Part shown: one piece after another, positions 1 through 64,000 of the stretch
Layout of the letters: the number at the start of each line of letters is the position of its first letter
Position numbering within the stretch: the first letter of the stretch is position 1
Assembly: GCA_902779165.1 (NCBI GenBank)
Contig: CACZAN010000005.1
Span: 27,200-91,199 of the forward strand
Length of the DNA: 64,000 nt
From: an uncultured Bacteroidales bacterium
GTDB taxonomy: Bacteria; Bacteroidota; Bacteroidia; Bacteroidales; Bacteroidaceae
Direction of reading: 5' to 3'
Program-made: the position numbers and the translations under genes
Notes under the pieces: model-generated
Database searches by the model: none
Seen by the model: the letters and a program-made list of their open reading frames with translations, nothing else
What the model was told of the DNA's origin: nothing

Positions 1-179
1 TCGAAGCTCTTCAGGAAGCGGCCCAGACGGATCTCGCCGGAGAAGCGTGTGCCTCGAATGTATTTCAAACTGACTTCGTCGGTGATATAGACAGTGCTCC
101 AATCATCGGCCGAACAACCTTGTTCTTGCAACTTGCAAATCTCATCTGCGCTCAGTTGCCTGATCATTTTGGGTTCCAT
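1..179 (-). CDS. DUF4954 family protein, N-terminal fragment
   Basis: The gene runs off the left edge, so only about 59 residues are visible (MEPKMIRQLSADEICKLQ at the start, then a TRFSGEIRLGRF segment). This opening resembles from memory the N-terminus of DUF4954 proteins, large Bacteroidales proteins with a left-handed beta-helix/UDP-GlcNAc pyrophosphorylase-like character; their function is not established. The first ATG (177-179) is used; a second in-frame ATG lies four codons on (165-167). A -7 box CAAAAGTA (TACTTTTG on this strand) sits about 30 bp upstream. Assignment rests on a short stretch, so the family call is tentative, while the coding call is firm. Confidence 0.6.
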   Translation of the reverse strand, partial: MEPKMIRQLSADEICKLQEQGCSADDWSTVYITDEVSLKYIRGTRFSGEIRLGRFLKSF

Positions 180-207
180 ATTTTCGTTTTGTAAGGGATT
201 TCGGGCG

Positions 208-215
208 CAAAAGTA
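208..215 (-). promoter_or_regulatory. Bacteroidota -7 box for the partial DUF4954 gene
   Basis: TACTTTTG on the minus strand matches TAnnTTTG. It lies about 28 bp upstream of the ATG at 179. I do not see a well-spaced -33 TTTG partner. Confidence 0.5.
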
Positions 216-235
216 CAGAAAAAGGCGCAAAGTCA

Positions 236-265
236 TTGCACTTTGACAAATATTTCTTACTTTTG
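236..265 (+). promoter_or_regulatory. Bacteroidota promoter (-33 TTG, -7 TACTTTTG)
   Basis: TTG at 236-238, 19 bp spacer, then TACTTTTG at 258-265, fitting the primary sigma consensus TTTG-N19/21-TAnnTTTG of Bacteroidota. It lies 27 bp before the ATG at 292 and diverges from the promoter at 208-215. Confidence 0.6.
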
Positions 266-291
266 CAGCCGAAAAACGTAATTTTTTGCCA

Positions 292-852
292 ATGCGACTG
301 ATTCGTAAGCCCTGGATATGGGTCTTAAGATTCCGAAAAAGGAAAGGTTATGGTGTTCATTCACCGTCCGCCTTCTCATTCATTCGAGGAGTGGTGCTGG
401 AGTCATGGCCGTACTACGCTTATGGAGAACTCGCCCGACTGCATCCTTGGTGGGTGCGATGGGGCGGTTTGTATCCAATGAAATGTCGTCGGCTGCTCTT
501 CCGCTTAGCAAACTTCGCAGAACCTGAGACGGTGCGACTGGTAACCGAAGACCAGGTGGCAAAGGAATATATTCGGAGTGCCGTGCCAAAGGCCAAGAAT
601 ACAGATAGCGGAACGGCAGACTTTGTTTTCGTGGGGAGAAGCCACCTCGAAGAGGCACCCGCTCTGGCAGCCACGATGCCAGAGCGAGGATTGCTCGTCT
701 GCGAAGGTATTCACAAGGGCGAAACTGAACTGACCCTATGGCACGATATCCAAGAATCGTCGCACACGGGTATAACCTTTGACCTCTACACCTACGGCGT
801 CGTCTTCTTCGACCACCGCCGTCACAAGCAACACTACAAAGTAAACTTCTAA
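292..852 (+). CDS. Small methyltransferase-fold protein of the 'GYGVHSP' family
   Basis: A 186-residue protein opening MRLIRKPWIWVLRFRKRKGYGVHSPSAF. The basic start followed by GYGVHSPxAF is typical of a Bacteroidota family usually annotated as SAM-dependent methyltransferase or hypothetical; the C-terminal part (LLVCEGIH..., FDLYTYGVVFFDHR...) also fits. No glycine-rich SAM loop is visible where longer relatives have one, so methyltransferase activity is doubtful. ATG 292 is preferred over TTG 286 because of its position after the promoter at 236-265. The stop is one base from the convergent stop of the next gene, so the two transcripts must overlap. Confidence 0.6.
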   Translation: MRLIRKPWIWVLRFRKRKGYGVHSPSAFSFIRGVVLESWPYYAYGELARLHPWWVRWGGLYPMKCRRLLFRLANFAEPETVRLVTEDQVAKEYIRSAVPKAKNTDSGTADFVFVGRSHLEEAPALAATMPERGLLVCEGIHKGETELTLWHDIQESSHTGITFDLYTYGVVFFDHRRHKQHYKVNF

Positions 853-853
853 G

Positions 854-1855
854 TCATTTTCTTCCGTTGCATAATAGACCCCACTTATAGACTTCGTCAA
901 TATGTGGAGAGGGAATAGCATGATCATGAAGAAGCTGGCGAATGAAACGGAGGCCAAAGGGAAAGTCTTCGGTGAAGTAGCGGCTGCTGAAATCGGGAAC
1001 GTAGCCTTCGGCAATCTGTCTCATAGGTGCAAGGATGCCTTGAAAAGCTGCAATGCTCCTGATTTTGCAAGTCAGAGAAGGAGCATCTGAGGATTCATAA
1101 TAAGTAAGCAAGGAGGGAACTTCCTTCTCGCTGATATTTAAATCTCGAGTAAGCGCCATTAGTTCGCTGTCCATCTGTAAAATACATTCTGAGGCTTCGT
1201 TTGTCCACTCCTCATAGAAACGGATAGGTTTGGGAACAGTTTCACCGTCCCAATCGTGCCAAAGAGTAAAGAGACGCCCTGTATGAAGAATGGGATTGCT
1301 ATTGGTGAGGCTGGCTTCATAGAAACTGTTAAGACGACGTACAGGAGTGCGGAAAAGCGTTTCAAGAAGGGAAAGAAATTCCGTGCTCTCATGCTCCAAG
1401 GCTACACTAAGTTCCGGTTTATAACCCATTAATCGTGCACAATGGCCATAAGTATCCACACGAGCAATGAATGGTACCCGCTGGAAACCGAAGAGAGGCT
1501 GGCTGGCTGGCAGAAGGTCGTGAGCGAAGTAGAAAAAACCGGTACTAGACACCACAGACCCTACGGCAGTAAAAGGGCTTAGCCAAGGACGAATGGACTG
1601 CAGGGTGGACTCTATAGCGAAGCCTGGCAGACACAAAAGAACAATTTCTGCTTGCGGTATCACCTCTTCCGGACGGTCGCTAATACGCTCCAGCGGGCCT
1701 CTAAAGCAATGTCCTTTAGGGTCAATAACTTCCACCTCCTTCGCCCAGGCTTCGGGCTTTCGCGTAAGCATATTCACAGTTACCGCTTCCTGAGCAGCAA
1801 AGAATCCTGCACAAACCGTTGCAAGATTACCACCTCCACAAATGCAGATATTCAT
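854..1855 (-). CDS. NAD(P)-dependent opine (octopine/nopaline) dehydrogenase family protein
   Basis: A 333-residue protein with an N-terminal Rossmann loop (MNICICGGGNLATVCAGFFA) and a C-terminal domain carrying SNPILHTGRLF, the Asn/His-containing signature of octopine/nopaline dehydrogenases. These enzymes reductively join an amine to an alpha-keto acid. It is 12 bp downstream of the nucleotidyltransferase/PLP fusion and so most likely co-transcribed with it. The context of CDP-type activation and a LicD transferase suggests a modified amino-alcohol or amino-acid decoration on a surface glycan rather than catabolism; that is inference. Substrate is not readable from sequence. The alternative is a general ketopantoate-reductase-like enzyme, less likely given the length and the NPxxH motif. 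Confidence 0.72.
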   Translation of the reverse strand: MNICICGGGNLATVCAGFFAAQEAVTVNMLTRKPEAWAKEVEVIDPKGHCFRGPLERISDRPEEVIPQAEIVLLCLPGFAIESTLQSIRPWLSPFTAVGSVVSSTGFFYFAHDLLPASQPLFGFQRVPFIARVDTYGHCARLMGYKPELSVALEHESTEFLSLLETLFRTPVRRLNSFYEASLTNSNPILHTGRLFTLWHDWDGETVPKPIRFYEEWTNEASECILQMDSELMALTRDLNISEKEVPSLLTYYESSDAPSLTCKIRSIAAFQGILAPMRQIAEGYVPDFSSRYFTEDFPFGLRFIRQLLHDHAIPSPHIDEVYKWGLLCNGRK

Positions 1856-1867
1856 AATGGTTCCGTA

Positions 1868-3685
1868 TTAATCCTGATCCAGTGCCTGTAAGGCATGCAA
1901 CAGTCGGTCGTTGTCAGCAGTATCGCGAACAGCAATGCGAACATAGTTCTTGCCGCCGAAAGCTTTTTTATAGCCGCAATCCTTGATAAGAATATTCTCG
2001 CGCTTAATGAGAAGGATGGCGAGTTCAGAGGAGGTGAAGCGGTCGGTAACCTCACAGAGGAAATAATTGGCCTCGGTAGGAATCACCCGCAAGAAGGAGA
2101 TACGCTGCAACTCGGCCTCAAAGCGGTCACGTTCCTCACGGAAGAGACGGCACGCTCGTTGGTAATCAGCCTCGTACTTACTGTAGATCTGCATGTAATA
2201 CTCCGCAAAAGAATTGATATTCCATATACTCACCTCATGGCGGATAGCCTGAATCATCGCATTGTCAGCAGTAGCCAACACGCCCAAACGCAGGCCTGGC
2301 ACGCCATAACTCTTCGAGATACTTTTCATAACGATGAGCGAGGGGTGCGCCCGCAGCAGTTCATCGCTAAGGAGGGTCCCGTCGGGGTAGCAACGGGCGA
2401 AGTCTACGAAAGACTCATCGACCAACAGCCTAACGCATCGCTGCTCACACCAGGCCAACAGGCGCATCACTTCGCCACGGGGAATATAATTACCACTGGG
2501 GTTGTCAGGATTAATAAGCAGTAGCATCGTCAGATGCTTGTCGGCAAAAAACGTGATGAGGTCATCAGCCGTATAGGCAAAGTCAGCATTATCGGGATGA
2601 TAGATGACTAAATCGTCAGCAGATTTACGGTTGGGATATTCCTCAAAGGTGGGATACACTACGCCCAAGCGCCCTGGCGTTCTTTCCATAACGACCTTTA
2701 TGAGCTCAGCGGCACCATTGCCAGGCACGACCAAATCTGGTGCCAGTCCGAAATACTTTCCGGCCAGCAGCGAATTGACCTGCATACCCGAAGGATACTG
2801 CGTCAGCAGTGCATCGAAACTGGCCATCAGTTCCTGCTTCAGCCGTGTGGAAGGGAAGTACGGATTCACGAGATAGTTGAAGTCCAACATCCCCGGGAAG
2901 CGCCAGAAACCACCAAACCTCCGAGAATAGGAACGCCACAGGTCCTCACCTTCGGCAAACAGCGTTTCGGCAATATCCAAATCCTGGATATCATCGATTT
3001 CATACCAGTGCTCATCACCTATCGGCAGTGCCTTCAACTCCGTACGGTCGAGGAAGGTCAGCACGCGCAACACCTGTTCATAGTATTCGTTCTCACCAAC
3101 CGTGCGCATATATACTTCGAGGAACGGCACATACTTCGTCTGCAGGAAGTCGCGACTGAGCTTATAAATATTGACCGTCTTATAGTATTGATCGCGCTCC
3201 TCATAACGAAAGCTGCTCTTGGGAACAAAGCTGGTAATGCACAAGTCCTCGTCCAGCCGAACCATTGTGCCGTCCATCCACGACTCATACTTCGCCACCA
3301 AGGCGAGGTTTGGCCAAGGGTTATCCAGCAGCAGGGGAAAAAGTCGTTCGTCGAGGATGAGATCACTCTCTATGAGCAGCGTATCGTCCTCCACCAACTG
3401 TTCGCGTGCCAGAGCCAGCGAGTAGATATTGTTTGTGCGGTCATAAATCTCGTTCTCCACATACTCGATATTCAATTCAGGATAGCGGTCCCCGATATGG
3501 CGCCTCAGCCCTTCGGCCTGATATCCCACAACGATAAGCACACGCGTCAGAGGCAACGCGGTGAGCTGTGTCAGCATGCGATCGATAAGGCGTACGCCAC
3601 CAACTTCTATCATGCATTTTGTCTGGTTACGAGTGAGCTCGCCCAGCCGGCGTCCCATACCCGCAGCAAGAATGATTGCTTGCAT
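1868..3685 (-). CDS. Nucleotidyltransferase fused to CobD/HisC-like PLP enzyme
   Basis: A 605-residue fusion. Residues 1-240 are a sugar-phosphate/CTP-type nucleotidyltransferase: LAAGMGRRLGELT (6-18), Lys23, ESDLI near 106. Residues 265-605 are a fold-type I PLP enzyme: NPDNPSGN (392-399), VDESFVDF with Asp423, and SISKSYGVPGLRLG with the Schiff-base Lys458. The late segment ILIKDCGY...RIAVR resembles CobD (threonine-phosphate decarboxylase) more than classical aminotransferases. CobD-like enzymes that decarboxylate serine phosphate to ethanolamine phosphate are known from Campylobacter capsule synthesis. A plausible role is therefore to make and CTP-activate ethanolamine phosphate or a relative, in the cytoplasm, for the LicD transferase across the divergent promoter. 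An aminotransferase acting on another phosphorylated substrate is the main alternative. Confidence 0.75.
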   Translation of the reverse strand: MQAIILAAGMGRRLGELTRNQTKCMIEVGGVRLIDRMLTQLTALPLTRVLIVVGYQAEGLRRHIGDRYPELNIEYVENEIYDRTNNIYSLALAREQLVEDDTLLIESDLILDERLFPLLLDNPWPNLALVAKYESWMDGTMVRLDEDLCITSFVPKSSFRYEERDQYYKTVNIYKLSRDFLQTKYVPFLEVYMRTVGENEYYEQVLRVLTFLDRTELKALPIGDEHWYEIDDIQDLDIAETLFAEGEDLWRSYSRRFGGFWRFPGMLDFNYLVNPYFPSTRLKQELMASFDALLTQYPSGMQVNSLLAGKYFGLAPDLVVPGNGAAELIKVVMERTPGRLGVVYPTFEEYPNRKSADDLVIYHPDNADFAYTADDLITFFADKHLTMLLLINPDNPSGNYIPRGEVMRLLAWCEQRCVRLLVDESFVDFARCYPDGTLLSDELLRAHPSLIVMKSISKSYGVPGLRLGVLATADNAMIQAIRHEVSIWNINSFAEYYMQIYSKYEADYQRACRLFREERDRFEAELQRISFLRVIPTEANYFLCEVTDRFTSSELAILLIKRENILIKDCGYKKAFGGKNYVRIAVRDTADNDRLLHALQALDQD

Positions 3686-3716
3686 TTTATTCCTTCGATT
3701 TTATCGTTTCTGGGCG

Positions 3717-3724
3717 CAAAGATA
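3717..3724 (-). promoter_or_regulatory. -7 box for the fusion/opine dehydrogenase operon
   Basis: TATCTTTG on the minus strand, 31 bp upstream of the ATG at 3685. It is followed upstream by an A/T-rich run containing repeated TTTAAAG units (3731-3756). Confidence 0.6.
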
Positions 3725-3798
3725 AAGAAAAGTTTAAAGATTAAAGTTTAAAGATTTATTTTTTTTCACGACAAACCTGAAAAGTGACAACTTTTCCG

Positions 3799-3806
3799 TA
3801 CATTTG
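3799..3806 (+). promoter_or_regulatory. -7 box for the licD-like gene
   Basis: TACATTTG matches TAnnTTTG and is 28 bp before the ATG at 3835. Its position makes the upstream GTG at 3784 an unlikely start, because that codon would precede transcription initiation. Confidence 0.6.
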
Positions 3807-3834
3807 CAGCCAAATAGACTCATTCCTATCGAAA

Positions 3835-4653
3835 ATGCTACTTTCTGAAACTGAGAATAGTGCCCTTCGCAAAAGGTTTGCACCAGATGGTTCACCATTG
3901 CGACGCCAACAACTACGTATGCTCGAAATGTTGGTGTGGCTCGATGCCGTCTGCCGGCGCCATGGGATTCGCTACTGGCTGGGGTCGGGAACACTGTTGG
4001 GTGCCGTTCGTCACGGAGGGTTCATACCCTGGGACGATGATGTGGACATCGAACTACCACGCGAGGACTACCAGAAACTGATTACTGTGCTACCCCAGGA
4101 ATGTGAAGACACCAACTATGCCCTGCAGACTCATGACACCGACCCGGGCTATGTCTTCACCTACGCCAAACTGCGCGACCGCCGCAGCTATATTGAGGAG
4201 ACGAATCGCTACGACCGCCTCTTCCGCCTACAAGGACTGTTCATCGACATCTTTTTCGTCGAGCCCATGCCCTCCCTGCTCCACTGGCTCTCGAACCGCA
4301 CACTTGGCCACGTCTATAAGATCATGCGCAACCCAGAGTACAACAACCAGCAGATTATCCGCAAGACTGGAAAACTCTATGCCCTGAACCAGCGCTACAT
4401 CTACCCTACCCTAAGATGGCTCGGTCGACTGTTCCCCCAGAAAGTGCTACACTACGGGCTCGGGATTCCCTATGAAAGCATCCGCCGACCCGAAGAACTC
4501 TTTCCCCTGACCACCATTAACTTCGAAGGCCATCAGCTCTCTTCGCCTCACGATGCAGCGGCATACCTCTCACGCCTCTACGGCAATTTCCAGCAATTGC
4601 CCGACCTCGAGCGCATACACCTACACACCCACAAAATGGAAATCTATGAATAA
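3835..4653 (+). CDS. LicD family phosphotransferase
   Basis: A 272-residue protein with the LicD nucleotidyltransferase-like core: RYWLGSGTLLGAVRHGGF followed by IPWDDDVDIELPREDY; the acidic cluster Asp67-Asp71 is the expected metal site. LicD enzymes move phosphocholine, or related phospho-amino alcohols, from CDP carriers to cell-surface glycans. It diverges from the nucleotidyltransferase/PLP gene, whose product could supply the CDP donor, and its stop overlaps the start of the acyltransferase by 8 bases, so the two are translationally coupled. Start chosen at ATG 3835 because the -7 box lies inside the longer reading frame. The donor and acceptor are inferred, not read. Confidence 0.82.
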   Translation: MLLSETENSALRKRFAPDGSPLRRQQLRMLEMLVWLDAVCRRHGIRYWLGSGTLLGAVRHGGFIPWDDDVDIELPREDYQKLITVLPQECEDTNYALQTHDTDPGYVFTYAKLRDRRSYIEETNRYDRLFRLQGLFIDIFFVEPMPSLLHWLSNRTLGHVYKIMRNPEYNNQQIIRKTGKLYALNQRYIYPTLRWLGRLFPQKVLHYGLGIPYESIRRPEELFPLTTINFEGHQLSSPHDAAAYLSRLYGNFQQLPDLERIHLHTHKMEIYE

Positions 4654-5713
4654 GGAACGCTTGCAATGGCTTGATGCCCTTCGTGGCTTCACGATGCTGT
4701 TGGTGGTAGCCAACCACGTCTACCTTGTCTCATTCGATACCAGCACAAAGGCCTCCATGTTCATGTCCTTGTGCCTGCTCTTCCGCATGCCGCTTTTCTT
4801 CTTTATCAGTGGCTTCCTGTCATACAAGGCTTTGTTCTCATGGAACGTCGCTGATACCGCCCGTTTGGTACAGAAGAAACTGCGTGTGCAGTTGGTACCC
4901 ACTTTTGTGATGATGACGGCCTGGATTGCGCTCTTCCGCAAACCCTTCTGGCAGGCAATGGAAACCGCCTGGCTCTCGCCCACCAAACAGGGCTACTGGT
5001 TCACAATCGTATTGCTCGAGATGCTGCTGGCCTACTACGCCGTCTGCTTCCTTGTCTCCCGACTCAACCGCCTGCGCTTCTTCCGAGGCATCACTACCAA
5101 CCGCGCTATTGTCACCATGTGGCTGCTGGCCCTCTTGGGCTATGCCACCATGTATATGCCCAAGTGGTTCAATTGGTATAAAGACATCTTCTGGCACATC
5201 ACCAGCCTTACGGAATTTGTGCGTTTCTTCCATTTCTTCCTCCTCGGTAATCTATGCCACCGCCACTGGAACCGCATTTGTCGTCTGTTGGATTCCCCCT
5301 GGTTCTTCCCCCTACTCGTCGGCATTGCCTTCATCGGCTCCACCGACTACCTCCACTGGCACAACCTCCGTCTGCACTGGGCCAACCTGCCTCGTACCCT
5401 CGCTATGTATTCTTTGGTGCTGATGTGTGTGGCCTTCTTCCGATACTATGAGAACTGGTTCACCCGTGAGCGCGTGGTTGGCCGCTCCCTGCAATACGTA
5501 GGTGTCCGCACCCTTGACGTCTACCTACTCCACTACTTTTTCCTTCCCCATCTACCCGCTGTAGGCGCCTGGTTCAAGGCCAACCCCCATAACTTCGCCC
5601 TCGAAGGAACCGCCGCTCTCCTCGTCGCCCTTCTCGTCGTAGCCTTCGCCCTTCTCACCAGCAACATTCTCCGAGTAAGCCCCTTCCTCAAAAAATGGCT
5701 CTTCGGCAGATAA
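4646..5713 (+). CDS. Acyltransferase-3 family integral membrane protein
   Basis: A 355-residue polytopic protein opening MNKERLQWLDALRGFTMLLV, with the LDALRGF motif and the following membrane-helix His (VANHVYLV) that characterise the acyltransferase-3 family (PF01757). About ten hydrophobic segments follow, for example near LLEMLLAYYAVCFLV and LLVALLVVAFALLT. Members O-acetylate or otherwise acylate surface polysaccharides at the inner membrane. The start overlaps the licD-like stop. The gene therefore probably adds an acyl group to the same glycan that receives the phospho-decoration. Confidence 0.82.
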   Translation: MNKERLQWLDALRGFTMLLVVANHVYLVSFDTSTKASMFMSLCLLFRMPLFFFISGFLSYKALFSWNVADTARLVQKKLRVQLVPTFVMMTAWIALFRKPFWQAMETAWLSPTKQGYWFTIVLLEMLLAYYAVCFLVSRLNRLRFFRGITTNRAIVTMWLLALLGYATMYMPKWFNWYKDIFWHITSLTEFVRFFHFFLLGNLCHRHWNRICRLLDSPWFFPLLVGIAFIGSTDYLHWHNLRLHWANLPRTLAMYSLVLMCVAFFRYYENWFTRERVVGRSLQYVGVRTLDVYLLHYFFLPHLPAVGAWFKANPHNFALEGTAALLVALLVVAFALLTSNILRVSPFLKKWLFGR

Positions 5714-5754
5714 GAAAATTCACACTGTATTTTTTGGAGAAGTCACCATACACA

Positions 5755-5800
5755 AGGTCATGCAGCCCACATCTAAAGAGTGTCGTGGGCTGATTGACCT
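5755..5800. terminator. Bidirectional terminator hairpin between convergent genes
   Basis: AGGTCA-tg-CAGCCCAC (5755-5770) pairs with GTGGGCTG-at-TGACCT (5785-5800), 14 of 16 positions, loop of 14. It sits between the acyltransferase and the convergent murI. No strong T-run is seen on either side. Confidence 0.55.
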
Positions 5801-5848
5801 GTCGATACGGGAAGGGAATTGATTCAGAAAGGGGATGATGGAGAACGT

Positions 5849-6709
5849 CTATAGGGTAATATGACTTGCATCCACGGTGTGGCCGAGGAAGACGGCTGCA
5901 GCAGAGGAGAAAGTTTCGGGGTTGTCCGTGGTAAAGAACTGGGCGGTGGACTGACGGCTCAGCCGTCCGTCTATGGAAGGGTGCCGCTTCAGGTAATCAA
6001 CAAGGCTACGAGCCACATATTCGCCCTGAGAAATGAGTTTTATATGCGCAGGCGTGCAGGCGCGTACCTTATTATATAATAGGGGGAAATGGGTGCAACC
6101 GAGAATGATTGTATCGATTTGCGGGTCGCGTTGAAGCAGACGTTGGATATCGCGTTGGACGAAATAGTCGGCACCAGGGGTATCGAACTCATAGTTCTCA
6201 ACGAGAGATACCCACATAGGACAGGCCTGGGAAGTGACAACGAGGTCGGGGTGGAATTTGGCAATCTCGAGCTCGTAGGTACAACTGCTGACGGTGCCGG
6301 GGGTGGCAACGATACCAACGTGGCGGGTGTGAGTCAACAGCCCCACGACTTCGGCGGTAGGACGAATGACACCCAAAACGCGACGCGAAGGGAGGCAAGA
6401 GGGGGCCTCAGGAGATCCTTCTATCGGTTCTGGGGGAAAGAGAAGAGGGAGGTCGCGCTGCTGGATCGTTCGTAGTGCTTTGGCAGAAGCAGTGTTGCAG
6501 GCGAGAATGATGAGTGGACAACCCATATCAAAAAGACGGCGCACAGCTTGGAGCGTGAATTCATAGACACGTTCGAAGCTGCGCGTTCCGTAGGGTGCAC
6601 GTGCATTATCACCCAAGTAGAGGTAATCGTACTGGGGCATCAGACGACGAATCTCGCGCAGAACGGTGAGTCCGCCGTAGCCGCTGTCAAAGACACCGAT
6701 AGGACTCAT
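5849..6709 (-). CDS. murI: Glutamate racemase
   Basis: Interconverts L- and D-glutamate for peptidoglycan. The 286-residue protein has the family signature IGVFDSGYGGLTV with Asp8, the two catalytic cysteines in LACNTAS (Cys71) and LGCTHFPLL (Cys205), and YLGDNARAPYG. Between residues about 86 and 110 there is a Pro/Ser/Glu-rich stretch (LFPPEPIEGSPEAPSC) that I do not expect in the family and that interrupts the segment before RRVLGVIRPT. The start overlaps the preceding OmpH gene by 4 bases (ATGA), so murI is the last gene of the bamA-ompH operon. Function is secure despite the insertion, because both cysteines and flanking motifs are intact. Confidence 0.95.
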   Translation of the reverse strand: MSPIGVFDSGYGGLTVLREIRRLMPQYDYLYLGDNARAPYGTRSFERVYEFTLQAVRRLFDMGCPLIILACNTASAKALRTIQQRDLPLLFPPEPIEGSPEAPSCLPSRRVLGVIRPTAEVVGLLTHTRHVGIVATPGTVSSCTYELEIAKFHPDLVVTSQACPMWVSLVENYEFDTPGADYFVQRDIQRLLQRDPQIDTIILGCTHFPLLYNKVRACTPAHIKLISQGEYVARSLVDYLKRHPSIDGRLSRQSTAQFFTTDNPETFSSAAAVFLGHTVDASHITL

Positions 6710-7263
6710 GGTTCCGCGGGCTCAGAGGCCTGGGGAGAATCAAGTTTCTGGAGTACAGGCTGGGTGATATTCACTCCTACCTGGGGATGCACGAAAGGCA
6801 GGGAGTTACCGTCTGTATTGAGGACAAAGATGAGTCCGAGGTCCGCACCCACAGCCTTCACAGCCTCGTCGAGACGAGCATTGACCGGTGCCATGAGCTC
6901 GGCCTCAGCCTGTGCCAGCAGCCGCTGTGTCTCACGACGGAAATTGATGCTCTTGTCCATGAGATCCTGAAGCTCAGCCTGTCGTTTCTGGAGGATAGAG
7001 GGCGGGAAATCCTTCTGTCCCTGCAGAAACTCGGCGAACTTGAGCTGGAACTCTTCTTCAGAGCGAGCGGTCTCAGCATCATAGCGCGCCTTGAGAGCAG
7101 CAAAGTCCTCTTGAGCCTTCTTGTAGTCAGGCATCTGATGGAGGACTTCTTTGAAACTGAGATAGCCGAATTGCGGCACGCGCGCCTCCTGTGCACTCAC
7201 TTCCACGAAGGGAAGGAATGCAAGGAGCAGTGCGGCCAATAGAGTTTTCAGATGAAAATGCAT
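6706..7263 (-). CDS. OmpH/Skp family periplasmic chaperone, copy 3
   Basis: A 185-residue protein with a signal peptide (cleavage after VSAQ, residue about 25) and a charged helical region (30-130) typical of the Skp coiled-coil 'tentacles', then a conserved C-terminal body (LGLIFVLNTDGNSLPF...VNITQPVLQKL). Skp proteins hold unfolded outer membrane proteins for delivery to BamA. It is the third of three consecutive paralogues after bamA and overlaps murI by 4 bases. An acidic Pro/Ser tail (SPQASEPAEP) extends beyond the usual end of the family. Confidence 0.88.
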   Translation of the reverse strand: MHFHLKTLLAALLLAFLPFVEVSAQEARVPQFGYLSFKEVLHQMPDYKKAQEDFAALKARYDAETARSEEEFQLKFAEFLQGQKDFPPSILQKRQAELQDLMDKSINFRRETQRLLAQAEAELMAPVNARLDEAVKAVGADLGLIFVLNTDGNSLPFVHPQVGVNITQPVLQKLDSPQASEPAEP

Positions 7264-7329
7264 AGTTAACGAGTTAATGTGTGAACCTGTTAACGTTTGA
7301 ACGGATTTATGTGTGAAAGTGTCAACGCA

Positions 7330-7830
7330 TCAAATGCCAAGCGTTCTCTTAATATCAGCAGTGACGTCGGTGCTGAGTTTGCTGTTGATGAAGGGCACAG
7401 CGCCGCTACTGGTATCCATAATATAAGTATAGGCACCTTCTTCGCCGACTTTCTTCACAGCCTCAAGGAGCTTGTCCTGAATGGCCTGGAGTTTCTCAAC
7501 CTGTGCTTTCTGGAAAGCATTGGCATTGTCCTGACGGCTCTGCATATAACGTTGGTAGAGGTCATTGAGCTCCTGCTCACGACGTGCACGCACATTCTCA
7601 AGAAGGTTTGCAGCTTCCTTCTGGTACTCTTCCTGTTTCTTCGTGAGTTCTTCTTCCATGCGCTTCTGGTCGTCTTCATACTGTTTGGCGAGAGTCTGAA
7701 GTTCTGTGCGCATAGTAGCGGTTTCAGGCATAGCCTCCATGATTTCCTGAGCATTGAAGTGTCCGAACTTCTGGGCTGAGATAGCGAGGGGAGCGAGCAG
7801 CATAAATGCTGCAAAAAGAATCTTTTTCAT
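7330..7830 (-). CDS. OmpH/Skp family periplasmic chaperone, copy 2
   Basis: A 166-residue exported protein: signal peptide MKKILFAAFMLLAPLAISAQ, then FGHFNAQEIMEAMPE, a long Glu/Lys/Gln-rich coiled-coil region (about 45-120), and a C-terminal YIMDTSSGAVPFINSKLSTDVT segment shared with its neighbours. Role as for Skp: periplasmic holding of beta-barrel proteins. It is 66 bp from copy 1 and 66 bp from copy 3, so the three probably arose by tandem duplication. Copies 1 and 2 are the closer pair to the canonical Skp length. Confidence 0.9.
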   Translation of the reverse strand: MKKILFAAFMLLAPLAISAQKFGHFNAQEIMEAMPETATMRTELQTLAKQYEDDQKRMEEELTKKQEEYQKEAANLLENVRARREQELNDLYQRYMQSRQDNANAFQKAQVEKLQAIQDKLLEAVKKVGEEGAYTYIMDTSSGAVPFINSKLSTDVTADIKRTLGI

Positions 7831-7896
7831 TGTTGTTTGTTGGATGTTGTTTAAGTTTATATTTTTTGAATAATTGAACGAATGGGTAAATCGGAA

Positions 7897-8418
7897 TTAC
7901 TGACCATACCCCATCTTCTGGAGTACATCAGCAGAGATGTCGATTTTGGGAGAAGCGAAGATGATGCCGGCATCACTGGCGCGGTCTAAGACAAGGCTAT
8001 AGCCCTTGGATTCGCAAATGTCCTTCACAGCAGTGTATATCTCATCGTTGATGGGTGTCATCAGACTTTCGCGTTTCTTGAAGAGTTCACCTTGGGGGCC
8101 AAAGTACTTTTTCTTCAGTTCAGCAGCTTCCTTCTCCTTGGCAACAATAGCACTCTCACGCTCTGTCTTCTGTTCGGCGCTGAGAAATACGGCCTCGGAC
8201 TGATAGGTCTTGTAGAGTTGCTGTGCCTCAGCATTGAGGGCCTCAACCTCAGCCTGCCACTTTCGGGAGATTTGGTTGAGCTGTTCGGTAGCACGCTCAT
8301 AGGCGGGGATGTTCTTCAAAATGTATTCCATGTCTATCAGCACAAATTTCTGTGCAGAAACGGAATTACTGGCACTAAAAGCACATACTGCCAGTAGCAT
8401 AATCAATAGTCTTTTCAT
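7897..8418 (-). CDS. OmpH/Skp family periplasmic chaperone, copy 1
   Basis: A 173-residue protein starting MKRLLIMLLAVCAFSASNSVSAQ (signal peptide), followed by FVLIDMEYILKNIPAYERA, a coiled-coil region rich in Ala/Glu/Lys, and SYSLVLD-type C-terminal body with a short KMGYGQ end. It is the first of the three skp-like genes and lies 34 bp from the bamA stop, the usual position of skp in bacteria. Starts at 8424 (ATG) and 8436 (TTG) are also in frame; 8418 gives the most standard signal peptide. Function by family and context is secure. Confidence 0.9.
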   Translation of the reverse strand: MKRLLIMLLAVCAFSASNSVSAQKFVLIDMEYILKNIPAYERATEQLNQISRKWQAEVEALNAEAQQLYKTYQSEAVFLSAEQKTERESAIVAKEKEAAELKKKYFGPQGELFKKRESLMTPINDEIYTAVKDICESKGYSLVLDRASDAGIIFASPKIDISADVLQKMGYGQ

Positions 8419-8452
8419 ATTCATTTCATTTTTCAATGTTCAACTATCTATT

Positions 8453-11095
8453 CTAAAACTCTTGACCCAGGATGAAGTGGAACTGGCTGCCGCCGTAGCT
8501 TTTGCTGCCGAAGACCTTGTCGAAACCATAGGCCCAGTCAATACCGAGCAGGCCTACCATGGGCAGGAAGATACGAACGCCGACGCCGGCAGAACGCTTC
8601 ATGTCAAGGGGATTGAAGTCCTTAAGATCATTCCAGGCATTACCACCCTCGACGAAAGCAAGGCCGTAGATATTCGTGGAGTTACCAAGAATGAAGGGAT
8701 AGCGCAGCTCCAGGGTAAAGCGGTCGTAGGCATAACCTGTGTAGCCGCGCGGAGTGAGCGAACCATTATCATAACCACGCAGACCTATCGTCTCGGTGGC
8801 GTAGTTGTAGCTGTAGCCACTCATGCCGTCACCTCCGACATAGAAGGTCTCAAAGGGCGAACGTTTGTCCTTGTTGAAGCTACCGAGGAGACCGAACTCC
8901 ACGCGAGTCATCAGCACAGGACACTTCACGGCCTGGGTCAGGGCGGTAAAAGTGCGAGCCTTAAATTTCCACTTATGGTATTCAATGAACTTGTATTTCT
9001 CCTGCAGTTCATCCATATAATGACTGGAGTTGGGATTCGTGCCGAGGCTGGCGTAATCGCGACCATCGAAGAGTGAGTAAGGAGGAGTGATGCCCAGAGA
9101 GAACATAATCTCGGAACCTGAACGCGGATAGATGGGACTGCTAATACTACTGCGCGAGAACGTCAGGTTGAGGCTGATATTGTTACAATGACCATTTGTA
9201 ATCAAGAAGTACTCCCAGTCCTTAAGGCTATAGCGCGTGTAGCTGAGGTCGGCTGAGAAGGTAAAGTAGTCATCAGGCCAGGTGAGGCGCTTGCCCCATC
9301 CGAGCGAGAAGCCGTAGATCATCACATACTTGTCAGGATCATAGAAATTCTCGTAGTAGTTGCCGTAGCTGGAGCCGTAGCCGTAGAGGTAGTTGTAGTA
9401 CGAGTTGTAGTACGAGCTGTTGTAGTACTGGTCGCTGACGTCAGTCTGTTTGGAGAAGAACGCCGAGAAGGAGAGTGAGTTAGGTCGCTTTCCCCCAAAC
9501 CACGGGTTAAGATAGTTGATGGAATAGGCCTGATAGTAACGGCCGTTGGTCTGGCCGTTAATACTGAAGGTCTCGCCGTTACCCTGAGGGAGGATACCTC
9601 GCCGGATGCCATCTTTCTTAAAGAGATTGGCAAGTGAGAAATTACTGAACTTCAGACCTATCTTTCCGATGACGCCCGTCTGGCCGTAACCGAGGGAGAA
9701 TTCTATCTGGTCATTGCTCTTCGGTGTGAGGTTCCAGGTGAGGTCCACCGTTCCGTTATCCGGGTCGGGATCCAGTTTGTAGTCGATATTTTCAGGGTCA
9801 AAATGTCCCATACTGGCAATCTCACGATAGGAACGTTCCAGAGACTCCTTGGAGAAGAGGTCACCTGGTTTGTTACGCAGCTCACGACGCACCACGTTCT
9901 CAAAGACGCGGTCGTTACCATTGATCTTCACGTGGCTGATGTAGGCCTGCTGGTTCTCCTCAATACGCATTTCAAGGTCTACGCTATCGCCGACAATATT
10001 CACCTCCACGGGATCGAGCTGATAGAAGAGGTAACCGTTGTTATAATAGAGGTTGCCGATAGCATCGTCGTCCTGACTGAGGCGTTTCTTCAAGTGAGTC
10101 TGGTCATAGACGTCGCCTTTCTTCATACGCAGTTTGTCGTTGAGATAGGAAGTGGGGTAGAGCGTATTGCCCACCCACTCAATATTACGGACATAGTACT
10201 TCTGGCCTTCCTCCACCTGGATGACGATGTCCACGGAGCTCTCATCATGAGCCTTAACGCTGTCATAGACAATACGTGCGTCGCGATAGCCCAACTCGTT
10301 GTACTTCTCAATGAGCCGGTCTTTATCCTCAATCCATCTCTTCTCGATGAATTTCTTGGAACGGAACCAGCTACTCATCTTACCGCGCTCGTGGGTTTTC
10401 TTGAAGGCACCATTGACAAACAATGTACCCTTAATTTTCTTCATAGGCAACGCCTCGTTGCCGAGAACGGTAATGGAGTTCACCTTCACCTTGTCTTTCT
10501 TGTCAACATTCACATCGATGATGACCTTACCGGGTTCGCTGACATCATCGCGCTGCACAAATTCTATTTCGGCATTCTTATAACCCTTGTCGTCGAAATA
10601 CTTCTTACCCCAGATGCGGGCTCGCTGCAGGGAGGTAGGCATAAGTTGCATTCCCTTCACCAGTCCGAGCTTTGTTTCTAAATCCTCACGCTCGCTCTTC
10701 TTGACACCATTGATGTTTATTTGCGAGATTTGCGGACGCGATGCGAGGATGATATGGAGGTAGATGCTATCACCCACGATGCTGTCGGCCTTGATAGCAA
10801 CATTACTGAAGAGACCATTCTTCCAGTAGCGCTGAACGGCACGTGTGATGTCCTCGCCGGGTACGGTGATGCGCTGCCCCTTGGTCAATCCAGAGAGGCC
10901 GATAAGAACAAAGTCATCGTAGGTCTTCACACCTTCTACGGTGATATCTCCGATATAGTATTTCTGAGGCGTGCGCTGATAATCTATCACAGGATCCACA
11001 ATGCGCTCCTCATATTGGGCATAAAGCCTTCCCCCCGACATCCAAAGGCATGTTAGGGCAATCAGGCTGTTTCGTATAATGGTTCTATTCAACAT
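8453..11095 (-). CDS. bamA: Outer membrane protein assembly factor BamA
   Basis: An 880-residue protein with a signal peptide (to about LYAQ, residue 27), five POTRA-like repeats (about 45-440; for example YYIGDITVEGVKTYDD, INQININGVKKSERED-like segments, KYYVRNIEWVGNTLY) and a C-terminal 16-strand barrel region with RGY-type turns (ETIGLRGYDNGSLTPRGYTG) and the terminal aromatic FHFILGQEF. It inserts beta-barrel proteins into the outer membrane. Residues about 553-587 form an unusual loop that is mostly Tyr, Asn, Ser and Gly. It stands between uppS and the skp-like genes, the order expected of a Bacteroidota envelope operon. Confidence 0.95.
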   Translation of the reverse strand: MLNRTIIRNSLIALTCLWMSGGRLYAQYEERIVDPVIDYQRTPQKYYIGDITVEGVKTYDDFVLIGLSGLTKGQRITVPGEDITRAVQRYWKNGLFSNVAIKADSIVGDSIYLHIILASRPQISQININGVKKSEREDLETKLGLVKGMQLMPTSLQRARIWGKKYFDDKGYKNAEIEFVQRDDVSEPGKVIIDVNVDKKDKVKVNSITVLGNEALPMKKIKGTLFVNGAFKKTHERGKMSSWFRSKKFIEKRWIEDKDRLIEKYNELGYRDARIVYDSVKAHDESSVDIVIQVEEGQKYYVRNIEWVGNTLYPTSYLNDKLRMKKGDVYDQTHLKKRLSQDDDAIGNLYYNNGYLFYQLDPVEVNIVGDSVDLEMRIEENQQAYISHVKINGNDRVFENVVRRELRNKPGDLFSKESLERSYREIASMGHFDPENIDYKLDPDPDNGTVDLTWNLTPKSNDQIEFSLGYGQTGVIGKIGLKFSNFSLANLFKKDGIRRGILPQGNGETFSINGQTNGRYYQAYSINYLNPWFGGKRPNSLSFSAFFSKQTDVSDQYYNSSYYNSYYNYLYGYGSSYGNYYENFYDPDKYVMIYGFSLGWGKRLTWPDDYFTFSADLSYTRYSLKDWEYFLITNGHCNNISLNLTFSRSSISSPIYPRSGSEIMFSLGITPPYSLFDGRDYASLGTNPNSSHYMDELQEKYKFIEYHKWKFKARTFTALTQAVKCPVLMTRVEFGLLGSFNKDKRSPFETFYVGGDGMSGYSYNYATETIGLRGYDNGSLTPRGYTGYAYDRFTLELRYPFILGNSTNIYGLAFVEGGNAWNDLKDFNPLDMKRSAGVGVRIFLPMVGLLGIDWAYGFDKVFGSKSYGGSQFHFILGQEF

Positions 11096-11113
11096 CTTTA
11101 GAACTTACAATTA

Positions 11114-11854
11114 TCATTTCTCATTTTTCATCTGCTCACTTGTTTTTCCAAAACGTCGCTCACGGCTCTGGAAGTCGGCAATGGCGAGATGTAGGGCCTC
11201 CTCATCAAAGTCTGGCCAATAGGTGTCGCAGAAGTAAAGTTCAGAATAGGCAATCTGCCAGAGAAGGTAGTTGCTGATGCGCAGCTCCCCACCCGTACGG
11301 ATAAGCAATTCGGGATCAGGCATGAAGCTGGTCTGCAGGTAGCGCGCTACCATCTCCTCGTTGATATCCCACTCCGTCTTGCTGCTATTGCAGGGGGCTT
11401 GCATATCAACAAAAATCCGGCGGCAGGCATCTGCTATCTCCCAGCGGGAGGAATAGCTGAGAGCCACAACCATAGTCATCTTGTCGTTTTCTGCGGTATT
11501 GTGTTCCACCTCTTCCAAGCGCTTAAGCACATCCTGCGGCAGACGACTACGGTCGCCGATAGCACGGAATCGGACGTTGTTCTTCTGGAAGATCTCCTCT
11601 TCGAGGTTCTTGAGGAACAAATCCATCAACGCACTGACTTCCTCGGCCGGACGGTTCCAGTTCTCCGTAGAGAAGGTGTAGAGCGTCAGGTATTTGACAC
11701 CCAAACGTGTGCATTCCTCCGTGATGCGCTTCACGGTTTCCACGCCCTGTACATGACCTGCCGTGCGAGGCAGTCCTTTCTGCTTGGCCCAACGCCCATT
11801 GCCGTCCATGATGATAGCAATGTGCTGAGGTATACGCGACATATCTATTTCCAT
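11114..11854 (-). CDS. uppS: Undecaprenyl diphosphate synthase
   Basis: Makes the C55 lipid carrier precursor for cell wall and glycan synthesis. The 246-residue protein has the cis-prenyltransferase signature [17 protein letters not shown] with catalytic Asp17, the [13 protein letters not shown] segment, and the C-terminal [18 protein letters not shown] plus [12 protein letters not shown]. An internal ATG at 11842 (MSRIPQ) is an alternative start. It is 18 bp upstream of bamA and 10 bp downstream of the DUF6089 gene, within one operon. Confidence 0.95.
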
Positions 11855-11864
11855 ATGTTAGGAT

Positions 11865-12587
11865 TCAATTATTACATTTTCTGTATTTCGGCGAGATGTC
11901 GTACGTCACATAGACGAAGAGCATCTGGTAGCAGTCCTTGTTCTTGAACATTCCACTCTCAATGCCGAGCGGGTCGCTGAGTTTGACGACGCCGGAAGGG
12001 TCATCGAGGTGGTCGGAAGTGGTAAAGCGGAAGCTCCACTCCAGCCCAATATTCAGGCGAGGCTTCAGCTTATACTTGAAACCTACGCCCAACGGAATAT
12101 TCATTCCGGCAGCGACTTTGGCACCACCACCAAAGCCCATTGTAAAGCCAACACCTGCCATCATGTAGGGAGTCCAGCGCGACAATCCCTTATAGGTCTC
12201 TCCCAGGCCGTAGCCGAGGAAGTTGAATTCAAATTGTGCACCCACATCCACCAGATTGCGGCTGAAGCGCAACACCGAACTTGCCGTCCCGCCCTCTGCC
12301 GTACGACTCAGCGGGTCGGTGGGAATGAACACCCCCTCGGTATTACCACTGATGTGCCCCACGGCAGCATTGGCCTTCACAACCATTCGCGGATTAATAT
12401 TCCTTCGCCAGATGACAGTTCCCATCATCCCTGGATGTGTCATGAATCCTCCGCCGGCATCACCGAGATAGCTGCTGATGCCTAAACCACCGCCTATCTC
12501 CTGCTGGTATTCCAGCAGTTCACCGTCCTGTGCCCACGCCGCGTTCATGGCGAGGCTGACGAAGAGTGTCGTGAAGAGGCGTCTCAT
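11865..12587 (-). CDS. DUF6089 family outer membrane beta-barrel protein
   Basis: A 240-residue exported protein: signal peptide ending AAWAQ (about residue 20), then LEYQQEIGGGLGISSYLGD and alternating hydrophobic strands with Gly/aromatic content ending in VYVTYDISPKYRKCNN, consistent with a small barrel. DUF6089 genes sit directly before uppS in many Bacteroidota, as here. Function is unknown; the operon position suggests envelope biogenesis. Confidence 0.78.
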   Translation of the reverse strand: MRRLFTTLFVSLAMNAAWAQDGELLEYQQEIGGGLGISSYLGDAGGGFMTHPGMMGTVIWRRNINPRMVVKANAAVGHISGNTEGVFIPTDPLSRTAEGGTASSVLRFSRNLVDVGAQFEFNFLGYGLGETYKGLSRWTPYMMAGVGFTMGFGGGAKVAAGMNIPLGVGFKYKLKPRLNIGLEWSFRFTTSDHLDDPSGVVKLSDPLGIESGMFKNKDCYQMLFVYVTYDISPKYRKCNN

Positions 12588-12605
12588 TCGCGGGCTATCA
12601 TGAAT

Positions 12606-13976
12606 TTATTCGCCGTAACTATTCAACCGAGCACGCCACACCTGACTGCCGGCAACGATCCATATATACTCACCTTCCGTGGCAGCTGCCACAGCACCTG
12701 TAGTACCCTGCACCTGAGTGGGGGGCACGAAGTTTTCGTCTTCCAGCCAGGTGATGCCGTTGTCAAAACTGACAAAGGCCTTGGAAAGGGCATTCGTGAT
12801 GTCGGACTGCAGGCGTTTGCCGCCGACAGCGAAGAGACACTTATCGTATACGAAGATATCCAGATGCTCACAGGCAGGCAACAAGTAGTTGTTGTCACCA
12901 GCCTGAGCAAAGAGCACCCACCCTTCATTGCTATTCTCCAGCAGGTTCCACACACTGAGGGGTGCGGCACCATCCGTCACGTTATCCACCATGACGACCC
13001 GATGGTTACCGTTATCCTGCTGATAGGCGAGGGCTGCATAGGGCTGTCCCGTAAAGCCGCCGCCCTCCACGCTCATCGGCGTCCAGGTCAGGCCATCGAA
13101 GGAACGGGCCATAGCAGCAACACCTGCCGTGCCGGCGATGCTGGCATAAAGGGCAGTTTCGCTGGCGGCCACCAAGCGGATTATCTGTGTGCCGTCAGTA
13201 GCTATGACCTGTTCCCACGTAACTGCGTCGGTAGAAGTATAGAGCGACTGGTCACAAGACATCCAGAACTTTCCATCGAAATATTGAGCGCTGCCAACGA
13301 CAGGTGCGGTACCCAGACCAGTACATTCCTGCTCAGTCCACTCGACAGGAATGGAGGCAGTTCCCTTGGTGACATATACCTTGCCCGTAGAGCCCTCACT
13401 GGTAAATATCAGGGGCTTGTGGTCAACAAACAGCAGCTGGCAGTTGTCCAAGGTGCCATTGGTAGAACGTACATCAGTCATGCGGCTCCAGGTGTAATCA
13501 TCAGGACGCGCCTGACGCACGTTCACCTTTAATTTATAATCGCGGTAATTCTCGCCGTCGGGTGCCGTTACCCTGAATACCAGAGGCCGGGAGAAGTCGA
13601 TGCTGTCGGATTCCGAGAACTTTGTCCACTCCGTAGCGTCCGAAGAGGTGGCATAAGTGATGGTACCAGATCCCGTGATGGTGGCCAACACGGCACTCAC
13701 GTTGGTGTACTGCGGCAGGGAGTCGCGATTGGTAATGATCTGCTGGCGTTGGTCAATCAGCATCTTGTAGGACGAACCGTAGAACGAGAGCTTGTAGGTG
13801 CTGTCGTTACCACTGATGTCCTTCGTGTGAACGGTGCGTGTCAATTGGCCGAGCACAAAAGAGCTTATATAGCATTTGTCGCTATAGGTCACATCCTCTT
13901 CACTCTTGGAAGAGCACGAGAGCAGAACGAGACCGGCGAGCAGCAGAGCTGCAAACACAAAAAAGGGTTTCTTCAT
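12606..13976 (-). CDS. DUF6242 family lipoprotein
   Basis: A 456-residue lipoprotein: MKKPFFVFAALLLAGLVLLSCSSKSEED gives a lipobox with Cys at about residue 21. The N-terminal part (30-170) holds Ig-like strands, including a passage on SLPQYTNVSAVLATITGSG; the rest (from about 180) reads as a six- or seven-bladed propeller with repeated W/F-containing blades (WTKFSESDS, FDGKFWMSCDQSLYTSTDAVTW, SFDGLTWTPMS, SFDNGITWLEDENF). It matches my recollection of DUF6242. Start ATG 13976 is chosen because it begins the lipoprotein signal and follows a -7 box at 14002-14009. It is probably the first gene of the envelope operon. Ligand and role unknown. Confidence 0.75.
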   Translation of the reverse strand: MKKPFFVFAALLLAGLVLLSCSSKSEEDVTYSDKCYISSFVLGQLTRTVHTKDISGNDSTYKLSFYGSSYKMLIDQRQQIITNRDSLPQYTNVSAVLATITGSGTITYATSSDATEWTKFSESDSIDFSRPLVFRVTAPDGENYRDYKLKVNVRQARPDDYTWSRMTDVRSTNGTLDNCQLLFVDHKPLIFTSEGSTGKVYVTKGTASIPVEWTEQECTGLGTAPVVGSAQYFDGKFWMSCDQSLYTSTDAVTWEQVIATDGTQIIRLVAASETALYASIAGTAGVAAMARSFDGLTWTPMSVEGGGFTGQPYAALAYQQDNGNHRVVMVDNVTDGAAPLSVWNLLENSNEGWVLFAQAGDNNYLLPACEHLDIFVYDKCLFAVGGKRLQSDITNALSKAFVSFDNGITWLEDENFVPPTQVQGTTGAVAAATEGEYIWIVAGSQVWRARLNSYGE

Positions 13977-14001
13977 TAATCGTTGTTTTTGAAAACGGAC
14001 G

Positions 14002-14009
14002 CAAAAGTA
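14002..14009 (-). promoter_or_regulatory. -7 box for the DUF6242-uppS-bamA-murI operon
   Basis: TACTTTTG on the minus strand, 25 bp upstream of the ATG at 13976. No clear -33 TTTG at 19-21 bp. Confidence 0.55.
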
Positions 14010-14069
14010 CTGTTTTTCTTTTTGCGCGCGAAATATTATCAAACGAAAAACGCTGCAAAAGCCTCTTTA

Positions 14070-15017
14070 TTAGGCAAAATTAACGTGAATGGGCCGCCCT
14101 TTAGGGTCTATTTTGATTTCAGGGGCCTTAATTCCGTCACCTAACACGATTTCCGACTGCTCTATAAACACCTCATCCCAGAGGTCTGCATCCAAGAATG
14201 ACTGCAACGTTTGGGCACCACCTTCAACCAAAAGGGATTGTGCTTCCACATGCCACAGCTTACCATCCGTCAGTTGCGTGCATGCCACTTCTTGAGGGGG
14301 TACGGAAAGGGCATCGGCAGACCTGTTTGTCAGCACCAACCTCTCCGCGCTCCTACCTGGCCACAACCGCGTTGTCAGACTTGGAGAATCCAACTCCCAG
14401 GTACGTCTTCCGACTAAAATCGCCTGATGCAGCGCACGCAGGCGGTGCACCAGTGTTTGCGTCCAACTATTCGAGAAGCGGACAGGCTCACCATCATCAC
14501 GGCTCCCCCTACGTCGGTCGATGAATCCGTCGGCACTCTGCGCCCACTTCAGGGTAATATACGGGCGATGCAACGTGTGGAAAGTGAAGAATTTACGATT
14601 CAGCCACCGGCATTCCTCCTCCAAAACGCCCACGACCACTTCCGCACCAGCGTCTCTCAGCCGCCTGATACCTCGACCCGCCACCTTCTCATTCGGATCT
14701 TCGCAGCCCACGACGACTCTACGGAACCCTTTTTCCACCAATAATTCCGCACAGGGAGGTGTCTTGCCCCAATGAGAGCAGGGCTCCAGACTCACATAGA
14801 TCGTAGCATCCTTCAGCAGGGGCTCATCCTTTGGGCTCACGCTACGCACAGCATTCACTTCGGCATGAGGTCCACCATACGTTCTGTGCCATCCTTCTCC
14901 TATGATGCGGCCGTCGTGTACGATGACAGCGCCAACCATGGGATTCGGAGCCGTCGACAGTTCGCCGTGGCGCGCCAATTGCAGGGCACGAGCCATATAT
15001 CTCTCGTCTTCAGTCAT
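14070..15017 (-). CDS. ribD: Bifunctional riboflavin deaminase/reductase
   Basis: Catalyses the second and third steps of riboflavin synthesis. The 315-residue protein has the deaminase zinc site HAEVNA (His51, Glu53) and PCSHWGKTPPC (Cys80, Cys89), the start ARHGELSTAPNPMVGAV, and a C-terminal reductase domain with ITLKWAQSADGFID, ILVGRRTWELDSPSLT and LLVEGGAQTLQSFL. ATG 15017 is preferred to TTG 15026. It diverges from prmC across 84 bp. Confidence 0.93.
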   Translation of the reverse strand: MTEDERYMARALQLARHGELSTAPNPMVGAVIVHDGRIIGEGWHRTYGGPHAEVNAVRSVSPKDEPLLKDATIYVSLEPCSHWGKTPPCAELLVEKGFRRVVVGCEDPNEKVAGRGIRRLRDAGAEVVVGVLEEECRWLNRKFFTFHTLHRPYITLKWAQSADGFIDRRRGSRDDGEPVRFSNSWTQTLVHRLRALHQAILVGRRTWELDSPSLTTRLWPGRSAERLVLTNRSADALSVPPQEVACTQLTDGKLWHVEAQSLLVEGGAQTLQSFLDADLWDEVFIEQSEIVLGDGIKAPEIKIDPKGRPIHVNFA

Positions 15018-15089
15018 AGAATTCAACTTCTTAACTTTCTATTTTTATTTTTTTAACTATCTACTCTCCATTATCAATTTTCAAATGCC

Positions 15090-15097
15090 TATCTTTG
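15090..15097 (+). promoter_or_regulatory. -7 box immediately before prmC
   Basis: TATCTTTG ends only 4 bases before the prmC ATG at 15102. With a transcription start 5-8 bases after the -7 box, the prmC message would be leaderless or nearly so. Confidence 0.55.
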
Positions 15098-15101
15098 CGC
15101 C

Positions 15102-16064
15102 ATGAATTATCGCGAACTCATCCGGCAACTCACGCCACAAACAGGTGCAGGCGAGGCTCAGGCCATCGTCCGATGGGTGATGGAAGAGCGCTTCGGGCTC
15201 ACCCAGACCGATCTTTTGCTCGGCAAAGATACAACATTATCCGCAGACGACCGCACAGAATTCGAAAAAATTGCATCCCGACTGCTCTCTGGGGAGCCAG
15301 TTCAGTATATTTTAGGCTTTGCAGACTTCTGCGGCCACCATTTTTATGTCACTCCCGATGTACTCATTCCTCGTCCTGAGACAGAGGATCTGGTGAACGA
15401 AGCAATAGCTATCACTCGTCAGAAAAACTGCGACAATCCTCTCAAAGATTATCCTTCTTCCATTCAGTATCCCGGCACTCCATCTCCCATCCACATCCTC
15501 GACCTCTGCACAGGCAGCGGCTGCATTGCCATCTCTCTCGCACTCGCTCTTCCAGAAGCTCACATCGTAGGAGTAGACATTAGCGAACCGGCGCTTGCCG
15601 TAGCTCGCGACAACGCCACTCGCCTCGGCGCTTTGAATGTTGAATTTTTCCAACAAGATATCCTCCAGTCCATTCAATCTTTCAATAGTTCCTCTCGAGC
15701 CAGCTCGCTTGATGCTTCAAGCACTCGGCGCCTTGCGACGCTCCACACAGGGAGAACCTTTCAACTTCTCACCGCCAACCCCCCTTACGTCCGCACCAGC
15801 GAGTCTTCTGAGATGTCGTCCACCGTCCTCGACCACGAACCGCACCTGGCCCTCTTTGTGCCTGATGACGACCCACTGCTCTTCTACCGCGCCATTGCCC
15901 GCATCGCCCGTCGCACCCTCCTGCCCCACGGCCATTTCCTGCTCGAAATCAACACGGCCCTGCATGAAGAAACCCGACAACTGTTCACCGCTGCCGGGTT
16001 CCATAACCTTCAGATTATCAACGACCGCTACGACCGCCCCCGCATCCTTCTCGGAGAGGCATAG
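15102..16064 (+). CDS. prmC: Release factor glutamine methyltransferase
   Basis: Methylates the GGQ glutamine of peptide release factors. The 320-residue protein has the SAM motif LDLCTGSGCIAIS (134-146), the NPPY catalytic motif (226-229), and LIPRPETEDLV (88-98). Two insertions are visible: 109-130 and 193-217. The second (SFNSSSRASSLDASSTRRLATLHTG) splits the usual short link before the NPPY strand and is encoded by DNA that shares a GCGTCGCAAGGCGCCGAG core with the REP loci at 53.7 and 63.8 kb. Both flanking motifs are intact, so the enzyme is probably active. It is convergent with the small exported protein at 16082. Confidence 0.92.
   Translation: MNYRELIRQLTPQTGAGEAQAIVRWVMEERFGLTQTDLLLGKDTTLSADDRTEFEKIASRLLSGEPVQYILGFADFCGHHFYVTPDVLIPRPETEDLVNEAIAITRQKNCDNPLKDYPSSIQYPGTPSPIHILDLCTGSGCIAISLALALPEAHIVGVDISEPALAVARDNATRLGALNVEFFQQDILQSIQSFNSSSRASSLDASSTRRLATLHTGRTFQLLTANPPYVRTSESSEMSSTVLDHEPHLALFVPDDDPLLFYRAIARIARRTLLPHGHFLLEINTALHEETRQLFTAAGFHNLQIINDRYDRPRILLGEA
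15674..15752. repeat. REP-associated sequence inserted in frame within prmC
   Basis: Contains the palindrome GCTTGATGCTTCAAGC and, on the minus strand, GCGTCGCAAGGCGCCGAG, matching GCGTCGCAAGCGCCGAGCGG at 53731-53750 and GCGTCGCAGAGCGCCGAGCG (minus strand) near 63808-63827. It adds about 25 codons to prmC without a frameshift. Confidence 0.5.
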
Positions 16065-16081
16065 GATCTACCGTCACAAAC

Positions 16082-16660
16082 TTACTGAGTTCGAGTCAGA
16101 GTGAATGGAGTCTTCTTGTCGAAGGTGCCATAAAGCTTTTTTCCGTCGGCCGACAGGCGCAAGGTATCCAGTTCACCATCGTCGTTCAGTATAACGAGAT
16201 TTCCCTTGACCTCATAAGTAGCCTTCATCGTAGAAGGAGCCACCGCTAACGCGGCTTTCATCGCCTTGCGCTTCAGCCAAGGGATGCCGGCAGCCTTCAG
16301 CACATCGTCCGAGACCTTCATATTCACTTTCATTGTGGCATTCTTTTCCGTCTTGAACTCCACGGTGATAGCCGTCTTCAAACCTTTCCTCACAGCAATT
16401 ATCATTTGCTGCGCTTCCTTGGCCTTCTGTTCCACCTCGGCCTTTTCGGCTGCTGTCAGTTGGCGTCCTTTTTCCCGTTCGGCCTTGACAAGAGCCTCGT
16501 GCTTGGCAGAATCTATTTTCTGATCCATATTATCCATCTCGCCATCCATCAGGGAGGCAATGATGTTTGCATTATAATATTTACGTCCGACCAGGCTCTG
16601 TGCCTGAACATTCAGGGCAGTCATTACGCCGACTGCAACCATCAACAGAATCTTTTTCAT
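16082..16660 (-). CDS. Small exported protein of unknown function
   Basis: A 192-residue protein with a signal peptide (MKKILLMVAVGVMTALNVQAQ). Residues 35-85 are highly charged and helical (DQKIDSAKHEALVKAEREKG, then a Glu/Lys/Ala-rich stretch). The rest alternates hydrophobic residues with a pattern of beta strands (ATMKVNMKVSD, ATYEVKGNLVILNDDGELDTLRLSADGKKLYGTF), which could be a lipocalin-like barrel fragment. I do not recognise the family. It stands alone between convergent prmC and the tRNA-Leu gene. Confidence 0.65.
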   Translation of the reverse strand: MKKILLMVAVGVMTALNVQAQSLVGRKYYNANIIASLMDGEMDNMDQKIDSAKHEALVKAEREKGRQLTAAEKAEVEQKAKEAQQMIIAVRKGLKTAITVEFKTEKNATMKVNMKVSDDVLKAAGIPWLKRKAMKAALAVAPSTMKATYEVKGNLVILNDDGELDTLRLSADGKKLYGTFDKKTPFTLTRTQ

Positions 16661-16719
16661 TGTTGTAGGTGGATAATAATCGGTGAAGGAGTTATTTTAA
16701 CTTGCAATTCGTTAATTCC

Positions 16720-16755
16720 ATTTCCCCCGCCTCAGCCGAAGCTGTGCGGGGGAAA
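16720..16755 (-). terminator. GC-rich hairpin downstream of tRNA-Leu
   Basis: ATTTCCCCCGC (16720-16730) pairs perfectly with GCGGGGGAAAT (16745-16755), loop of 14. It lies 23 bp past the 3' end of the tRNA. No T-run follows, so it may aid processing or termination. Confidence 0.5.
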
Positions 16756-16777
16756 TTCTGTGGAATTTTGTCTTCAG

Positions 16778-16859
16778 TACCCCGAGCCGGGGTCGAACCG
16801 GCACGGGTTTCCCCACTGGTGTTTGAGACCAGCGCGTCTACCGATTCCGCCATCGGGGC
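16778..16859 (-). tRNA. tRNA-Leu (anticodon CAA)
   Basis: On the minus strand the sequence begins GCCCCGATGGCGGAATCGG, carries the anticodon arm CTGGT-CTCAAAC-ACCAG (anticodon CAA), a class II variable arm (TGGGGAAACCCGT), the T arm GCCGGTTCGACCCCGGC and the closing TCGGGGT plus discriminator A. Acceptor pairs are intact with one G-U at the first position. CCA is not encoded. Length 82 nt fits leucine tRNA. Confidence 0.95.
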
Positions 16860-16873
16860 TCGTTAAGACGCGG

Positions 16874-16881
16874 CAAAGGTA
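16874..16881 (-). promoter_or_regulatory. -7 box for tRNA-Leu
   Basis: TACCTTTG on the minus strand, ending 15 bp before the mature 5' end of the tRNA. An upstream TTTG is present but too close for a standard spacer. Confidence 0.55.
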
Positions 16882-16986
16882 CGACAAATTAGTCATTCAA
16901 CAGCACATTCTTGCCAAAAAATGTTGAAATCACTAAAAAATAATGCTTTTTTTAAAGAAAAAGGCGGGAGTTTGTAATGTTAGTTG

Positions 16987-16994
16987 TATCTTTG
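16987..16994 (+). promoter_or_regulatory. -7 box for the Gfo/DUF1080 operon
   Basis: TATCTTTG, 54 bp before the ATG at 17049. A -33 at canonical spacing is not clear. Confidence 0.55.
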
Positions 16995-17048
16995 CACCAC
17001 CGAAACGGCTTTTAAGCCTATGAAAACTTGTTAGAACCTAAGAACTGA

Positions 17049-18140
17049 ATGAACATGATCACTATCGGAATTATAGGGTTCGGACGCATGGGACGATGCT
17101 ATCTCAAGGCTATACAGGCGGACGAACGATACCGAGTGACTTATATTTGTGACCCCGACGAGCGGTGTCGCAAATTGGCCCATGAAATGGCACCCGAAGC
17201 ACGCATTGTGGCAGAGGAATCTGCCGTATTGGAAGATACCGACGTACAGGTGGTGGTTCTTTGCGCTCTCTGCGACACCCGACTCAACCAAATAGAACGG
17301 GCACTGGCTGCCGGAAAACACGTTATCACCGAAAAACCCTTGGCAGACAATATTGAGCGCGAATGGCAATGCGTGGAGTTGGCCGAAGAGGCCGAGAGAC
17401 GCGGGCTGTTCTGCACCGTAAATATGTATCTGCAGAACTCCTGGTATCACCATCTGATGCGCGATATGGCAGAAAGCGGAGAGATCGGTCAGCTCGCTAT
17501 CATGCGCATCTGCCACATGACCCCCGGACTGGCTCCCGGCGAAGGTCACGAAGCCGAAGGCCCCTCGTTCCACGATTGCGGCATGCACTATGTGGGGCTG
17601 GCAGGCTTCTTCACACATTCCGATTTTAAGACGTGGCACGCGCAGGCGCTGCGTATGTGGTCGTGGAAGGATCCATGGTGGCTGCAGGCCCACGGTACGA
17701 TGCAGAACGATGTCGTCTTCGATATCACCCAGGGATTTGTCTACGGACAGCTCTCCAAGGACCAGACCCACAACTCCTACGTAGAACTCATCGGCACACA
17801 GGGCTTCTGCCGCATGACGCATGACTTCAAGACGGCGGTTGTGGAACTGCACGGAGTGACCCGCACAGAACGCATCGAACGGCCCCACGGCGGAAAGAAC
17901 ATTGATGTGCTGCTGAACGAGATGGCAGAGAGCATCCTCACAGGCAAGCGCCACAAGGACATGCCGAAGTTCCGCTGCTCCGCCAAGGCCTCGGACTATG
18001 CCTGGCGCTTCCTCAACGATGCCTGGGAACATGACATTCCCGCAATCGGCACCCTCGACGAACTCGAGCGCATCCGCGAGCGCAGGCGCACAATGACTGA
18101 CGGCTATGGACTTCTGCCACGCAACAACAAGAATGTATGA
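17049..18140 (+). CDS. Gfo/Idh/MocA family oxidoreductase
   Basis: A 363-residue cytoplasmic protein: Rossmann loop ITIGIIGFGRMGRCYL (about 4-19), the family motif HVITEKPLADN (EKP), and a C-terminal alpha/beta domain with MTPGLAPGEGHEAEGPSFHDCGMHYVGL holding the catalytic His region. Members use NAD(P) to oxidise or reduce sugars. It is the first gene of a set with a Tat-exported relative and two DUF1080 proteins. In Bacteroides such sets are linked to breakdown of glycosides through a 3-keto intermediate. Substrate not readable. Confidence 0.85.
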   Translation: MNMITIGIIGFGRMGRCYLKAIQADERYRVTYICDPDERCRKLAHEMAPEARIVAEESAVLEDTDVQVVVLCALCDTRLNQIERALAAGKHVITEKPLADNIEREWQCVELAEEAERRGLFCTVNMYLQNSWYHHLMRDMAESGEIGQLAIMRICHMTPGLAPGEGHEAEGPSFHDCGMHYVGLAGFFTHSDFKTWHAQALRMWSWKDPWWLQAHGTMQNDVVFDITQGFVYGQLSKDQTHNSYVELIGTQGFCRMTHDFKTAVVELHGVTRTERIERPHGGKNIDVLLNEMAESILTGKRHKDMPKFRCSAKASDYAWRFLNDAWEHDIPAIGTLDELERIRERRRTMTDGYGLLPRNNKNV

Positions 18141-18231
18141 GTCCCATAAGCCCCATAAGTCCTATAGGTCTCATAGGCTCCATAAGTCCCACTTTAAACT
18201 CTAAACTTTAAACTTTAAACCCTAAAAACTC
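18141..18231 (+). repeat. Tandem CCCATAAGT-type repeat and TTTAAAC run
   Basis: Degenerate units of GTCCCATAA/GTCCTATAG fill 18141-18195, followed by CTTTAAACT-type units to about 18223. This is the whole gap between the two Gfo/Idh/MocA genes. Related TTTAAAG units occur at 3731-3756. No coding potential. Confidence 0.7.
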
Positions 18232-18237
18232 CCCTCT

Positions 18238-19719
18238 ATGGCAGACCTTACAAGAAGAGATTTCCTCAAGCGCGGCTCCGCTGCGCTGGCGGGCATGATT
18301 GTTGCCCCCACCATCGTTCCCAGCACCGTACTGGGCGCAAAAGTAGGTAAAAAAGCACCCAGCGACAAGCTGAACATCCTTGGTGTTGGCATTGGCGGAC
18401 GCGGTGCTTCCGACATCGCAGAAATGGCAAAGACCGAGAACATTGTAGGACTTTGCGACTGCGACTGGAAGTACGCCAAGCACGTCCTCGACCGCTACCC
18501 CGATGCCAAGAAGTACAACGACTACCGTAAGATGTACGACGAGATGCTGAAGAGTGCCGACGCTGTCATGGTAGCTACCGCTGACCACACACACGCTATC
18601 ATCGCTGCCGACGCCATGGCCGCCGGCAAGCACGTGTACGTCGAGAAGCCAATGACGCTGTATGCCTACGAGAGCCGTCTGCTCACCCGCATGGCCGCCA
18701 AATACAAGGTCGCCACACAGCAGGGCAATCAGGGTGCCTCCAGCGCCGGTTCCCGCCAGGCCATCAACTGGCTGTGGAACGGCGAGATTGGCGAGGTGAC
18801 GAAGATCGAAGCCTTCACCAACCGTCCCATCTGGCCGCAGGGCATGGCCACTCCCACCGAGGCACAGCCCGTGCCCAGCACCATGAACTGGGAAGCCTTC
18901 ATCGGCCCCGCTCCCATGCGCCCCTACAACGAAGTCTACACGCCTTGGAACTTCCGCGGCTGGTGGCCCTTCGGCTCCGGCGCACTCGGCGATATGGCCA
19001 ACCACATCCTCGCTGTCGCCTTCACGGGTCTGAAGCTCGGTTCCCCCACCGCCATTCTCGGCAGCTCCACCATGCTCATGCCCGACTCTTGCCCCAGCGC
19101 ACAGAAGGTCACCTATCGTTTCCCCGCCCGCGACAACCTGCCTAAGCTGGGTCTCCCCGCCTGCGAACTGACTTGGTACGACGGCGGTCTGCGCCCGAAC
19201 ATCCCGTTCGAGATGCCCGAAGGCAAGCACTTCGACGGCAATGGCGTCTGCATCTTCTACGGTACCAAGGACATCATGGTCGTGGGCACCTACGGCTACG
19301 ACCCGTTCCTCGTCAGCGGGCGCAATCCTAAGGTTCCGGAGCTCTGCCGCATCGTCAAGGACGACAACCACCAGCAAGACTGGATCCGTGCCTGCAAGGA
19401 GAGTGCCGACAGCCGCATACCGGCCAGCTCCGATTTTGCCATCAGCGGTCCCCTCAACGAGAACATCGTCATGGGTGTTGCTGCCGTACGACTCCAGGAG
19501 CTCGACCAGTGGCTGAAGTGGGACGGCGAGAAGATGCAGTTCACCAACATCTCTCCCGATGCCAAGATCCACGTCTCCAACGCCATCGAATTCTCCATCC
19601 ACGACGGTCATCCCTCGTTCAGCGCCGCCGACAAGGTCGAAATCAATGCCGCCGAGTACGCTGCACGTCTCATCAAGCCCGTCTATCAGAATGGATTCGT
19701 GCTGCCCGAACTGCCCTAA
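18238..19719 (+). CDS. Tat-exported Gfo/Idh/MocA oxidoreductase
   Basis: A 493-residue protein with a twin-arginine signal (TRRDFLKRGSAALAGMIVAP) and then the dehydrogenase fold: LNILGVGIGGRGASDI (Rossmann), CDCDWKYAKHV, HVYVEKPMTL (EKP motif) and NQGASSAGSRQAINWLWNGEIG. Export folded through Tat implies that the cofactor is loaded in the cytoplasm and that oxidation takes place in the periplasm. It is followed 11 bp later by an exported DUF1080 protein, so the two probably act in succession on a glycoside: oxidation at C3, then cleavage of the 3-keto sugar. Confidence 0.88.
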   Translation: MADLTRRDFLKRGSAALAGMIVAPTIVPSTVLGAKVGKKAPSDKLNILGVGIGGRGASDIAEMAKTENIVGLCDCDWKYAKHVLDRYPDAKKYNDYRKMYDEMLKSADAVMVATADHTHAIIAADAMAAGKHVYVEKPMTLYAYESRLLTRMAAKYKVATQQGNQGASSAGSRQAINWLWNGEIGEVTKIEAFTNRPIWPQGMATPTEAQPVPSTMNWEAFIGPAPMRPYNEVYTPWNFRGWWPFGSGALGDMANHILAVAFTGLKLGSPTAILGSSTMLMPDSCPSAQKVTYRFPARDNLPKLGLPACELTWYDGGLRPNIPFEMPEGKHFDGNGVCIFYGTKDIMVVGTYGYDPFLVSGRNPKVPELCRIVKDDNHQQDWIRACKESADSRIPASSDFAISGPLNENIVMGVAAVRLQELDQWLKWDGEKMQFTNISPDAKIHVSNAIEFSIHDGHPSFSAADKVEINAAEYAARLIKPVYQNGFVLPELP

Positions 19720-19730
19720 AGAAAACGACT

Positions 19731-20546
19731 ATGAAGAAATTATTGTTATTGATCAGCTTTGTGGCCGTTGCTGTGAGTGCTTCGGCACAAAAGAATAAAA
19801 CTGCCACCATCGTCTGCTCTCAAGGCTTCCAGGGTCCTGAACTGTGGGACCGCCACGAGCTACCCATCGACAAGAAGGGATTCATCACCATCTTCGACGG
19901 CCAGACCTTAGCCGGCTGGCGCGGCTATGGCAAAAACCACGTGCCCTCCAAATGGAAGGTACAGGACGGCGCCATCTTCTTCGACAGCAAGGCCAAGGGT
20001 GAGGGCGGCGATATTATCTTCGCCCACCAGTTCGGCCCCAACTTCGAATTCGAGATGGAATGGAAGATAGCTGAGGGAGGCAACTCCGGCATCTTCTACC
20101 TCGCCCGCGAAGTAGCAAATGCCGAGCGCACAGGAGTAGAGCCCATATACATCTCCGCCCCCGAGTGCCAGGTACTGGACAACGAACGCCACCCCGACGC
20201 CAAGCTCGGCAAGGACGGCAACCGCATGTCCAGTTCCCTCTACGACATGATTCCCGCCAAGCCACAGAACGCCAAGCCGGCAGGACAATGGAATAAGGTA
20301 CGCGTGCGCGTGAACGACGGCCACGTACAGCACTTCCAAAACGACGTCGAAGTCCTCAGCTACGACCTCTGGACGCCCCAGTGGACAAAGCTCCTGCAGG
20401 AAAGCAAGTTCAGCGAGCAGGCCTGGCCCACCGCCTTCGACCTCCTCAACAACTGCGGCGGCCCCGAGCGCAAGGGATTCATCGGAATGCAGGATCATGG
20501 CGATAACGTGTGGTATCGTAATATCAAGGTAAAGATTCTAAATTGA
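19731..20546 (+). CDS. DUF1080 (3-keto-glycoside hydrolase/lyase-type) protein, copy 1
   Basis: A 271-residue protein with signal peptide MKKLLLLISFVAVAVSASAQ and one concanavalin-like DUF1080 domain (about 45-270): GFITIFDGQTLAGWRGYGK, FEMEWKIAEGGNSGIFYLARE, CQVLDNERHPDAK, YDMIPAKPQNAKPAGQWNKV, and the C-terminal FIGMQDHGDNVWYRNIKVK. Family members act on 3-keto disaccharides or glucosides. ATG 19731 is chosen since it starts the signal peptide and follows the upstream stop by 11 bp. The closely related copy 2 lies 25 bp downstream. Confidence 0.87.
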   Translation: MKKLLLLISFVAVAVSASAQKNKTATIVCSQGFQGPELWDRHELPIDKKGFITIFDGQTLAGWRGYGKNHVPSKWKVQDGAIFFDSKAKGEGGDIIFAHQFGPNFEFEMEWKIAEGGNSGIFYLAREVANAERTGVEPIYISAPECQVLDNERHPDAKLGKDGNRMSSSLYDMIPAKPQNAKPAGQWNKVRVRVNDGHVQHFQNDVEVLSYDLWTPQWTKLLQESKFSEQAWPTAFDLLNNCGGPERKGFIGMQDHGDNVWYRNIKVKILN

Positions 20547-20571
20547 AACGTTGAAAAATTGAAAAATTGAA

Positions 20572-21435
20572 ATGAAAAAGACATTATTAGGTATTGTATG
20601 TGCCTTCATCGGCGGTGTTGTCGGCTTCTTCATCGGCAAGTGCGGTTGCGGAACCTGCGAAGCCCCTGAGGTTGAAACCGCAGAGAGCCTCGTGGCCCAA
20701 GTGGCCGACGGCCCCAATATCGATATCGCCGCACTCCCCGTGGATGACGAAGGATTCACCCTACTCTTTGACGGCCAAACGTTGAACGGCTGGCGCGGCT
20801 ACGGCATGGACGTACCTCCCACCAGCTGGGAAGTCAGCGACGGCGCCATACATCTGAAAGGCTCCGGCACCGGCGAGGCTCAGGTGGAAGGCGGTGGAGA
20901 CCTCATCTTCGCCCATAAGTTCCAGAACTTCGAGCTGCAACTGGAGTACAAGATCTCCGAGGGCGGCAACTCCGGTATCTTCTATCTCGCTCAGGAGGTG
21001 AAGGATGCCGAGGGCAAGGAATACCTGCCCATCTGGCAGTCCTGCTCCGAATACCAAGTCCTCGACAACGCCAAGCACCCCGATGCCCAGCTCGGTGTCG
21101 ATGGCAACCGTCAGGCGGCTTCGCTCTATGATATGATTCCCGCCAAGCCACAGAACGCCAACCCCGCGGGCGAGTGGAATCAGGCCAAGATCATGGTCTA
21201 CAAGGGAACCGTCGTTCATGGTCAGAACGGCCAGAACGTCCTCGAGTACCATCTTTGGACTCCGAAGTGGACCCAGATGCTGCAGGACAGCAAGTTTGCC
21301 GAGGGCGGCGACTTCCCCTACGCCTTCAACCTCCTGAACAACATGGGCGGCGAAAACCACGAGGGATACATTGGTCTTCAGGACCACGGCGACGACGTCT
21401 GGTACCGCAATATCCGCATCAAGATTTTAGATTAA
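20572..21435 (+). CDS. DUF1080 (3-keto-glycoside hydrolase/lyase-type) protein, copy 2
   Basis: A 287-residue paralogue of the preceding gene. It has a hydrophobic N-terminus rich in Gly and Cys (IGGVVGFFIGKCGCGTC), more like an uncleaved anchor or atypical lipoprotein signal than copy 1's standard signal, then an acidic linker and the DUF1080 domain (about 60-287): GFTLLFDGQTLNGWRGYG, YKISEGGNSGIFYLAQE, CSEYQVLDNAKHPDAQ, MIPAKPQNANPAGEWNQ and QDHGDDVWYRNIRIK. Membrane anchoring would separate its site of action from copy 1. It ends the operon; a terminator follows at 21464. Confidence 0.87.
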   Translation: MKKTLLGIVCAFIGGVVGFFIGKCGCGTCEAPEVETAESLVAQVADGPNIDIAALPVDDEGFTLLFDGQTLNGWRGYGMDVPPTSWEVSDGAIHLKGSGTGEAQVEGGGDLIFAHKFQNFELQLEYKISEGGNSGIFYLAQEVKDAEGKEYLPIWQSCSEYQVLDNAKHPDAQLGVDGNRQAASLYDMIPAKPQNANPAGEWNQAKIMVYKGTVVHGQNGQNVLEYHLWTPKWTQMLQDSKFAEGGDFPYAFNLLNNMGGENHEGYIGLQDHGDDVWYRNIRIKILD

Positions 21436-21463
21436 ATCACTCATCCTTTCAATTCTTAACGAC

Positions 21464-21505
21464 ACCGCCGCAAGCTACGATGAAGCCTGCGGCGGTTCCT
21501 TTTTC
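21464..21505 (+). terminator. Rho-independent terminator after the DUF1080 genes
   Basis: ACCGCCGCA (21464-21472) pairs perfectly with TGCGGCGGT (21488-21496), followed by TCCTTTTTC. It ends the 17.0-21.4 kb operon. Confidence 0.8.
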
Positions 21506-21710
21506 CCGCCCCACCCTTTTCTGACAGCCAGCAAGACACCACCTTTGCGCCAGCCAAGAACACCCCCAAAAAACAGAGCATTTTTTCAAAAACACACTGC
21601 ACCAAACCTCTAATAATCGATTGGGGTTTAAGATTATTCGGTACGCGACAAAGAACACAATTTGCTCGCTCGCGCACGCGCATGAATTAAAACATGAAAA
21701 AATGAACTGA

Positions 21711-22412
21711 ATCTACTGCAAACCAATATAACACATTCTACGTCAACAATATATATTGCAGTAGATTTTTCAAAACATAGACAAACTGCAGTAGATTTAT
21801 TTAAGTAGGTGTTCATAATTAGTTTTATGTTTTTTATCTTCTATTTGGATACAGGTTTTTCTTTTCTTCGAAGGAACTTAGCGGGCTAAGTGACCGAGAG
21901 GAAGAGGAAAAAATGCGCCAAGCGACGGAGCAGCGAGCGCCATCCAAGCTTGCTTGAAGATGGCCGAGATTCCCGAGCAAAGCTCGCCCGCTCAGCCCAA
22001 GAGGACGCTCCACACTTGGAGAACCCGTAGCCTTTCGTGACGGAGTTCGGCGAAGCCAGTGAGAAATAAAAAAACAGGAACTCACCTACAGACAAAGATA
22101 ATGTAGAATAATTCTGAATACCTACTTATAATTTAGAGGACGCGAAGACGCAAAGTTGAGTTCCAGCAGTGGAATTCTCGAGTTCCAGCAGTGGAACTCG
22201 CGACTTCCAGCGGTGGAACTCACGAGTTCCACCCTTGGAATTTTCTGGAACTCCATTCCCTATTTCCTCCTCAACACTACAAAATTGTCATCAAAAGCAT
22301 AAAAATCCGAGTTCATAAGCAGATAAATCTACTGCAAAAAGCATCTATTCACAAAAATCTACTGCAATCTAACTATCATATATTTAATAGATTATCGCCG
22401 TTTGCAGTAGAT
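21711..22412. repeat. Six dispersed ATCTACTGCA boxes in both orientations
   Basis: Plus orientation at 21711-21720, 22327-22336 and 22357-22366; minus orientation at 21757-21766, 21787-21796 and 22403-22412. Most have A or T runs on the flanks. Two clusters of three, 530 bp apart. Confidence 0.75.
22158..22254. repeat. 22-bp tandem array of TTCCA-N4-TGGAA palindromes
   Basis: Four units of exactly 22 bp (22158, 22180, 22202, 22224) plus a half unit. Each has the inverted repeat TTCCA....TGGAA (loops GCAG, GCAG, GCGG, CCCT) with a GAG/CTC edge. Unit 3 starts GAC in place of GAG, and unit 4 is most divergent. Confidence 0.8.
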
Positions 22413-22584
22413 TCAGTTGATTTTCTCATGTTTTTGAATAATCGCGTGCGCGTGAGGAAATATAGTTACTTTCACAACAGACTCGTTCGTTCCACTTAAG
22501 GCCATAATCCTTATGACTGGTCATCGGGGTGGAAACACATATACGCAAGGACACCCCGCACGACAAGGCTTAGATCTGACGTTT

Positions 22585-22730
22585 TGCAAAAAGTTGACGC
22601 AAAAACACTCCGAACACTCCGATACACTCCGAATGACCTCCTTCAATTGTCATCTTGAGATGGCAAACTGACTACAAAAAAATCGGAGTGTATCGGAGTG
22701 TTCGGAGTGTTTTTGCGTCAACTTTTTGCA
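22585..22730. repeat. 48-bp perfect inverted repeat with CACTCCGA iterons
   Basis: Arms 22585-22632 and 22683-22730 are exact reverse complements around a 50-bp centre. Each arm opens with TGCAAAAAGTTGACGC and holds three CACTCCGA units in tandem. It resembles a small hairpin element, a bidirectional terminator, or paired binding-site arrays. Confidence 0.85.
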
Positions 22731-22757
22731 TTATCTTATACCGAACTCACGTTAATT

Positions 22758-22855
22758 ATGCGTCACGGCTTCCACGATAATGCGTCACGACTTCCACGAA
22801 AGGACGTAAGCGTTCGGACGTATATACATAAACCTCCTCACGTATATACATAAAC
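22758..22855 (+). repeat. Two unrelated tandem pairs, both of 22-bp period
   Basis: ATGCGTCACGGCTTCCACGA-type units at 22758 and 22780, and ACGTATATACATAAAC at 22818 and 22840. Both pairs repeat at 22 bp, the same spacing as the palindrome array at 22158-22254. Confidence 0.75.
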
Positions 22856-22933
22856 GCCATCCGACTGACCCTTCAGCTTCTACATCGAAGTTTCCACCTA
22901 AACCAGCGATGATGGCTTATCTTGAACAGCTCC

Positions 22934-25444
22934 TTATTGCCGGATGGGCTGAGTGATTTTTTGGGTGAAATTCGCTTTCTTGTAGCTGTAGTCGGTGGTG
23001 TAGGGGAACTTGAGACTGATGCACTTCTCCTCGCTGGGGAATTTTTTATATTTGCCTTCTCCATCATCGTAGATTTCCCAATATGGCTGCACGGTGAGGA
23101 TGGGATATGCCTTGACACTGGGGACGAGAGGATTCGTGACAGGCCCACGTCCGTCGGAGGGTATGCCTATGTCGAAACTGACCTTGTAGATACCAGGCTT
23201 CACGACCTGCTCCCCGGTAGATTGCAAAGTATGTCCCATCACATATACGTCCGATTTCTTGATGACGTTGCGGTTTTTGGCATCCACAACATTGATGATG
23301 TATCCTAACTTAAGATATTCTTGCGGTACGTTGCTTATTTCAATGACGTCATCAAGATGGTAGAAATCCCAGTCCTTATCAAAAAGGTTTTTAGTGTCAT
23401 CCTTCTCATTGGAACTCTTCTGGTAGAGTTCGAGGTGCTTCACAATTCCGCCTCCGTTGTCTGCAAAGTCAGACCCGCCCCATTTAGTAACATAATTGCG
23501 ATATTCTTCAACTTTTCCGTCTTTATATTTAAGGGCTGGCACAAACCATATATTCTTGTCTTTCGTCGGATGTGTCTCGCATTTGAAATAATAGGTTTGG
23601 TTTACTTCGAAGGGATATAGATTGCCTTGCTTGGCTTGCTTTCCCGTGTAGCTGTATGGCTCTATCATAGTAGGTTTGGATTTCATGGACCCTTTATAGA
23701 GCATATACACAGGATATACGTCATCTTCATAAGAGTCAAATCCAAATCCCTTATTGAATACCAACTTACGGGTATGATTGACTTTGGGGCGTTCTTTATC
23801 GCTGTAGTCGTATTTATAAGTCCCTGTGGTCAATTTATTGTCAATCTGCGGAAAGATGTACCAATTTACTTCTTTTAATTTCCAACGTAAATTTTCCGGT
23901 TGAATACGATGGCTGACTAATGGTTCACCAGCAAAATCCGTGAATACTTCAAAATCTACAAAACCCGTAACTGTAAAATGAAATCCAGATTTATTGTTAA
24001 TGTCATCTATAGGATAATCGGATTCGAAATCGTCAATTGAAGTCGTCATGCAATCGAACGTTGCTTTTGCTTCAATGCCGGCTCCACCATCTACTCCTAC
24101 ACCAGTTCCTAATTTTCCTATGAGAACACCGACACCTATACGAAATTCAAACTTAAATTCGAGCTGCCCCCCAAAACACCCTGAACCTTCTCTGGAAGCT
24201 TCCCTTATCAACTCTGTAGTTTCTACTGTCTCGTTAAGGTTTCGCTTTATTGTAACTCGTTCAACCTTCTCTGTGTCTGTAATGGTCGTACTACCAAAAA
24301 GTCCAACACTTGCAGACAACGTACTACTAAGATGAACTCTGATAGCAAGTGGAAGAGTGCCCAGACCGATGTAAAGAGTCCTTGGATCAAAGATATATGG
24401 AGTAGCGTGTGTATGGTTATTGATAATATTCAATGCACCTCTCATTCCCTTATCCCACAGATTTTTATCTATAGCGTTACGTACCTTATTATTCCCAAGG
24501 ACATCCATTTCTGCAAACACGCCACCTTTAATCTCTGTTTTGGTTGTTACCCAACGTTCAGTCCATTCCTCACTCTTCTTCAGTTTTTTCCACTCCTCTT
24601 TATGACACTTAATAGTTATATCCTTGTAAATATCGAATTCTAAAGATGGCTTCACCGTAAAGCCCGATTCTTTGATTGATGGCCAGCCAGAAGGATCGAA
24701 TTCCCAATGTAAATGAGTAGACTTCAATTTTTCTTCGCCATCGGTCACCGTGTGACCATCATCATCAGATTTTTCATCAGATTCAGAACGTGTTCTGGTT
24801 TTCAGATACTTGCCCTCTAGTGTATTTGCCGCTTCATCGATGTAGGTAAAGTCAAAAATGGTGCCATCGCCTCCCACCAAGAAGTGTGGGTCTTCCACTC
24901 CTCCGCGGGTAATACGCCTAATCTGATTGGGCTGCCCGGCGGAATCATTAGTCATCTCAATATCCGGCAGGGTGTAGTTGTCGAGGTCGGCAACGACATC
25001 CAGCTCTGCAAAGACATCGTCTACGGTGGCTTCTGTAAGCGTAATAGCTATCAGACCATTCCTCCGCTCCATGGAAATCACGCGATGGCAGAGGCCGTAG
25101 GGGAAGGTACGGGACATACCTGCAGAAAGGTGTCCGCCGACTTGCGGTAGCCAGTCCTCCGGGATATTATCTGAAACATATATTGTGGAATCCTGAACGC
25201 CCATCACATACGACAACCAGTTCTGAGTGACTGGCTTAACACCCTCGCGGTACTGGTAGGTGCAGGTGACGAGGCTATCCTTGTAGGTATAGGGTTGCCC
25301 CACTCCACGTTCCTCTTCGGGAACCAGCGTGTAGTCCTCCATGGTGAGGACACAGGAGGTGAGGAGGAAACAAAAGACCCACCCCCAAACCCCTCCCGTA
25401 AAGGAGGGGAGTAGGCTGCGCCAGGATATATCGCTTAGTTTCAT
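22934..25444 (-). CDS. Large lipoprotein of unknown function (surface operon, last gene)
   Basis: An 836-residue lipoprotein: MKLSDISWRSLLPSFTGG... to VFCFLLTSC, lipobox Cys at about 31. The hydrophobic part of the signal is interrupted by LLPSFTGGVWGW, encoded by a GC-rich palindromic repeat. The mature part is soluble and probably beta-rich, with a strongly polar stretch (SESDEKSDDDGH) near residue 230 and a Gly-rich segment near 450 (GKLGTGVGVDGGAGIE). No family recognised. It is transcribed last in a six-gene set with a giant exported protein, and is plausibly an outer-membrane-anchored partner of it. ATG 25444 starts the lipoprotein signal. Confidence 0.65.
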   Translation of the reverse strand: MKLSDISWRSLLPSFTGGVWGWVFCFLLTSCVLTMEDYTLVPEEERGVGQPYTYKDSLVTCTYQYREGVKPVTQNWLSYVMGVQDSTIYVSDNIPEDWLPQVGGHLSAGMSRTFPYGLCHRVISMERRNGLIAITLTEATVDDVFAELDVVADLDNYTLPDIEMTNDSAGQPNQIRRITRGGVEDPHFLVGGDGTIFDFTYIDEAANTLEGKYLKTRTRSESDEKSDDDGHTVTDGEEKLKSTHLHWEFDPSGWPSIKESGFTVKPSLEFDIYKDITIKCHKEEWKKLKKSEEWTERWVTTKTEIKGGVFAEMDVLGNNKVRNAIDKNLWDKGMRGALNIINNHTHATPYIFDPRTLYIGLGTLPLAIRVHLSSTLSASVGLFGSTTITDTEKVERVTIKRNLNETVETTELIREASREGSGCFGGQLEFKFEFRIGVGVLIGKLGTGVGVDGGAGIEAKATFDCMTTSIDDFESDYPIDDINNKSGFHFTVTGFVDFEVFTDFAGEPLVSHRIQPENLRWKLKEVNWYIFPQIDNKLTTGTYKYDYSDKERPKVNHTRKLVFNKGFGFDSYEDDVYPVYMLYKGSMKSKPTMIEPYSYTGKQAKQGNLYPFEVNQTYYFKCETHPTKDKNIWFVPALKYKDGKVEEYRNYVTKWGGSDFADNGGGIVKHLELYQKSSNEKDDTKNLFDKDWDFYHLDDVIEISNVPQEYLKLGYIINVVDAKNRNVIKKSDVYVMGHTLQSTGEQVVKPGIYKVSFDIGIPSDGRGPVTNPLVPSVKAYPILTVQPYWEIYDDGEGKYKKFPSEEKCISLKFPYTTDYSYKKANFTQKITQPIRQ

Positions 25445-25536
25445 ATTTATTATGCAATCAATGTTATATATTGTATTCAAATTTACCATCATCCCGCAGG
25501 ACTCCCCGCCATTACGGGAGGGGGCGGGGGTGGGTC
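25376..25536. repeat. Inverted pair of GC-rich palindromic repeats at a gene junction
   Basis: Copy 25376-25412 (starts GACCCACCCCC, has CCCTCCCGTAAAGGAGGGG) and inverted copy 25501-25536 (starts ACTCCCCGCC, ends GGGGGTGGGTC). Copy 1 lies inside the signal peptide of the 22934 lipoprotein gene; copy 2 lies just past the stop of the 25539 gene and could act as its terminator. Confidence 0.75.
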
Positions 25537-25538
25537 TT

Positions 25539-26276
25539 TTATTCAATTTCCAACACCAGAGGTTCCGACGGCGGGTAGGCGGTCTCGCCGTTGTAGATGA
25601 TGTAGGCGGGGAACATCTCTCGCTGGAGGGTATTGCGGTCATAAACCCAGAAGGTGATGGGGGTTTCGGCGTAGGGCAGGGTGAATTCGAAGTCGTTGTA
25701 GATGCGGAAGCGCCAGAGGGTTTTCTTTCCTACGGTGATGGGCGTGCCCACTCCGCGCAGGCTGATGCCGCTGAATGCGGCGAGGGTCATATCTTTCGTC
25801 ACGGGCTCGCCGTGGACGCTGACGTCGGCATAGACCACCATCTCGTAGGGGTATTTGGTCTCGGACATCACCCATGGCTCCATGACACAGACATCGACGC
25901 TGTCGGTCATTAGCGCAGAAATGGAGGCCGCCACAATGCGCACCCACCCTTCCTGCTCGGCGATGAGGGTATCGTTCTTCAGGCTGACGATGTCCATGTC
26001 GAGGGAAGTCCAGAAACAGGTCTTGTTGGCGATGCTGTCCGGCTCGAAGGTGGGATGCACCACGAAGGTGTCGCCGACCATGACGTACACGGTGTCGGGC
26101 GAGAAGTACATCTTCGCCGGTACCTGAGCCTCGTAATCGGGATCCACCTCAATGAGACCACAGGAGGAAAGGAGAAGGATCAGAAAAAGAACAGACTCTC
26201 CCCCCGCCCTCCCTGTTAGGGAGGAAGCAGTCACTTTTGTGAGTAGCGCTTTCAGTCGTGTATAGAGTCGTTTCAT
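25539..26276 (-). CDS. Lipoprotein of unknown function (surface operon)
   Basis: A 245-residue lipoprotein with a long signal (residues 1-38) ending LILLLSSCG. Residues 17-27 (ASSLTGRAGGE) come from a GC-rich palindromic repeat within the signal. The mature part has Ig-like/BACON-like strands (PDTVYVMVGDTFVVHPTFEPD..., FWTSLDMDIVSLKNDTLIAEQEGWVRIVA), then a segment on RIYNDFEFTLPYAETPITFWVYD. Such big-Ig-like lipoproteins are often surface-exposed. It lies 49 bp after the Ig/Fn3-like gene. Confidence 0.62.
   Translation of the reverse strand: MKRLYTRLKALLTKVTASSLTGRAGGESVLFLILLLSSCGLIEVDPDYEAQVPAKMYFSPDTVYVMVGDTFVVHPTFEPDSIANKTCFWTSLDMDIVSLKNDTLIAEQEGWVRIVAASISALMTDSVDVCVMEPWVMSETKYPYEMVVYADVSVHGEPVTKDMTLAAFSGISLRGVGTPITVGKKTLWRFRIYNDFEFTLPYAETPITFWVYDRNTLQREMFPAYIIYNGETAYPPSEPLVLEIE
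26195..26229. repeat. GC-rich palindromic repeat within a signal peptide
   Basis: CCGCCCTCCCTGTTAGGGAGG core, same family as 25376-25412. It codes for part of the 25539-26276 signal sequence. Confidence 0.7.
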
Positions 26277-26316
26277 ATTCTATTCTTATAAGTATGCAAA
26301 TCTTGTCAGGTATTTG

Positions 26317-26351
26317 CTCCCCTCCCTACTGGGAGGAGGTGGAGGTGGGTC
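26317..26351. repeat. GC-rich palindromic repeat supplying a stop codon
   Basis: CTCCCCTCCCTACTGGGAGG core followed by AGGTGGAGGTGGGTC. It codes for the final residues RPTSTSSQ and the TAG stop (26326-26328) of the 26326-28710 gene. Confidence 0.7.
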
Positions 26352-28710
26352 TCTTCACCGTCACCGTGTTGGAATCCTCGCTTTGGCGGCCGTCGGCATA
26401 CTTCACGCGGATGAAGTAGGAAGCCTGCTGACCAGGTTCAAGGAGGTGGTCGCTGAAGGCACGGTCCTCCTTGGCAGCCGACATCAGGAAGCGGGGAGCG
26501 TCGTCGTCCGGACCCTGACGGAAGATGCAGAAGTACCAGCGTCCCTTGTAGGGCGGCTGCTGCGGCATCTCCCAGACGAGGCGCGTCTCCTCCTTGTCGG
26601 AGAGGTACTCGCCATAGAGTTTCAGGGGCAGCGCGAACACGGCATCTCCTTCCCAGCGTACGCTGTAGGCCAGGCTCTTCTCACTGCTGACGCCAGAGTA
26701 ATTGACGCTCTCGATGGCGTAGTCGTAACGTGCCTCGCGGGTGTATTCGGGTTTGTCGAGAAGCGTGAGTTCATAGTCGTAGTCTGCCAGGGAATCGGCG
26801 TTGCACACGCGCAACAGCGTCCATTCCTTGTCGGTGTGCAGCCGACGCCAGACGAGATGGTGGCTGACGAAGTGCTCTGCCGAAGTAATCCATCGCATAT
26901 GAATGCCGTCGTCATCGACCCAGGTACTGTCAATGTGAGCCACGGCAGGCGGCATCAATGACGGACGGATGACCTGCAACACGGGGGAGTAGAATCCCTC
27001 GTTGGTGCTGTAGTCTATCGCGCGTACCTTATAATATATATACTTCTGGTTGGCCGTGACGTCCACGGTGTCCACGAAGCGGGTGTCCTGCAGCTTGTCC
27101 TCCGTGGCCAGCACCCAGCGATGCGTGGTATCGTTGGCATAGGCCACTTCGTAGTAATCGATGTCGAGGTCCTCAGGCGCATCCCACTCGAGCGTAATAG
27201 TACCCTCCAGAGGATTGCCCTGGGCACGGAGATTCTGAGGTACGCCAGGTGCTTTCAGGTCCTCGATGCGCAGCATCTGTGCCATGGAATATCCCACATT
27301 GCCCGCGGTGTCCACGGATGCGACAGCCACCATGCCTGTGGCGATGCCCGTCACATCGAGGACGATGGCGGTATCGATGGGCAACGGGGTCTCCGCCGGT
27401 GTGCTGCCGAGCTTGAACTGCTGGGAAAGGCGCCGCCACTGCTTGCGCGTATCCTTCTCGTGGTAATAGACGAGGTAGCTACCAGTGTAGTCTTCCTCCA
27501 GGGTGTCCTTGCGGAGGTGGAACGTGGCGAAAACACCCTTCGCGAGGTCGGTGCTGTCGCGACGGTCGATTTCGATGAGGGTGACGACGGGCGGCGAAGG
27601 CGGGGTGATGTCGCGCACCCAGACGCGGAAGGGCGTCGTCGGCTCGGTGAGGTCTCCGAAGGCATCGTGCGCCAGCAGGCGGTAGTCATAAAGGCCGGGA
27701 CGAGGCACCTGGTCGGTCATCGTGTAGAGGGTGTCCGGGCGGCCCTGGTCGTTGGGGGACATATCGATGTAGGGTTTGTCGGTAACACGAACCCATGAAG
27801 CCCCTTCCCCGGCCCCTCCCCTGTTAGGGAGGGGAGACTTGGTGTCTCCAGAAGCCCCTTTTCTCCCCTCCCTAACAGGGGAGGGGCCGGGGGAGAGGCT
27901 TCTTCTCTCGATTTCGAAGGAGGAGTATAGCTTGCGGTTCCACGTCAGCTGAACGCTGTTCTCGGCGATGGTGCTGTCTGTGAGGGTAGTGACGAAGGGC
28001 TCTGGTTTGTAGCGCTCGTTCTTCAGTTCCGGGATGTGTCCCGTACGGATGATCATCTGTCCGGTGGTATCTATCTCAGAGGGGCGGACGATGTACTCAT
28101 AGGTCTGACCCCGCTTGGCGGTCTTGTCCACCAGACGCATGGCCAGTGCATCCGCCAGGTCGCGCCGCCACTCGGTGGTCAGCACCGCGAGACCGAAGCG
28201 CATCTGCTGTTCCTGATAAATCTCATAGAGAGAACCCAACGTGCCCGGTGGGTTCTTGGTGGCGGTGGGGCGTGTGCGGTTCTCGTCGTAGAGCAGTCCT
28301 GCCGCCGTCATGGCGAGGGTGTCCGTGGTGGGATAGCGCTGGCGGAACTGCTCCAGGGTGTAGGGGCGCAGGCGGTGAGCCAATGTGTCGGCATCAAAGG
28401 GACGGTCCTCGCTGTAGCGCAGCACGTCCATACCCACGCGGTTCACATAGCGCCACGTGGCATAGTCCTCCGGTGCCCAACGCAGGACGATGCTGTCGCC
28501 GTAGGTGCGCGAGAGCAGGTGAATCTTCGTATCGACGATGCCCACCTCCATCTGCGTGCTGTCCACAACAACTTCCAAGGAGTCGTTGAACACCGTGCCT
28601 TCGGGCAGGTCGGCAGGAATCTCATCCTGCTCCTCCTGAGCTAACAGCGGTGCGGATGCGAGGAGGAAGAATAAAAGATGAAATATGGTTCGTTTGCTGC
28701 GCATAGGCAT
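26326..28710 (-). CDS. Exported fibronectin type III-like protein (surface operon)
   Basis: A 794-residue exported protein (signal peptide ending APLLAQ, about residue 25). The mature protein has several Fn3-like modules, visible as repeated W/Y-containing strands and 'DYRLLAHDAFGD', 'VASVDTAGNVGYS', 'YYKVRAIDYSTNEGFYSP', 'YDYAIESVNYSGVSSEK' and 'SYFIRVKYADGRQSEDSN' ends. Residues about 265-305 (SLSPGPSPVREG...) are a translated inverted pair of repeats (27798-27901). It lies 9 bp after the giant gene, hence co-transcribed. Likely extracellular binding or scaffold protein; partner unknown. The C-terminus is also repeat-derived. The lack of a T9SS C-terminal domain argues against type IX export. 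Confidence 0.65.
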   Translation of the reverse strand: MPMRSKRTIFHLLFFLLASAPLLAQEEQDEIPADLPEGTVFNDSLEVVVDSTQMEVGIVDTKIHLLSRTYGDSIVLRWAPEDYATWRYVNRVGMDVLRYSEDRPFDADTLAHRLRPYTLEQFRQRYPTTDTLAMTAAGLLYDENRTRPTATKNPPGTLGSLYEIYQEQQMRFGLAVLTTEWRRDLADALAMRLVDKTAKRGQTYEYIVRPSEIDTTGQMIIRTGHIPELKNERYKPEPFVTTLTDSTIAENSVQLTWNRKLYSSFEIERRSLSPGPSPVREGRKGASGDTKSPLPNRGGAGEGASWVRVTDKPYIDMSPNDQGRPDTLYTMTDQVPRPGLYDYRLLAHDAFGDLTEPTTPFRVWVRDITPPSPPVVTLIEIDRRDSTDLAKGVFATFHLRKDTLEEDYTGSYLVYYHEKDTRKQWRRLSQQFKLGSTPAETPLPIDTAIVLDVTGIATGMVAVASVDTAGNVGYSMAQMLRIEDLKAPGVPQNLRAQGNPLEGTITLEWDAPEDLDIDYYEVAYANDTTHRWVLATEDKLQDTRFVDTVDVTANQKYIYYKVRAIDYSTNEGFYSPVLQVIRPSLMPPAVAHIDSTWVDDDGIHMRWITSAEHFVSHHLVWRRLHTDKEWTLLRVCNADSLADYDYELTLLDKPEYTREARYDYAIESVNYSGVSSEKSLAYSVRWEGDAVFALPLKLYGEYLSDKEETRLVWEMPQQPPYKGRWYFCIFRQGPDDDAPRFLMSAAKEDRAFSDHLLEPGQQASYFIRVKYADGRQSEDSNTVTVKRPTSTSSQ
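27798..27901. repeat. Inverted pair of GC-rich repeats inside the Fn3-like gene
   Basis: Arms 27798-27837 and 27862-27901 are near-perfect reverse complements of about 40 bp (cores CCCCTCCCCTGTTAGGGAGG and its complement), separated by 24 bp. Translated in frame as a Pro/Gly/Arg-rich insertion of about 35 residues. Confidence 0.8.
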
Positions 28711-28719
28711 TTTCTGTTT

Positions 28720-31700
28720 TTAGAATTCTTTTTCCACTTTACAACGATCTGACAAGGGTTGTGATACGACATAATTTTTCTCCGTTGTTCCCATGACTTT
28801 GTAGTCAAGTTTGTTACCATGGGACATCGGGAAATAAGTTCCTGTATTGATATCGTAGGCATTCACGCGATAAGCACGTGCTTCGAGTTCCGTGATATTA
28901 TCCACATTGATTACGAGTTTATCCTCGGCATATCCTTTACCGCCATAGAGTCGGTAGAACATCGGATTACCATTCTCTGTCTCAGCACGCCAGTGTTTAT
29001 CAGTTTTCCTGTCAACCAGATTAGGCAGCATATTATACATATTACAGAAAAGTCCATTGCCCCAAGTAGCAGTCCAAGCGATGGTGATCTGGTAATATGG
29101 CATCTCCATTCGTGCGCTGCCACTCTTAGCTGTTATCATACAACCCAGATATTTGTTGTTCCATTTTACAACTTCGTTCACGCCTTTCGTCCAAGCACCA
29201 GATGAATATCCCCAATTGTATGACCTCTCCAGCTCTTTGCAGGCATTACTTACACGCCCCTGGAAATCGGAAGCTGCGTAGTAGGGGGCACGCAAGTCAT
29301 CGAGCAGATTCGCGAGGCGATCTTTGCTATTTTTTGCAGGAGTGAAGGTTGCTATACGGTTGTTAGCACCACGCACATAGTTGTATTTATGGTCATTCAG
29401 GTACGGCAAGGGATAGGGCGTGAGATTCTTGAAGTTATCGTAGGTGTACCAAGACAACTTCTTGATACGATCATGCGTATTCGACACCATTCTGAGACCA
29501 TGCAGTTCCGGTTCCTTCGAGAGGTTGCCATGGTAGTGGCCTCCCTTGTCTGAATAGATAAGTGTCTGGGAGGTCGTGCCATACATCTTGTAGCGATAGC
29601 TATCCATCTCATAGCCACCGGGGAAAACGAGATTCGACAGATAGCCGATATACCAATACGCATCGGACAGACGATGTAACGTCTTCTCATCCTTAAGCGT
29701 TGCGCCCGTAACCAGACTTTCGTCGGAGCAAAAATATTCAAGCTTTGCCTTAGGTTTTATCTTATCGGCCACCAGTCCGATGAAAGGCTTCTCATATTCC
29801 ATAACAGAGCTCTGCCAGTCAGCCTCATCAACGATATTCAACTTAAGCTTGGCCAGCGTCGTGGTGTCGCTTACGTATTTGTTGTTGACATAATGAGTCT
29901 GGATGTATTCCAGCCAAAGTTGGCCCTTCTGATTCTTTGAGCAGGTAATAGGAGAATTGGAAGCTACATGGCAGGCTGTGTATCCGTCCGATGGCCCTCT
30001 GGGGTCGGCATAGAGAGTTTTGGTGATGATTGCCGTGCGAGTGACGGGATACTGCTCACTCTCTGCCTTCCATCGCCACTGGAACGTACCATTCTGGAAT
30101 ACCTTGCCCGAGAGATCATCGGTTAGGGCGATGAGGGGACGCATCACGTCATGTTTGTGAGCGTTAATGTATTCACCGTCATATTTCAATTGGTTGTAAT
30201 ACGACGGATAGGCGATAGCCACGTATTCCTGCAGGTCCACGATGTCGCCAATTTCCTCTTCCGGACCCGTCTGGAAGTAGTAGTTCTTGGTCTGAGACCA
30301 AGCTTTGTTTTCGTACTTGTGTGTCTTCTCGTTAAAGGTGACAGGGTTTACAGCTTTTCCATCCACAATTTCCATAGCATACCCCCTCACTGACAGCCGG
30401 TATTTCTTGTTGGGGTCCAAGTCGCAGATATCCAACACATGCTTCACGCCAGACACGTTGCCCTTGAACTGGATAGTCTTCCCATAGTAGCCGTCGGGCC
30501 ACTTCTCGCTATAGCCGTCGAGCGTATATTTGTAGAGCGTTGCCGAATTAAGATAGAAGACAAAGGTTCGAGTGGCCTGCGCTTCTAACTGACTGCGGCT
30601 GGCCCCGCTCTTCTCTTCGATACGGTCGAGTTCGTTCTCATCCAGCAGACGGAAGTGTTGCCCGATGCCAGCATTGGTTTGCAGAATGGGATTATGGATG
30701 TGTTTGGCGTTGACGTACTTTTTCTCATCGTTCCATCCCTCTCCACCAGTCTCATAACCAATGCAGTCACCGAAAAGTTCGAAGTCATCCAGCGGGTTGC
30801 CGTGGAAGGCCTTGCAGAACGTGCCACACTCGAATTCGTAGGTGCGGTCGATATCCACCAGGCCGTTGAAGAGCGAGAGGTAGCAGCGAGCCTCGCCCGT
30901 GAAGTAGCTGGGCCGGGGACCTTGGAACTTGAAGCAACCGCCAAGACCGGCCTTCAGGATGGTGATGCTGTCGTTGAAGAAGCCGAGGTTCAGCCGCAAG
31001 CCGAGTTCTGCCTCCAAGGAGGCATAGAGCTGACCGTTGCCGTACCAGTCGTGGAAGCCCATATTGCTCTTGAAGTTCGCGCACCACTGCGGGTTCTTGA
31101 ACTTGGTGAGTGCGATGTCGAAGCCTGCAGTTGCACCGAAACTACCGTAGAGGAGTCCAAAGTCGAGGTCGATGTAGCCGTAGGCCGTGGCACCCAACAT
31201 GACGCCGCAACCGGAGGCTGCCTGGTTCAACACCTCTTCCATGGCCTTCTGGCGGGCCATGTCGGCCTCGCTCTTGCTAGCGCTCTGCACACCTTCGCCC
31301 ACGGACTTGCCGTCGAGGAATTTCCTTACTTTATAAGGTATATCCGGCAGCTTGCCGTTGTTCGGCAGTTCGTTGCCGACGCACAGGTAGGCGTTGGCGC
31401 CGATGTTCACACTAACAACGGGAGATTTGAAGTCGATGAGTGTGAAGCGGCAACGCTTCTGCTCACTTTCCGGATTTCCCAAATAGACGTGCCACTTCAC
31501 AGGCGAACATTTCTTGCCCTTCTCTTTCATGGTGATGCGGAAGTCCAAGGACACCTCAGCACCCACCTTGACTTCTGCGGGTTTCTTGGCTTTGGTTTCA
31601 TCCCCATCAGTCTCGCCATCATTATCGCCAATCTTATCGTCCAGGCTGCCCTTCACGTCCTTGACCAACTTGTAGCCTTTCTCCTTCAGTTTGTCGAGCT

Positions 31701-34700
31701 TTCCCTGGAATTTATTCGTAATCGCCTGAATGTTATCAGCCAACTCGGAAGCATCTGCTTTGGCATCCACCGTAACATTGAGTGCTAAGTACTGGTCTGT
31801 GTTGTCGTGGTGATAGACGATGGATGCATCGGCGTTCACCATGCCATCGACAGCCTCCATGTGTCCGTTGAAGACAAAGGAGGTTAGGCCACCATCGCCG
31901 TTATTCAGGTTCTTGTCGTAAATACACGTCATCTCGAAGTCGCCCTTCAGCGCACTGTCGCCTGCCGTGGTGCTCAGTCCGATGCCGACGACCACACCTA
32001 TCAGTCCCTTCTCGCGCGTGGCGCCCTTCTCGTCCTGATCGTTGCGACGGCAGTTGAAGTAGAAACCGCCCGTGATGCTCGTAATCTTGATGGGGGTTAT
32101 CTCGATACCCACCTTGCTGCCCACTTTGGCTTTCAAGAAACCCCAGGTGTAGGCATTACCCTTGCCGTCGTCGTAGTCGTAGTAAGCGGCACTCGCCTCA
32201 ACAATCAGGAACTCGCCCGGCAGCACGAACTTCACGTTGCCACTGTAGCCCGCATCATCGCCGGTCTCCTGATGCAACGAGCCGTCGAAGGTGCAACCCG
32301 CAAAGGTGGATTTCAGCACGAGGTCATTCAGCTCCACCTTCTTATATTTGATGCTCAGCTTCGAGAGGTCGTCCATGTTCTTCACCTCCGCCTGGATCGT
32401 CAGCTTCGCCTCGGCACTCAAGTCGATGCCCTGCACGATGGCCACCTTGCCGTCCACCACCAGCTTCAGCAGGTCGTTGTTGTACTCCATGTTGAAGCTG
32501 TTCAGCGTCAGCTCGAACGGGCCTAACTTCTTCGGCGGCGATGCCAGTCCCCATGTGCCGCTGCTGATGTACAGGCGATCTTTCTTCACCTCATAGTCCT
32601 TGTTGGAGATCAGGTAGCTCACGTTCACCAGCGTGCCGTTCATCTTCACTTGCTTCACCTGGTCCTTGGCAGCCTTCTGCATCTTCGCCACATCCTCAAA
32701 CTGCGAAGTCCACGCCTTGCAGTTCGCTATGCGGAACTGACTGAACACGATGCCGGGAAGCCGGAAGTCCAGTTTCTTATCCTTGAGCATACCACCGCTG
32801 CCGATATCCAGCACGCCGCCCATCATCAGCTCCACACGTGTCTTCAGCTCACCCTTCTCCGGCACAGCCTCCACCAGCAGGTACGTCTGTTTCTTGTTGA
32901 TGTCCGCCTTCGCCAGGAAGAAGTCGAAATTCAAGTTGTCCACCTGCTGCACCTTGAAGATATAGGCATATTCCTTCCCCGCCTCCTTCGACTTCTCGTC
33001 GACCTTGGCCAACTTCATCACCTGGCATGAAAAGCCTATGTCGCCCTCCACCACAGGCACACCAAAGCTGCCGCTGAAATGGCAGTCCTTGAAGTCATTC
33101 TGGAGAATGCTCAGACCCACCTGGTCCAGCGAGAACGACCAACCTCCCAGCTCACCCTCGGCCGAGGCTGAGAGGATCTGGTCCGCTGTCAGCGTCAGTG
33201 TGGCACCGCTCTTGTCGAAGAACATATCCGTGGCTGAGATCTTCAGGCGACGGCCCTCAACACCAGCCCCCATACCTTTGTCGTCCACCGAGGGACCGCT
33301 ACTGAACTCCATACTCGTCGGGAACTGCACGGAAATATTCTTAATATAGCAGCCCTCCCAGGCCACTTCGTTTCCGACGATGCCGGCCTTCTTCTTGTCA
33401 TAGTCTTTAGGGAAGGCTCCCATGGCCGGAGAATTACGCTGCGATGCCAAGTCCACTACGATGTCCTGTGCCGTGAAGGTCCAGCCCGGCAGGTCTTCCA
33501 CCTGGAAGGGATCCATCGTCACGCGGTCCACCATGAACTCGTCCCAGCTCTCCACGCTGGCTGCTATGCGCATCTTTGCCGCCTCGTCCGTGGGCATGCC
33601 GTTCACGTCCTTCACCAAGCCCGGAATGGTCATCTCCATATCTACGCCGAAGATCTCCAGCTTGTTATCCTTCCATGCCACATAGCAGCCGTCGGTCGGC
33701 TGAAGCAGGTTCTGCGGAGCCTTGAAAGTCATCTTGTATGTCGTGTTCGGATCCTTGATGGTGAAGTCAGAGAGCAGCGCCAGCGTGCCGGCTTCCGGCA
33801 GCAGGCTGTTCGGAGAGATACACACGCGCGGACAGCCTAATACGAGGATGTCGTTCTCCAGATAGTCGCTCTCCGGCAGCACGAACTCGCCGATGATGTT
33901 CATCGTCGCGTGGTCCGGAGCAAACTTCATGCCCGCAATCTGGATATCCACAGGAGAGGAGTTGATGTCCTTCGGCAGTGCCAGAGGCATATACAGACGA
34001 TCCACGCTGCCCTTGCGGGCCAGATCGAGCAGGTTCTTGCCCACCTTGACGTAGCCGTAGTATTTCTTCAGGTCGATCTTCTTCGCCAGGTCACGGGCTG
34101 CATCCACATTGGCTCCCTGCAGGTACTGCGCATTCGCAATCTTACCGTCGCCAATCAGGTTGTCGATGCCCCAGTCACTGAACAGCTTATCCACACAACC
34201 AATGTCGCTACCCGCATCGTTGGAATAGCTCTCGCACACGCCTTCATAGACGCGGTTATCAGTATTGATCTTCAGCCCCTTGAACTGCACGCACACCATG
34301 ATGGGGAAGCCCAGGGGGCTCCATTCCACACGTCCCTTGCCATCGAAACCCTCTGCTGCGGTGCCCTTGATCTCGTCGATGGTCAGCTTGTACTGCCCTA
34401 TATCGACAACCTTGTCCCTCAGTCCACTTGCAGCATCGTAGGTCGGCTTGAGGTTATCGATGGTGATCTGGCTGGAACACTGGAAGTATTTCTTCGCCAG
34501 ATGCTCCGCCATCGCCAGATCCATCACGTTGATGGTGTCGGTGGAGAACGCCACTTGGTCGCCGTTGACGCACTTGGGTTCCACACGCAGAACGACGTAG
34601 TCACCGAGATTCACAACCTGCTCGATGTCTTCCCACGGAATGGTCACGCTATAGTCCTCATCTTCTTTTACCTCCTTGCTGAAGACGGGCTCCATAGCCA

Positions 34701-36108
34701 GCGCAGCAGTCTTGTCCGCCACCTGTCCGCCGTTGAAGAGCTGAACCGTATAGGCGAACTCCAGCGTGTCCGGTTCCTGACCAGGACCGCCGAGGTGATA
34801 GACACCGTCCCACTCCACGTTGATGTCCTCGTTCACGAACAGCTTACGGACAATCCTTGGATCCGAGAAGTAGGGAGTCGTAATCTGGGGCACGCGGTAG
34901 GTGTATTCCTTCGTCGGGTCGATGGCAGCCTCGATGTCACTGAAGCTGAAAATACCTTCAATGTCATCTTCCTCATCCTGTTCCTTTTCTTTGTCATCCT
35001 CTTCATCGTCCTCATCTTGCTTTTTATTGTCATCCACCTGATCCGAGGTCTTGATGCGGAAGAGTTTCAGGTCGCTGCGGCCGTTGTTCTCAATCTGCAA
35101 ATAGGTAATCTCACCGCCGGACTTGTTCTTGTTCACAGCCTGCACCCAAGCGACATAGGTACTATTCGGATTCATGTTGCGAATGTAATCCTGCGGGATA
35201 ACGCACTGCGGCTGTGTGAGCTCGGAAGCTTTATAGAACGTAGCACCTTTGCGCACTGCATCATCGGCATCCTGCATAGGAAGCATCTCGACCACGGTGA
35301 AGTTGTACTCGAATGTGGTGGCCGTGGGGTTACAAACTACCACGGGAGGAGCCCACGTGAAGATGGGCGACAGAGGATCTACGTCCGCGATGTGACTGTC
35401 GTCCTTGCCGAAGTCCAGATTCACGGGCGTAAGGAATTTCGGTGCCTGAGCATTGTAGCAGATATTGAAGAAACCGATGCCATCCTCGGGGCTACTTGCA
35501 GCCTGCGGCGTGGCGTAGGCGGGCTGGTGCCACTTATATGCCGTCAGATGCACTTGGTACAGTCCTTCGGGCAACAGACCGAAGGAACCGTTGGTGTAAT
35601 TCGTGAAGAGGTCCTGCGGAGCATTCACCTCGCTCAAGGGTATGTGCTTGAACATCTCGTTCATCTCGACCAGCGAGAGCTGATAGACGCCCTTGGCAGG
35701 GATGGAATACGGGCGGGCGGGCTGGCGCTTGGGAGGAGTAGAGACAGAGAGACCGTTGTCCGGCATCGTCTGGTCAATCTGGAAGCCAAGATAGACATCC
35801 TGAACCTCGTCGGTCAGGTTCGTCAGGGTGATATTGAAGTAGGCTCCGGTGTTGAAGACATAGAGGAAGACCTGGGGCGGCAGTACCTGCTGGACAGGCG
35901 TCACCGTGACCATCACTTCCTGAGCCATACATGTGGAAAGAGGGGTACTGAAGGGGAAAAGTTGAATGAGGAGGAAAAGGAACAGCCCCACTCCCCTGCC
36001 AGCTCTTCCAGAAGGAACACGTAATAGTTCCCTCTTCAGACCACCTGTCGTGGAGGGGAATATATACTTGTGAAGAAGACGTCGGACTATATTCATTGGA
36101 TATATCAT
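28720..36108 (-). CDS. Giant exported surface protein, 2462 residues
   Basis: The largest gene in the window. After a long signal (about 1-50, ending STCMAQ) an N-terminal domain of roughly 150 residues (VMVTVTPVQQVLPPQVFLYVF..., IDQTMPDNGLSVSTPPKR) resembles, from memory, the TANFOR domain of large Tannerella/Bacteroidales proteins. Then come Fn3-like parts, an acidic block of Asp/Glu/Lys (about 355-382), a very long series of amphipathic beta segments (about 600-1700), a Gly-rich region with GYIDLDFGLLYGSFGATAGF and AELGLRLNLGF (about 1600-1800), and a C-terminal region (1900-2462) without recognised family. No type IX sorting domain is visible. Start ATG 36108 leaves 11 bp to the upstream stop; ATG 36096 is possible. 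Probably cell-surface; function unknown. Confidence 0.7.
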   Translation of the reverse strand: MIYPMNIVRRLLHKYIFPSTTGGLKRELLRVPSGRAGRGVGLFLFLLIQLFPFSTPLSTCMAQEVMVTVTPVQQVLPPQVFLYVFNTGAYFNITLTNLTDEVQDVYLGFQIDQTMPDNGLSVSTPPKRQPARPYSIPAKGVYQLSLVEMNEMFKHIPLSEVNAPQDLFTNYTNGSFGLLPEGLYQVHLTAYKWHQPAYATPQAASSPEDGIGFFNICYNAQAPKFLTPVNLDFGKDDSHIADVDPLSPIFTWAPPVVVCNPTATTFEYNFTVVEMLPMQDADDAVRKGATFYKASELTQPQCVIPQDYIRNMNPNSTYVAWVQAVNKNKSGGEITYLQIENNGRSDLKLFRIKTSDQVDDNKKQDEDDEEDDKEKEQDEEDDIEGIFSFSDIEAAIDPTKEYTYRVPQITTPYFSDPRIVRKLFVNEDINVEWDGVYHLGGPGQEPDTLEFAYTVQLFNGGQVADKTAALAMEPVFSKEVKEDEDYSVTIPWEDIEQVVNLGDYVVLRVEPKCVNGDQVAFSTDTINVMDLAMAEHLAKKYFQCSSQITIDNLKPTYDAASGLRDKVVDIGQYKLTIDEIKGTAAEGFDGKGRVEWSPLGFPIMVCVQFKGLKINTDNRVYEGVCESYSNDAGSDIGCVDKLFSDWGIDNLIGDGKIANAQYLQGANVDAARDLAKKIDLKKYYGYVKVGKNLLDLARKGSVDRLYMPLALPKDINSSPVDIQIAGMKFAPDHATMNIIGEFVLPESDYLENDILVLGCPRVCISPNSLLPEAGTLALLSDFTIKDPNTTYKMTFKAPQNLLQPTDGCYVAWKDNKLEIFGVDMEMTIPGLVKDVNGMPTDEAAKMRIAASVESWDEFMVDRVTMDPFQVEDLPGWTFTAQDIVVDLASQRNSPAMGAFPKDYDKKKAGIVGNEVAWEGCYIKNISVQFPTSMEFSSGPSVDDKGMGAGVEGRRLKISATDMFFDKSGATLTLTADQILSASAEGELGGWSFSLDQVGLSILQNDFKDCHFSGSFGVPVVEGDIGFSCQVMKLAKVDEKSKEAGKEYAYIFKVQQVDNLNFDFFLAKADINKKQTYLLVEAVPEKGELKTRVELMMGGVLDIGSGGMLKDKKLDFRLPGIVFSQFRIANCKAWTSQFEDVAKMQKAAKDQVKQVKMNGTLVNVSYLISNKDYEVKKDRLYISSGTWGLASPPKKLGPFELTLNSFNMEYNNDLLKLVVDGKVAIVQGIDLSAEAKLTIQAEVKNMDDLSKLSIKYKKVELNDLVLKSTFAGCTFDGSLHQETGDDAGYSGNVKFVLPGEFLIVEASAAYYDYDDGKGNAYTWGFLKAKVGSKVGIEITPIKITSITGGFYFNCRRNDQDEKGATREKGLIGVVVGIGLSTTAGDSALKGDFEMTCIYDKNLNNGDGGLTSFVFNGHMEAVDGMVNADASIVYHHDNTDQYLALNVTVDAKADASELADNIQAITNKFQGKLDKLKEKGYKLVKDVKGSLDDKIGDNDGETDGDETKAKKPAEVKVGAEVSLDFRITMKEKGKKCSPVKWHVYLGNPESEQKRCRFTLIDFKSPVVSVNIGANAYLCVGNELPNNGKLPDIPYKVRKFLDGKSVGEGVQSASKSEADMARQKAMEEVLNQAASGCGVMLGATAYGYIDLDFGLLYGSFGATAGFDIALTKFKNPQWCANFKSNMGFHDWYGNGQLYASLEAELGLRLNLGFFNDSITILKAGLGGCFKFQGPRPSYFTGEARCYLSLFNGLVDIDRTYEFECGTFCKAFHGNPLDDFELFGDCIGYETGGEGWNDEKKYVNAKHIHNPILQTNAGIGQHFRLLDENELDRIEEKSGASRSQLEAQATRTFVFYLNSATLYKYTLDGYSEKWPDGYYGKTIQFKGNVSGVKHVLDICDLDPNKKYRLSVRGYAMEIVDGKAVNPVTFNEKTHKYENKAWSQTKNYYFQTGPEEEIGDIVDLQEYVAIAYPSYYNQLKYDGEYINAHKHDVMRPLIALTDDLSGKVFQNGTFQWRWKAESEQYPVTRTAIITKTLYADPRGPSDGYTACHVASNSPITCSKNQKGQLWLEYIQTHYVNNKYVSDTTTLAKLKLNIVDEADWQSSVMEYEKPFIGLVADKIKPKAKLEYFCSDESLVTGATLKDEKTLHRLSDAYWYIGYLSNLVFPGGYEMDSYRYKMYGTTSQTLIYSDKGGHYHGNLSKEPELHGLRMVSNTHDRIKKLSWYTYDNFKNLTPYPLPYLNDHKYNYVRGANNRIATFTPAKNSKDRLANLLDDLRAPYYAASDFQGRVSNACKELERSYNWGYSSGAWTKGVNEVVKWNNKYLGCMITAKSGSARMEMPYYQITIAWTATWGNGLFCNMYNMLPNLVDRKTDKHWRAETENGNPMFYRLYGGKGYAEDKLVINVDNITELEARAYRVNAYDINTGTYFPMSHGNKLDYKVMGTTEKNYVVSQPLSDRCKVEKEF

Positions 36109-36119
36109 AGGGTCTTTGA

Positions 36120-37883
36120 CTAATTGTTTCCTTTTCGCGTTATCGCCTTCCACTCGAATGTGTAGGTGTAGTTCAGACTGGCAGAAAAGTCAATATTGCC
36201 GAGGTCGCTACGCAGCCGCGAGAGGTTGACGTCGCCATACTTATTGAAACTCATGGCAGCGGAGAAGGCATGATTCTTCTTGAGGACATAGCTTGCAGAG
36301 GCACTGCCGCCGAGGGAGAGGCTCTTGGACTGATGCCACACCTCATTATATACGATATTGCCCGTCAGGGAGACGTGCAGGTTGTTTTCTTCGAGGAAGG
36401 AGCGACCGGCCGAGAGCGATGCGATGTCGCTGCGATAGCGAGTATTGTAGCCACGGGTCTGCTGGTCACTTAGGCTGAGGGTGAAGTCCACACCCCAGTC
36501 CTTAACCCCCATGCAGTAGGAAGCACCCAGGGCAAGTGTCGTCACGTCGCTCTCGCCCGTAGCATGGGGATTACGGTCGAGGTTCTGGGTGAGGTTCAGC
36601 GAAAGAGATGCTGTATGCGTCAGGGTTTCCCTATCAAGGGAATAGGAGGGCGTCAGGCTGTAGCTGGACATCTGACGATGGATGCGGGTGCTGTCGGGGA
36701 CAATGGCGGTGCCGTTGCCTTGCACCTGCGTGTAGCCGTTGTAGTTGGCTCCTATATTAATATTATTGTTCAGGCGCGCATTCGCGTGTATACCATATAT
36801 AAACCCGCGCGTAGTATACATCTGACGATTGGTCAGGTTGTCTGCCTGTCCAGAGAAGGTGGCAGAAAGAGAGATTTTCTTGAAGAGGCTGGTGCTCAGG
36901 TTGACACCCAAGCTATGGTAGTTGTTGGCCATATAGTTGAGCCCCAGCGAAGTGTAGTCCGGCTGCACCATCTTATACGAGAGGTGCGCAGCGATGCCAG
37001 CGAAGCGAAGGTTCATGCTCACATCGCCCGCGAAACGCATCAGGGAGGAATAGCGGACATCGAAGACCTTATCCCACTTGGTGGCTTCACCAGCCTTTAC
37101 GGGGTCAGCGGTGATGTCGGTGCTGAAGACGGACAGCGCGGCATTGGCGGTGAAGGACATCCATTTCAGCGGCGCCAATGCGCCCTTCAGGCCAATGACT
37201 ATGTTATCCTTGGCATTGATCTTCGTTCGCCAGTAGTCATTGAGAGAACCATCGACATCATAGGCTTTCAGGAAGAACAGGTCTATGTAGTTCTTGCGAT
37301 TGCCGTAGCCCGCTTTGAAGCCCCACGCCATGCGTTTGTACTGCGGGCTGCGAGCCAACGGGTCATTGGGGTCGTCGTTCACGGCTTTGTGCAGGCGACC
37401 ATAGAAGATTCCAGCGTGCCAGCGTTTGCTGTTGTACTCCACGCCAGCTCCCATGAACGACATATTCATAATGTAGCTGGAGAACGGCATGCTGTTCTGC
37501 CCCAAATAACCCGTCCAGTTCTTGTACTGCGGCGTCATACTCAGTGAGAGCTGCGGATAGGAGAACTCCAGGTTGGAGTTGCTGTAGTATAGCGAGAAGG
37601 GCATGTTGAAGCCGTAGAGCGAGATGTTCAGATCCAGAAACAGTGCATTGCTCAACGGCGAGGAATAGCTGTTGCTTCCCGAGGTATAGCGGTAAGTGTT
37701 ACGTGTGCCAATGGCTCCGGAAATGATGAGCGGGTCGGACTTAGCAATCTCCGAGATATTCTGGGCAGAGAGAGAATAAGGAGAAATGAAAGAGTGAAGA
37801 GTGAACAATAAAAAGACGCCCCGTAGCAGCAAACCTGCAAGTCTGCCTTTGCTGAAAATTCTATGGTGTCTCTGGCTTCTCAT
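36120..37883 (-). CDS. Outer membrane beta-barrel-like protein (surface operon)
   Basis: A 587-residue exported protein with a signal ending SLSAQ (about residue 41), partly encoded by a TTCACTCTTCACT-type simple repeat. From residue 80 on it has dense alternating-hydrophobicity strands with many aromatics and Ser/Asn turns (LFLDLNISLYGFNMPFSLYY, FKAGYGNRKNYIDLFFLKAY, SLGVNLSTSLFKKISLSATF, ALGASYCMGVKDWGVDFTLSL), ending in a strand with an aromatic (YTYTFEWKAITRKGNN). This reads as a transmembrane barrel of about 20 strands or more. Placed 11 bp before the giant gene, it could export or anchor the giant protein. PorP/SprF relationship is not visible. Confidence 0.65.
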   Translation of the reverse strand: MRSQRHHRIFSKGRLAGLLLRGVFLLFTLHSFISPYSLSAQNISEIAKSDPLIISGAIGTRNTYRYTSGSNSYSSPLSNALFLDLNISLYGFNMPFSLYYSNSNLEFSYPQLSLSMTPQYKNWTGYLGQNSMPFSSYIMNMSFMGAGVEYNSKRWHAGIFYGRLHKAVNDDPNDPLARSPQYKRMAWGFKAGYGNRKNYIDLFFLKAYDVDGSLNDYWRTKINAKDNIVIGLKGALAPLKWMSFTANAALSVFSTDITADPVKAGEATKWDKVFDVRYSSLMRFAGDVSMNLRFAGIAAHLSYKMVQPDYTSLGLNYMANNYHSLGVNLSTSLFKKISLSATFSGQADNLTNRQMYTTRGFIYGIHANARLNNNINIGANYNGYTQVQGNGTAIVPDSTRIHRQMSSYSLTPSYSLDRETLTHTASLSLNLTQNLDRNPHATGESDVTTLALGASYCMGVKDWGVDFTLSLSDQQTRGYNTRYRSDIASLSAGRSFLEENNLHVSLTGNIVYNEVWHQSKSLSLGGSASASYVLKKNHAFSAAMSFNKYGDVNLSRLRSDLGNIDFSASLNYTYTFEWKAITRKGNN

Positions 37884-37921
37884 TCTTCACTCTTCACACT
37901 TCATTATTCACTTATCGAGGT

Positions 37922-40234
37922 TCACTTCACCACCTTACGTCCGTTGGTGACAATGATTCCGCGGTAGCCACGACCGACCTTTTGTCCGGCGAGATTATAG
38001 GCATCGCCTGAAGTCGGTGTGCCGGTAGTGCTCTGGATGCCATCCACCACACCGCTGCCGCTCAGCTTGACCGGAGCTCGCAGGGAACCCTGCATGGAAG
38101 TGTAGACGATGGACTGATCCAGTTCGGAGAACTCGGCGGTAGCCTTGTTATAGAGGCGGAAGTGCACCAGTTCGCCGGCCTTGCCTGCCACGTTGATAAT
38201 GAAGAGGTTGCCGTCGATGGCAGCGCCCTCACCACGGCACTCGTCACCGACATAGGCACCGATGCTGAAACGTTCGCCAGTCTCGAGACCTTCGAGGGCA
38301 GCAATGACGGGCATGTTGTCGGCGAAGGGGCTGGCATCGTACTTCCACGGGCTGGGTTCTGCGGGTTGTTCATCGAGGTGGACAGCAGGCGAAGCACCCT
38401 TGACACCACCGCCGGCAGGAGCGTTGAAGTTCGGACGGAAACCGCCACCTCCTGCGGTGTAGTAAATATAACCCTTACCAGGTTGGAAGGCGAAATCTGC
38501 AGGCAGCCAGGCTGTGCCGTTGAAAGTAGCGGAGGTCGTCTTACCGATAATCATGTCGCCGGCCTGAGCGTTGGTGGCCAGCTGGGTCTGAGCGATTGTC
38601 GTGGCTGTCTCCAGAGGATAGCTGATCCAGGTGTAGCCCGTCTGGATGGTGTTATAGACAGCGGTGGTGGAAGTGATGGGCACGCAGTCCACGCCGAGAT
38701 CTATAACGCAGGAACCTGCATCAGCGTATGCGGCTTTCACCTTATACATACCACCTGCGGGTGTGAGCTCTGTGATGTCGCCTATGAAGCCCCATGTGGC
38801 ATCATTGTAGAGCAGAGCGGACTGGGAGCGGATTTCGATGATTTTGTTGTTGGCATCGAGATTCATCCAGGGAAGGTAAGCCCCGCCACCACCTTGTAGG
38901 GGATAAGTTGTTTGGCCTGCACCGAAGGCATAGAGCGAAATCCAGTCCCAACCGGTATTGTTCAGGGCTACCTCAGCGGGGATGTGGACCACACCGGCCG
39001 TGGCATCCGTAGTGCTACGCATGGGATTGCCGTTGTAGTACACGCGATAATTATAGGTACCCACATACTGACCGGTGAAGTTCCAATTCATACCAGAGGC
39101 ATCGGACATGACTGCCGTGGCACAGGGCTGACCCGATGTGGCATCGCTGAAGACAATGGTTATCAAGCTCTTGTCAAAGTCGTCGCCCACAAGGTTCGTG
39201 AAGGTGACAGGTGTGGCGTGGAGCTTAGACAATACCAAATCTGCGGGATAGTTGAAACTGACGGGCGTAGGAATATTTATCGTGAGCATTGCGGTTATCT
39301 CTGGGTTTGATGCGGAGGCGATGATGACCTTCAGTATTCCAGGAGCCGAGATGACATAACCCTCCAGTGCAGCTGTGCTGGAGGGGTCGATCGAAGTTGT
39401 CCAGCTTGGGTCGGTGGCATTGCCGGGAAGGACAGTGACCGTTACCAGTTCCGATATTTTCGTGAGGTAGTTGTCGCCGACTGTTGCGGTAATGCTCGTA
39501 GGGCTGAGGGTGATGGAAGTCACATCGACGACAGGCTCCGTGACGATGACCTGCGTGGAAGTCGAGGTAGAGAACTGCTTTTTAGCCACATTGGATCCGT
39601 AGTTCGGCCCTTGGACCGTAAGGTTCAAGGCACAGCCATCAGGTGGCGTCACAGCAGTGGCTGTCAGCGAGTTACCAACGACTGTCATTGTTCCAGATGC
39701 GGGAGCCCAGATATATTCAAGTTCGCTTTCGAGTGTGGATTTGTTCTGCCGCGAAGCTTCGTCGTAGTTAATCGTGACATCAGCCATAAGATTCCGAACG
39801 GCAGGGAGCGCTGCGACGATGTTGATGGGATTGGCAAGGGTAACGCCCACAACAGCATCGAGATAAAGGTCGATAGGCACGGAGTGCGTGGAGGTTTCGT
39901 TGTCGAAGATCTCGGTCGTTGTGAAGACATAGACCAGATTGTTGTAGAAGGCCTTGAGGGTGATGGTCTTGTTCATATCCTCAGGGGTACCGTTTACACG
40001 CAGTTGATAAGCGCTGTTCCCGAGGTAATTGGCACTGGTGGCATCGGCACGGCAGACACCATCAATGAATGCGGCAACCTCCAACCCGGAAGTAGTTGGA
40101 ATACCATTTACAGTAACGCGCACGTAGAGTGGAGTCTCGGCAGAACCTGTAGCCATAGGCGTCCAAATGCCTGCTGCTGACAGTGACAGGAAGCTGGATA
40201 GCAGCAATGAAAGGAGTAAAGTAGAACGTTTCAT
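37922..40234 (-). CDS. Secreted multidomain protein with Por-type C-terminal motif
   Basis: A 770-residue protein: signal peptide ending LSAAG (about residue 21), several Ig-like/BACON-like beta modules (for example VTSITLSPTSITATVGDNY near 245, a big-Ig motif), and the C-terminal NLAGQKVGRGYRGIIVTNGRKVVK. C-termini of this 'NLAGQ..G..I...GRKVVK' form are common in Prevotellaceae secreted proteins and resemble type IX sorting ends; a PorZ-like gene lies in this window. It is the first gene of the surface operon and has its own promoter at 40284-40291. Likely secreted surface protein; ligand unknown. Confidence 0.68.
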   Translation of the reverse strand: MKRSTLLLSLLLSSFLSLSAAGIWTPMATGSAETPLYVRVTVNGIPTTSGLEVAAFIDGVCRADATSANYLGNSAYQLRVNGTPEDMNKTITLKAFYNNLVYVFTTTEIFDNETSTHSVPIDLYLDAVVGVTLANPINIVAALPAVRNLMADVTINYDEASRQNKSTLESELEYIWAPASGTMTVVGNSLTATAVTPPDGCALNLTVQGPNYGSNVAKKQFSTSTSTQVIVTEPVVDVTSITLSPTSITATVGDNYLTKISELVTVTVLPGNATDPSWTTSIDPSSTAALEGYVISAPGILKVIIASASNPEITAMLTINIPTPVSFNYPADLVLSKLHATPVTFTNLVGDDFDKSLITIVFSDATSGQPCATAVMSDASGMNWNFTGQYVGTYNYRVYYNGNPMRSTTDATAGVVHIPAEVALNNTGWDWISLYAFGAGQTTYPLQGGGGAYLPWMNLDANNKIIEIRSQSALLYNDATWGFIGDITELTPAGGMYKVKAAYADAGSCVIDLGVDCVPITSTTAVYNTIQTGYTWISYPLETATTIAQTQLATNAQAGDMIIGKTTSATFNGTAWLPADFAFQPGKGYIYYTAGGGGFRPNFNAPAGGGVKGASPAVHLDEQPAEPSPWKYDASPFADNMPVIAALEGLETGERFSIGAYVGDECRGEGAAIDGNLFIINVAGKAGELVHFRLYNKATAEFSELDQSIVYTSMQGSLRAPVKLSGSGVVDGIQSTTGTPTSGDAYNLAGQKVGRGYRGIIVTNGRKVVK

Positions 40235-40283
40235 AAGCAGGTAAAATTATGGTTAAATGATAAAATTTGCCATTATCTGGGTG

Positions 40284-40291
40284 CAAAGATA
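40284..40291 (-). promoter_or_regulatory. -7 box for the surface operon
   Basis: TATCTTTG on the minus strand, 49 bp upstream of the ATG at 40234. The 289-bp divergent gap to the TPR/AraC gene is otherwise A/T-rich and non-coding and could hold regulator sites. Confidence 0.6.
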
Positions 40292-40470
40292 ACGGCTAGG
40301 GGCGAAACCTCCGTTGAGTTTTTAGGCCAATATTTTGTAATATTCGGGCGATTTTCTTGAAATAAATTGTAATTTTCAAATAAGAAACAATACTTAGATA
40401 TTTGAAAAATAGCATTTTATATTTACAATTTGTCCTAAGGTTCAATAAAGACCATTTTTTGCTTTTTTTC

Positions 40471-40501
40471 TTGGTAGGGAATGATTTTTGTCGTAAATTT
40501 G
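40471..40501 (+). promoter_or_regulatory. Bacteroidota promoter for the TPR/AraC regulator
   Basis: TTG at 40471-40473, 20-bp spacer, TAAATTTG at 40494-40501; 22 bp before the ATG at 40524. Confidence 0.65.
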
Positions 40502-40523
40502 CCGCATCAAATTAGGAAAAAGC

Positions 40524-42221
40524 ATGAGAATAGTCCTCAAAATCCCTGTGGCAGCCGCTGCACTCTTTTTCTTTCAATCTGCTGCAATCGGCGATTCCGT
40601 CGACAGCCTCTACCAGTTGGCAACCAAGTCCGACAATGCGTCGGCTATAGCAGCTTCCAACGAGTTGATGCTCCTCTTAGATGCCGAAGGAATCACCGAC
40701 AGTCTCATACGTTTTACACACCAGACTGGGCACGACGAGCGGATGAAGACCATCCACCTGAATCTGGCGGCATACTACTACGCTAATCGTACAGACATGC
40801 CCGCAACGCTGGTTGCCAGCCGTCAAGCCACAGCTGCAGCCCTGCTCTGTAATGATACGGTAACAGCCACGGAGGCTCTGGCCTATCAGGCGGTAGCAGC
40901 AAGCCGCATGGGACAAATGGACGCAGCGCTGGAAGCGACAAGGGAAGAACTGCGACTGGACAGCATCTCGAGGAACATTCCCAACCTCGCCCGTGCCTAC
41001 AACACGCTCGCGGGTCTGTGCCTGCAGGCGGGTGCATTGGACGACGCGGAAAGATATGTCCTGCGCGCGATAGATCTCGAACGCACGCTGCCCGACAGCT
41101 CGCACCTGGGTGTGCGCTACGGTCTCGCTGCGGAAATATATGCCAAGGCGGGAGACACGCCCCGTGCACTGCATTATGCCCAGCGAGCTTATGAACTGGA
41201 ACGCACGGCCGGCAACGAGGTGAAGGCCGCCAGACGACTCTCGCAGATGGCTGACATCTATGCTGCCGCGGGCGATGACATGCGTGCAGAATCCTTCTAC
41301 ATCCGTGCGGCGGATTTGCTGAGGACTGCCGGAGAGCAGCAGTCGCTAACCATCAACCTCAAGCAGATGGGACAACTGTACCTCCGCCGTGGCGATAAGG
41401 CAAATGCCCTGAAAGTTCTGGAAGAATGCGAGCAGCGGTGCCGCCAGATGGGATTCCGCTACACCCTCCAGCAGGTATGCCGACTGATGGCTGAAGCCTA
41501 CGCCGACACCAACGCGCCCAAGGCATTGGCCTATCTGAATGAAGCTTTGGTGCTGACCGACAGTATCCACAGTGAACGTGCCGACAAACTCACGGCAGAA
41601 CTGGGACGCAGCCAGCGCGAACTCCTGCGCGAACCGGCAGATGATGTTACGGAGGGGAGCTCGTGGCTGTACTATGCACTGTTGGCCGTGGTTGCCGGCT
41701 TGATAGGGATGGCTGGCGGATGGCTATTGGCTAGAAAACGCCAAACTGCAGCCCCTGAACAAGATATGCTCAATGAGGCAGCAGACCTCTCCGCACCTAC
41801 AGACAAAGCTACAGAGTTGGCACACAACGCAGAGAACGGAAATGCACAGACAACGATGTCGCAGGAGAATCCCCGCCTGAAGAAGGAGAACATGGAATTC
41901 CTGGCAAAGGTGGCTGAGTTATATGAGCAAAACCTTAAAAACGGTAAGCTGAGCATCGACGACCTGGCATCGGAACTGTGCATGAGCCGCTCGCAGTTCA
42001 CACGCCGACTGGCAGCCACTGCTGGAATGCCCGCCAACAACTTCCTCAACCGCATACGTCTGGAGAAAGCATGCCGACTGCTCAAAGACACCGAAAAGCC
42101 CGTGAGCACCATCGCATACGAATGCGGATTCGACGACACGTCCTACTTCTCGAACCTCTTCAAAAAGCAGTACAAGGTGACACCCATGCAGTTCCGCATA
42201 CTGCCGCGAACGGAAGCGTGA
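40524..42221 (+). CDS. Membrane-anchored TPR protein with C-terminal AraC-type DNA-binding domain
   Basis: A 565-residue one-component regulator. N-terminal signal (to about AIGD, 23), about eight TPR-like helical pairs (30-365; LAAYYYANRTDMP, AYNTLAGLCLQAGALDDAE, GLAAEIYAKAGDTPRALHYAQ), a transmembrane helix (about 379-401, YYALLAVVAGLIGMAGGWLLA), a Glu/Ala linker, and an AraC HTH pair (about 475-560: IDDLASELCMSRSQFTRRLAA, ISTIAYECGFDDTSYFSNLFKKQY with the GFDDTSYFSNLFKK helix). The TPR domain is outside the cytoplasm and the HTH inside, so it can relay an envelope signal directly to DNA. It diverges from the surface operon, its likely target. Signal unknown. Confidence 0.85.
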   Translation: MRIVLKIPVAAAALFFFQSAAIGDSVDSLYQLATKSDNASAIAASNELMLLLDAEGITDSLIRFTHQTGHDERMKTIHLNLAAYYYANRTDMPATLVASRQATAAALLCNDTVTATEALAYQAVAASRMGQMDAALEATREELRLDSISRNIPNLARAYNTLAGLCLQAGALDDAERYVLRAIDLERTLPDSSHLGVRYGLAAEIYAKAGDTPRALHYAQRAYELERTAGNEVKAARRLSQMADIYAAAGDDMRAESFYIRAADLLRTAGEQQSLTINLKQMGQLYLRRGDKANALKVLEECEQRCRQMGFRYTLQQVCRLMAEAYADTNAPKALAYLNEALVLTDSIHSERADKLTAELGRSQRELLREPADDVTEGSSWLYYALLAVVAGLIGMAGGWLLARKRQTAAPEQDMLNEAADLSAPTDKATELAHNAENGNAQTTMSQENPRLKKENMEFLAKVAELYEQNLKNGKLSIDDLASELCMSRSQFTRRLAATAGMPANNFLNRIRLEKACRLLKDTEKPVSTIAYECGFDDTSYFSNLFKKQYKVTPMQFRILPRTEA

Positions 42222-42275
42222 GAGAGTAAAGAACATAGGGTTTTCCTCAACGACATGAAGTGGACTGGAGGGTAG

Positions 42276-42311
42276 CTGCTTTGATGACAATTTGTGTTGT
42301 CATCAAAGCAG
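42276..42311. terminator. Perfect 15-bp hairpin downstream of the TPR/AraC gene
   Basis: CTGCTTTGATGACAA (42276-42290) and TTGTCATCAAAGCAG (42297-42311) are exact reverse complements, loop TTTGTG. There is no T-run, but it lies 54 bp after the regulator stop and 228 bp after the convergent cotH stop, so bidirectional termination is likely. Confidence 0.55.
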
Positions 42312-42539
42312 ACTTCTCAGCGCTCATAGAATGCGAGATAGGTTTACCTAAGGCGAAGAAGAGTGCGTGAGTAAAGAGCCCTCGTCCAAACAGGGACACC
42401 CTGTGCTTTCTACACGTTTGTCCTAGACTAGATTTTCGAGAACCAGCTTCCACTGACTTAATCCTTAACTATCAGAACATCCCATTATAACAACCAAGTA
42501 ACTATCACTACCTATCAGAAGGGGTGGTGAAAGATAGCA
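42312..42539. other. Non-coding interval between convergent genes
   Basis: No gene, promoter or repeat is evident besides the hairpin at 42276-42311 and a weak CTATC/GATAG pair near 42510-42540. Confidence 0.5.
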
Positions 42540-44018
42540 CTATCGCCCTTGGATGATCTTCTTGCCGTTGGGTTGAAGGAGGAGGGCACGGAAGGGAGGG
42601 ACTAGGCCATGGTGAGAGCTGGTGCCACAGGAGTGGAGGAAGACACGGCGGCCGGAGAGGTCGTAGAATGTCGTAGAGGAGGAGGGGGAGGAGGGACTGG
42701 CCTCCAGCGGGGCGACGGGGGTCTGAAGGATCGACATTTGCTGGGAGAGCCAGCGCTGGCGTGTGGTGAACCAATTGCGGAGGTCGGCGATATCCTGTTC
42801 GAAGGTCGACCCTTGATAGTGGAAAGCTTGTTCCTCAATGGCTTTCATGGCGCTAATAGAGGCTCCTAAATCAGATTGGCTGATGGAGTCGAGATAGGAT
42901 TCCATGTCCTCAAAGAGCATAGGTGAGACGGCGCTCCACTTATCGAGATATGCCTGGAGGAAGGCGGGGTTGCTGCTGGAGAGTAGCTGAGGGAAATAGA
43001 AGAAGGGACCGGTGTGGATGGGGGCCCAAGCGTCCTTCATCCGGGTCATGGAATCCAGGTCCCAGAGGCACACCATCTTGAACAACGAGGTGGGGTTGTC
43101 ATCGTATTTTGCAAGGAAGATATTGGAGCCTCCGCTGTCCCAGGTGCCCAGTATGTCATGTGCCAGAAGCCACGTGGCCCAGCTTGGTATGTCGATATAC
43201 TCGTCGTAGGTGCCGTCGGTAATGGACTGCTCCATCTGACGGATGAGCCCGCTGACGTAGGCAATCTGGTCCAAGGTGACATCTTCTTCCTCCGGATATT
43301 TGAAGGTGTATTCCTTCCTGTATTCCTCGGTGGAGAAATAGACGTCTTCATTCCACCAGTAGGGGTCGCGCTCGATGATGTAGCCAGTGGTCTTGTCCAC
43401 GTTGATGCGGCATCGCTCGTTGCGCCGAATCTGTTCCACTAATGCATATACACCCTGAAAGTTGCCGTTGATGACAACATTGACATACTGCATGGCGGGT
43501 GTCCACTCGAGTCCTATCAACTGGCTGAGGCGGAAGCCCACCATCAAATCAATCCAAGGGCCAGTAGGTATCAGTACCCAGTTTTTGTCGGCAAAGCGCT
43601 GCGGGTCGTCCCTCGACAGCAGGTCGGCTTTCTTCTGCAACTTGATCTTGTAGGGTTTGCGTTCGAGATAGGCGCTGGTATTCCCACGAATCTTGAAAGT
43701 CATGCCGCTTTCCTTCTGGACATAGGGGCCGCTGTCATAAAGTACGGCATCGCGGAGGCTGATGGTGACGCGGCCAGGTACTTTGGTGGTGTTGGTGATA
43801 CTCTCGCCCATAGCCCCCTCTGGGTGGGTGACATAGTCGCAGGTTGGCATCTCGCCATCCACACTCTCTATCTCCACCAGCGGCAATGTCGTACTCAGCA
43901 GCAGCTGGCGGTCTATCTGTACCTCGCTCTGCGCCCAGGTGTCCGCGGTGCCGAGGAGTGCTATCACCAGAGACAGCACCCACGTTCGTAGTGTATGACT
44001 GTGAACGTACGGATACAT
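42540..44018 (-). CDS. CotH family protein with Por-type C-terminal motif
   Basis: A 492-residue protein: signal ending TADTWAQ (about 25), CotH kinase-like domain (about 60-420) with TFKIRGNTSAYLERKPYKIK, DKNWVLIPTGPWIDL, FQGVYALVEQIRRN and KMVCLWDLDSMT (metal Asp). CotH proteins are atypical protein kinases first described on spores; exported relatives phosphorylate or bind surface substrates. The C-terminus TFYDLSGRRVF...ALLLQPNGKKIIQGR resembles a type IX secretion end. Start ATG 44018 sits 17 bp after the porZ stop. A repeat-like GC-rich Ser/Pro tract (SPSSPSSSTT) precedes the C-terminal domain. Confidence 0.82.
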   Translation of the reverse strand: MYPYVHSHTLRTWVLSLVIALLGTADTWAQSEVQIDRQLLLSTTLPLVEIESVDGEMPTCDYVTHPEGAMGESITNTTKVPGRVTISLRDAVLYDSGPYVQKESGMTFKIRGNTSAYLERKPYKIKLQKKADLLSRDDPQRFADKNWVLIPTGPWIDLMVGFRLSQLIGLEWTPAMQYVNVVINGNFQGVYALVEQIRRNERCRINVDKTTGYIIERDPYWWNEDVYFSTEEYRKEYTFKYPEEEDVTLDQIAYVSGLIRQMEQSITDGTYDEYIDIPSWATWLLAHDILGTWDSGGSNIFLAKYDDNPTSLFKMVCLWDLDSMTRMKDAWAPIHTGPFFYFPQLLSSSNPAFLQAYLDKWSAVSPMLFEDMESYLDSISQSDLGASISAMKAIEEQAFHYQGSTFEQDIADLRNWFTTRQRWLSQQMSILQTPVAPLEASPSSPSSSTTFYDLSGRRVFLHSCGTSSHHGLVPPFRALLLQPNGKKIIQGR

Positions 44019-44034
44019 AGCAGAAAGGGTTGTT

Positions 44035-46407
44035 TTAGTGGATGATGGCAATGCGCGTGACGACAGCGGAGTTACCGTCAGGGTCGTTGGCCACGACATG
44101 ATAGACGCCAGAGGATACACGGCGGCCGCTCTTGTTGCATCCGTCCCAACTGCACATGCCGCCGTTGGATTTCCCCCGCCATACGAGTGCTCCTGAACTT
44201 GTGAGGATCTTGACCTCGGAGTCCTGGACCAGTCCCTTGATGACGATGGGGCCGTTGTAGTCGGGAGCAACGGGATTAGGATAGGCGATGACATTGTCGG
44301 CCTGGAGTTCCTGAACGGGCTGGGTGGCGTCGGAGACGTAGCTACAGAGGCCTTGTTCGGTAGCGAAATAGACGCGGCCCGTCTGGTGGTCGATAGCAAT
44401 ATCATAGACGCTGTTGGAGATCAGGGGGGAATTGTCGGTGGTGAAATGATGGATCTCTTCCTGCCCATCGCGGCTAATGAGGTACACTCCGCTGTTCTGG
44501 GACCCAAACCAGAGTCGTCCACCGCCATCAACGGTGATACACAGCACAGGGATGCCATTCAGGAGGTAGTCGGCCAGTCCACTACCGTCCTGTCGTGACA
44601 CCTTCAGCTGTTCGTAGGTGAAGTTCTCCTGGCGGAAGTTGCCGGGTTCATTGATGATGAAGGTTCCCAAGTTGGTGCCTATCCATATCCTTCCGTCGAG
44701 GTCTTCTGTCATACAGTAGAACTCATCGGGGGTGTAGACGGTGCCATCCTGGTTAGTTATCGACGAGCGGAGTTTGATTTTGTCATCGCGGGTGTTGTCG
44801 ATGGTGCCGTTGTAATCCAGCTGGATGATGCCTCTGCCTTCCACGCGCCGGCTGTTCATCCAAACGTAGCCGTAGCTGTCGAAGAGGAAGTTGTCAATGG
44901 CGCTAATGCCCGCAATATCTTCGAAATAGAGGCTCTTCCACTTGCCGTCGGGCTTCAAAATATGGATGATGGTGTCAACGCGGCTATTCAACACCCAGAG
45001 ATTTCCTTCGCTGTCGTACTGCACTCCGTTGCCAACGACGAAGTTCTGCGGGGACGGATTCGTGGGAAGTATGGATTGCAGGGGGCTGTTGTCATAGCCG
45101 TAGTGTCCCTTACAACGTGCGTTCTGGAATTCGAAGATGCCGCTGCGTGCCGTGCCCACATAGTGATGATCTGCATCCTGCGGGTCCTGAGCGATGTCGG
45201 TAACATCCAGAAAGCGTTCCTTGGGCAGCAGCTCGACAACGGACTTAGCATCGAAGTTTATCCATTTGCCATCGGCATCCAGAATCATGGCGGTGCCGGG
45301 ACGGCTACTGCTGGAGTAATTGCGGTTACCGCCGGACACAAGCAACCGGTTGTTGACAAAGCGCAGATGATAGCTGTAATCGTGCAGGGGACTGTTGGGG
45401 TGCAGTTGGGAGGTCTTCAGCTGGAAGGAGCCGGCATCATCGAGGACGTAGCCTTGCAGACCTTCAGTATTGTCGCTGGCCCAGAAGGTGTTACCCTGCT
45501 TGCGGAGCTCGCTCCATGAATAGGTGCCAGGATATTGCTTGCTGTTGGTGGCGCTCGAGTAGATAATAAGGTTGGACGCGTTTCCGAGGAGGAGGCTGTT
45601 GTCCGAGACGTTCATGAACGTAGGCGTGAACTGCAGTGCGCTGGTGAACTGGGTCACGGCGGCATCGGAGAGGAAGAGCTGGTTCCCCTGCTGTGCCCAA
45701 ATGCGGCCATCGAAATATTCCATGCGGGTGGGCTGCAGCTGTGCATCCACCTGCTGCCAGTTCTTTTTGTCCTGCAGGTTCTCGGAGAACGCTCCTTTCA
45801 GAATGCCATTGGCAGTGCCAAGGTACAGGGCATCGTCGGTGGCAGCGCAAGAGTTGACAGCGAGGCCGAGGTTATAGGTGTTGTTGATGATTCCCTCCTT
45901 GACATCAATGACCAGCACTCCAAAGCCAGTGCAGACGTAAGCCTTCGTGCCCCTTACCTGCAGGTTGTTGACGGTCTTGTTCTGAAGCGTGTTGTTCTTC
46001 AGTTGCGAAAGGTTGATGACATCGGTGTCGTCCTCCGTGGACAAAAGGTCGATATTCCCATTGTCATAGATAATCACCAGCCGTTTGGCCTCGGCGCAGT
46101 AGTGGATGAAAGAGATGGAAATATCGTTGAGCTGCCGCTGCCAGTCGAAGGTGGTGATGCTCTCGTCCTCCGTGTCGTAGGCCATCAGCTTGCTCTCCAT
46201 CAGTGCATACACTTTGTTCCCAGCCGGAATGTTCCGGGTGCAGACGGTGTAGGCGGGATAAACCTGCCATGAGCCGATTTGCTGAGCAGAAAGTGAAAAT
46301 TGAAAATCGAAAAATAAAAAATTGAAAAATAAAAGTATGCACAGAGCAGACAGGCGCCCAAGCAGGTGCCCTACGTTCAAGGAAGAACCGTCATGAAATC
46401 GTTTCAT
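44035..46407 (-). CDS. porZ: PorZ-like type IX secretion protein
   Basis: A 790-residue exported protein. After the signal (ending FSLSAQ, about 44), repeated propeller blades with W/Y and Asp-rich motifs fill about 50-700 (IGSWQVYPAYTVCTRNIPAGNKVYAL, LTSNTVNNLQVRGTKAYVCTGFGV-type, GRIWIGTNLGTFIIN, GGRLWFGSQNSGVYLIS, TGRVYFATEQGLCSYVS). The final 80 residues are a type A CTD: IAYPNPVAPDYNGPIVIKG and GRRVSSGVYHVVA. PorZ is part of the attachment complex that adds A-LPS to type IX cargo. The signal core LFFNFLFFDFQFS is encoded by AT-rich simple repeats. GTG 46428 is an alternative start; ATG 46407 is preferred. Confidence 0.8.
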   Translation of the reverse strand: MKRFHDGSSLNVGHLLGRLSALCILLFFNFLFFDFQFSLSAQQIGSWQVYPAYTVCTRNIPAGNKVYALMESKLMAYDTEDESITTFDWQRQLNDISISFIHYCAEAKRLVIIYDNGNIDLLSTEDDTDVINLSQLKNNTLQNKTVNNLQVRGTKAYVCTGFGVLVIDVKEGIINNTYNLGLAVNSCAATDDALYLGTANGILKGAFSENLQDKKNWQQVDAQLQPTRMEYFDGRIWAQQGNQLFLSDAAVTQFTSALQFTPTFMNVSDNSLLLGNASNLIIYSSATNSKQYPGTYSWSELRKQGNTFWASDNTEGLQGYVLDDAGSFQLKTSQLHPNSPLHDYSYHLRFVNNRLLVSGGNRNYSSSSRPGTAMILDADGKWINFDAKSVVELLPKERFLDVTDIAQDPQDADHHYVGTARSGIFEFQNARCKGHYGYDNSPLQSILPTNPSPQNFVVGNGVQYDSEGNLWVLNSRVDTIIHILKPDGKWKSLYFEDIAGISAIDNFLFDSYGYVWMNSRRVEGRGIIQLDYNGTIDNTRDDKIKLRSSITNQDGTVYTPDEFYCMTEDLDGRIWIGTNLGTFIINEPGNFRQENFTYEQLKVSRQDGSGLADYLLNGIPVLCITVDGGGRLWFGSQNSGVYLISRDGQEEIHHFTTDNSPLISNSVYDIAIDHQTGRVYFATEQGLCSYVSDATQPVQELQADNVIAYPNPVAPDYNGPIVIKGLVQDSEVKILTSSGALVWRGKSNGGMCSWDGCNKSGRRVSSGVYHVVANDPDGNSAVVTRIAIIH

Positions 46408-46439
46408 ATACAACTTATTATTTTTCACTTGTCATTCGT

Positions 46440-47039
46440 TCAGTCACATTTTGCGTTTTTCAGGAACTCCACCAGTTTCTGCGAAGCGCGGCCGCGGTGG
46501 CTGATGGCATTCTTGTCGGCGGCAAGCATCTCTGCGAAGCTGACTCCACGGCCCTCTGGTTCAAAGACGGGGTCGTAGCCAAAACCTTCGTGTCCGTGGC
46601 GCTCATGCAGAATCTCTCCTTCCACGATGCCCTCGAAGAGATGTTCCTCTCCTTGATATATTAACGCAATAACGGTGCGAAATCTTGCGTGGCGGTCGGA
46701 TTTATTTTCCAAATTCCGCAAAAGGAGGTTCATATTCGCATTACTGTCGTGGGTGTCGCCGGCACCGAAGAGCTCGGCATAGCGAGCGGTATGGACTCCG
46801 GGAGCGCCGTCCAGCGCCCGCACTTCCAGCCCCGTATCATCGGCAAAACAATCCAGCCCGTAGTGCTCTTTCACGTAGCGGGCCTTCTGCAGGGCGTTGC
46901 CCTCCAGCGTCTCTGCCGTCTCAGGAATATCCTCATGGCAGCCAATATCTGCGAGTCCCACCACTTCGAAGCGGTCGCCCAGGATCTGCCTTACTTCCTG
47001 CAGTTTGTGGGCATTGTTGGTTGCAAAAACTATCTTCAT
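46440..47039 (-). CDS. rdgB: XTP/dITP pyrophosphatase (HAM1/RdgB)
   Basis: Removes non-canonical purine triphosphates. The 199-residue protein has the N-terminal [18 protein letters not shown], the metal site [24 protein letters not shown], and [20 protein letters not shown]...HRGRA, all Maf/HAM1 family hallmarks. Start ATG 47039 follows the family; an upstream ATG at 47081 would add 14 residues without homology. Co-transcribed with yitT-like and leuS upstream. Confidence 0.95.
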
Positions 47040-47077
47040 GCTACTTGAATCTTTATCCATGAACCCATCCGCCACAC

Positions 47078-47968
47078 TCACGTCTTGATGCGATCGAATC
47101 CCTCGCCATAGACTCCCACGACTTTCGTCATGGTGACAAAAGCTTGGTTGTCGATGTGCTTTATAAGCCGGAATATCCGGGTACTCTCGCGCCGTCGAGC
47201 CATCACAATCAGCACGCGGCGCTCCTGCTTGGAATACCAGCCTTCGCCGTGCAGTTCCGTCACTCCGCGTCGCACCTCTTTATTAATAGCCTCCGCAATC
47301 TGCTCGTACTTTTCAGAGATGATGGTGAACTGCACGCTTTGCGTGGCTGAGGTCATCGTATAGTCAAGCATCACCATGGAAATCAGCAGAATGCAATAAC
47401 CGATAACCACCTTATGCCAGTCCTGGAGCACGAGGAAACCGCTGGTGACGATGGCGAAGTCCAACCACATCAGGATGCGTCCCATGGAGAAATTCTTGTA
47501 CTTATTTACGATGCTCGCGATAATATCAGTGCCACCCGTGGAACCGTTGTTGAGGAACACGATTGCGAGCCCCGTACCCTCGATGGTGCCTCCCAGGACA
47601 GCAGCCATGAACTCCTCGTCGTTTGCTACACGGGGCAAAGTGCCGTCGGGCTGGATGAGGATTCCCTGAATGATTTCAAGCAGGATGGTGATAAGGACAA
47701 CGGCATAGATGGTCTTTGTAAAATATTTGAATCCAAGCACCTTCAGACCTATTAACAACAGGATGGCGTTGATGATGAAGTAACTGTACTGGGTGGGAAT
47801 GCCGGTGCCGTAGTAGATGAGGGCAGAGATACCTGTGCAGCCGCCGGGAATGAACTTATAGGGCAGCAGGAAGAGGCAGAAGCCGATGCTGTACATCAGG
47901 CATCCAAGAAAGATGAAGAAGTAGTCCTTGACTTCATCCCAAATGTGGATAGGATTGATACGTGGCAT
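47078..47968 (-). CDS. YitT family membrane protein (DUF161/DUF2179)
   Basis: A 296-residue protein with five or six hydrophobic segments (18-45, 60-80, 85-105, 125-140, 165-185, 190-210) and a C-terminal cytosolic DUF2179 domain (about 215-296: [38 protein letters not shown]). The family is conserved but poorly characterised. Its start shares one base with the leuS stop (TAATG), so translation is coupled. Confidence 0.85.
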
Positions 47969-50799
47969 TACTTGCAGACAATATTTATCATTCGTTTGGG
48001 AACAATGATGACTTTCATGATCTGCTTGCCTTCCAAATACTTGGAAGTGAGCTCATGGTTGCGGGCTGCAGCCTCAATGGTGGTATTGTCGGCATCAGCG
48101 GGGAAGTCAATTCCGAAACGTGTCTTGCCGTTGAAGGCCACCATCATCTTCACGGTATCTTCCACCAAATACTTCTCTTCGAACTGCGGCCACTGGGCGT
48201 CGCATACAGTGGTGCTGTGGCCAAGGCTTTCCCACAGTTCCTCAGCGATATGAGGAGCGAAGGGAGCGATGAGCACCACCATGGCTTCGAGGATGGCGGG
48301 ATTCGTACACTTCAGCTGCGTCAGTTCGTTTGTGGCAATCATGAAGGCGGGAATGGCGGTATTGTAGCTGAAGTTCTCGATGTCCTCCGTCACCTTCTTT
48401 ATGAGCTTGTGGAGGGATTTCAGCTCTGCAGCGGTGGGGGCAGTCTGCGTATTCTGAGCAAGAATGTTTTGTGCCAGGTTCCAGAACTTCTTCAGGAAGC
48501 GGTGGGAACCGTCGATGCCATTGGTATCCCAGGGCTTGGCCTGCTCCACAGGACCCAGGAACATCTCGTACAGGCGCAACGTGTCGGCGCCGAACTTCTC
48601 GACAATCATATCTGGATTTACCACGTTGAACATCGACTTCGACATTTTCTCAACCGCCCATCCACATACATACTTTCCGTCTTCGAGGATGAACTCTGCC
48701 GTAGCGTATTCCGGCCGCCAGGCCTTGAAGGCTTCAACGTCCAGTACGTCGCCGCTGACGATGTTCACATCCACGTGCAGCGGAGTGACATCATACTGGT
48801 CTTTCAGACCGAGACTGACGAAGGTGTTGGTGTCCTTGATACGATAAACGAAGTTCGAGCGTCCCTGGATCATTCCCTGGTTGACAAGTTTCTGGAAGGG
48901 TTCTTCCTTGCGGCTGACGCCCAGGTCGAAGAGGAACTTGTTCCAGAAGCGGGAGTAGATGAGATGCCCCGTGGCGTGCTCCGAACCACCCACATAGAGA
49001 TCTACGTTCTGCCAATATTCATCGGCTTCGGGGCTGACGAGTGCCTGGTCGTTGTGCGGATCCATATAGCGGAGATAATAGGCCGAGCTACCTGCGAATC
49101 CTGGCATGGTATTCAGTTCGAGGGGGAATACGGTCTCGTTGTCGATAGCAGAACAATCAACCACGCTGTTCGTCTTCGTGTCCCACGCCCACTTCTTCGC
49201 GTTGCCCAAGGGAGGTTCACCAGTCTCCGTCGGCAGGAACTTATCCACCTCCGGCAACTCCAGCGGCAGACACTCCTCGGGAATCATCTGCGGCATACCT
49301 TGTTTATAATATACGGGGAAGGGCTCACCCCAGTAGCGCTGGCGCGAGAAGATGGCATCGCGCAGGCGGTAGTTCACCTTCACGTGGCCCAGTCCTTGTT
49401 CCTTCACATATTTCTTCGTGGCGGCAATGGCTTCCTTGATGGTCAGTCCGTTGAGCGAGAAATCAATATAAGGTGTGGCGCCGGCCTTCGGTGAGTTGCA
49501 GACGATACCTTCCTTGGCATCAAAACTCTCTTCGCTGACATCACAGCCTTCGACCAGCGGCACGATGGGCAGGTTGAAATGCTTGGCGAAGGCGTAGTCG
49601 CGGCTGTCGTGGGCAGGAACGGCCATGATGGCTCCTGTTCCATAGCCTGCCAGCACATATTCCGAAATCCAGATGGGGTTGGCTTCGCCTGTGAAGGGAT
49701 TGATGGCATACGAGCCGGAGAAGACACCCGTCACCTTGCGGTCGCTGATGCGGTCGCGCTCCGTGCGCTTCTTCACATAGGCAAGATACTCGTCCACAGC
49801 GGCTTTCTGCTCGGGAGTCGTCAGCTCCTGCACCAGCTCGCTTTCGGGAGCCAGCACCATGAAGGTGACGCCAAACATGGTGTCTGCGCGGGTGGTGAAA
49901 ATGGTGAAGCTCTTGTCAGAGTCTTTCACCTTGAACTCTACTTCTGCACCCTCAGAGCGACCAATCCAGTTGCGCTGCGTCTCCTTCAGCGACTCTGTCC
50001 AGTCGATGGTCTCCAAGCCATCGAGCAGACGCTGTGCATAAGCCGAGACACGCAGGCACCACTGCTTCATCCGCTTCTGAACGACAGGGAAACCGCCGCG
50101 AGCTGAAACACCGTCGATGACCTCGTCGTTGGCCAGCACCGTTCCCAGCTGCGGACACCAGTTCACCATCGTCTCGCCCAGGTAGGCGATGCGGTAGTTC
50201 ATCAGCACCTGCTGCTGCTTCACTTCGTCCCAGGAGTTCCACTCATCGGCGGTGAAGCTAAGTTCCTCACTCTGGGCCACATCCAAGTTGGCAGTACCTT
50301 CCTTTGCGAAATGCTCAACAAGCTTTTCTATCGGCTGAGCCTTCTGGCAAGCGTTGCAATAGAACGAGCCGAACATCTTCTGAAAAGCCCACTGCGTCCA
50401 ATGATAATAACCGGGCTCACAGGTGCGCACCTCGCGGCTCCAGTCGAAGCAGAAGCCTATCTTATCCAGCTGCTCGCGGTAGCGATTGATATTAGCTTCC
50501 GTGGTGATGGCGGGGTGCTGACCAGTCTGGATGGCATACTGCTCGGCAGGCAATCCATAGGCATCATACCCCATAGGATTCAGCACATTGAACCCCTGCA
50601 GACGCTTGTAGCGGGCGTAGATGTCGCTGGCGATGTATCCGAGGGGATGCCCCACATGCAATCCCGCACCACTGGGGTAGGGAAACATGTTGAGAACATA
50701 GAATTTCTTGCGACTTGCGTCCTCTGTAACTTTATACGTTTGTTGCGCCACCCAACGCTGGCGCCATTTCTGCTCGATTTCTCTGAAATTGTATTCCAT
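47968..50799 (-). CDS. leuS: Leucyl-tRNA synthetase
   Basis: A 943-residue class I synthetase: HVGH signature ([16 protein letters not shown], about 40-55), CP1 editing domain region with [21 protein letters not shown] (Thr/Asp editing motif), KMSKS motif ([14 protein letters not shown]) and an anticodon-binding domain ending in a C-terminal [14 protein letters not shown]-type module. First gene of the leuS-yitT-rdgB-porZ-cotH run. Length is standard for Bacteroidota. Confidence 0.97.
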
Positions 50800-50823
50800 A
50801 ATTAGGGCATTTTTGTTAATTCG

Positions 50824-50833
50824 GGTGCAAAGT
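50824..50833 (-). promoter_or_regulatory. Weak -7 candidate before leuS
   Basis: On the minus strand CGAACTTTGC resembles TAnnTTTG except for the first position. 25 bp upstream of the ATG at 50799. Confidence 0.3.
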
Positions 50834-50910
50834 TCGTTTTTTTTTTCGAAATATGGAAGCAGTTATGCAAAAATGGCAAGAAAATTTCCTTTTTTCTCAT
50901 ATTTATTGTC

Positions 50911-50918
50911 TAACTTTG
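50911..50918 (+). promoter_or_regulatory. -7 box for the SGNH/GH2 genes
   Basis: TAACTTTG, 92 bp before the ATG at 51011. The long leader (50925-51010) is A/C-rich without evident structure. Confidence 0.5.
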
Positions 50919-51010
50919 CAACCACAAAGACCTAAACTACGTCTAAAGTACATAGCAATCACTCACAAAAACCTATTATTACAACTTAAAACTTTAAACA
51001 CCTCACTACA

Positions 51011-51697
51011 ATGAAAAAGCTATTTACAATGATGCTGCTCGCTTTCGCCGGTTTATCAACAACGGTGTGTGGGCAGGACGATTTTGCTAACTTTGGCCGT
51101 TATCAGGCAGATAACGAACGCCTCGCAGCCGAGGCCAACAATGGCAAACGCGTAGTCTTCATGGGTAACTCCATCACCCAGAACTGGTACAGTATGCATC
51201 CCAATTTCTTCACAGAAAACGGTTACATCGGCCGCGGCATCGGCGGACAGACCAGCTATCAGATGCTGCTCCGCTTCTACGAGGATGTCATCAACCTGAA
51301 GCCCGCCGCCGTCGTCATCAACGCCGGCACCAATGATGTAGCCATCAACAACCATCCGTATTCCGAGCGCCGCACCTTCCAAAACATTGTCGCCATGGCC
51401 ACTCTGGCCAAGGAAAACGGCATCAAGGTCATCCTCACCAGCGTGCTGCCTGCTGCCAGCTTCGCCTGGCGTCCGGAAATTACTGATGCTGCCGACAAGA
51501 TTGCCAGCCTCAACGCCCGCATCAAGAAATATGCCGAAAAGAACGGTTATCCCTATGTGGACTACTACTCTGCACTCGTCTTTGGCGAGAACCGCGAACT
51601 GAACCCCGACCTCCGCAAAGATGTGGCTCACCCCAATGAAGCCGGCTATGACGTTATGGAGCCCCTCGTGCAGAAAGCCATCCGCAGAGTACTCTAA
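51011..51697 (+). CDS. SGNH/GDSL-type exported hydrolase
   Basis: A 228-residue exported esterase: signal peptide MKKLFTMMLLAFAGLSTTVCGQ, block I GNSIT with Ser54, block II GRGIGGQTS, block III GTND (106-109), block V DVAHPN with Asp204 and His207. Family members de-acetylate or de-acylate glycans. It is 50 bp upstream of an exported GH2 glycosidase, which suggests joint processing of an acylated oligosaccharide. Confidence 0.88.
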   Translation: MKKLFTMMLLAFAGLSTTVCGQDDFANFGRYQADNERLAAEANNGKRVVFMGNSITQNWYSMHPNFFTENGYIGRGIGGQTSYQMLLRFYEDVINLKPAAVVINAGTNDVAINNHPYSERRTFQNIVAMATLAKENGIKVILTSVLPAASFAWRPEITDAADKIASLNARIKKYAEKNGYPYVDYYSALVFGENRELNPDLRKDVAHPNEAGYDVMEPLVQKAIRRVL

Positions 51698-51747
51698 AGT
51701 CTTCCTTTTTCCGCAGACTACACAAACAATTTACACATTAAAGAGAT

Positions 51748-53553
51748 ATGAAGAGATTTTCGTTAGGATTACTGATGCTGATCAGTTGTTCCTTTGCAGC
51801 GTGGGCAGATGCCCTTCCACGAGCCGAGTATCCTCGTCCACAGTTCGTGCGCGAGGCGTGGCAGAACCTCAACGGCACTTGGACCTATGAGTTCGATTTC
51901 GCCCTTTCGGGCATGCAGCGCGACCTCAAGTCCAGCCAAGGATTCCAGAACCAAATCACCGTGCCTTTCTGCCCAGAGAGCAAGCTCTCGGGAGTGGAAT
52001 ACAAGGACTTCATCGCCGGAATGTGGTACCACCGCACCATCCGTCGTCCTGCCGAATGGGCCGGCAAGCGCGTGCGCCTGAACTTTGGAGCCGTGGATTA
52101 CTTCTGCGCCGTGTACATCGATGGGGAACTCATCGGACACCACTGGGGCGGCAGCAGCAGCTTCAGTTTTGACATCACAGACGCCGTGGCCGACGGTGCT
52201 GACCACAACCTCGTCGTCCGCGTGGAGGACAACACACGCTCTGGCCTGCAGGCTACTGGCAAGCAGAGTCATGAGTATGGTAGCTACGGGTGCATGTACA
52301 CCCGCACCACTGGCATCTGGCAAACCGTATGGATGGAAGCCGTCAGCCCCTTCGGACTGAAGAATGCCTACATCATTCCTGAACTCGATGAGAAACGATT
52401 CATCATCCAGCCCCAGTTCTTCGCCCTTCAGGCCGGACAAACCCTCGAAGTCATCGTCCGCGACGGCAGCAAGATTGTCGCCCGCCAACAGCAGCGTGCC
52501 TCCACCCCTATGAATGTCATCCTGCCGCTGAAAAGCGTCAAGACCTGGTCGCCCGAAGCTCCCTTCCTCTATGATATCGAACTGAACGTGAAGGCTGCTG
52601 ACGGCAACGTCCTCGACCACGTGACCTCCTACGCCGGCATGCGCAAGATTCACATCGAAGGCAACCGCCTCTTCCTCAACAACAAACCGCTCTACCTGCG
52701 CACCGTCCTCGATCAGGGCTTCTATCCCACAGGCGTCTGGACAGCACCCTCCGATGCCGACCTGCGCCGTGATGTGGAACTGGGACTGAAGGCTGGCTTC
52801 AACGGAGCCCGCCTCCATCAGAAAGTCTTCGAGGAGCGCTTCCTTTACTGGGCCGACAAACTCGGATACCTTGTCTCCTCCGAGAGCGCCAGCTGGGGAA
52901 TGGACATGCAGGACGAACGCACCGCCCGCAACTTCATCACCGAATGGGAAGAAGTCGTCGTCCGCGACCGCAACCACCCCTCCATCATTATGTGGACACC
53001 TTATAATGAAACATGGGGGCGCTCGCGCGACCGCGAATCTGCCCGTCAGCACGACCGCTTCGTCAGCGACGTCTACGTGCTTACCCATAACCTCGACTAT
53101 CGACCCATCGACGACGTCAGCGGCGGCCACCACGTAGTAGCTGACATCTGGAGCTTGCACAACTACGCCTCCTCCGGCGAGGAACTCGCCAAGGTACTGA
53201 CCTGGAACGACGGCAAGGCACCGCAGTTCAATGAGTACGAAGCGCGCTACGGCGGCCAACCCTACTTCTTCGATGAATACGGAGGCATTAAGTGGGTCGT
53301 TGGTCAGCAATATGCAGACAACACATGGGGCTATGGCGAAGGGCCCAAAACTCTCGAGGAACTCTATTCCCGCCTCGAAGACCTCACCCGCACCATCATC
53401 CGCTTCGACTATATCTGCGGATTCTGCTACACGCAGCTCACCGACGTAGAGCAGGAGCAGAACGGCGTCTATAACTACGACCGCACAGAGAAGTTCGACA
53501 TGAACCGTATCTCCAGTATCTTCAAGCTACAGCCAGAAGAATACAACAAGTAA
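51748..53553 (+). CDS. Exported glycoside hydrolase family 2 protein
   Basis: A 601-residue protein: signal peptide (to about AAWA, 20), N-terminal sugar-binding beta sandwich (30-200; ENLNGTWTYEF-type start WQNLNGTWTYEFDF), an Ig-like domain (200-300), and a TIM barrel with acid/base Glu421 (TPYNETWG) and nucleophile Glu510 (FFDEYGG). GH2 includes beta-galactosidase, beta-glucuronidase and beta-mannosidase activities; which applies is not readable. No extra C-terminal domains, so it is a short GH2. It follows the SGNH gene by 50 bp. Confidence 0.9.
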   Translation: MKRFSLGLLMLISCSFAAWADALPRAEYPRPQFVREAWQNLNGTWTYEFDFALSGMQRDLKSSQGFQNQITVPFCPESKLSGVEYKDFIAGMWYHRTIRRPAEWAGKRVRLNFGAVDYFCAVYIDGELIGHHWGGSSSFSFDITDAVADGADHNLVVRVEDNTRSGLQATGKQSHEYGSYGCMYTRTTGIWQTVWMEAVSPFGLKNAYIIPELDEKRFIIQPQFFALQAGQTLEVIVRDGSKIVARQQQRASTPMNVILPLKSVKTWSPEAPFLYDIELNVKAADGNVLDHVTSYAGMRKIHIEGNRLFLNNKPLYLRTVLDQGFYPTGVWTAPSDADLRRDVELGLKAGFNGARLHQKVFEERFLYWADKLGYLVSSESASWGMDMQDERTARNFITEWEEVVVRDRNHPSIIMWTPYNETWGRSRDRESARQHDRFVSDVYVLTHNLDYRPIDDVSGGHHVVADIWSLHNYASSGEELAKVLTWNDGKAPQFNEYEARYGGQPYFFDEYGGIKWVVGQQYADNTWGYGEGPKTLEELYSRLEDLTRTIIRFDYICGFCYTQLTDVEQEQNGVYNYDRTEKFDMNRISSIFKLQPEEYNK

Positions 53554-53580
53554 CTCTGCAGAAGACAACAGACGATCAAA

Positions 53581-53614
53581 AAAGGAAAGCTTCCTCGCCG
53601 GGGAGCTTTCCTTT
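53581..53614. terminator. Terminator hairpin after the GH2 gene
   Basis: AAAGGAAAGCT (53581-53591) pairs with AGCTTTCCTTT (53604-53614), loop of 12. Its A-rich lead-in and CTTT end permit function on both strands. Confidence 0.7.
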
Positions 53615-53730
53615 GCTTATGGTGTACCAGTTGGTTGAATTAAATTGCTGTTCTCACGATTGATGCCGTAGCCATCTGATAAGGGTTCTTCTGGAATGAA
53701 GCGACCAAGGTCGAGCGCTTGAAATGTTAA

Positions 53731-53753
53731 GCGTCGCAAGCGCCGAGCGGAAA
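53731..53753. repeat. GCGTCGCAAGCGCCGAGCGG block
   Basis: Shared with the loop of the REP at 63806-63840 and, in degenerate form, with the insertion in prmC (15674-15752). It lies 30 bp before the REP series of this locus, next to GCGCTTGAAATGTTAAGCG. Confidence 0.6.
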
Positions 53754-53803
53754 GATTGAATGGCAGCAATTTGATATACAAGCCCCAGCGGGGCTTAATT
53801 GAG

Positions 53804-53828
53804 GTAGCCAGCCGTTTCAACGGCTGGT
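53804..53828 (+). repeat. REP-like hairpin, GTAG plus CCAGCCGTT/AACGGCTGG
   Basis: GTAG (53804-53807) directly before a 9-bp perfect stem (53808-53816 / 53819-53827) with loop TC. GTAG at the 5' foot is the hallmark of REPs acted on by RAYTs. Confidence 0.75.
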
Positions 53829-53877
53829 AATATGATTGTAAGAGGAATGCGTGCCTTTAGGTACGCGACAGCACCAT

Positions 53878-54336
53878 TTATTCTACCCCATGCATGATAT
53901 ATTCGGGTCGGGCTTCTATGCCTGCTTTTTGAAAGATCTCTGCCAACTCCTCCTCAAACGTTTTCTTTAGATGATGCTCACATTGATTGTCAATGTATCC
54001 CTTTACCGCTGCTACCATTGAACGACTATATGAGAAGGCTCCATAACCACCTTGCCAACTGAATGTGCCTTTATAGAACTTCTGATTAATCCATCGACTG
54101 GATTGTCCTTTCATCTCTTTCACTAATGAGGCTACAGATTCACTTGGATGCATACCAACCAACAAATGAACATGATCGGCGGTTCCGTTTATAGCATAGA
54201 CGAAGTGGTTACGATGTTGACATATAGCAGCCAAATAATGGTATAACTCATCCCTCCATACTTCACCAATCATAGCTTCACGTTTATTTACCGCAAAGAT
54301 GATATGCATGTAAATTTGTGTGAATGTATTTGCCAT
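53878..54336 (-). CDS. IS200-like (Y1, HUH) transposase, RAYT type
   Basis: A 152-residue single-domain Y1 transposase: HUH motif in TADHVHLLVGMHP (His55, His57), and catalytic Tyr114 in YIDNQCEHHLKKTF. It matches the Y1_Tnp family (PF01797) over its full length. No TnpB partner is present, and REP-like hairpins flank it on both sides in mirror orientation; both facts point to the REP-associated class instead of an ordinary IS200/IS605. Start ATG 54334-54336. Such proteins nick and join single-stranded DNA at hairpins. Activity is likely preserved, since all key residues are seen. Confidence 0.88.
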   Translation of the reverse strand: MANTFTQIYMHIIFAVNKREAMIGEVWRDELYHYLAAICQHRNHFVYAINGTADHVHLLVGMHPSESVASLVKEMKGQSSRWINQKFYKGTFSWQGGYGAFSYSRSMVAAVKGYIDNQCEHHLKKTFEEELAEIFQKAGIEARPEYIMHGVE

Positions 54337-54392
54337 TATTGCTGTTTTATTGTCGCGTACCTAAAGGCACGCATATTTATTGCTGATATCTT

Positions 54393-54417
54393 ACCAGCCA
54401 ATGAATTGGCTGGCTAC
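54393..54417 (-). repeat. REP-like hairpin, GTAG plus CCAGCCAAT/ATTGGCTGG
   Basis: On the minus strand GTAG precedes a 9-bp perfect stem with loop TC (54394-54402 / 54405-54413). The three inner pairs differ from the partner REP at 53804 but are compensated. Confidence 0.75.
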
Positions 54418-54558
54418 CTCTATTAAGCCCCGCTGGGGCTTTCTTCCGCAACTAACAAACTCGCTCTATTTCAACCGATTAACCTATTACTATTCCAGCT
54501 GATCAACCTCATGTCTAAACGACAAATAAATTCAACCAACTGGGTGCAGAATCCTTTC

Positions 54559-56613
54559 TTATCCGACCTGACTGCCGGGCTTCACTTCGCGCTGCGGGGT
54601 GATGACGCTGAGGGTGCCGTCGAAGTTGACGGCGGAGAGGATCATGCCCTGGCTCTCGAGACCCATCATCTTGCGGGGCGGGAAGTTGGCGATGAAGCAG
54701 ACCTGCTTGCCGACGAGGTCTTCGGGGTTGTAGTATTGGGCGATGCCGCTGAGGATCGTGCGGTTCTCGAGTCCGTCGGCAATCTCGAACTTCAGGAGCT
54801 TGTTTGACTTCTTCACCTTCTCACAGCTGAGAACGGTGCCCACACGGATGTCGAGTTTCTCGAAATCGTCGAAGGTCACTTCTTTCTTCACCTCGGCAGC
54901 CTTGTAGTTAGCGGCCTCGTTTTCTTTCTTGATGCGCTCCAAACGGTCCATCTGTGCTTTTATGGCTTCGTCCTCTATCTTCTCGAAGAGCAGTTCGGGC
55001 TTTGCCAGTTGGTGACCGGGCTTCAGCAGTTCGGTCGAGCCGAGGTTTTCCCAACCCAGGGCTTCCACATTCAACATACCATATAACTTCTTGCTGCTGA
55101 AGGGCAGGAAGGGTTCGAAAGCGATAGCGAGGTTGGCGGTAAGCTGCAGCGAGAGGTTGATGATGGTCTTCACGCGCTCCGGGTCGGTCTTGATGACCTT
55201 CCAGGGCTCGCAGTCGGCGATGTACTTGTTGCCGATTCGGGCGAGGTTCATCGCTTCCTTCTGCGCATCGCGGAACTTGAAGTTGTCTAAGAGATTCTCG
55301 ACCTTGGCCTTCACGTCCTTGAACTCGGCAATGGTTTCCTTGTCATAGTCAGTGAGTTCTCCGCAAGCAGGCACCACGCCGTCGTAGTATTTCTGCGTAA
55401 GCTGCAGGGCGCGGTTGACGAAGTTGCCGTAGACGGCCACCAGCTCGTTGTTGTTGCGTGCCTGGAACTCTGCCCAGGTGAAGTCGTTGTCCTTGGTCTC
55501 GGGGGCCGAGGCGGTGAGGGCGTAGCGCAGCACGTCCTGCTTGCCAGGGAAGTCCACGAGGTACTCGTGCAACCAGACAGCCCAGTTACGCGAAGTAGAA
55601 ATCTTGTCGCCCTCGAGGTTCAGGAATTCGTTGGCTGGCACGTTGTCGGGCATAATATAGCCGCCGTGTGCCTTCATCATGACGGGGAATATGATGCAGT
55701 GGAAGACGATATTGTCCTTGCCGATGAAGTGCACCAGACGCGTCTCCTCGTCCTGCCACCAGCGCTGCCAGGTCCCCCAGCGGTCGGGGTTGCTCTCGCA
55801 GAGTTCCTTGGTGTTGGAGATGTAGCCGATGGGGGCATCGAACCAGACGTAGAGCACCTTGCCGTCGGCTCCCTCCACAGGCACGGGAATGCCCCAGTCG
55901 AGGTCGCGGGTCATGGCACGGGGTTGCAGTTCCATGTCGAGCCAGCTCTTGCACTGTCCATAAACGTTGGAGCGCCATTCCTTGTGGCCTTCAAGTATCC
56001 ACTGCTTCAGCCAGCCTTCGTAGTCGTTGAGGGGCAGGAACCAGTTGGTGGTGTCCTTCAGAACGAGCTTGGCTCCGCTCTCTTTGGAGCGCGGGTTGAT
56101 GAGTTCCGTGGGATCGAGGTCGCGCCCGCACTTCTCGCACTGGTCGCCGTTGGCCTCAGCGTGACAGTGGGGGCATTCGCCCACGATGTCTCGGTCGGTC
56201 TTGAAGGTGCCCGTCTGCTCGTCGTAGAACTGCTGCGTAGTCTTCTCGATGAGCTTGCCGTCGTCATAGAGCTTGCGGAAGAAGTCGCTGGCGAACTGGT
56301 GGTGGGTCTTCGAAGTGGTGCGGCTGTAGACATCAAACGAGATACCGAACTCCTCGAACGAGTCCTTGATCATCTTGTGGTAGCGGTCTACGACCTGCTG
56401 GGGAGTGATGCCTTCCTTGCGGGCGCGCTGGGTGACGGGCACTCCGTGCTCGTCCGACCCGCCGATGAACATCACCTCCTCACCTTTCAGGCGCAGGTAC
56501 CTGACATAAATATCTGCAGGCACATAGACTCCTGCAAGGTGGCCTATATGTACTCCGCCGTTGGCGTAAGGCAGGGCGGAAGTCACTGTCGTTCTCTTGA
56601 ATTTCTTTTCCAT
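54559..56613 (-). CDS. metG: Methionyl-tRNA synthetase with C-terminal tRNA-binding domain
   Basis: A 684-residue class I synthetase: HIGH signature (VHIGHLAG, about 20-27), zinc knuckle [17 protein letters not shown] (about 145-165), KMSKS-equivalent KISTS (in [13 protein letters not shown]), anticodon-binding region, and a C-terminal EMAPII/Trbp111-type OB domain (about 570-684; [22 protein letters not shown]). Complete and standard. Its stop is 16 bp from the RAYT element boundary. Confidence 0.97.
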
Positions 56614-56640
56614 TGGTGTCTATTGTTTTGATTTCGGCCG

Positions 56641-56648
56641 CAAAAGTA
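56641..56648 (-). promoter_or_regulatory. -7 box for metG
   Basis: TACTTTTG on the minus strand, 27 bp upstream of the metG ATG. Confidence 0.6.
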
Positions 56649-56754
56649 CTTACTTTTCATCAAAAACGAGCATCTTCTCGCAAATAATAGCGTCTTCTCC
56701 GCAAAAAAACGTGCATCTTCTTCCTTTTTTCGCAAAAAACAGCTAAAACTGACT

Positions 56755-56762
56755 TAACTTTG
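56755..56762 (+). promoter_or_regulatory. -7 box for the ECF sigma operon
   Basis: TAACTTTG, 26 bp before the ATG at 56789; -33 not clear. A house-keeping box here suggests the operon is not only auto-activated. Confidence 0.55.
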
Positions 56763-56788
56763 TGCCGTTCCAAGCGTAATATAGGTGT

Positions 56789-57310
56789 ATGACACGTTCA
56801 GAATTCGAACATATTGCTCATTCCCTGCGTCCGCTCGTCCTGCAGGTCGCCCTCGACTTCTTCGGCTCTCGCGATGAGGCGGAGGACGCCACGCAGGAAG
56901 CGATGTTGCAACTCTGGCGCTTTTGTGAACGCATCGACATCCAGCGAAATATCGAAGCACTCGCCGTCCGAGTGGCCAAGAACTGCTGCGTCAACCTCTA
57001 TCGTAAGCAGCAGAAAGGGATGCAGCCTATGTCGCTCTCAGAGAAAGCCAACGCAGTCTGGAACACCCCTTCCTCCGCTCCATCGCCCCACGAAGAGCTG
57101 GAAGCGCAGGATGCTCAGGCCGTGCTTGCGGAAGTCATTGCCCGCCTGAAACCGCGAGAACGGGAGCTCTTCGAGATGCGGCGCCTATACGGACTCTCCA
57201 TTGATGAAATCATAGCCCAGACCGGCTTGCAACGAGCCTCCGTCAGAACCATGATTTCCATTGCGCGAAAGAAAGTATTCACGGAACTTAAACAACGACT
57301 GAAACAATGA
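56789..57310 (+). CDS. ECF-type RNA polymerase sigma factor
   Basis: A 173-residue sigma-70 factor: region 2 (about 10-80; FFGSRDEAEDATQEAMLQLWRF, the DAEDxxQE core) and region 4 (about 115-165; LKPRERELFEMRRLYGLSIDEIIAQTGLQRASVRTMISIARKK). Reads as an extracytoplasmic function sigma. It overlaps the next gene by 4 bases (ATGA), typical of sigma/anti-sigma pairs. Confidence 0.92.
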   Translation: MTRSEFEHIAHSLRPLVLQVALDFFGSRDEAEDATQEAMLQLWRFCERIDIQRNIEALAVRVAKNCCVNLYRKQQKGMQPMSLSEKANAVWNTPSSAPSPHEELEAQDAQAVLAEVIARLKPRERELFEMRRLYGLSIDEIIAQTGLQRASVRTMISIARKKVFTELKQRLKQ

Positions 57311-57954
57311 AGCAGAACGAAATACAATACCTCATCGACCTCTACCTCAACGGCGAAACATCACCTGAGCAGGAGCGACAGCTTGCAATCGCCCTAGAGC
57401 AGGATGATATTCCTGAGGACTGGCAGGCCGTGCGCCTCATGCTGGGGGAACTTACGTTGGGCGAGGCCATCTATGACGAAGTTCTCGCTAAACGTTATCG
57501 CCGTCCGCTCTGGTTTTGGCGCTGGGCAGCTGCTGCCGTAGTCATCCTTGCCGCAGGTCTTGGCTTCATTTTCCACCAGAGGGAATCCACACCCCAACCA
57601 GTCATGTTGGCGGAGTCGCCCGTATGCAGGCCGTTATTCGCACGGCCGCAGGAGTCCACAAGTACAGTCGTAGGAGCCCGTAGGAAGGCAGATGTTCGTA
57701 CGTTCGAGCATAGAAGAAAGGGTGCGGTCGCCAAGCCTACTACCGACGCCTCGCCAACCCTCCTTGCTCAAGCCGAAATTCCTGCCGCAGAGCCCACCCC
57801 AGTGCCCGATGAAACGATAGCATTGCTATCCACTCCCTCACCTTCTCCTGCCAACGCCGAATTCGCGATATTGGCACAAGAGATACAGAGTATCCGCCGC
57901 CGCGGCGAACGCCTGCAAAATATGATTGATGCGATGATTAACAATGAACCTTGA
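57307..57954 (+). CDS. Probable anti-sigma factor, single-pass membrane protein
   Basis: A 215-residue protein. Residues 1-65 are an acidic/helical domain (YLIDLYLNGETSPEQERQLA, a variant of the anti-sigma start), a transmembrane helix lies at about 70-90 (WFWRWAAAAVVILAAGLGFIF), and the periplasmic part (90-215) is Pro/Thr/Ala-rich and low-complexity, ending in a short helix (EIQSIRRRGERLQNMIDAMI). Topology and overlap with the sigma gene support the role. No zinc-binding HxxxCxxC seen. Confidence 0.72.
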   Translation: MKQNEIQYLIDLYLNGETSPEQERQLAIALEQDDIPEDWQAVRLMLGELTLGEAIYDEVLAKRYRRPLWFWRWAAAAVVILAAGLGFIFHQRESTPQPVMLAESPVCRPLFARPQESTSTVVGARRKADVRTFEHRRKGAVAKPTTDASPTLLAQAEIPAAEPTPVPDETIALLSTPSPSPANAEFAILAQEIQSIRRRGERLQNMIDAMINNEP

Positions 57955-57982
57955 TTAGCAAACAATATAAGAAATAACCATT

Positions 57983-59107
57983 ATGAAAAAGATTCTTGTA
58001 ACCATAACCCTCGCTGCAATCTGTCTCGCAGCCAACGCCCAGCCGAACCAGAAGTTCGTGGAGCTGGAGAACTATCTGAATGAATTAGGACATGGAATTC
58101 AAGCTTCATATAGTCAACGCAACCAAGGAGAAGGAATAGAACATGAAGCATATTCTAGCATTTGGATTCGTCATTATCGTCCCCACTTTATTGCTCTGGA
58201 CGACACGGTCGGACTGCATGCGTATGATAGCATACAGGCCATTCGTAACAAACCATCTATCATGGCAGTGGACAGCATCCGCCGAACCTTCTCAGAGTTA
58301 GCCAAGACCGCCTCGGAGAGCTATCTGTATGAATATCACCGAGGGAAGAAAGACACCATCAAGTATTCTCTGAGCTTTGTAAAAGAAGAAAATGACTCGT
58401 CCATAACTATGAAGCATAATAACTCTATTGCCTTTAGGTATTTTCGTGAGGTGGGGCGATTCAATTTCATGAATCATGAATCAAAGTATTCAGATGATAA
58501 TGATGGAAGCGGCCGTTACCAACACATCTATTTTGATGATAATCCACTCGGTCTGTCATGGGAGCAACTAAAGCCATTTGACGGAGAGGAGTTCCAGCGA
58601 CTGATAGAACCTGTGTTGAAAGGTGCCCTGAAAGGGAAAGGCGTGAAGAGCTACCCCATCCATTGGCAGCACGATGAAGGGTACAAGGACAGCATCGGCG
58701 GTGGGCTTCAATCCAAGACAACGTGGTACACAGATCGCGACGAAGAGAACAAGCACACGGGCCTGACGACCGGCACGCACTACGTCTTCCCAAAGGAGCA
58801 AGAGGCATTAGCCTTGAGTATTCACCATCAGTTAGACTCCATCGCCTTCGCCTATGTGAATGCCCATCCAGAACAGCTCTACACTTATGGGAAAATAGAC
58901 CGCTATTACCCTGGTGTCTGGGCTGGGATGATTTCAGGATCTGTGCATAAACGCACCAAGGAGAAAGCCTATGATCTGAAGTGCTTCCTCGACGAAGACG
59001 GCTTCCACCTCGTCTCCATCACCACCATTGGCGAACTCTGGGTCCCTAAGGACTGGCAGAAGCTCAAGAGCTGGGTCAACGGTAAGCGGGTGGAATTGAA
59101 GAAGTGA
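57983..59107 (+). CDS. Exported protein of unknown function linked to an ECF sigma
   Basis: A 374-residue protein with signal peptide MKKILVTITLAAICLAANAQ. The mature protein is rich in Asp, His and Tyr, with HEYHRGKKDTIKYSLSF, YIHFDDNPLGLSWEQLKPFDG and GKIDRYYPGVWAGMISGSVH. I do not recognise the family. It is 28 bp after the anti-sigma gene and so likely co-regulated: an envelope protein whose state is sensed, or a product of the response. Confidence 0.6.
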   Translation: MKKILVTITLAAICLAANAQPNQKFVELENYLNELGHGIQASYSQRNQGEGIEHEAYSSIWIRHYRPHFIALDDTVGLHAYDSIQAIRNKPSIMAVDSIRRTFSELAKTASESYLYEYHRGKKDTIKYSLSFVKEENDSSITMKHNNSIAFRYFREVGRFNFMNHESKYSDDNDGSGRYQHIYFDDNPLGLSWEQLKPFDGEEFQRLIEPVLKGALKGKGVKSYPIHWQHDEGYKDSIGGGLQSKTTWYTDRDEENKHTGLTTGTHYVFPKEQEALALSIHHQLDSIAFAYVNAHPEQLYTYGKIDRYYPGVWAGMISGSVHKRTKEKAYDLKCFLDEDGFHLVSITTIGELWVPKDWQKLKSWVNGKRVELKK

Positions 59108-59192
59108 GAGTTCGCTGAACAGAAAGCTTTCCTTGAGCCTCAAAGTTTGTTTAGCGGCTAAAAAGATTACAATTAAGCTGGCCGTGTGATTC

Positions 59193-59526
59193 TCTTCAAC
59201 GCAGAGGCGCAGAGCCGCGAAGGATTTAGAGGTTTTAGAGCATGTCCTTTGACGCTGTCGCGTGAGGTCGCGGAAGCAGTGGGAACGCTACGCAGGTTCC
59301 CGCTGCGCGGAGATCGCAGAGGCCTACGGTGTGGCATCATTAATCAACTGATTAGTAAACCAGTAAAGTCATGCGCAGCTCTCTGCGTACTCGGCAGAGC
59401 ACAAACCTTGGCGCCCAGCGCCGTTTGTGCGCCCCTGCGCCCTCACGCGACAGCGTCAACTGCAATGTCTTAGCGTACTCTTTAGATCCGAGTCTCTGCG
59501 CCTCCGCGTCTCTGCGTTGAAGAAAT
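59193..59526. repeat. Large nested palindrome, 334 bp
   Basis: TTCAACGCAGAG (59195-59206) mirrors CTCTGCGTTGAA (59510-59521); TTGACGCTGTCGCGTGAGG (59249-59267) mirrors exactly 59441-59459. Inside are hairpins GGGAAC/GTTCCC (59281-59286, 59296-59301) and GCACAAA/TTTGTGC (59399-59405, 59424-59430). No gene. Confidence 0.8.
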
Positions 59527-59533
59527 AATTCAA

Positions 59534-59684
59534 GTTTCGCAAGTGATGCCGTAGGCATCAGACAATGGTAGCCAGCCATTTCAATGACTGGTAATGAGGA
59601 TGTTAACGGATAGCGTGCCGTAGGTACGCGACAGGGATTTGATGTCGCGTACCTAAAGGCACGCTTTTTCCTAGCTGCTTTATA
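59534..59684 (+). repeat. Left copy of a 151-bp REP cluster
   Basis: Contains TGATGCCGTAGGCATCA (59544-59560), a GTAG-led REP hairpin (59568-59591, stem with one mismatch), and a double hairpin of GCGTGCC/GGTACGC halves (59612-59665). It is 149/151 identical to the reverse complement of 63850-64000 (differences at 59587 and 59609). The repeat continues to 59735 with spacing changes. Confidence 0.85.
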
Positions 59685-59688
59685 CCGT

Positions 59689-59735
59689 ATTACAGCAGGT
59701 TCTTCGAAGAGTCGAAGCGAACAAAGTTCGAGCGA
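59689..59735 (+). repeat. Inner arm of the left REP cluster
   Basis: TTCTTCGAAGAGTCGAAGCG and following AACAAAGTTCGAGCG match, inverted, 63716-63756. The left copy lacks the REP and GCCCC hairpin that the right copy carries at this junction. Confidence 0.7.
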
Positions 59736-59829
59736 GCATATTTGCGAAACTTGAAGAAATAATAAAAACAGTCTGCGTTGAAAAATATTGCACTGTGTAT
59801 GGCAGCTTCAATTAAGGTAACAATGATTT

Positions 59830-60495
59830 TTAGCCCTCGTTTTTGGGGGCCTCCTCTTTCCTTAGTATATATACGCGATGACTGCCGCTGCCAAGAATAT
59901 CGAGGCCGTTCTTAGGCTCCTGCCACGCTTCCTTGAGCTCGCGCTGGGCGGTGGAATACGAGAGGCCGGTGAGGGTGGCGTAGTCGCGAATGGTCATGAA
60001 GGGGTGGGTGGCAAGGAACTCGCGGGCGACAATCATCCGGTTGCGGACTTGGGGGTACTGGGAAACCTTAATGCGGACACCGACGTCGCCGTGAGCGCGG
60101 CGGAAGTTCTGATGGCTGAAATGATTGCACACGGACTCGAAGAACTCGTTGTTCTTGCGGAAGTTGATGTGGTTGATTTCCAGGCTGCGGGCGTTCTTGT
60201 TCTTGTGTGCCAGGTCGGTGTCTTCCGCGGCCTTCATCCGCACTCCCACGCTGAAAATGCCGATATTCATGAGTTCCACAGAGTGGCCCTCGGCAATCAG
60301 GCGGGCGAGTTCGTCGGCCACGTCAATGAGGATTCCGGTCACCGCGGCAGGGCTGTAGTTCTTGTTGCGGGTGACCTTGCTGATGAACTGTCGGGCGGTG
60401 ATGAGTCCGTTGTTCTTCAGTCGGTGTACGAAGCGCTTTTGGCCTGTGTGGAGGCTGTCGCGCTGTTCGAGCTTATAATATTCAATGGTTGCCAT
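59830..60495 (-). CDS. HU-like DNA-binding protein (HU-HIG type)
   Basis: A 221-residue protein: N-terminal HU-like domain with an extension (about 1-135; QRFVHRLKNNGLITARQFISKV, YSPAAVTGILIDVADELARLIAEGHSVELMNIGIFSVGV) and a C-terminal helical, winged-helix-like part (about 150-215; RMIVAREFLATHPFMTIRDYATLTGLSYSTAQRELK). HU-HIG proteins are common in Bacteroidales mobile elements. It diverges from the helicase/primase genes and lies between the inverted REP clusters. Confidence 0.8.
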   Translation of the reverse strand: MATIEYYKLEQRDSLHTGQKRFVHRLKNNGLITARQFISKVTRNKNYSPAAVTGILIDVADELARLIAEGHSVELMNIGIFSVGVRMKAAEDTDLAHKNKNARSLEINHINFRKNNEFFESVCNHFSHQNFRRAHGDVGVRIKVSQYPQVRNRMIVAREFLATHPFMTIRDYATLTGLSYSTAQRELKEAWQEPKNGLDILGSGSHRVYILRKEEAPKNEG

Positions 60496-60555
60496 AGTTT
60501 TTTCTCATTTATTTAACATTATTTATGAATTGACGTCCTAACTTCTTGGACTGTG

Positions 60556-60586
60556 CAAAGTTACAAAAACCTTTTGACATGGCCAA
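60556..60586 (-). promoter_or_regulatory. Promoter for the HU-like gene
   Basis: On the minus strand TTG (60584-60586), 20-bp spacer, TAACTTTG (60556-60563). 60 bp upstream of the ATG. Confidence 0.65.
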
Positions 60587-60860
60587 ATTTCCGCCTATAA
60601 ATAATCTTAAAAAGTAACGTTTGATGTGCAAAAACTACTGGTCGTTATGAAAAAAGCACTATTTGAGAGCTATATATCACTCGGTGATGTGGTGTATAGT
60701 ACGAGTCAGAAAATTCCGACGGCCAGACCTACGGGGGATTGCGGCCTGTCGTTAGGAGGTTTGTTTCGGGGCGAAGAGGGCCGAACGAAGGGCCGTATCG
60801 GGCTTTGCGTATGTGCCTGATAAACAAGCGAAAACGGCTCAGAAAAAAGTTTAAAAGTAC
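60587..60860. other. Non-coding divergent interval
   Basis: About 270 bp between the HU-like and helicase promoters. A 64-codon open frame (60626-60820) lacks support. GC-rich centre; candidate site for replication or regulation, but no iterons are visible. Confidence 0.4.
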
Positions 60861-60891
60861 TTGACAGAACGAAAAAAAAGCAGTACCTTTG
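60861..60891 (+). promoter_or_regulatory. Promoter for the helicase/primase operon
   Basis: TTG (60861-60863), 20-bp spacer, TACCTTTG (60884-60891): the best consensus promoter in the window. A leader of about 110 nt precedes the helicase ATG. Confidence 0.72.
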
Positions 60892-60978
60892 CGCCAGTTT
60901 TCGACAGTGTGAAGCCGCACACAAGAATAAACGGTGGCAAATCAGAACCGTCGGCAAGGCTAACCTGAGACCACAAAC

Positions 60979-60999
60979 CATGAAATTACACCTTAGTTA
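60979..60999 (+). CDS. Possible six-residue leader peptide
   Basis: ATG-AAA-TTA-CAC-CTT-AGT-TAA (MKLHLS) in the leader of the helicase gene, ending 8 bases before its start. May couple translation; may be chance. Confidence 0.2.
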
Positions 61000-61007
61000 A
61001 AAAAAGT

Positions 61008-62603
61008 ATGTTAAATTTTGAAAATTTCAATTCGACCTGCCTTGCGCAGGAGCTGCCCTTCGGGGCCAGCAACCAGGAACTGGTAGAAGAACAGAACGCC
61101 AGTCTCCTGAACAACGAGCCCACCTACAGGGAGGGCAACCAGGAACTGGTAGAAGAACAGAACGCCAGTCTCCTGAACAACGAGCTCGCGCTGAAGGACT
61201 GCGAGCTGGAGTCGAACCGGAAGCTCAGAGAAGAGCAGATGGTGGACATCACACTCCGAGGGATTTCGGAGGCGGTGGCGACTCGCGAAAGGGACATCAT
61301 AGCGATGATGACCGGAAAGACAAGTTGGCAGAACGACGTCCGCGAAGTCGTGCTGAGAGAGATTCTCTCGAAGGCCGACGGACGGCTGTGGTGCCGAGAG
61401 TACATCGAAAGGCTGAGGAGCGACCAGCGCGTGATGGTTTACACCGGCTCGCACTGGGAAACCATCGAGCTTCAGCAGTGGAAGGACTTCGTTGGCCGCT
61501 GCGCCGAACGCTGTGGAGTGCCCGACTCGCTGCGTATGAACCCCACTTTCATGAAGCCTCTTTATGAGGTGGTGGCGTTCAACGTGGCAGAGAACCGCAA
61601 GCAGCAAGTGGCTGAGAATGAGGTGCTACTGAACATGAGAAACGGCACGCTGGTCGTCCGCAGAGACGGCAGTGCAGTGCTGCGAAACCACCGAAAGGAG
61701 GACCTGTTCACGTACACCCTGAGCTACGGCTTCGACCCACAGGCGCGAAGTGAGCTTTGGCAGCGATTCCTCGACCGCGTGCTGCCCGAGCGGGCCTGCC
61801 AGATGCTGCTGGCGGAGTTCATGGGCTACGTGCTGATGAAGAACCACTCGCTGGAAAAAATGCTCTGGCTGTACGGAAGCGGACAGAACGGAAAGTCGGT
61901 GACGCTGGAAATCATTGAGGCCCTGCTGGGTTCCTGCAACGTCAGCTACCTCAGCCTCAGCGACCTGACGAACGACGACGTGAAGCGCGCCGGTATTGAG
62001 CACAAGCTGCTGAATATCAGCCACGAGAGCGGACGCGATGTGAACACGAACGTGCTGAAGGAACTCACTTCGGGCGAACGTGTGACCATCAAGCACCTCT
62101 ATGTAGATCCGCGCGAGACGAAGGACTACGGCAAGTTCATTGCCGCGTTCAACGAGCTGCCACGGGCCGAGAACACCTTTGGATTCTTCCGCCGCATTAT
62201 CATCGTTCCCTACGAGGTCACCATTCCTCGCGAAGAGGTTGACCTCCAGCTGACTACAAAGCTGAAAAGGGAGCTGCCCGCCATCCTCAACTGGGTGCTC
62301 GACGGGCTGGTGCGACTGATGAATCAGGGCACATTCACTCGCAGCGAATGCAGCGAGCAGGCTCTGGAACGCTACCAGCTGCAGTCGGACAGCGTGCGCC
62401 AGTTCATCGATGAGCAGTGCGAGACGTCGGAAATCGTGACCAAGGCCTTAGAGATCTACAAGATGTACTGCTATTTCTGCCAGACGTCGTCGCTGAAGCC
62501 TCTGGGCCGGAATCGCTTCTACGAACGTCTCGAAGGAATGGGTTTCACCCGCACGAGGGTTCAGAACGACCAGTTCTTTCCACTCAAAATCAATGGGATA
62601 TGA
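61008..62603 (+). CDS. D5-type phage/plasmid helicase (P4 primase family, DUF5906)
   Basis: A 531-residue SF3 helicase: N-terminal tail (1-85) with a 22-residue tandem repeat, D5_N-like region (about 150-270) and an ATPase with Walker A GSGQNGKS (290-297), Walker B-like region (near 330-350), and arginine-finger-type RRIIIVPYEV. C-terminal winged helix (about 470-531). Hexameric helicases of this type unwind origins in phages, plasmids and satellites. The stop overlaps the start of the CHC2 gene (ATGA), so both are one replication unit. Confidence 0.88.
   Translation: MLNFENFNSTCLAQELPFGASNQELVEEQNASLLNNEPTYREGNQELVEEQNASLLNNELALKDCELESNRKLREEQMVDITLRGISEAVATRERDIIAMMTGKTSWQNDVREVVLREILSKADGRLWCREYIERLRSDQRVMVYTGSHWETIELQQWKDFVGRCAERCGVPDSLRMNPTFMKPLYEVVAFNVAENRKQQVAENEVLLNMRNGTLVVRRDGSAVLRNHRKEDLFTYTLSYGFDPQARSELWQRFLDRVLPERACQMLLAEFMGYVLMKNHSLEKMLWLYGSGQNGKSVTLEIIEALLGSCNVSYLSLSDLTNDDVKRAGIEHKLLNISHESGRDVNTNVLKELTSGERVTIKHLYVDPRETKDYGKFIAAFNELPRAENTFGFFRRIIIVPYEVTIPREEVDLQLTTKLKRELPAILNWVLDGLVRLMNQGTFTRSECSEQALERYQLQSDSVRQFIDEQCETSEIVTKALEIYKMYCYFCQTSSLKPLGRNRFYERLEGMGFTRTRVQNDQFFPLKINGI
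61071..61184 (+). repeat. 66-bp tandem repeat in the helicase N-terminus
   Basis: Two copies of a 48-bp exact segment (61071-61118, 61137-61184) at a 66-bp period; codes for NQELVEEQNASLLNNE twice. In frame. Confidence 0.85.
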
Positions 62604-63667
62604 GCTGCGTTCATGAACTTTTCGACACCGCCCGCCTGAATGCCATCTCCATCACGGAGGTGGCACGACGGCTGGGCGAGGTGCGGAGGGCGGGGTCGGT
62701 GTATAAGACCTACTGCCCCTGGCACGAGGACCGTCATCCCTCGCTGACACTGTATGAGCGCACGAACGAGAACCGCTGTCATTGCTTCGCCTGCGGGCGG
62801 GGCGGGTCGGTCATCGATTTCGTGATGCAGCATGAGTCGTGGACGTTTCAGGAGGCTTGCCGCTGGCTCAGTAACGAGTTCGGAATCAGCACTCTAAGGG
62901 CAGATTCGCAGCAGGCGTGGCATCGCTCGCTCAGCTCGCCCCAGCCACGGACGCGAGCCGCTGTGAAGCCCGCAGAACCCACCTATACCTATATACCAAA
63001 GGAAATGGTGGAGTCGCTGGTGTCGATGGATAACTCGCTGAGTCGCTGTCTTGTACAGATGTTCGACCCTGCCGCAGTGAAGCGCGTAGGCGAGGATTAT
63101 CTGCTAGGCCGCTACGCGATGAAGGGGCTGGACGACTACACCGTATTCCCAAATATAGATGTAGAGGGACGCGTGTGCAACCTGAAGGTTCAGCACTACG
63201 AAACCGACCGCTTCTCGCCCCGCTTCGCACACAGCGATCCTGGCTCGTGCCGCTGGCTGGGCAGTATCTGGTCGGCCGAGGGCAGGCTGCCGAAGGACGC
63301 GCAGTTACGTTCGTCGTGCCTTTTTGGCGAGCACCTGACAGCGAGCCGCCGGACGCAGACCGTGGCCCTCGTTGAGAGTCCCAAGAACGCCATCTTCGGA
63401 GCGCTGGAATTTCCTCAGTATCTGTGGGTTGCCACAGGCAACAAGGGCCAGCTGAAGCGCGAAGTCCTGCAACCCCTGAAGGGGCGCGACATCATTGTCA
63501 TCCCCGACCGCGATGCGATTGAGGAGTGGACGGAGACCGTACGGACGATGACTGACCTCGCGAACTTCACCGTGAGTGACATCTGCCAGCGAGTGGCGCC
63601 TGCGTGGGAAGAGAAGTACGATATTGCCGACTACCTCGTGCGGCAACATCAGCCAATGCCTTTCTGA
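62600..63667 (+). CDS. CHC2 zinc-finger primase-like protein (DUF6371)
   Basis: A 355-residue protein. N-terminal zinc ribbon Cys39-x2-His42 ... Cys62-x2-Cys65 (YCPWHEDRHPSL, NRCHCFACGRGG), the CHC2 primase motif; then a toprim-like C-terminal region (about 250-340; VALVESPKNAIFGALEF, DIIVIPDRDAIEEW) of DUF6371 type. It would prime DNA for the D5 helicase upstream. The start overlaps the helicase stop by 4 bases. Ends at 63667, just inside the right REP cluster. Confidence 0.85.
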   Translation: MSCVHELFDTARLNAISITEVARRLGEVRRAGSVYKTYCPWHEDRHPSLTLYERTNENRCHCFACGRGGSVIDFVMQHESWTFQEACRWLSNEFGISTLRADSQQAWHRSLSSPQPRTRAAVKPAEPTYTYIPKEMVESLVSMDNSLSRCLVQMFDPAAVKRVGEDYLLGRYAMKGLDDYTVFPNIDVEGRVCNLKVQHYETDRFSPRFAHSDPGSCRWLGSIWSAEGRLPKDAQLRSSCLFGEHLTASRRTQTVALVESPKNAIFGALEFPQYLWVATGNKGQLKREVLQPLKGRDIIVIPDRDAIEEWTETVRTMTDLANFTVSDICQRVAPAWEEKYDIADYLVRQHQPMPF

Positions 63668-63849
63668 GCAGTCATCGCAACGACACTCTCTCGGGCTTAT
63701 TCATAATCCTGCTCAAGTTTCGCTCGAACTTGTTCGCTTCGACTCTTCGAAGAACCAGCTGTAATGCAAAGCCCCAGCGGGGCGTGACAATGGTAGCCAG
63801 CCGTTTCCGCTCGGCGCTCTGCGACGCTTCACGCTTGAAGAACGGCTGG
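63668..63849 (+). repeat. Right REP cluster, inner part with an extra REP
   Basis: The arm 63712-63765 mirrors 59689-59752. It is followed by GCCCC-AGC-GGGGC (63771-63783) and a REP (63793-63850) whose stem CCAGCCGTT/AACGGCTGG (63797-63805, 63841-63849) encloses a 35-nt loop holding the GCGTCGC/CGAGCG block. The left cluster lacks this unit. Confidence 0.75.
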
Positions 63850-64000
63850 TATAAAGCAGCTAGGAAAAAGCGTGCCTTTAGGTACGCGACATCAAATCCC
63901 TGTCGCGTACCTACGGCACGCTATTCGTTAACATCCTCATTACCAGCCATTGAAATGGCTGGCTACCATTGTCTGATGCCTACGGCATCACTTGCGAAAC
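63850..64000 (-). repeat. Right copy of the 151-bp REP cluster, cut by the window end
   Basis: Reverse complement of 59534-59684 with two differences. REP at 63942-63967 has a perfect CCAGCCATT/AATGGCTGG stem with GTAG on the minus strand. TGATGCCTACGGCATCA at 63974-63990. Confidence 0.85.

What the first reader, a model, noticed from the sequence alone, without database searches (positions are those of the whole stretch)
53627..54543. A REP/RAYT-type system in a Bacteroidota genome: Y1 transposase with GTAG-hairpins and multi-module inverted flanks
Seen: a single-domain HUH/Y1 transposase (His55, His57, Tyr114) with mirrored flanks, each carrying a GCCCC hairpin, a GTAG-led 9-bp stem and a GCGTGCC/GGTACGC hairpin, all bounded by 15-bp perfect terminal repeats. 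Known: RAYTs of proteobacteria act on REP hairpins preceded by GTAG. Here the cognate unit is not one REP but a set of at least three ordered hairpins. Inference: this is the source of the dispersed REPs at 59.6 and 63.9 kb and a distinct, multi-hairpin RAYT lineage.
Basis: partly seen in the sequence, partly recalled or inferred. Interest (0 to 1): 0.8.

Follow-up and report, generated by a model that had tools for sequence, protein, structure and literature searches.

The report
REP hairpins riding an IS4-type mini-transposon
A gut bacterium carries one small IS200-like enzyme gene framed by mirrored DNA hairpins, and dozens of gene-less copies of that frame are scattered through its genome, apparently moved by a different, cut-and-paste type of transposase rather than by the enzyme itself.

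Summary
The anatomy is real: a 152-aa HUH/Y1 protein (53878-54336, minus strand) in mirrored flanks with GCCCC, GTAG-led and GCGTGCC hairpins and 15-bp terminal repeats. The genome holds 84 strict GTAG hairpins (control 0) but one full-length Y1 gene. Two corrections. (1) It is not a RAYT: it lacks the NP motif, misses the RAYT cut-off and carries the Y---Q--HH signature of TnpAY1 subclass 1.2, tabulated in print as without REPs. I find mirrored hairpins at 23 of 41 distinct loci with this signature, in five phyla (random positions 10 of 1500). (2) In three related genomes the dispersed units look like MITEs: 28 of 43 two-ended units have a perfect 7-bp target duplication (control 0.45%). Their ends match a complete IS4-family insertion sequence in one genome; this genome keeps 153 bp of it. 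The unit at 59529-59755 is flanked by GAAATAA. Other carriers counted have 0-13 strict REPs. So the Y1 protein probably recognises the hairpins, but a DDE transposase in trans is the likely spreader. Whether Y1 helps is open.

The parts
53878..54336 (-). tnpA: 152-aa HUH/Y1 protein, signature of TnpAY1 subclass 1.2 (His55, His57, Tyr114; WQ; Y---Q--HH)
53627..53641 (+). left terminal repeat CCAGTTGGTTGAATT of the tnpA-bearing (type B) element
54529..54543 (-). right terminal repeat, perfect inverted copy
53662..53676 (+). degenerate GATGCC...GGCATC hairpin (intact in many dispersed copies)
53780..53870 (+). left mirrored arm holding three hairpins
54351..54441 (-). right mirrored arm, 84% complementary to the left arm
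53780..53796 (+). GCCCC hairpin AAGCCCCAGCGGGGCTT
54425..54441 (-). GCCCC hairpin, mirrored
53804..53827 (+). REP-type unit: GTAG + 8-bp stem / 4-nt loop
54394..54417 (-). REP-type unit, mirrored
53849..53866 (+). GCGTGCC-TTTA-GGTACGC hairpin
54355..54372 (-). GCGTGCC-TTTA-GGTACGC hairpin, mirrored
59529..59755 (+). dispersed composite (type A, 227 bp) with IS4-type ends TTCAAGTTTCGCAAGT ... GCGAAACTTGAA; no gene
59522..59528 (+). target-site duplication GAAATAA, left copy
59756..59762 (+). target-site duplication GAAATAA, right copy
59568..59591 (+). REP-type unit with one stem mismatch inside the composite
63712..64000 (-). second dispersed composite, cut by the contig end
63943..63966 (-). 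REP-type unit of the second composite
63808..63840 (+). 33-nt module inserted in the loop of the other REP of the second composite

Best explanation
Two mobile systems are layered. Layer 1: a single-copy Y1 nuclease of TnpAY1 subclass 1.2 with its own REP-type hairpins (a small palindrome, a short spacer, GTAG, an 8-bp stem with 4-nt loop) mirrored on both sides, a REPtron-like unit on the IS200 side of the family; most likely the enzyme binds single-stranded GTAG-hairpins and cleaves beside them (inferred, not tested). Layer 2: in this genus and a neighbour a gene-less version of the frame has acquired the ends of an IS4-family insertion sequence and is spread as a MITE, mostly of 150-320 bp: the IS4 DDE transposase acts in trans on the inverted ends and inserts the unit into AT-rich sites with a duplication of about 7 bp. 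The REPs are passengers. Shown by sequence: the architecture, the shared ends, the duplications, a complete IS in one relative and its 153-bp fragment in this genome. Inferred: that this IS is the mobiliser, and that the MITE and the tnpA-bearing frame derive from one another.
For: One full-length Y1 gene (a second, weak hit in a long frame just passes the Pfam cut-off) but 84 strict REPs. Of 106 matches of a relative's tnpA locus in G000, one spans the gene and one is a neighbouring gene; the others listed are to the two arms. Duplications: 26 of 36 units with a direct repeat of 7 bp or more, re-paired control 1.5%; 28 of 43 with a perfect 7-bp repeat within 2 nt of the expected boundary, control 0.45%. 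G302 holds two such ends 1.59 kb apart enclosing a DDE transposase, NCBIfam IS4 family 395 bits, cut-off 250. G000 keeps 153 bp of that IS, 150 identical. Within 200 nt, such ends lie at 52 of 65 REP clusters in G000 (32 on both sides), 22 of 25 in G222 and 8 of 9 in G302; random positions 34 of 2000. Seven G302 units differ by 0 to 4 of 235 bases, so movement is recent. Other carriers have few strict REPs: G303 3, G304 13, G305 6, G306 0, G307 3, G308 0, G095 2, G197 1. Hairpin association of subclass 1.2: 23 of 41 loci, control 10 of 1500. Feet end in AG in 35 of 67 hairpins beside WQ proteins and 0 of 15 beside the others. Of 84 GTAG hairpins 83 have a perfect stem although the inner pairs vary.
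Against: A complete IS4 copy was seen only in G302. In G000 and G222 the ends at IS spacing that I noticed in the hit lists belong to neighbouring composites, and the IS protein matched nothing in the stretches that I had fetched; multi-copy IS are often lost from short-read assemblies. The IS copy in G302 has no clear duplication of its own. Fifteen of 43 units lack a perfect duplication. None of the ten tnpA loci scanned (L074-L080, L090, L092, L093) has a type A end within 200 nt at two mismatches, so the gene is not seen to travel on these ends; the G000 tnpA element has type B ends, and of the five type B elements listed a duplication is, by eye, clear in one at most. G255 has 25 REPs and G230 5 without a subclass 1.2 match, and none of the six clusters that I looked at there has such ends. 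In G303, G306, G307, G095 and G197 I scanned for ends at the tnpA locus only. Cleavage by the Y1 protein is untested. Units were found through strict hits, so diverged ones are missed.
Confidence: 0.7

Rival explanations
1. The Y1 protein itself disperses the units, as proposed for RAYTs and REPINs; the duplications arise from an unknown step of its mechanism.
For: Gene and REPs co-occur in the genus; the mirrored frame is shared; G311 has 12 and G304 13 REPs with few or no such ends; the catalytic residues are intact.
Against: IS200/IS605 elements are described as lacking terminal inverted repeats and larger target duplications (PMC2817692, passage), whereas these units have both; the ends match a DDE element; other tnpA carriers have few strict REPs.
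Confidence: 0.16
2. Classical RAYT/REPIN system of class 2 in a Bacteroidota genome.
For: GTAG hairpins in inverted pairs flank one Y1 gene and are dispersed.
Against: RAYT model far below cut-off; no NP motif; grouping with IS200-type rows; best fold matches are ISDra2 and IS608, the RAYT structure 4er8 is rank 30.
Confidence: 0.05
3. The repeats are kept for a host function (transcription ends, mRNA stability) and spread is incidental.
For: One whole unit folds far better than its shuffles (z -13.0).
Against: Duplications and near-identical copies show recent movement; position relative to genes and expression were not tested; a role is compatible with any mode of spread.
Confidence: 0.05
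4. Assembly artefact of a metagenome bin.
For: Several contigs end in or near the repeats and internal deletions vary.
Against: The same architecture occurs in other bins and in distant relatives; duplications match the local flanks.
Confidence: 0.02

Closest known systems
TnpAY1 subclass 1.2 (Quentin et al. 2018, PMC6006769)
   Same: DHVH, WQ, Y---Q--HH, about 150 aa, low copy, Bacteroidota
   Different: The paper's table gives no REP association for this subclass; here and at 23 of 41 loci mirrored hairpins flank the gene, also in single Verrucomicrobiota, Planctomycetota, Acidobacteriota and Hydrogenedentota loci
RAYT / TnpAREP REPtrons and REPINs (PMC2817692; PMC3116915)
   Same: One Y1 gene, flanking inverted GTAG hairpins, dispersed inverted doublets
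   Different: Different branch of the Y1 family; extra ordered hairpins; the dispersed doublets have DDE-type ends and target duplications
IS200/IS605 insertion sequences (TnpAY1 subclass 1.1)
   Same: Nearest Y1 relatives by profile, tree and fold
   Different: Mirrored flanks, single copy, no second long frame between the terminal repeats
MITEs of IS4-family elements
   Same: Mostly 150-320 bp, inverted ends, AT-rich duplications of about 7 bp, no gene, matching transposase in a relative
   Different: The body is a REPIN-like palindrome related to the frame of a Y1 gene
BIMEs
   Same: Mosaic of several palindromes including paired REPs
   Different: Bounded by transposon-type ends

Membership tests
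RAYT / TnpAREP (class 2) | NP(L/V)(R/K)xG motif next to the catalytic tyrosine | tested here: not met
   Y motif is YIDNQCEHH; motif definition from PMC2817692, passage
RAYT / TnpAREP (class 2) | NCBIfam NF047646 score of at least 80 | tested here: not met
   20.2 bits
RAYT / TnpAREP (class 2) | gene flanked by inverted GTAG hairpins that are repeated in the genome | tested here: met
RAYT / TnpAREP (class 2) | protein cleaves single-stranded REP next to the hairpin | not testable with these tools
   needs purified protein
TnpAY1 subclass 1.2 | HuH DH[IV]H, WQ, Y---Q--HH | tested here: met
   DHVH, WQ, YIDNQCEHH against the table and subclass text
TnpAY1 subclass 1.2 | low genomic copy number | tested here: met
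   one full-length copy; the other two Y1 hits are in long frames and score 23.2 and 21.7 bits
TnpAY1 subclass 1.2 | conserved specific C-terminal domain | not tested
   the published profile was not at hand
TnpAY1 subclass 1.2 | tree position beside IS200 and apart from class 2 | tested here: met
   43 motif-bearing rows form one group (weak support 85/67), joined to three IS200-type rows (96/88); E. coli RayT outside, on a long branch
IS200/IS605 insertion sequence | NCBIfam IS200 score of at least 55 | tested here: met
   79.3 bits
IS200/IS605 insertion sequence | multi-copy element without inverted ends | tested here: not met
   single gene copy, 15-bp perfect inverted ends
MITE of an IS4-family element | inverted ends shared with an autonomous IS | tested here: met
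   by eye 15 of 16 terminal bases shared with L203
MITE of an IS4-family element | target-site duplication | tested here: met
   28 of 43 perfect 7-bp within 2 nt of the boundary, 19 of 43 exactly at it
MITE of an IS4-family element | autonomous partner in the same genome | tested here: inconclusive
   complete in G302; 153-bp fragment only in G000; none recognised in G222

The most novel reading that the evidence does not exclude
A two-transposase partnership: the Y1 protein and its REP hairpins give the DDE-mobilised MITE something it lacks (for example extra copies made at single-stranded palindromes, repair or shortening of the palindrome, or bias to replication forks), so that REP families in general can be spread by conventional transposases that capture them, and Y1 enzymes of both branches maintain rather than move them.
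Probability: 0.12. Interest if true: 0.85.

Novelty: new variant of a known kind. Interest (0 to 1): 0.6.

Why it matters
How REP sequences are disseminated is called poorly understood in the abstract of PMC8266576 (seen in the listing). Here the units have readable insertion scars, which makes the question testable, and the scars point to a DDE transposase as vehicle. The case also gives an orphan branch of Y1 enzymes a likely substrate and suggests a second, IS200-side origin of REP-type systems in several phyla.

Tried and rejected
Rejected: RAYT membership; the idea that the gene alone explains copy number; a class 2 Y1 gene as source of the 25 REPs in G255 (its gene in L124 is flanked by other palindromes). 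Tried without result: plasmid searches with the in-window composite and with the IS (no match); an autonomous IS in G000 and G222; a clean empty site for the tnpA element: beside metG in G222, G302, G095 and G197 I saw no such element, but the neighbouring genes differ. Duplications for type B elements were not established. Rows dropped: of the 43 loci given, L098 and L102 lacked my Y-motif pattern; L085, L087, L089 and near-copies of listed loci were not given to it; units without both ends or with less than 12 nt or 18 nt of flank were left out of the duplication counts. In one search each boundary could shift by 5 nt, so its lengths may be overlong by chance. The 11 proteins without WQ form one clade, so the foot correlation is one contrast, not many. 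Literature: I saw passages and sections 12, 17 and 18 of PMC6006769, and passages of PMC3733652, PMC2817692, PMC3116915, PMC8266576 and PMC5771137; Bertels et al. 2017 is known to me only through PMC6006769. No paper linking IS4 MITEs with REPs, or subclass 1.2 with REPs, came up (open-licence PMC papers only); MITEs of Porphyromonas gingivalis did come up and were not compared.

Full report
What is there. The window lies in a 3.59-Mb genome of 75 contigs, 86% complete. By the tool's grouping it shares a genus with G222, which by identical hit positions is the genome of record RGIG8060, a rumen 'Bacteroidaceae bacterium'. At 53878-54336 on the minus strand is a 152-aa Y1 protein. It sits in mirrored arms of 91 nt, 84% complementary, each with a GCCCC hairpin, GTAG plus an 8-bp stem and 4-nt loop, and a GCGTGCC/GGTACGC hairpin; the whole is bounded by a perfect 15-bp inverted repeat.

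Genome-wide copies. The strict pattern GTAGCCAGCC-N3..12-GGCTGG has 84 hits in the genome, none for the reversed pattern. Pfam Y1_Tnp has one full-length hit and two weak ones in long frames (23.2 and 21.7 bits, cut-off 23). In the stretches that I took around these hits all 92 hairpins have an 8-nt spacer; 82 have GTAG on one side, one on both, nine on neither. In the 84 GTAG hairpins the two inner pairs change together (A-T 54, G-C 30; T-A 73, A-T 10, one mismatch) and the loop is TTCA in 69, so pairing is kept while sequence drifts.

Which protein family. NCBIfam gives IS200 79.3 bits (cut-off 55) and RAYT 20.2 (cut-off 80). The motifs DHVH, WQ and YIDNQCEHH match subclass 1.2 of Quentin et al. 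2018 (table and subclass text), whose REP entry is 'no' and which that paper says does not share IS properties. A tree of 53 proteins puts the 43 rows with this motif in one group (weak support, 85/67), joined to three IS200-type rows (96/88) and apart from E. coli RayT, which is on a long branch. The AlphaFold model (mean pLDDT 83.1) matches ISDra2 and IS608 transposases best; the RAYT structure 4er8 is rank 30.

Hairpins are a common feature of this subclass. A scan of genome contigs gave 16 loci; a family sample of 301 genomes gave 43 genomes with a match. I gave 43 loci to the test; two lacked the motif by my pattern, leaving 41 distinct ones. A mirrored pair of perfect hairpins (stem at least 6, at most one mismatch between the sides) is present at 23 of 41, with at least 7 matching positions at 19 and a matching foot at 15; random positions gave 10, 0 and 0 of 1500. 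Eighteen of 41 have none by this strict test; some of those have hairpins that do not match on both sides. The four bases before the hairpin end in AG in 35 of 67 hairpins beside proteins with WQ and in 0 of 15 beside proteins with another residue after W. Q95 of E. coli TnpAREP is among the residues named for GTAG contact (PMC6006769 section 12; PMC8266576 passage). That WQ plays the same part here is my inference, and the 11 non-WQ proteins are one clade.

How the dispersed copies sit in the genome. Most REPs are parts of larger palindromic units with conserved ends; of 43 two-ended units 41 measure 153-322 bp. The tnpA locus of a relative has 106 matches in G000: one spans the gene, one is a neighbouring gene, the others listed are to its left and right arms. 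The ends read YTSAAGTTTCGnAAGT. Of 36 units with both ends, from G000, G222 and G302, 26 have a flanking direct repeat of 7 bp or more (1.5% in re-paired controls). A stricter test on 43 units gave 19 perfect 7-bp repeats exactly at the boundary and 28 within 2 nt, against 0.33% and 0.45%. In the 22 units with at most one mismatch at the exact boundary the duplicated 7-mers are 83% A+T. The unit in the window at 59529-59755 has GAAATAA on both sides. Seven units of G302 differ from one another by 0 to 4 of 235 bases. IS200/IS605 elements are described as lacking inverted ends and larger duplications (PMC2817692 passage).

The likely mobiliser. In G302 two such ends lie 1.59 kb apart and enclose a 496-aa open frame that scores 395 bits against NCBIfam IS4 family NF049925, cut-off 250. 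A composite lies directly beside it (L171, L203). In G000 a 153-bp stretch of the same IS, end included, is identical at 150 positions, although metG is only 85-86% identical between G302 and G000. I recognised no complete copy in G000 or G222. Within 200 nt of the REP clusters such ends are found at 52 of 65 clusters in G000, 22 of 25 in G222 and 8 of 9 in G302, but at 1 of 9 in G304/G305, 1 of 8 in G255/G230/G084 (the one is in G084) and 0 of 9 in G311; random positions 34 of 2000. For G222, G302, G304, G255 and G311 these are the clusters in the stretches that I fetched, not all of them.

Copy number. Same genus, no protein match: 14 genomes, 13 with 0 strict REPs and one with a single imperfect match. 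Protein at 50% identity or more: G000 84, G222 96, G095 2, G197 1. Carriers found through contigs: G302 3 strict (its seven amplified units have a changed foot), G303 3, G304 13, G305 6, G306 0, G307 3, G308 0. In G311 the cognate hairpin has 12 copies, in the Verrucomicrobia genome G309 only the 2 at its own locus. So the gene is not enough for high numbers. Against a simple rule: G255 has 25 and G230 5 without a subclass 1.2 match and without such ends at the six clusters examined; both have class 2 Y1 genes, the one in G255 flanked by different palindromes. Five further same-genus genomes have a distant protein (31-38% identity) and no REP of this sequence.

Origin of the frame. The tnpA element of G000 has type B ends (CCAGTTGGTTGAATT), shared with a handful of dispersed units; duplications there are unclear. 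None of ten tnpA loci scanned has a type A end at two mismatches; in G222 one side looks by eye like a degraded one with a length change. G222 and G302 carry tnpA at a shared place, next to other genes than in G000 (my reading of the flanks). Beside metG, where the G000 element sits, G222, G302, G095 and G197 have none, but the neighbours differ. The nearly identical tnpA loci of G095 and G197, of different genera by the tool's grouping (607 of 635 bases), show that the unit also passes between species.

Verdict. The reading changes: a REP-type system on the IS200 side of the Y1 family, whose hairpin frame has in this group been packaged into an IS4-family MITE that explains most of the dispersal. 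Cleavage of the hairpins by the Y1 protein, mobilisation by the IS4 transposase and any cooperation are not shown.

Noticed in passing
G000:C40 (L032/L073) and G000:C18 (L033): Two further Y1-domain proteins of 385 and 343 aa with long C-terminal parts and a DNP motif after the tyrosine region; hairpins around them were not examined.
   Followed up: partly
window 63808-63840; also L066 (G000:C45), L205 (G000:C18), L210 (G222): Modules of about 33 nt starting CGCTCG are inserted at several places of the composite, among them the REP loop; similar sequence lies in the left flank of tnpA near 53690-53750.
   Followed up: partly
dispersed composites in G000: Many units lack a central stretch, with differing end points, as expected for unstable long palindromes; assembly bias towards shortened copies is possible.
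   Followed up: partly
L092 (G095) and L093 (G197): Nearly identical tnpA units in two genera; in G197 the next frame reads like a restriction-type gene (from memory of such proteins, not tested).
   Followed up: partly
L124 (G255): A class 2 Y1 gene framed by GGAGCCAAAGGGGACGGTTC palindromes, reminiscent of the TIR-flanked Y1 genes described in PMC3733652.
   Followed up: no
L082 (Verrucomicrobia), L088 (Hydrogenedentota): Dense alternation of two hairpin types around tnpA, in the same order of small hairpin, spacer, GTAG, hairpin as in Bacteroidota but with unrelated stems.
   Followed up: partly
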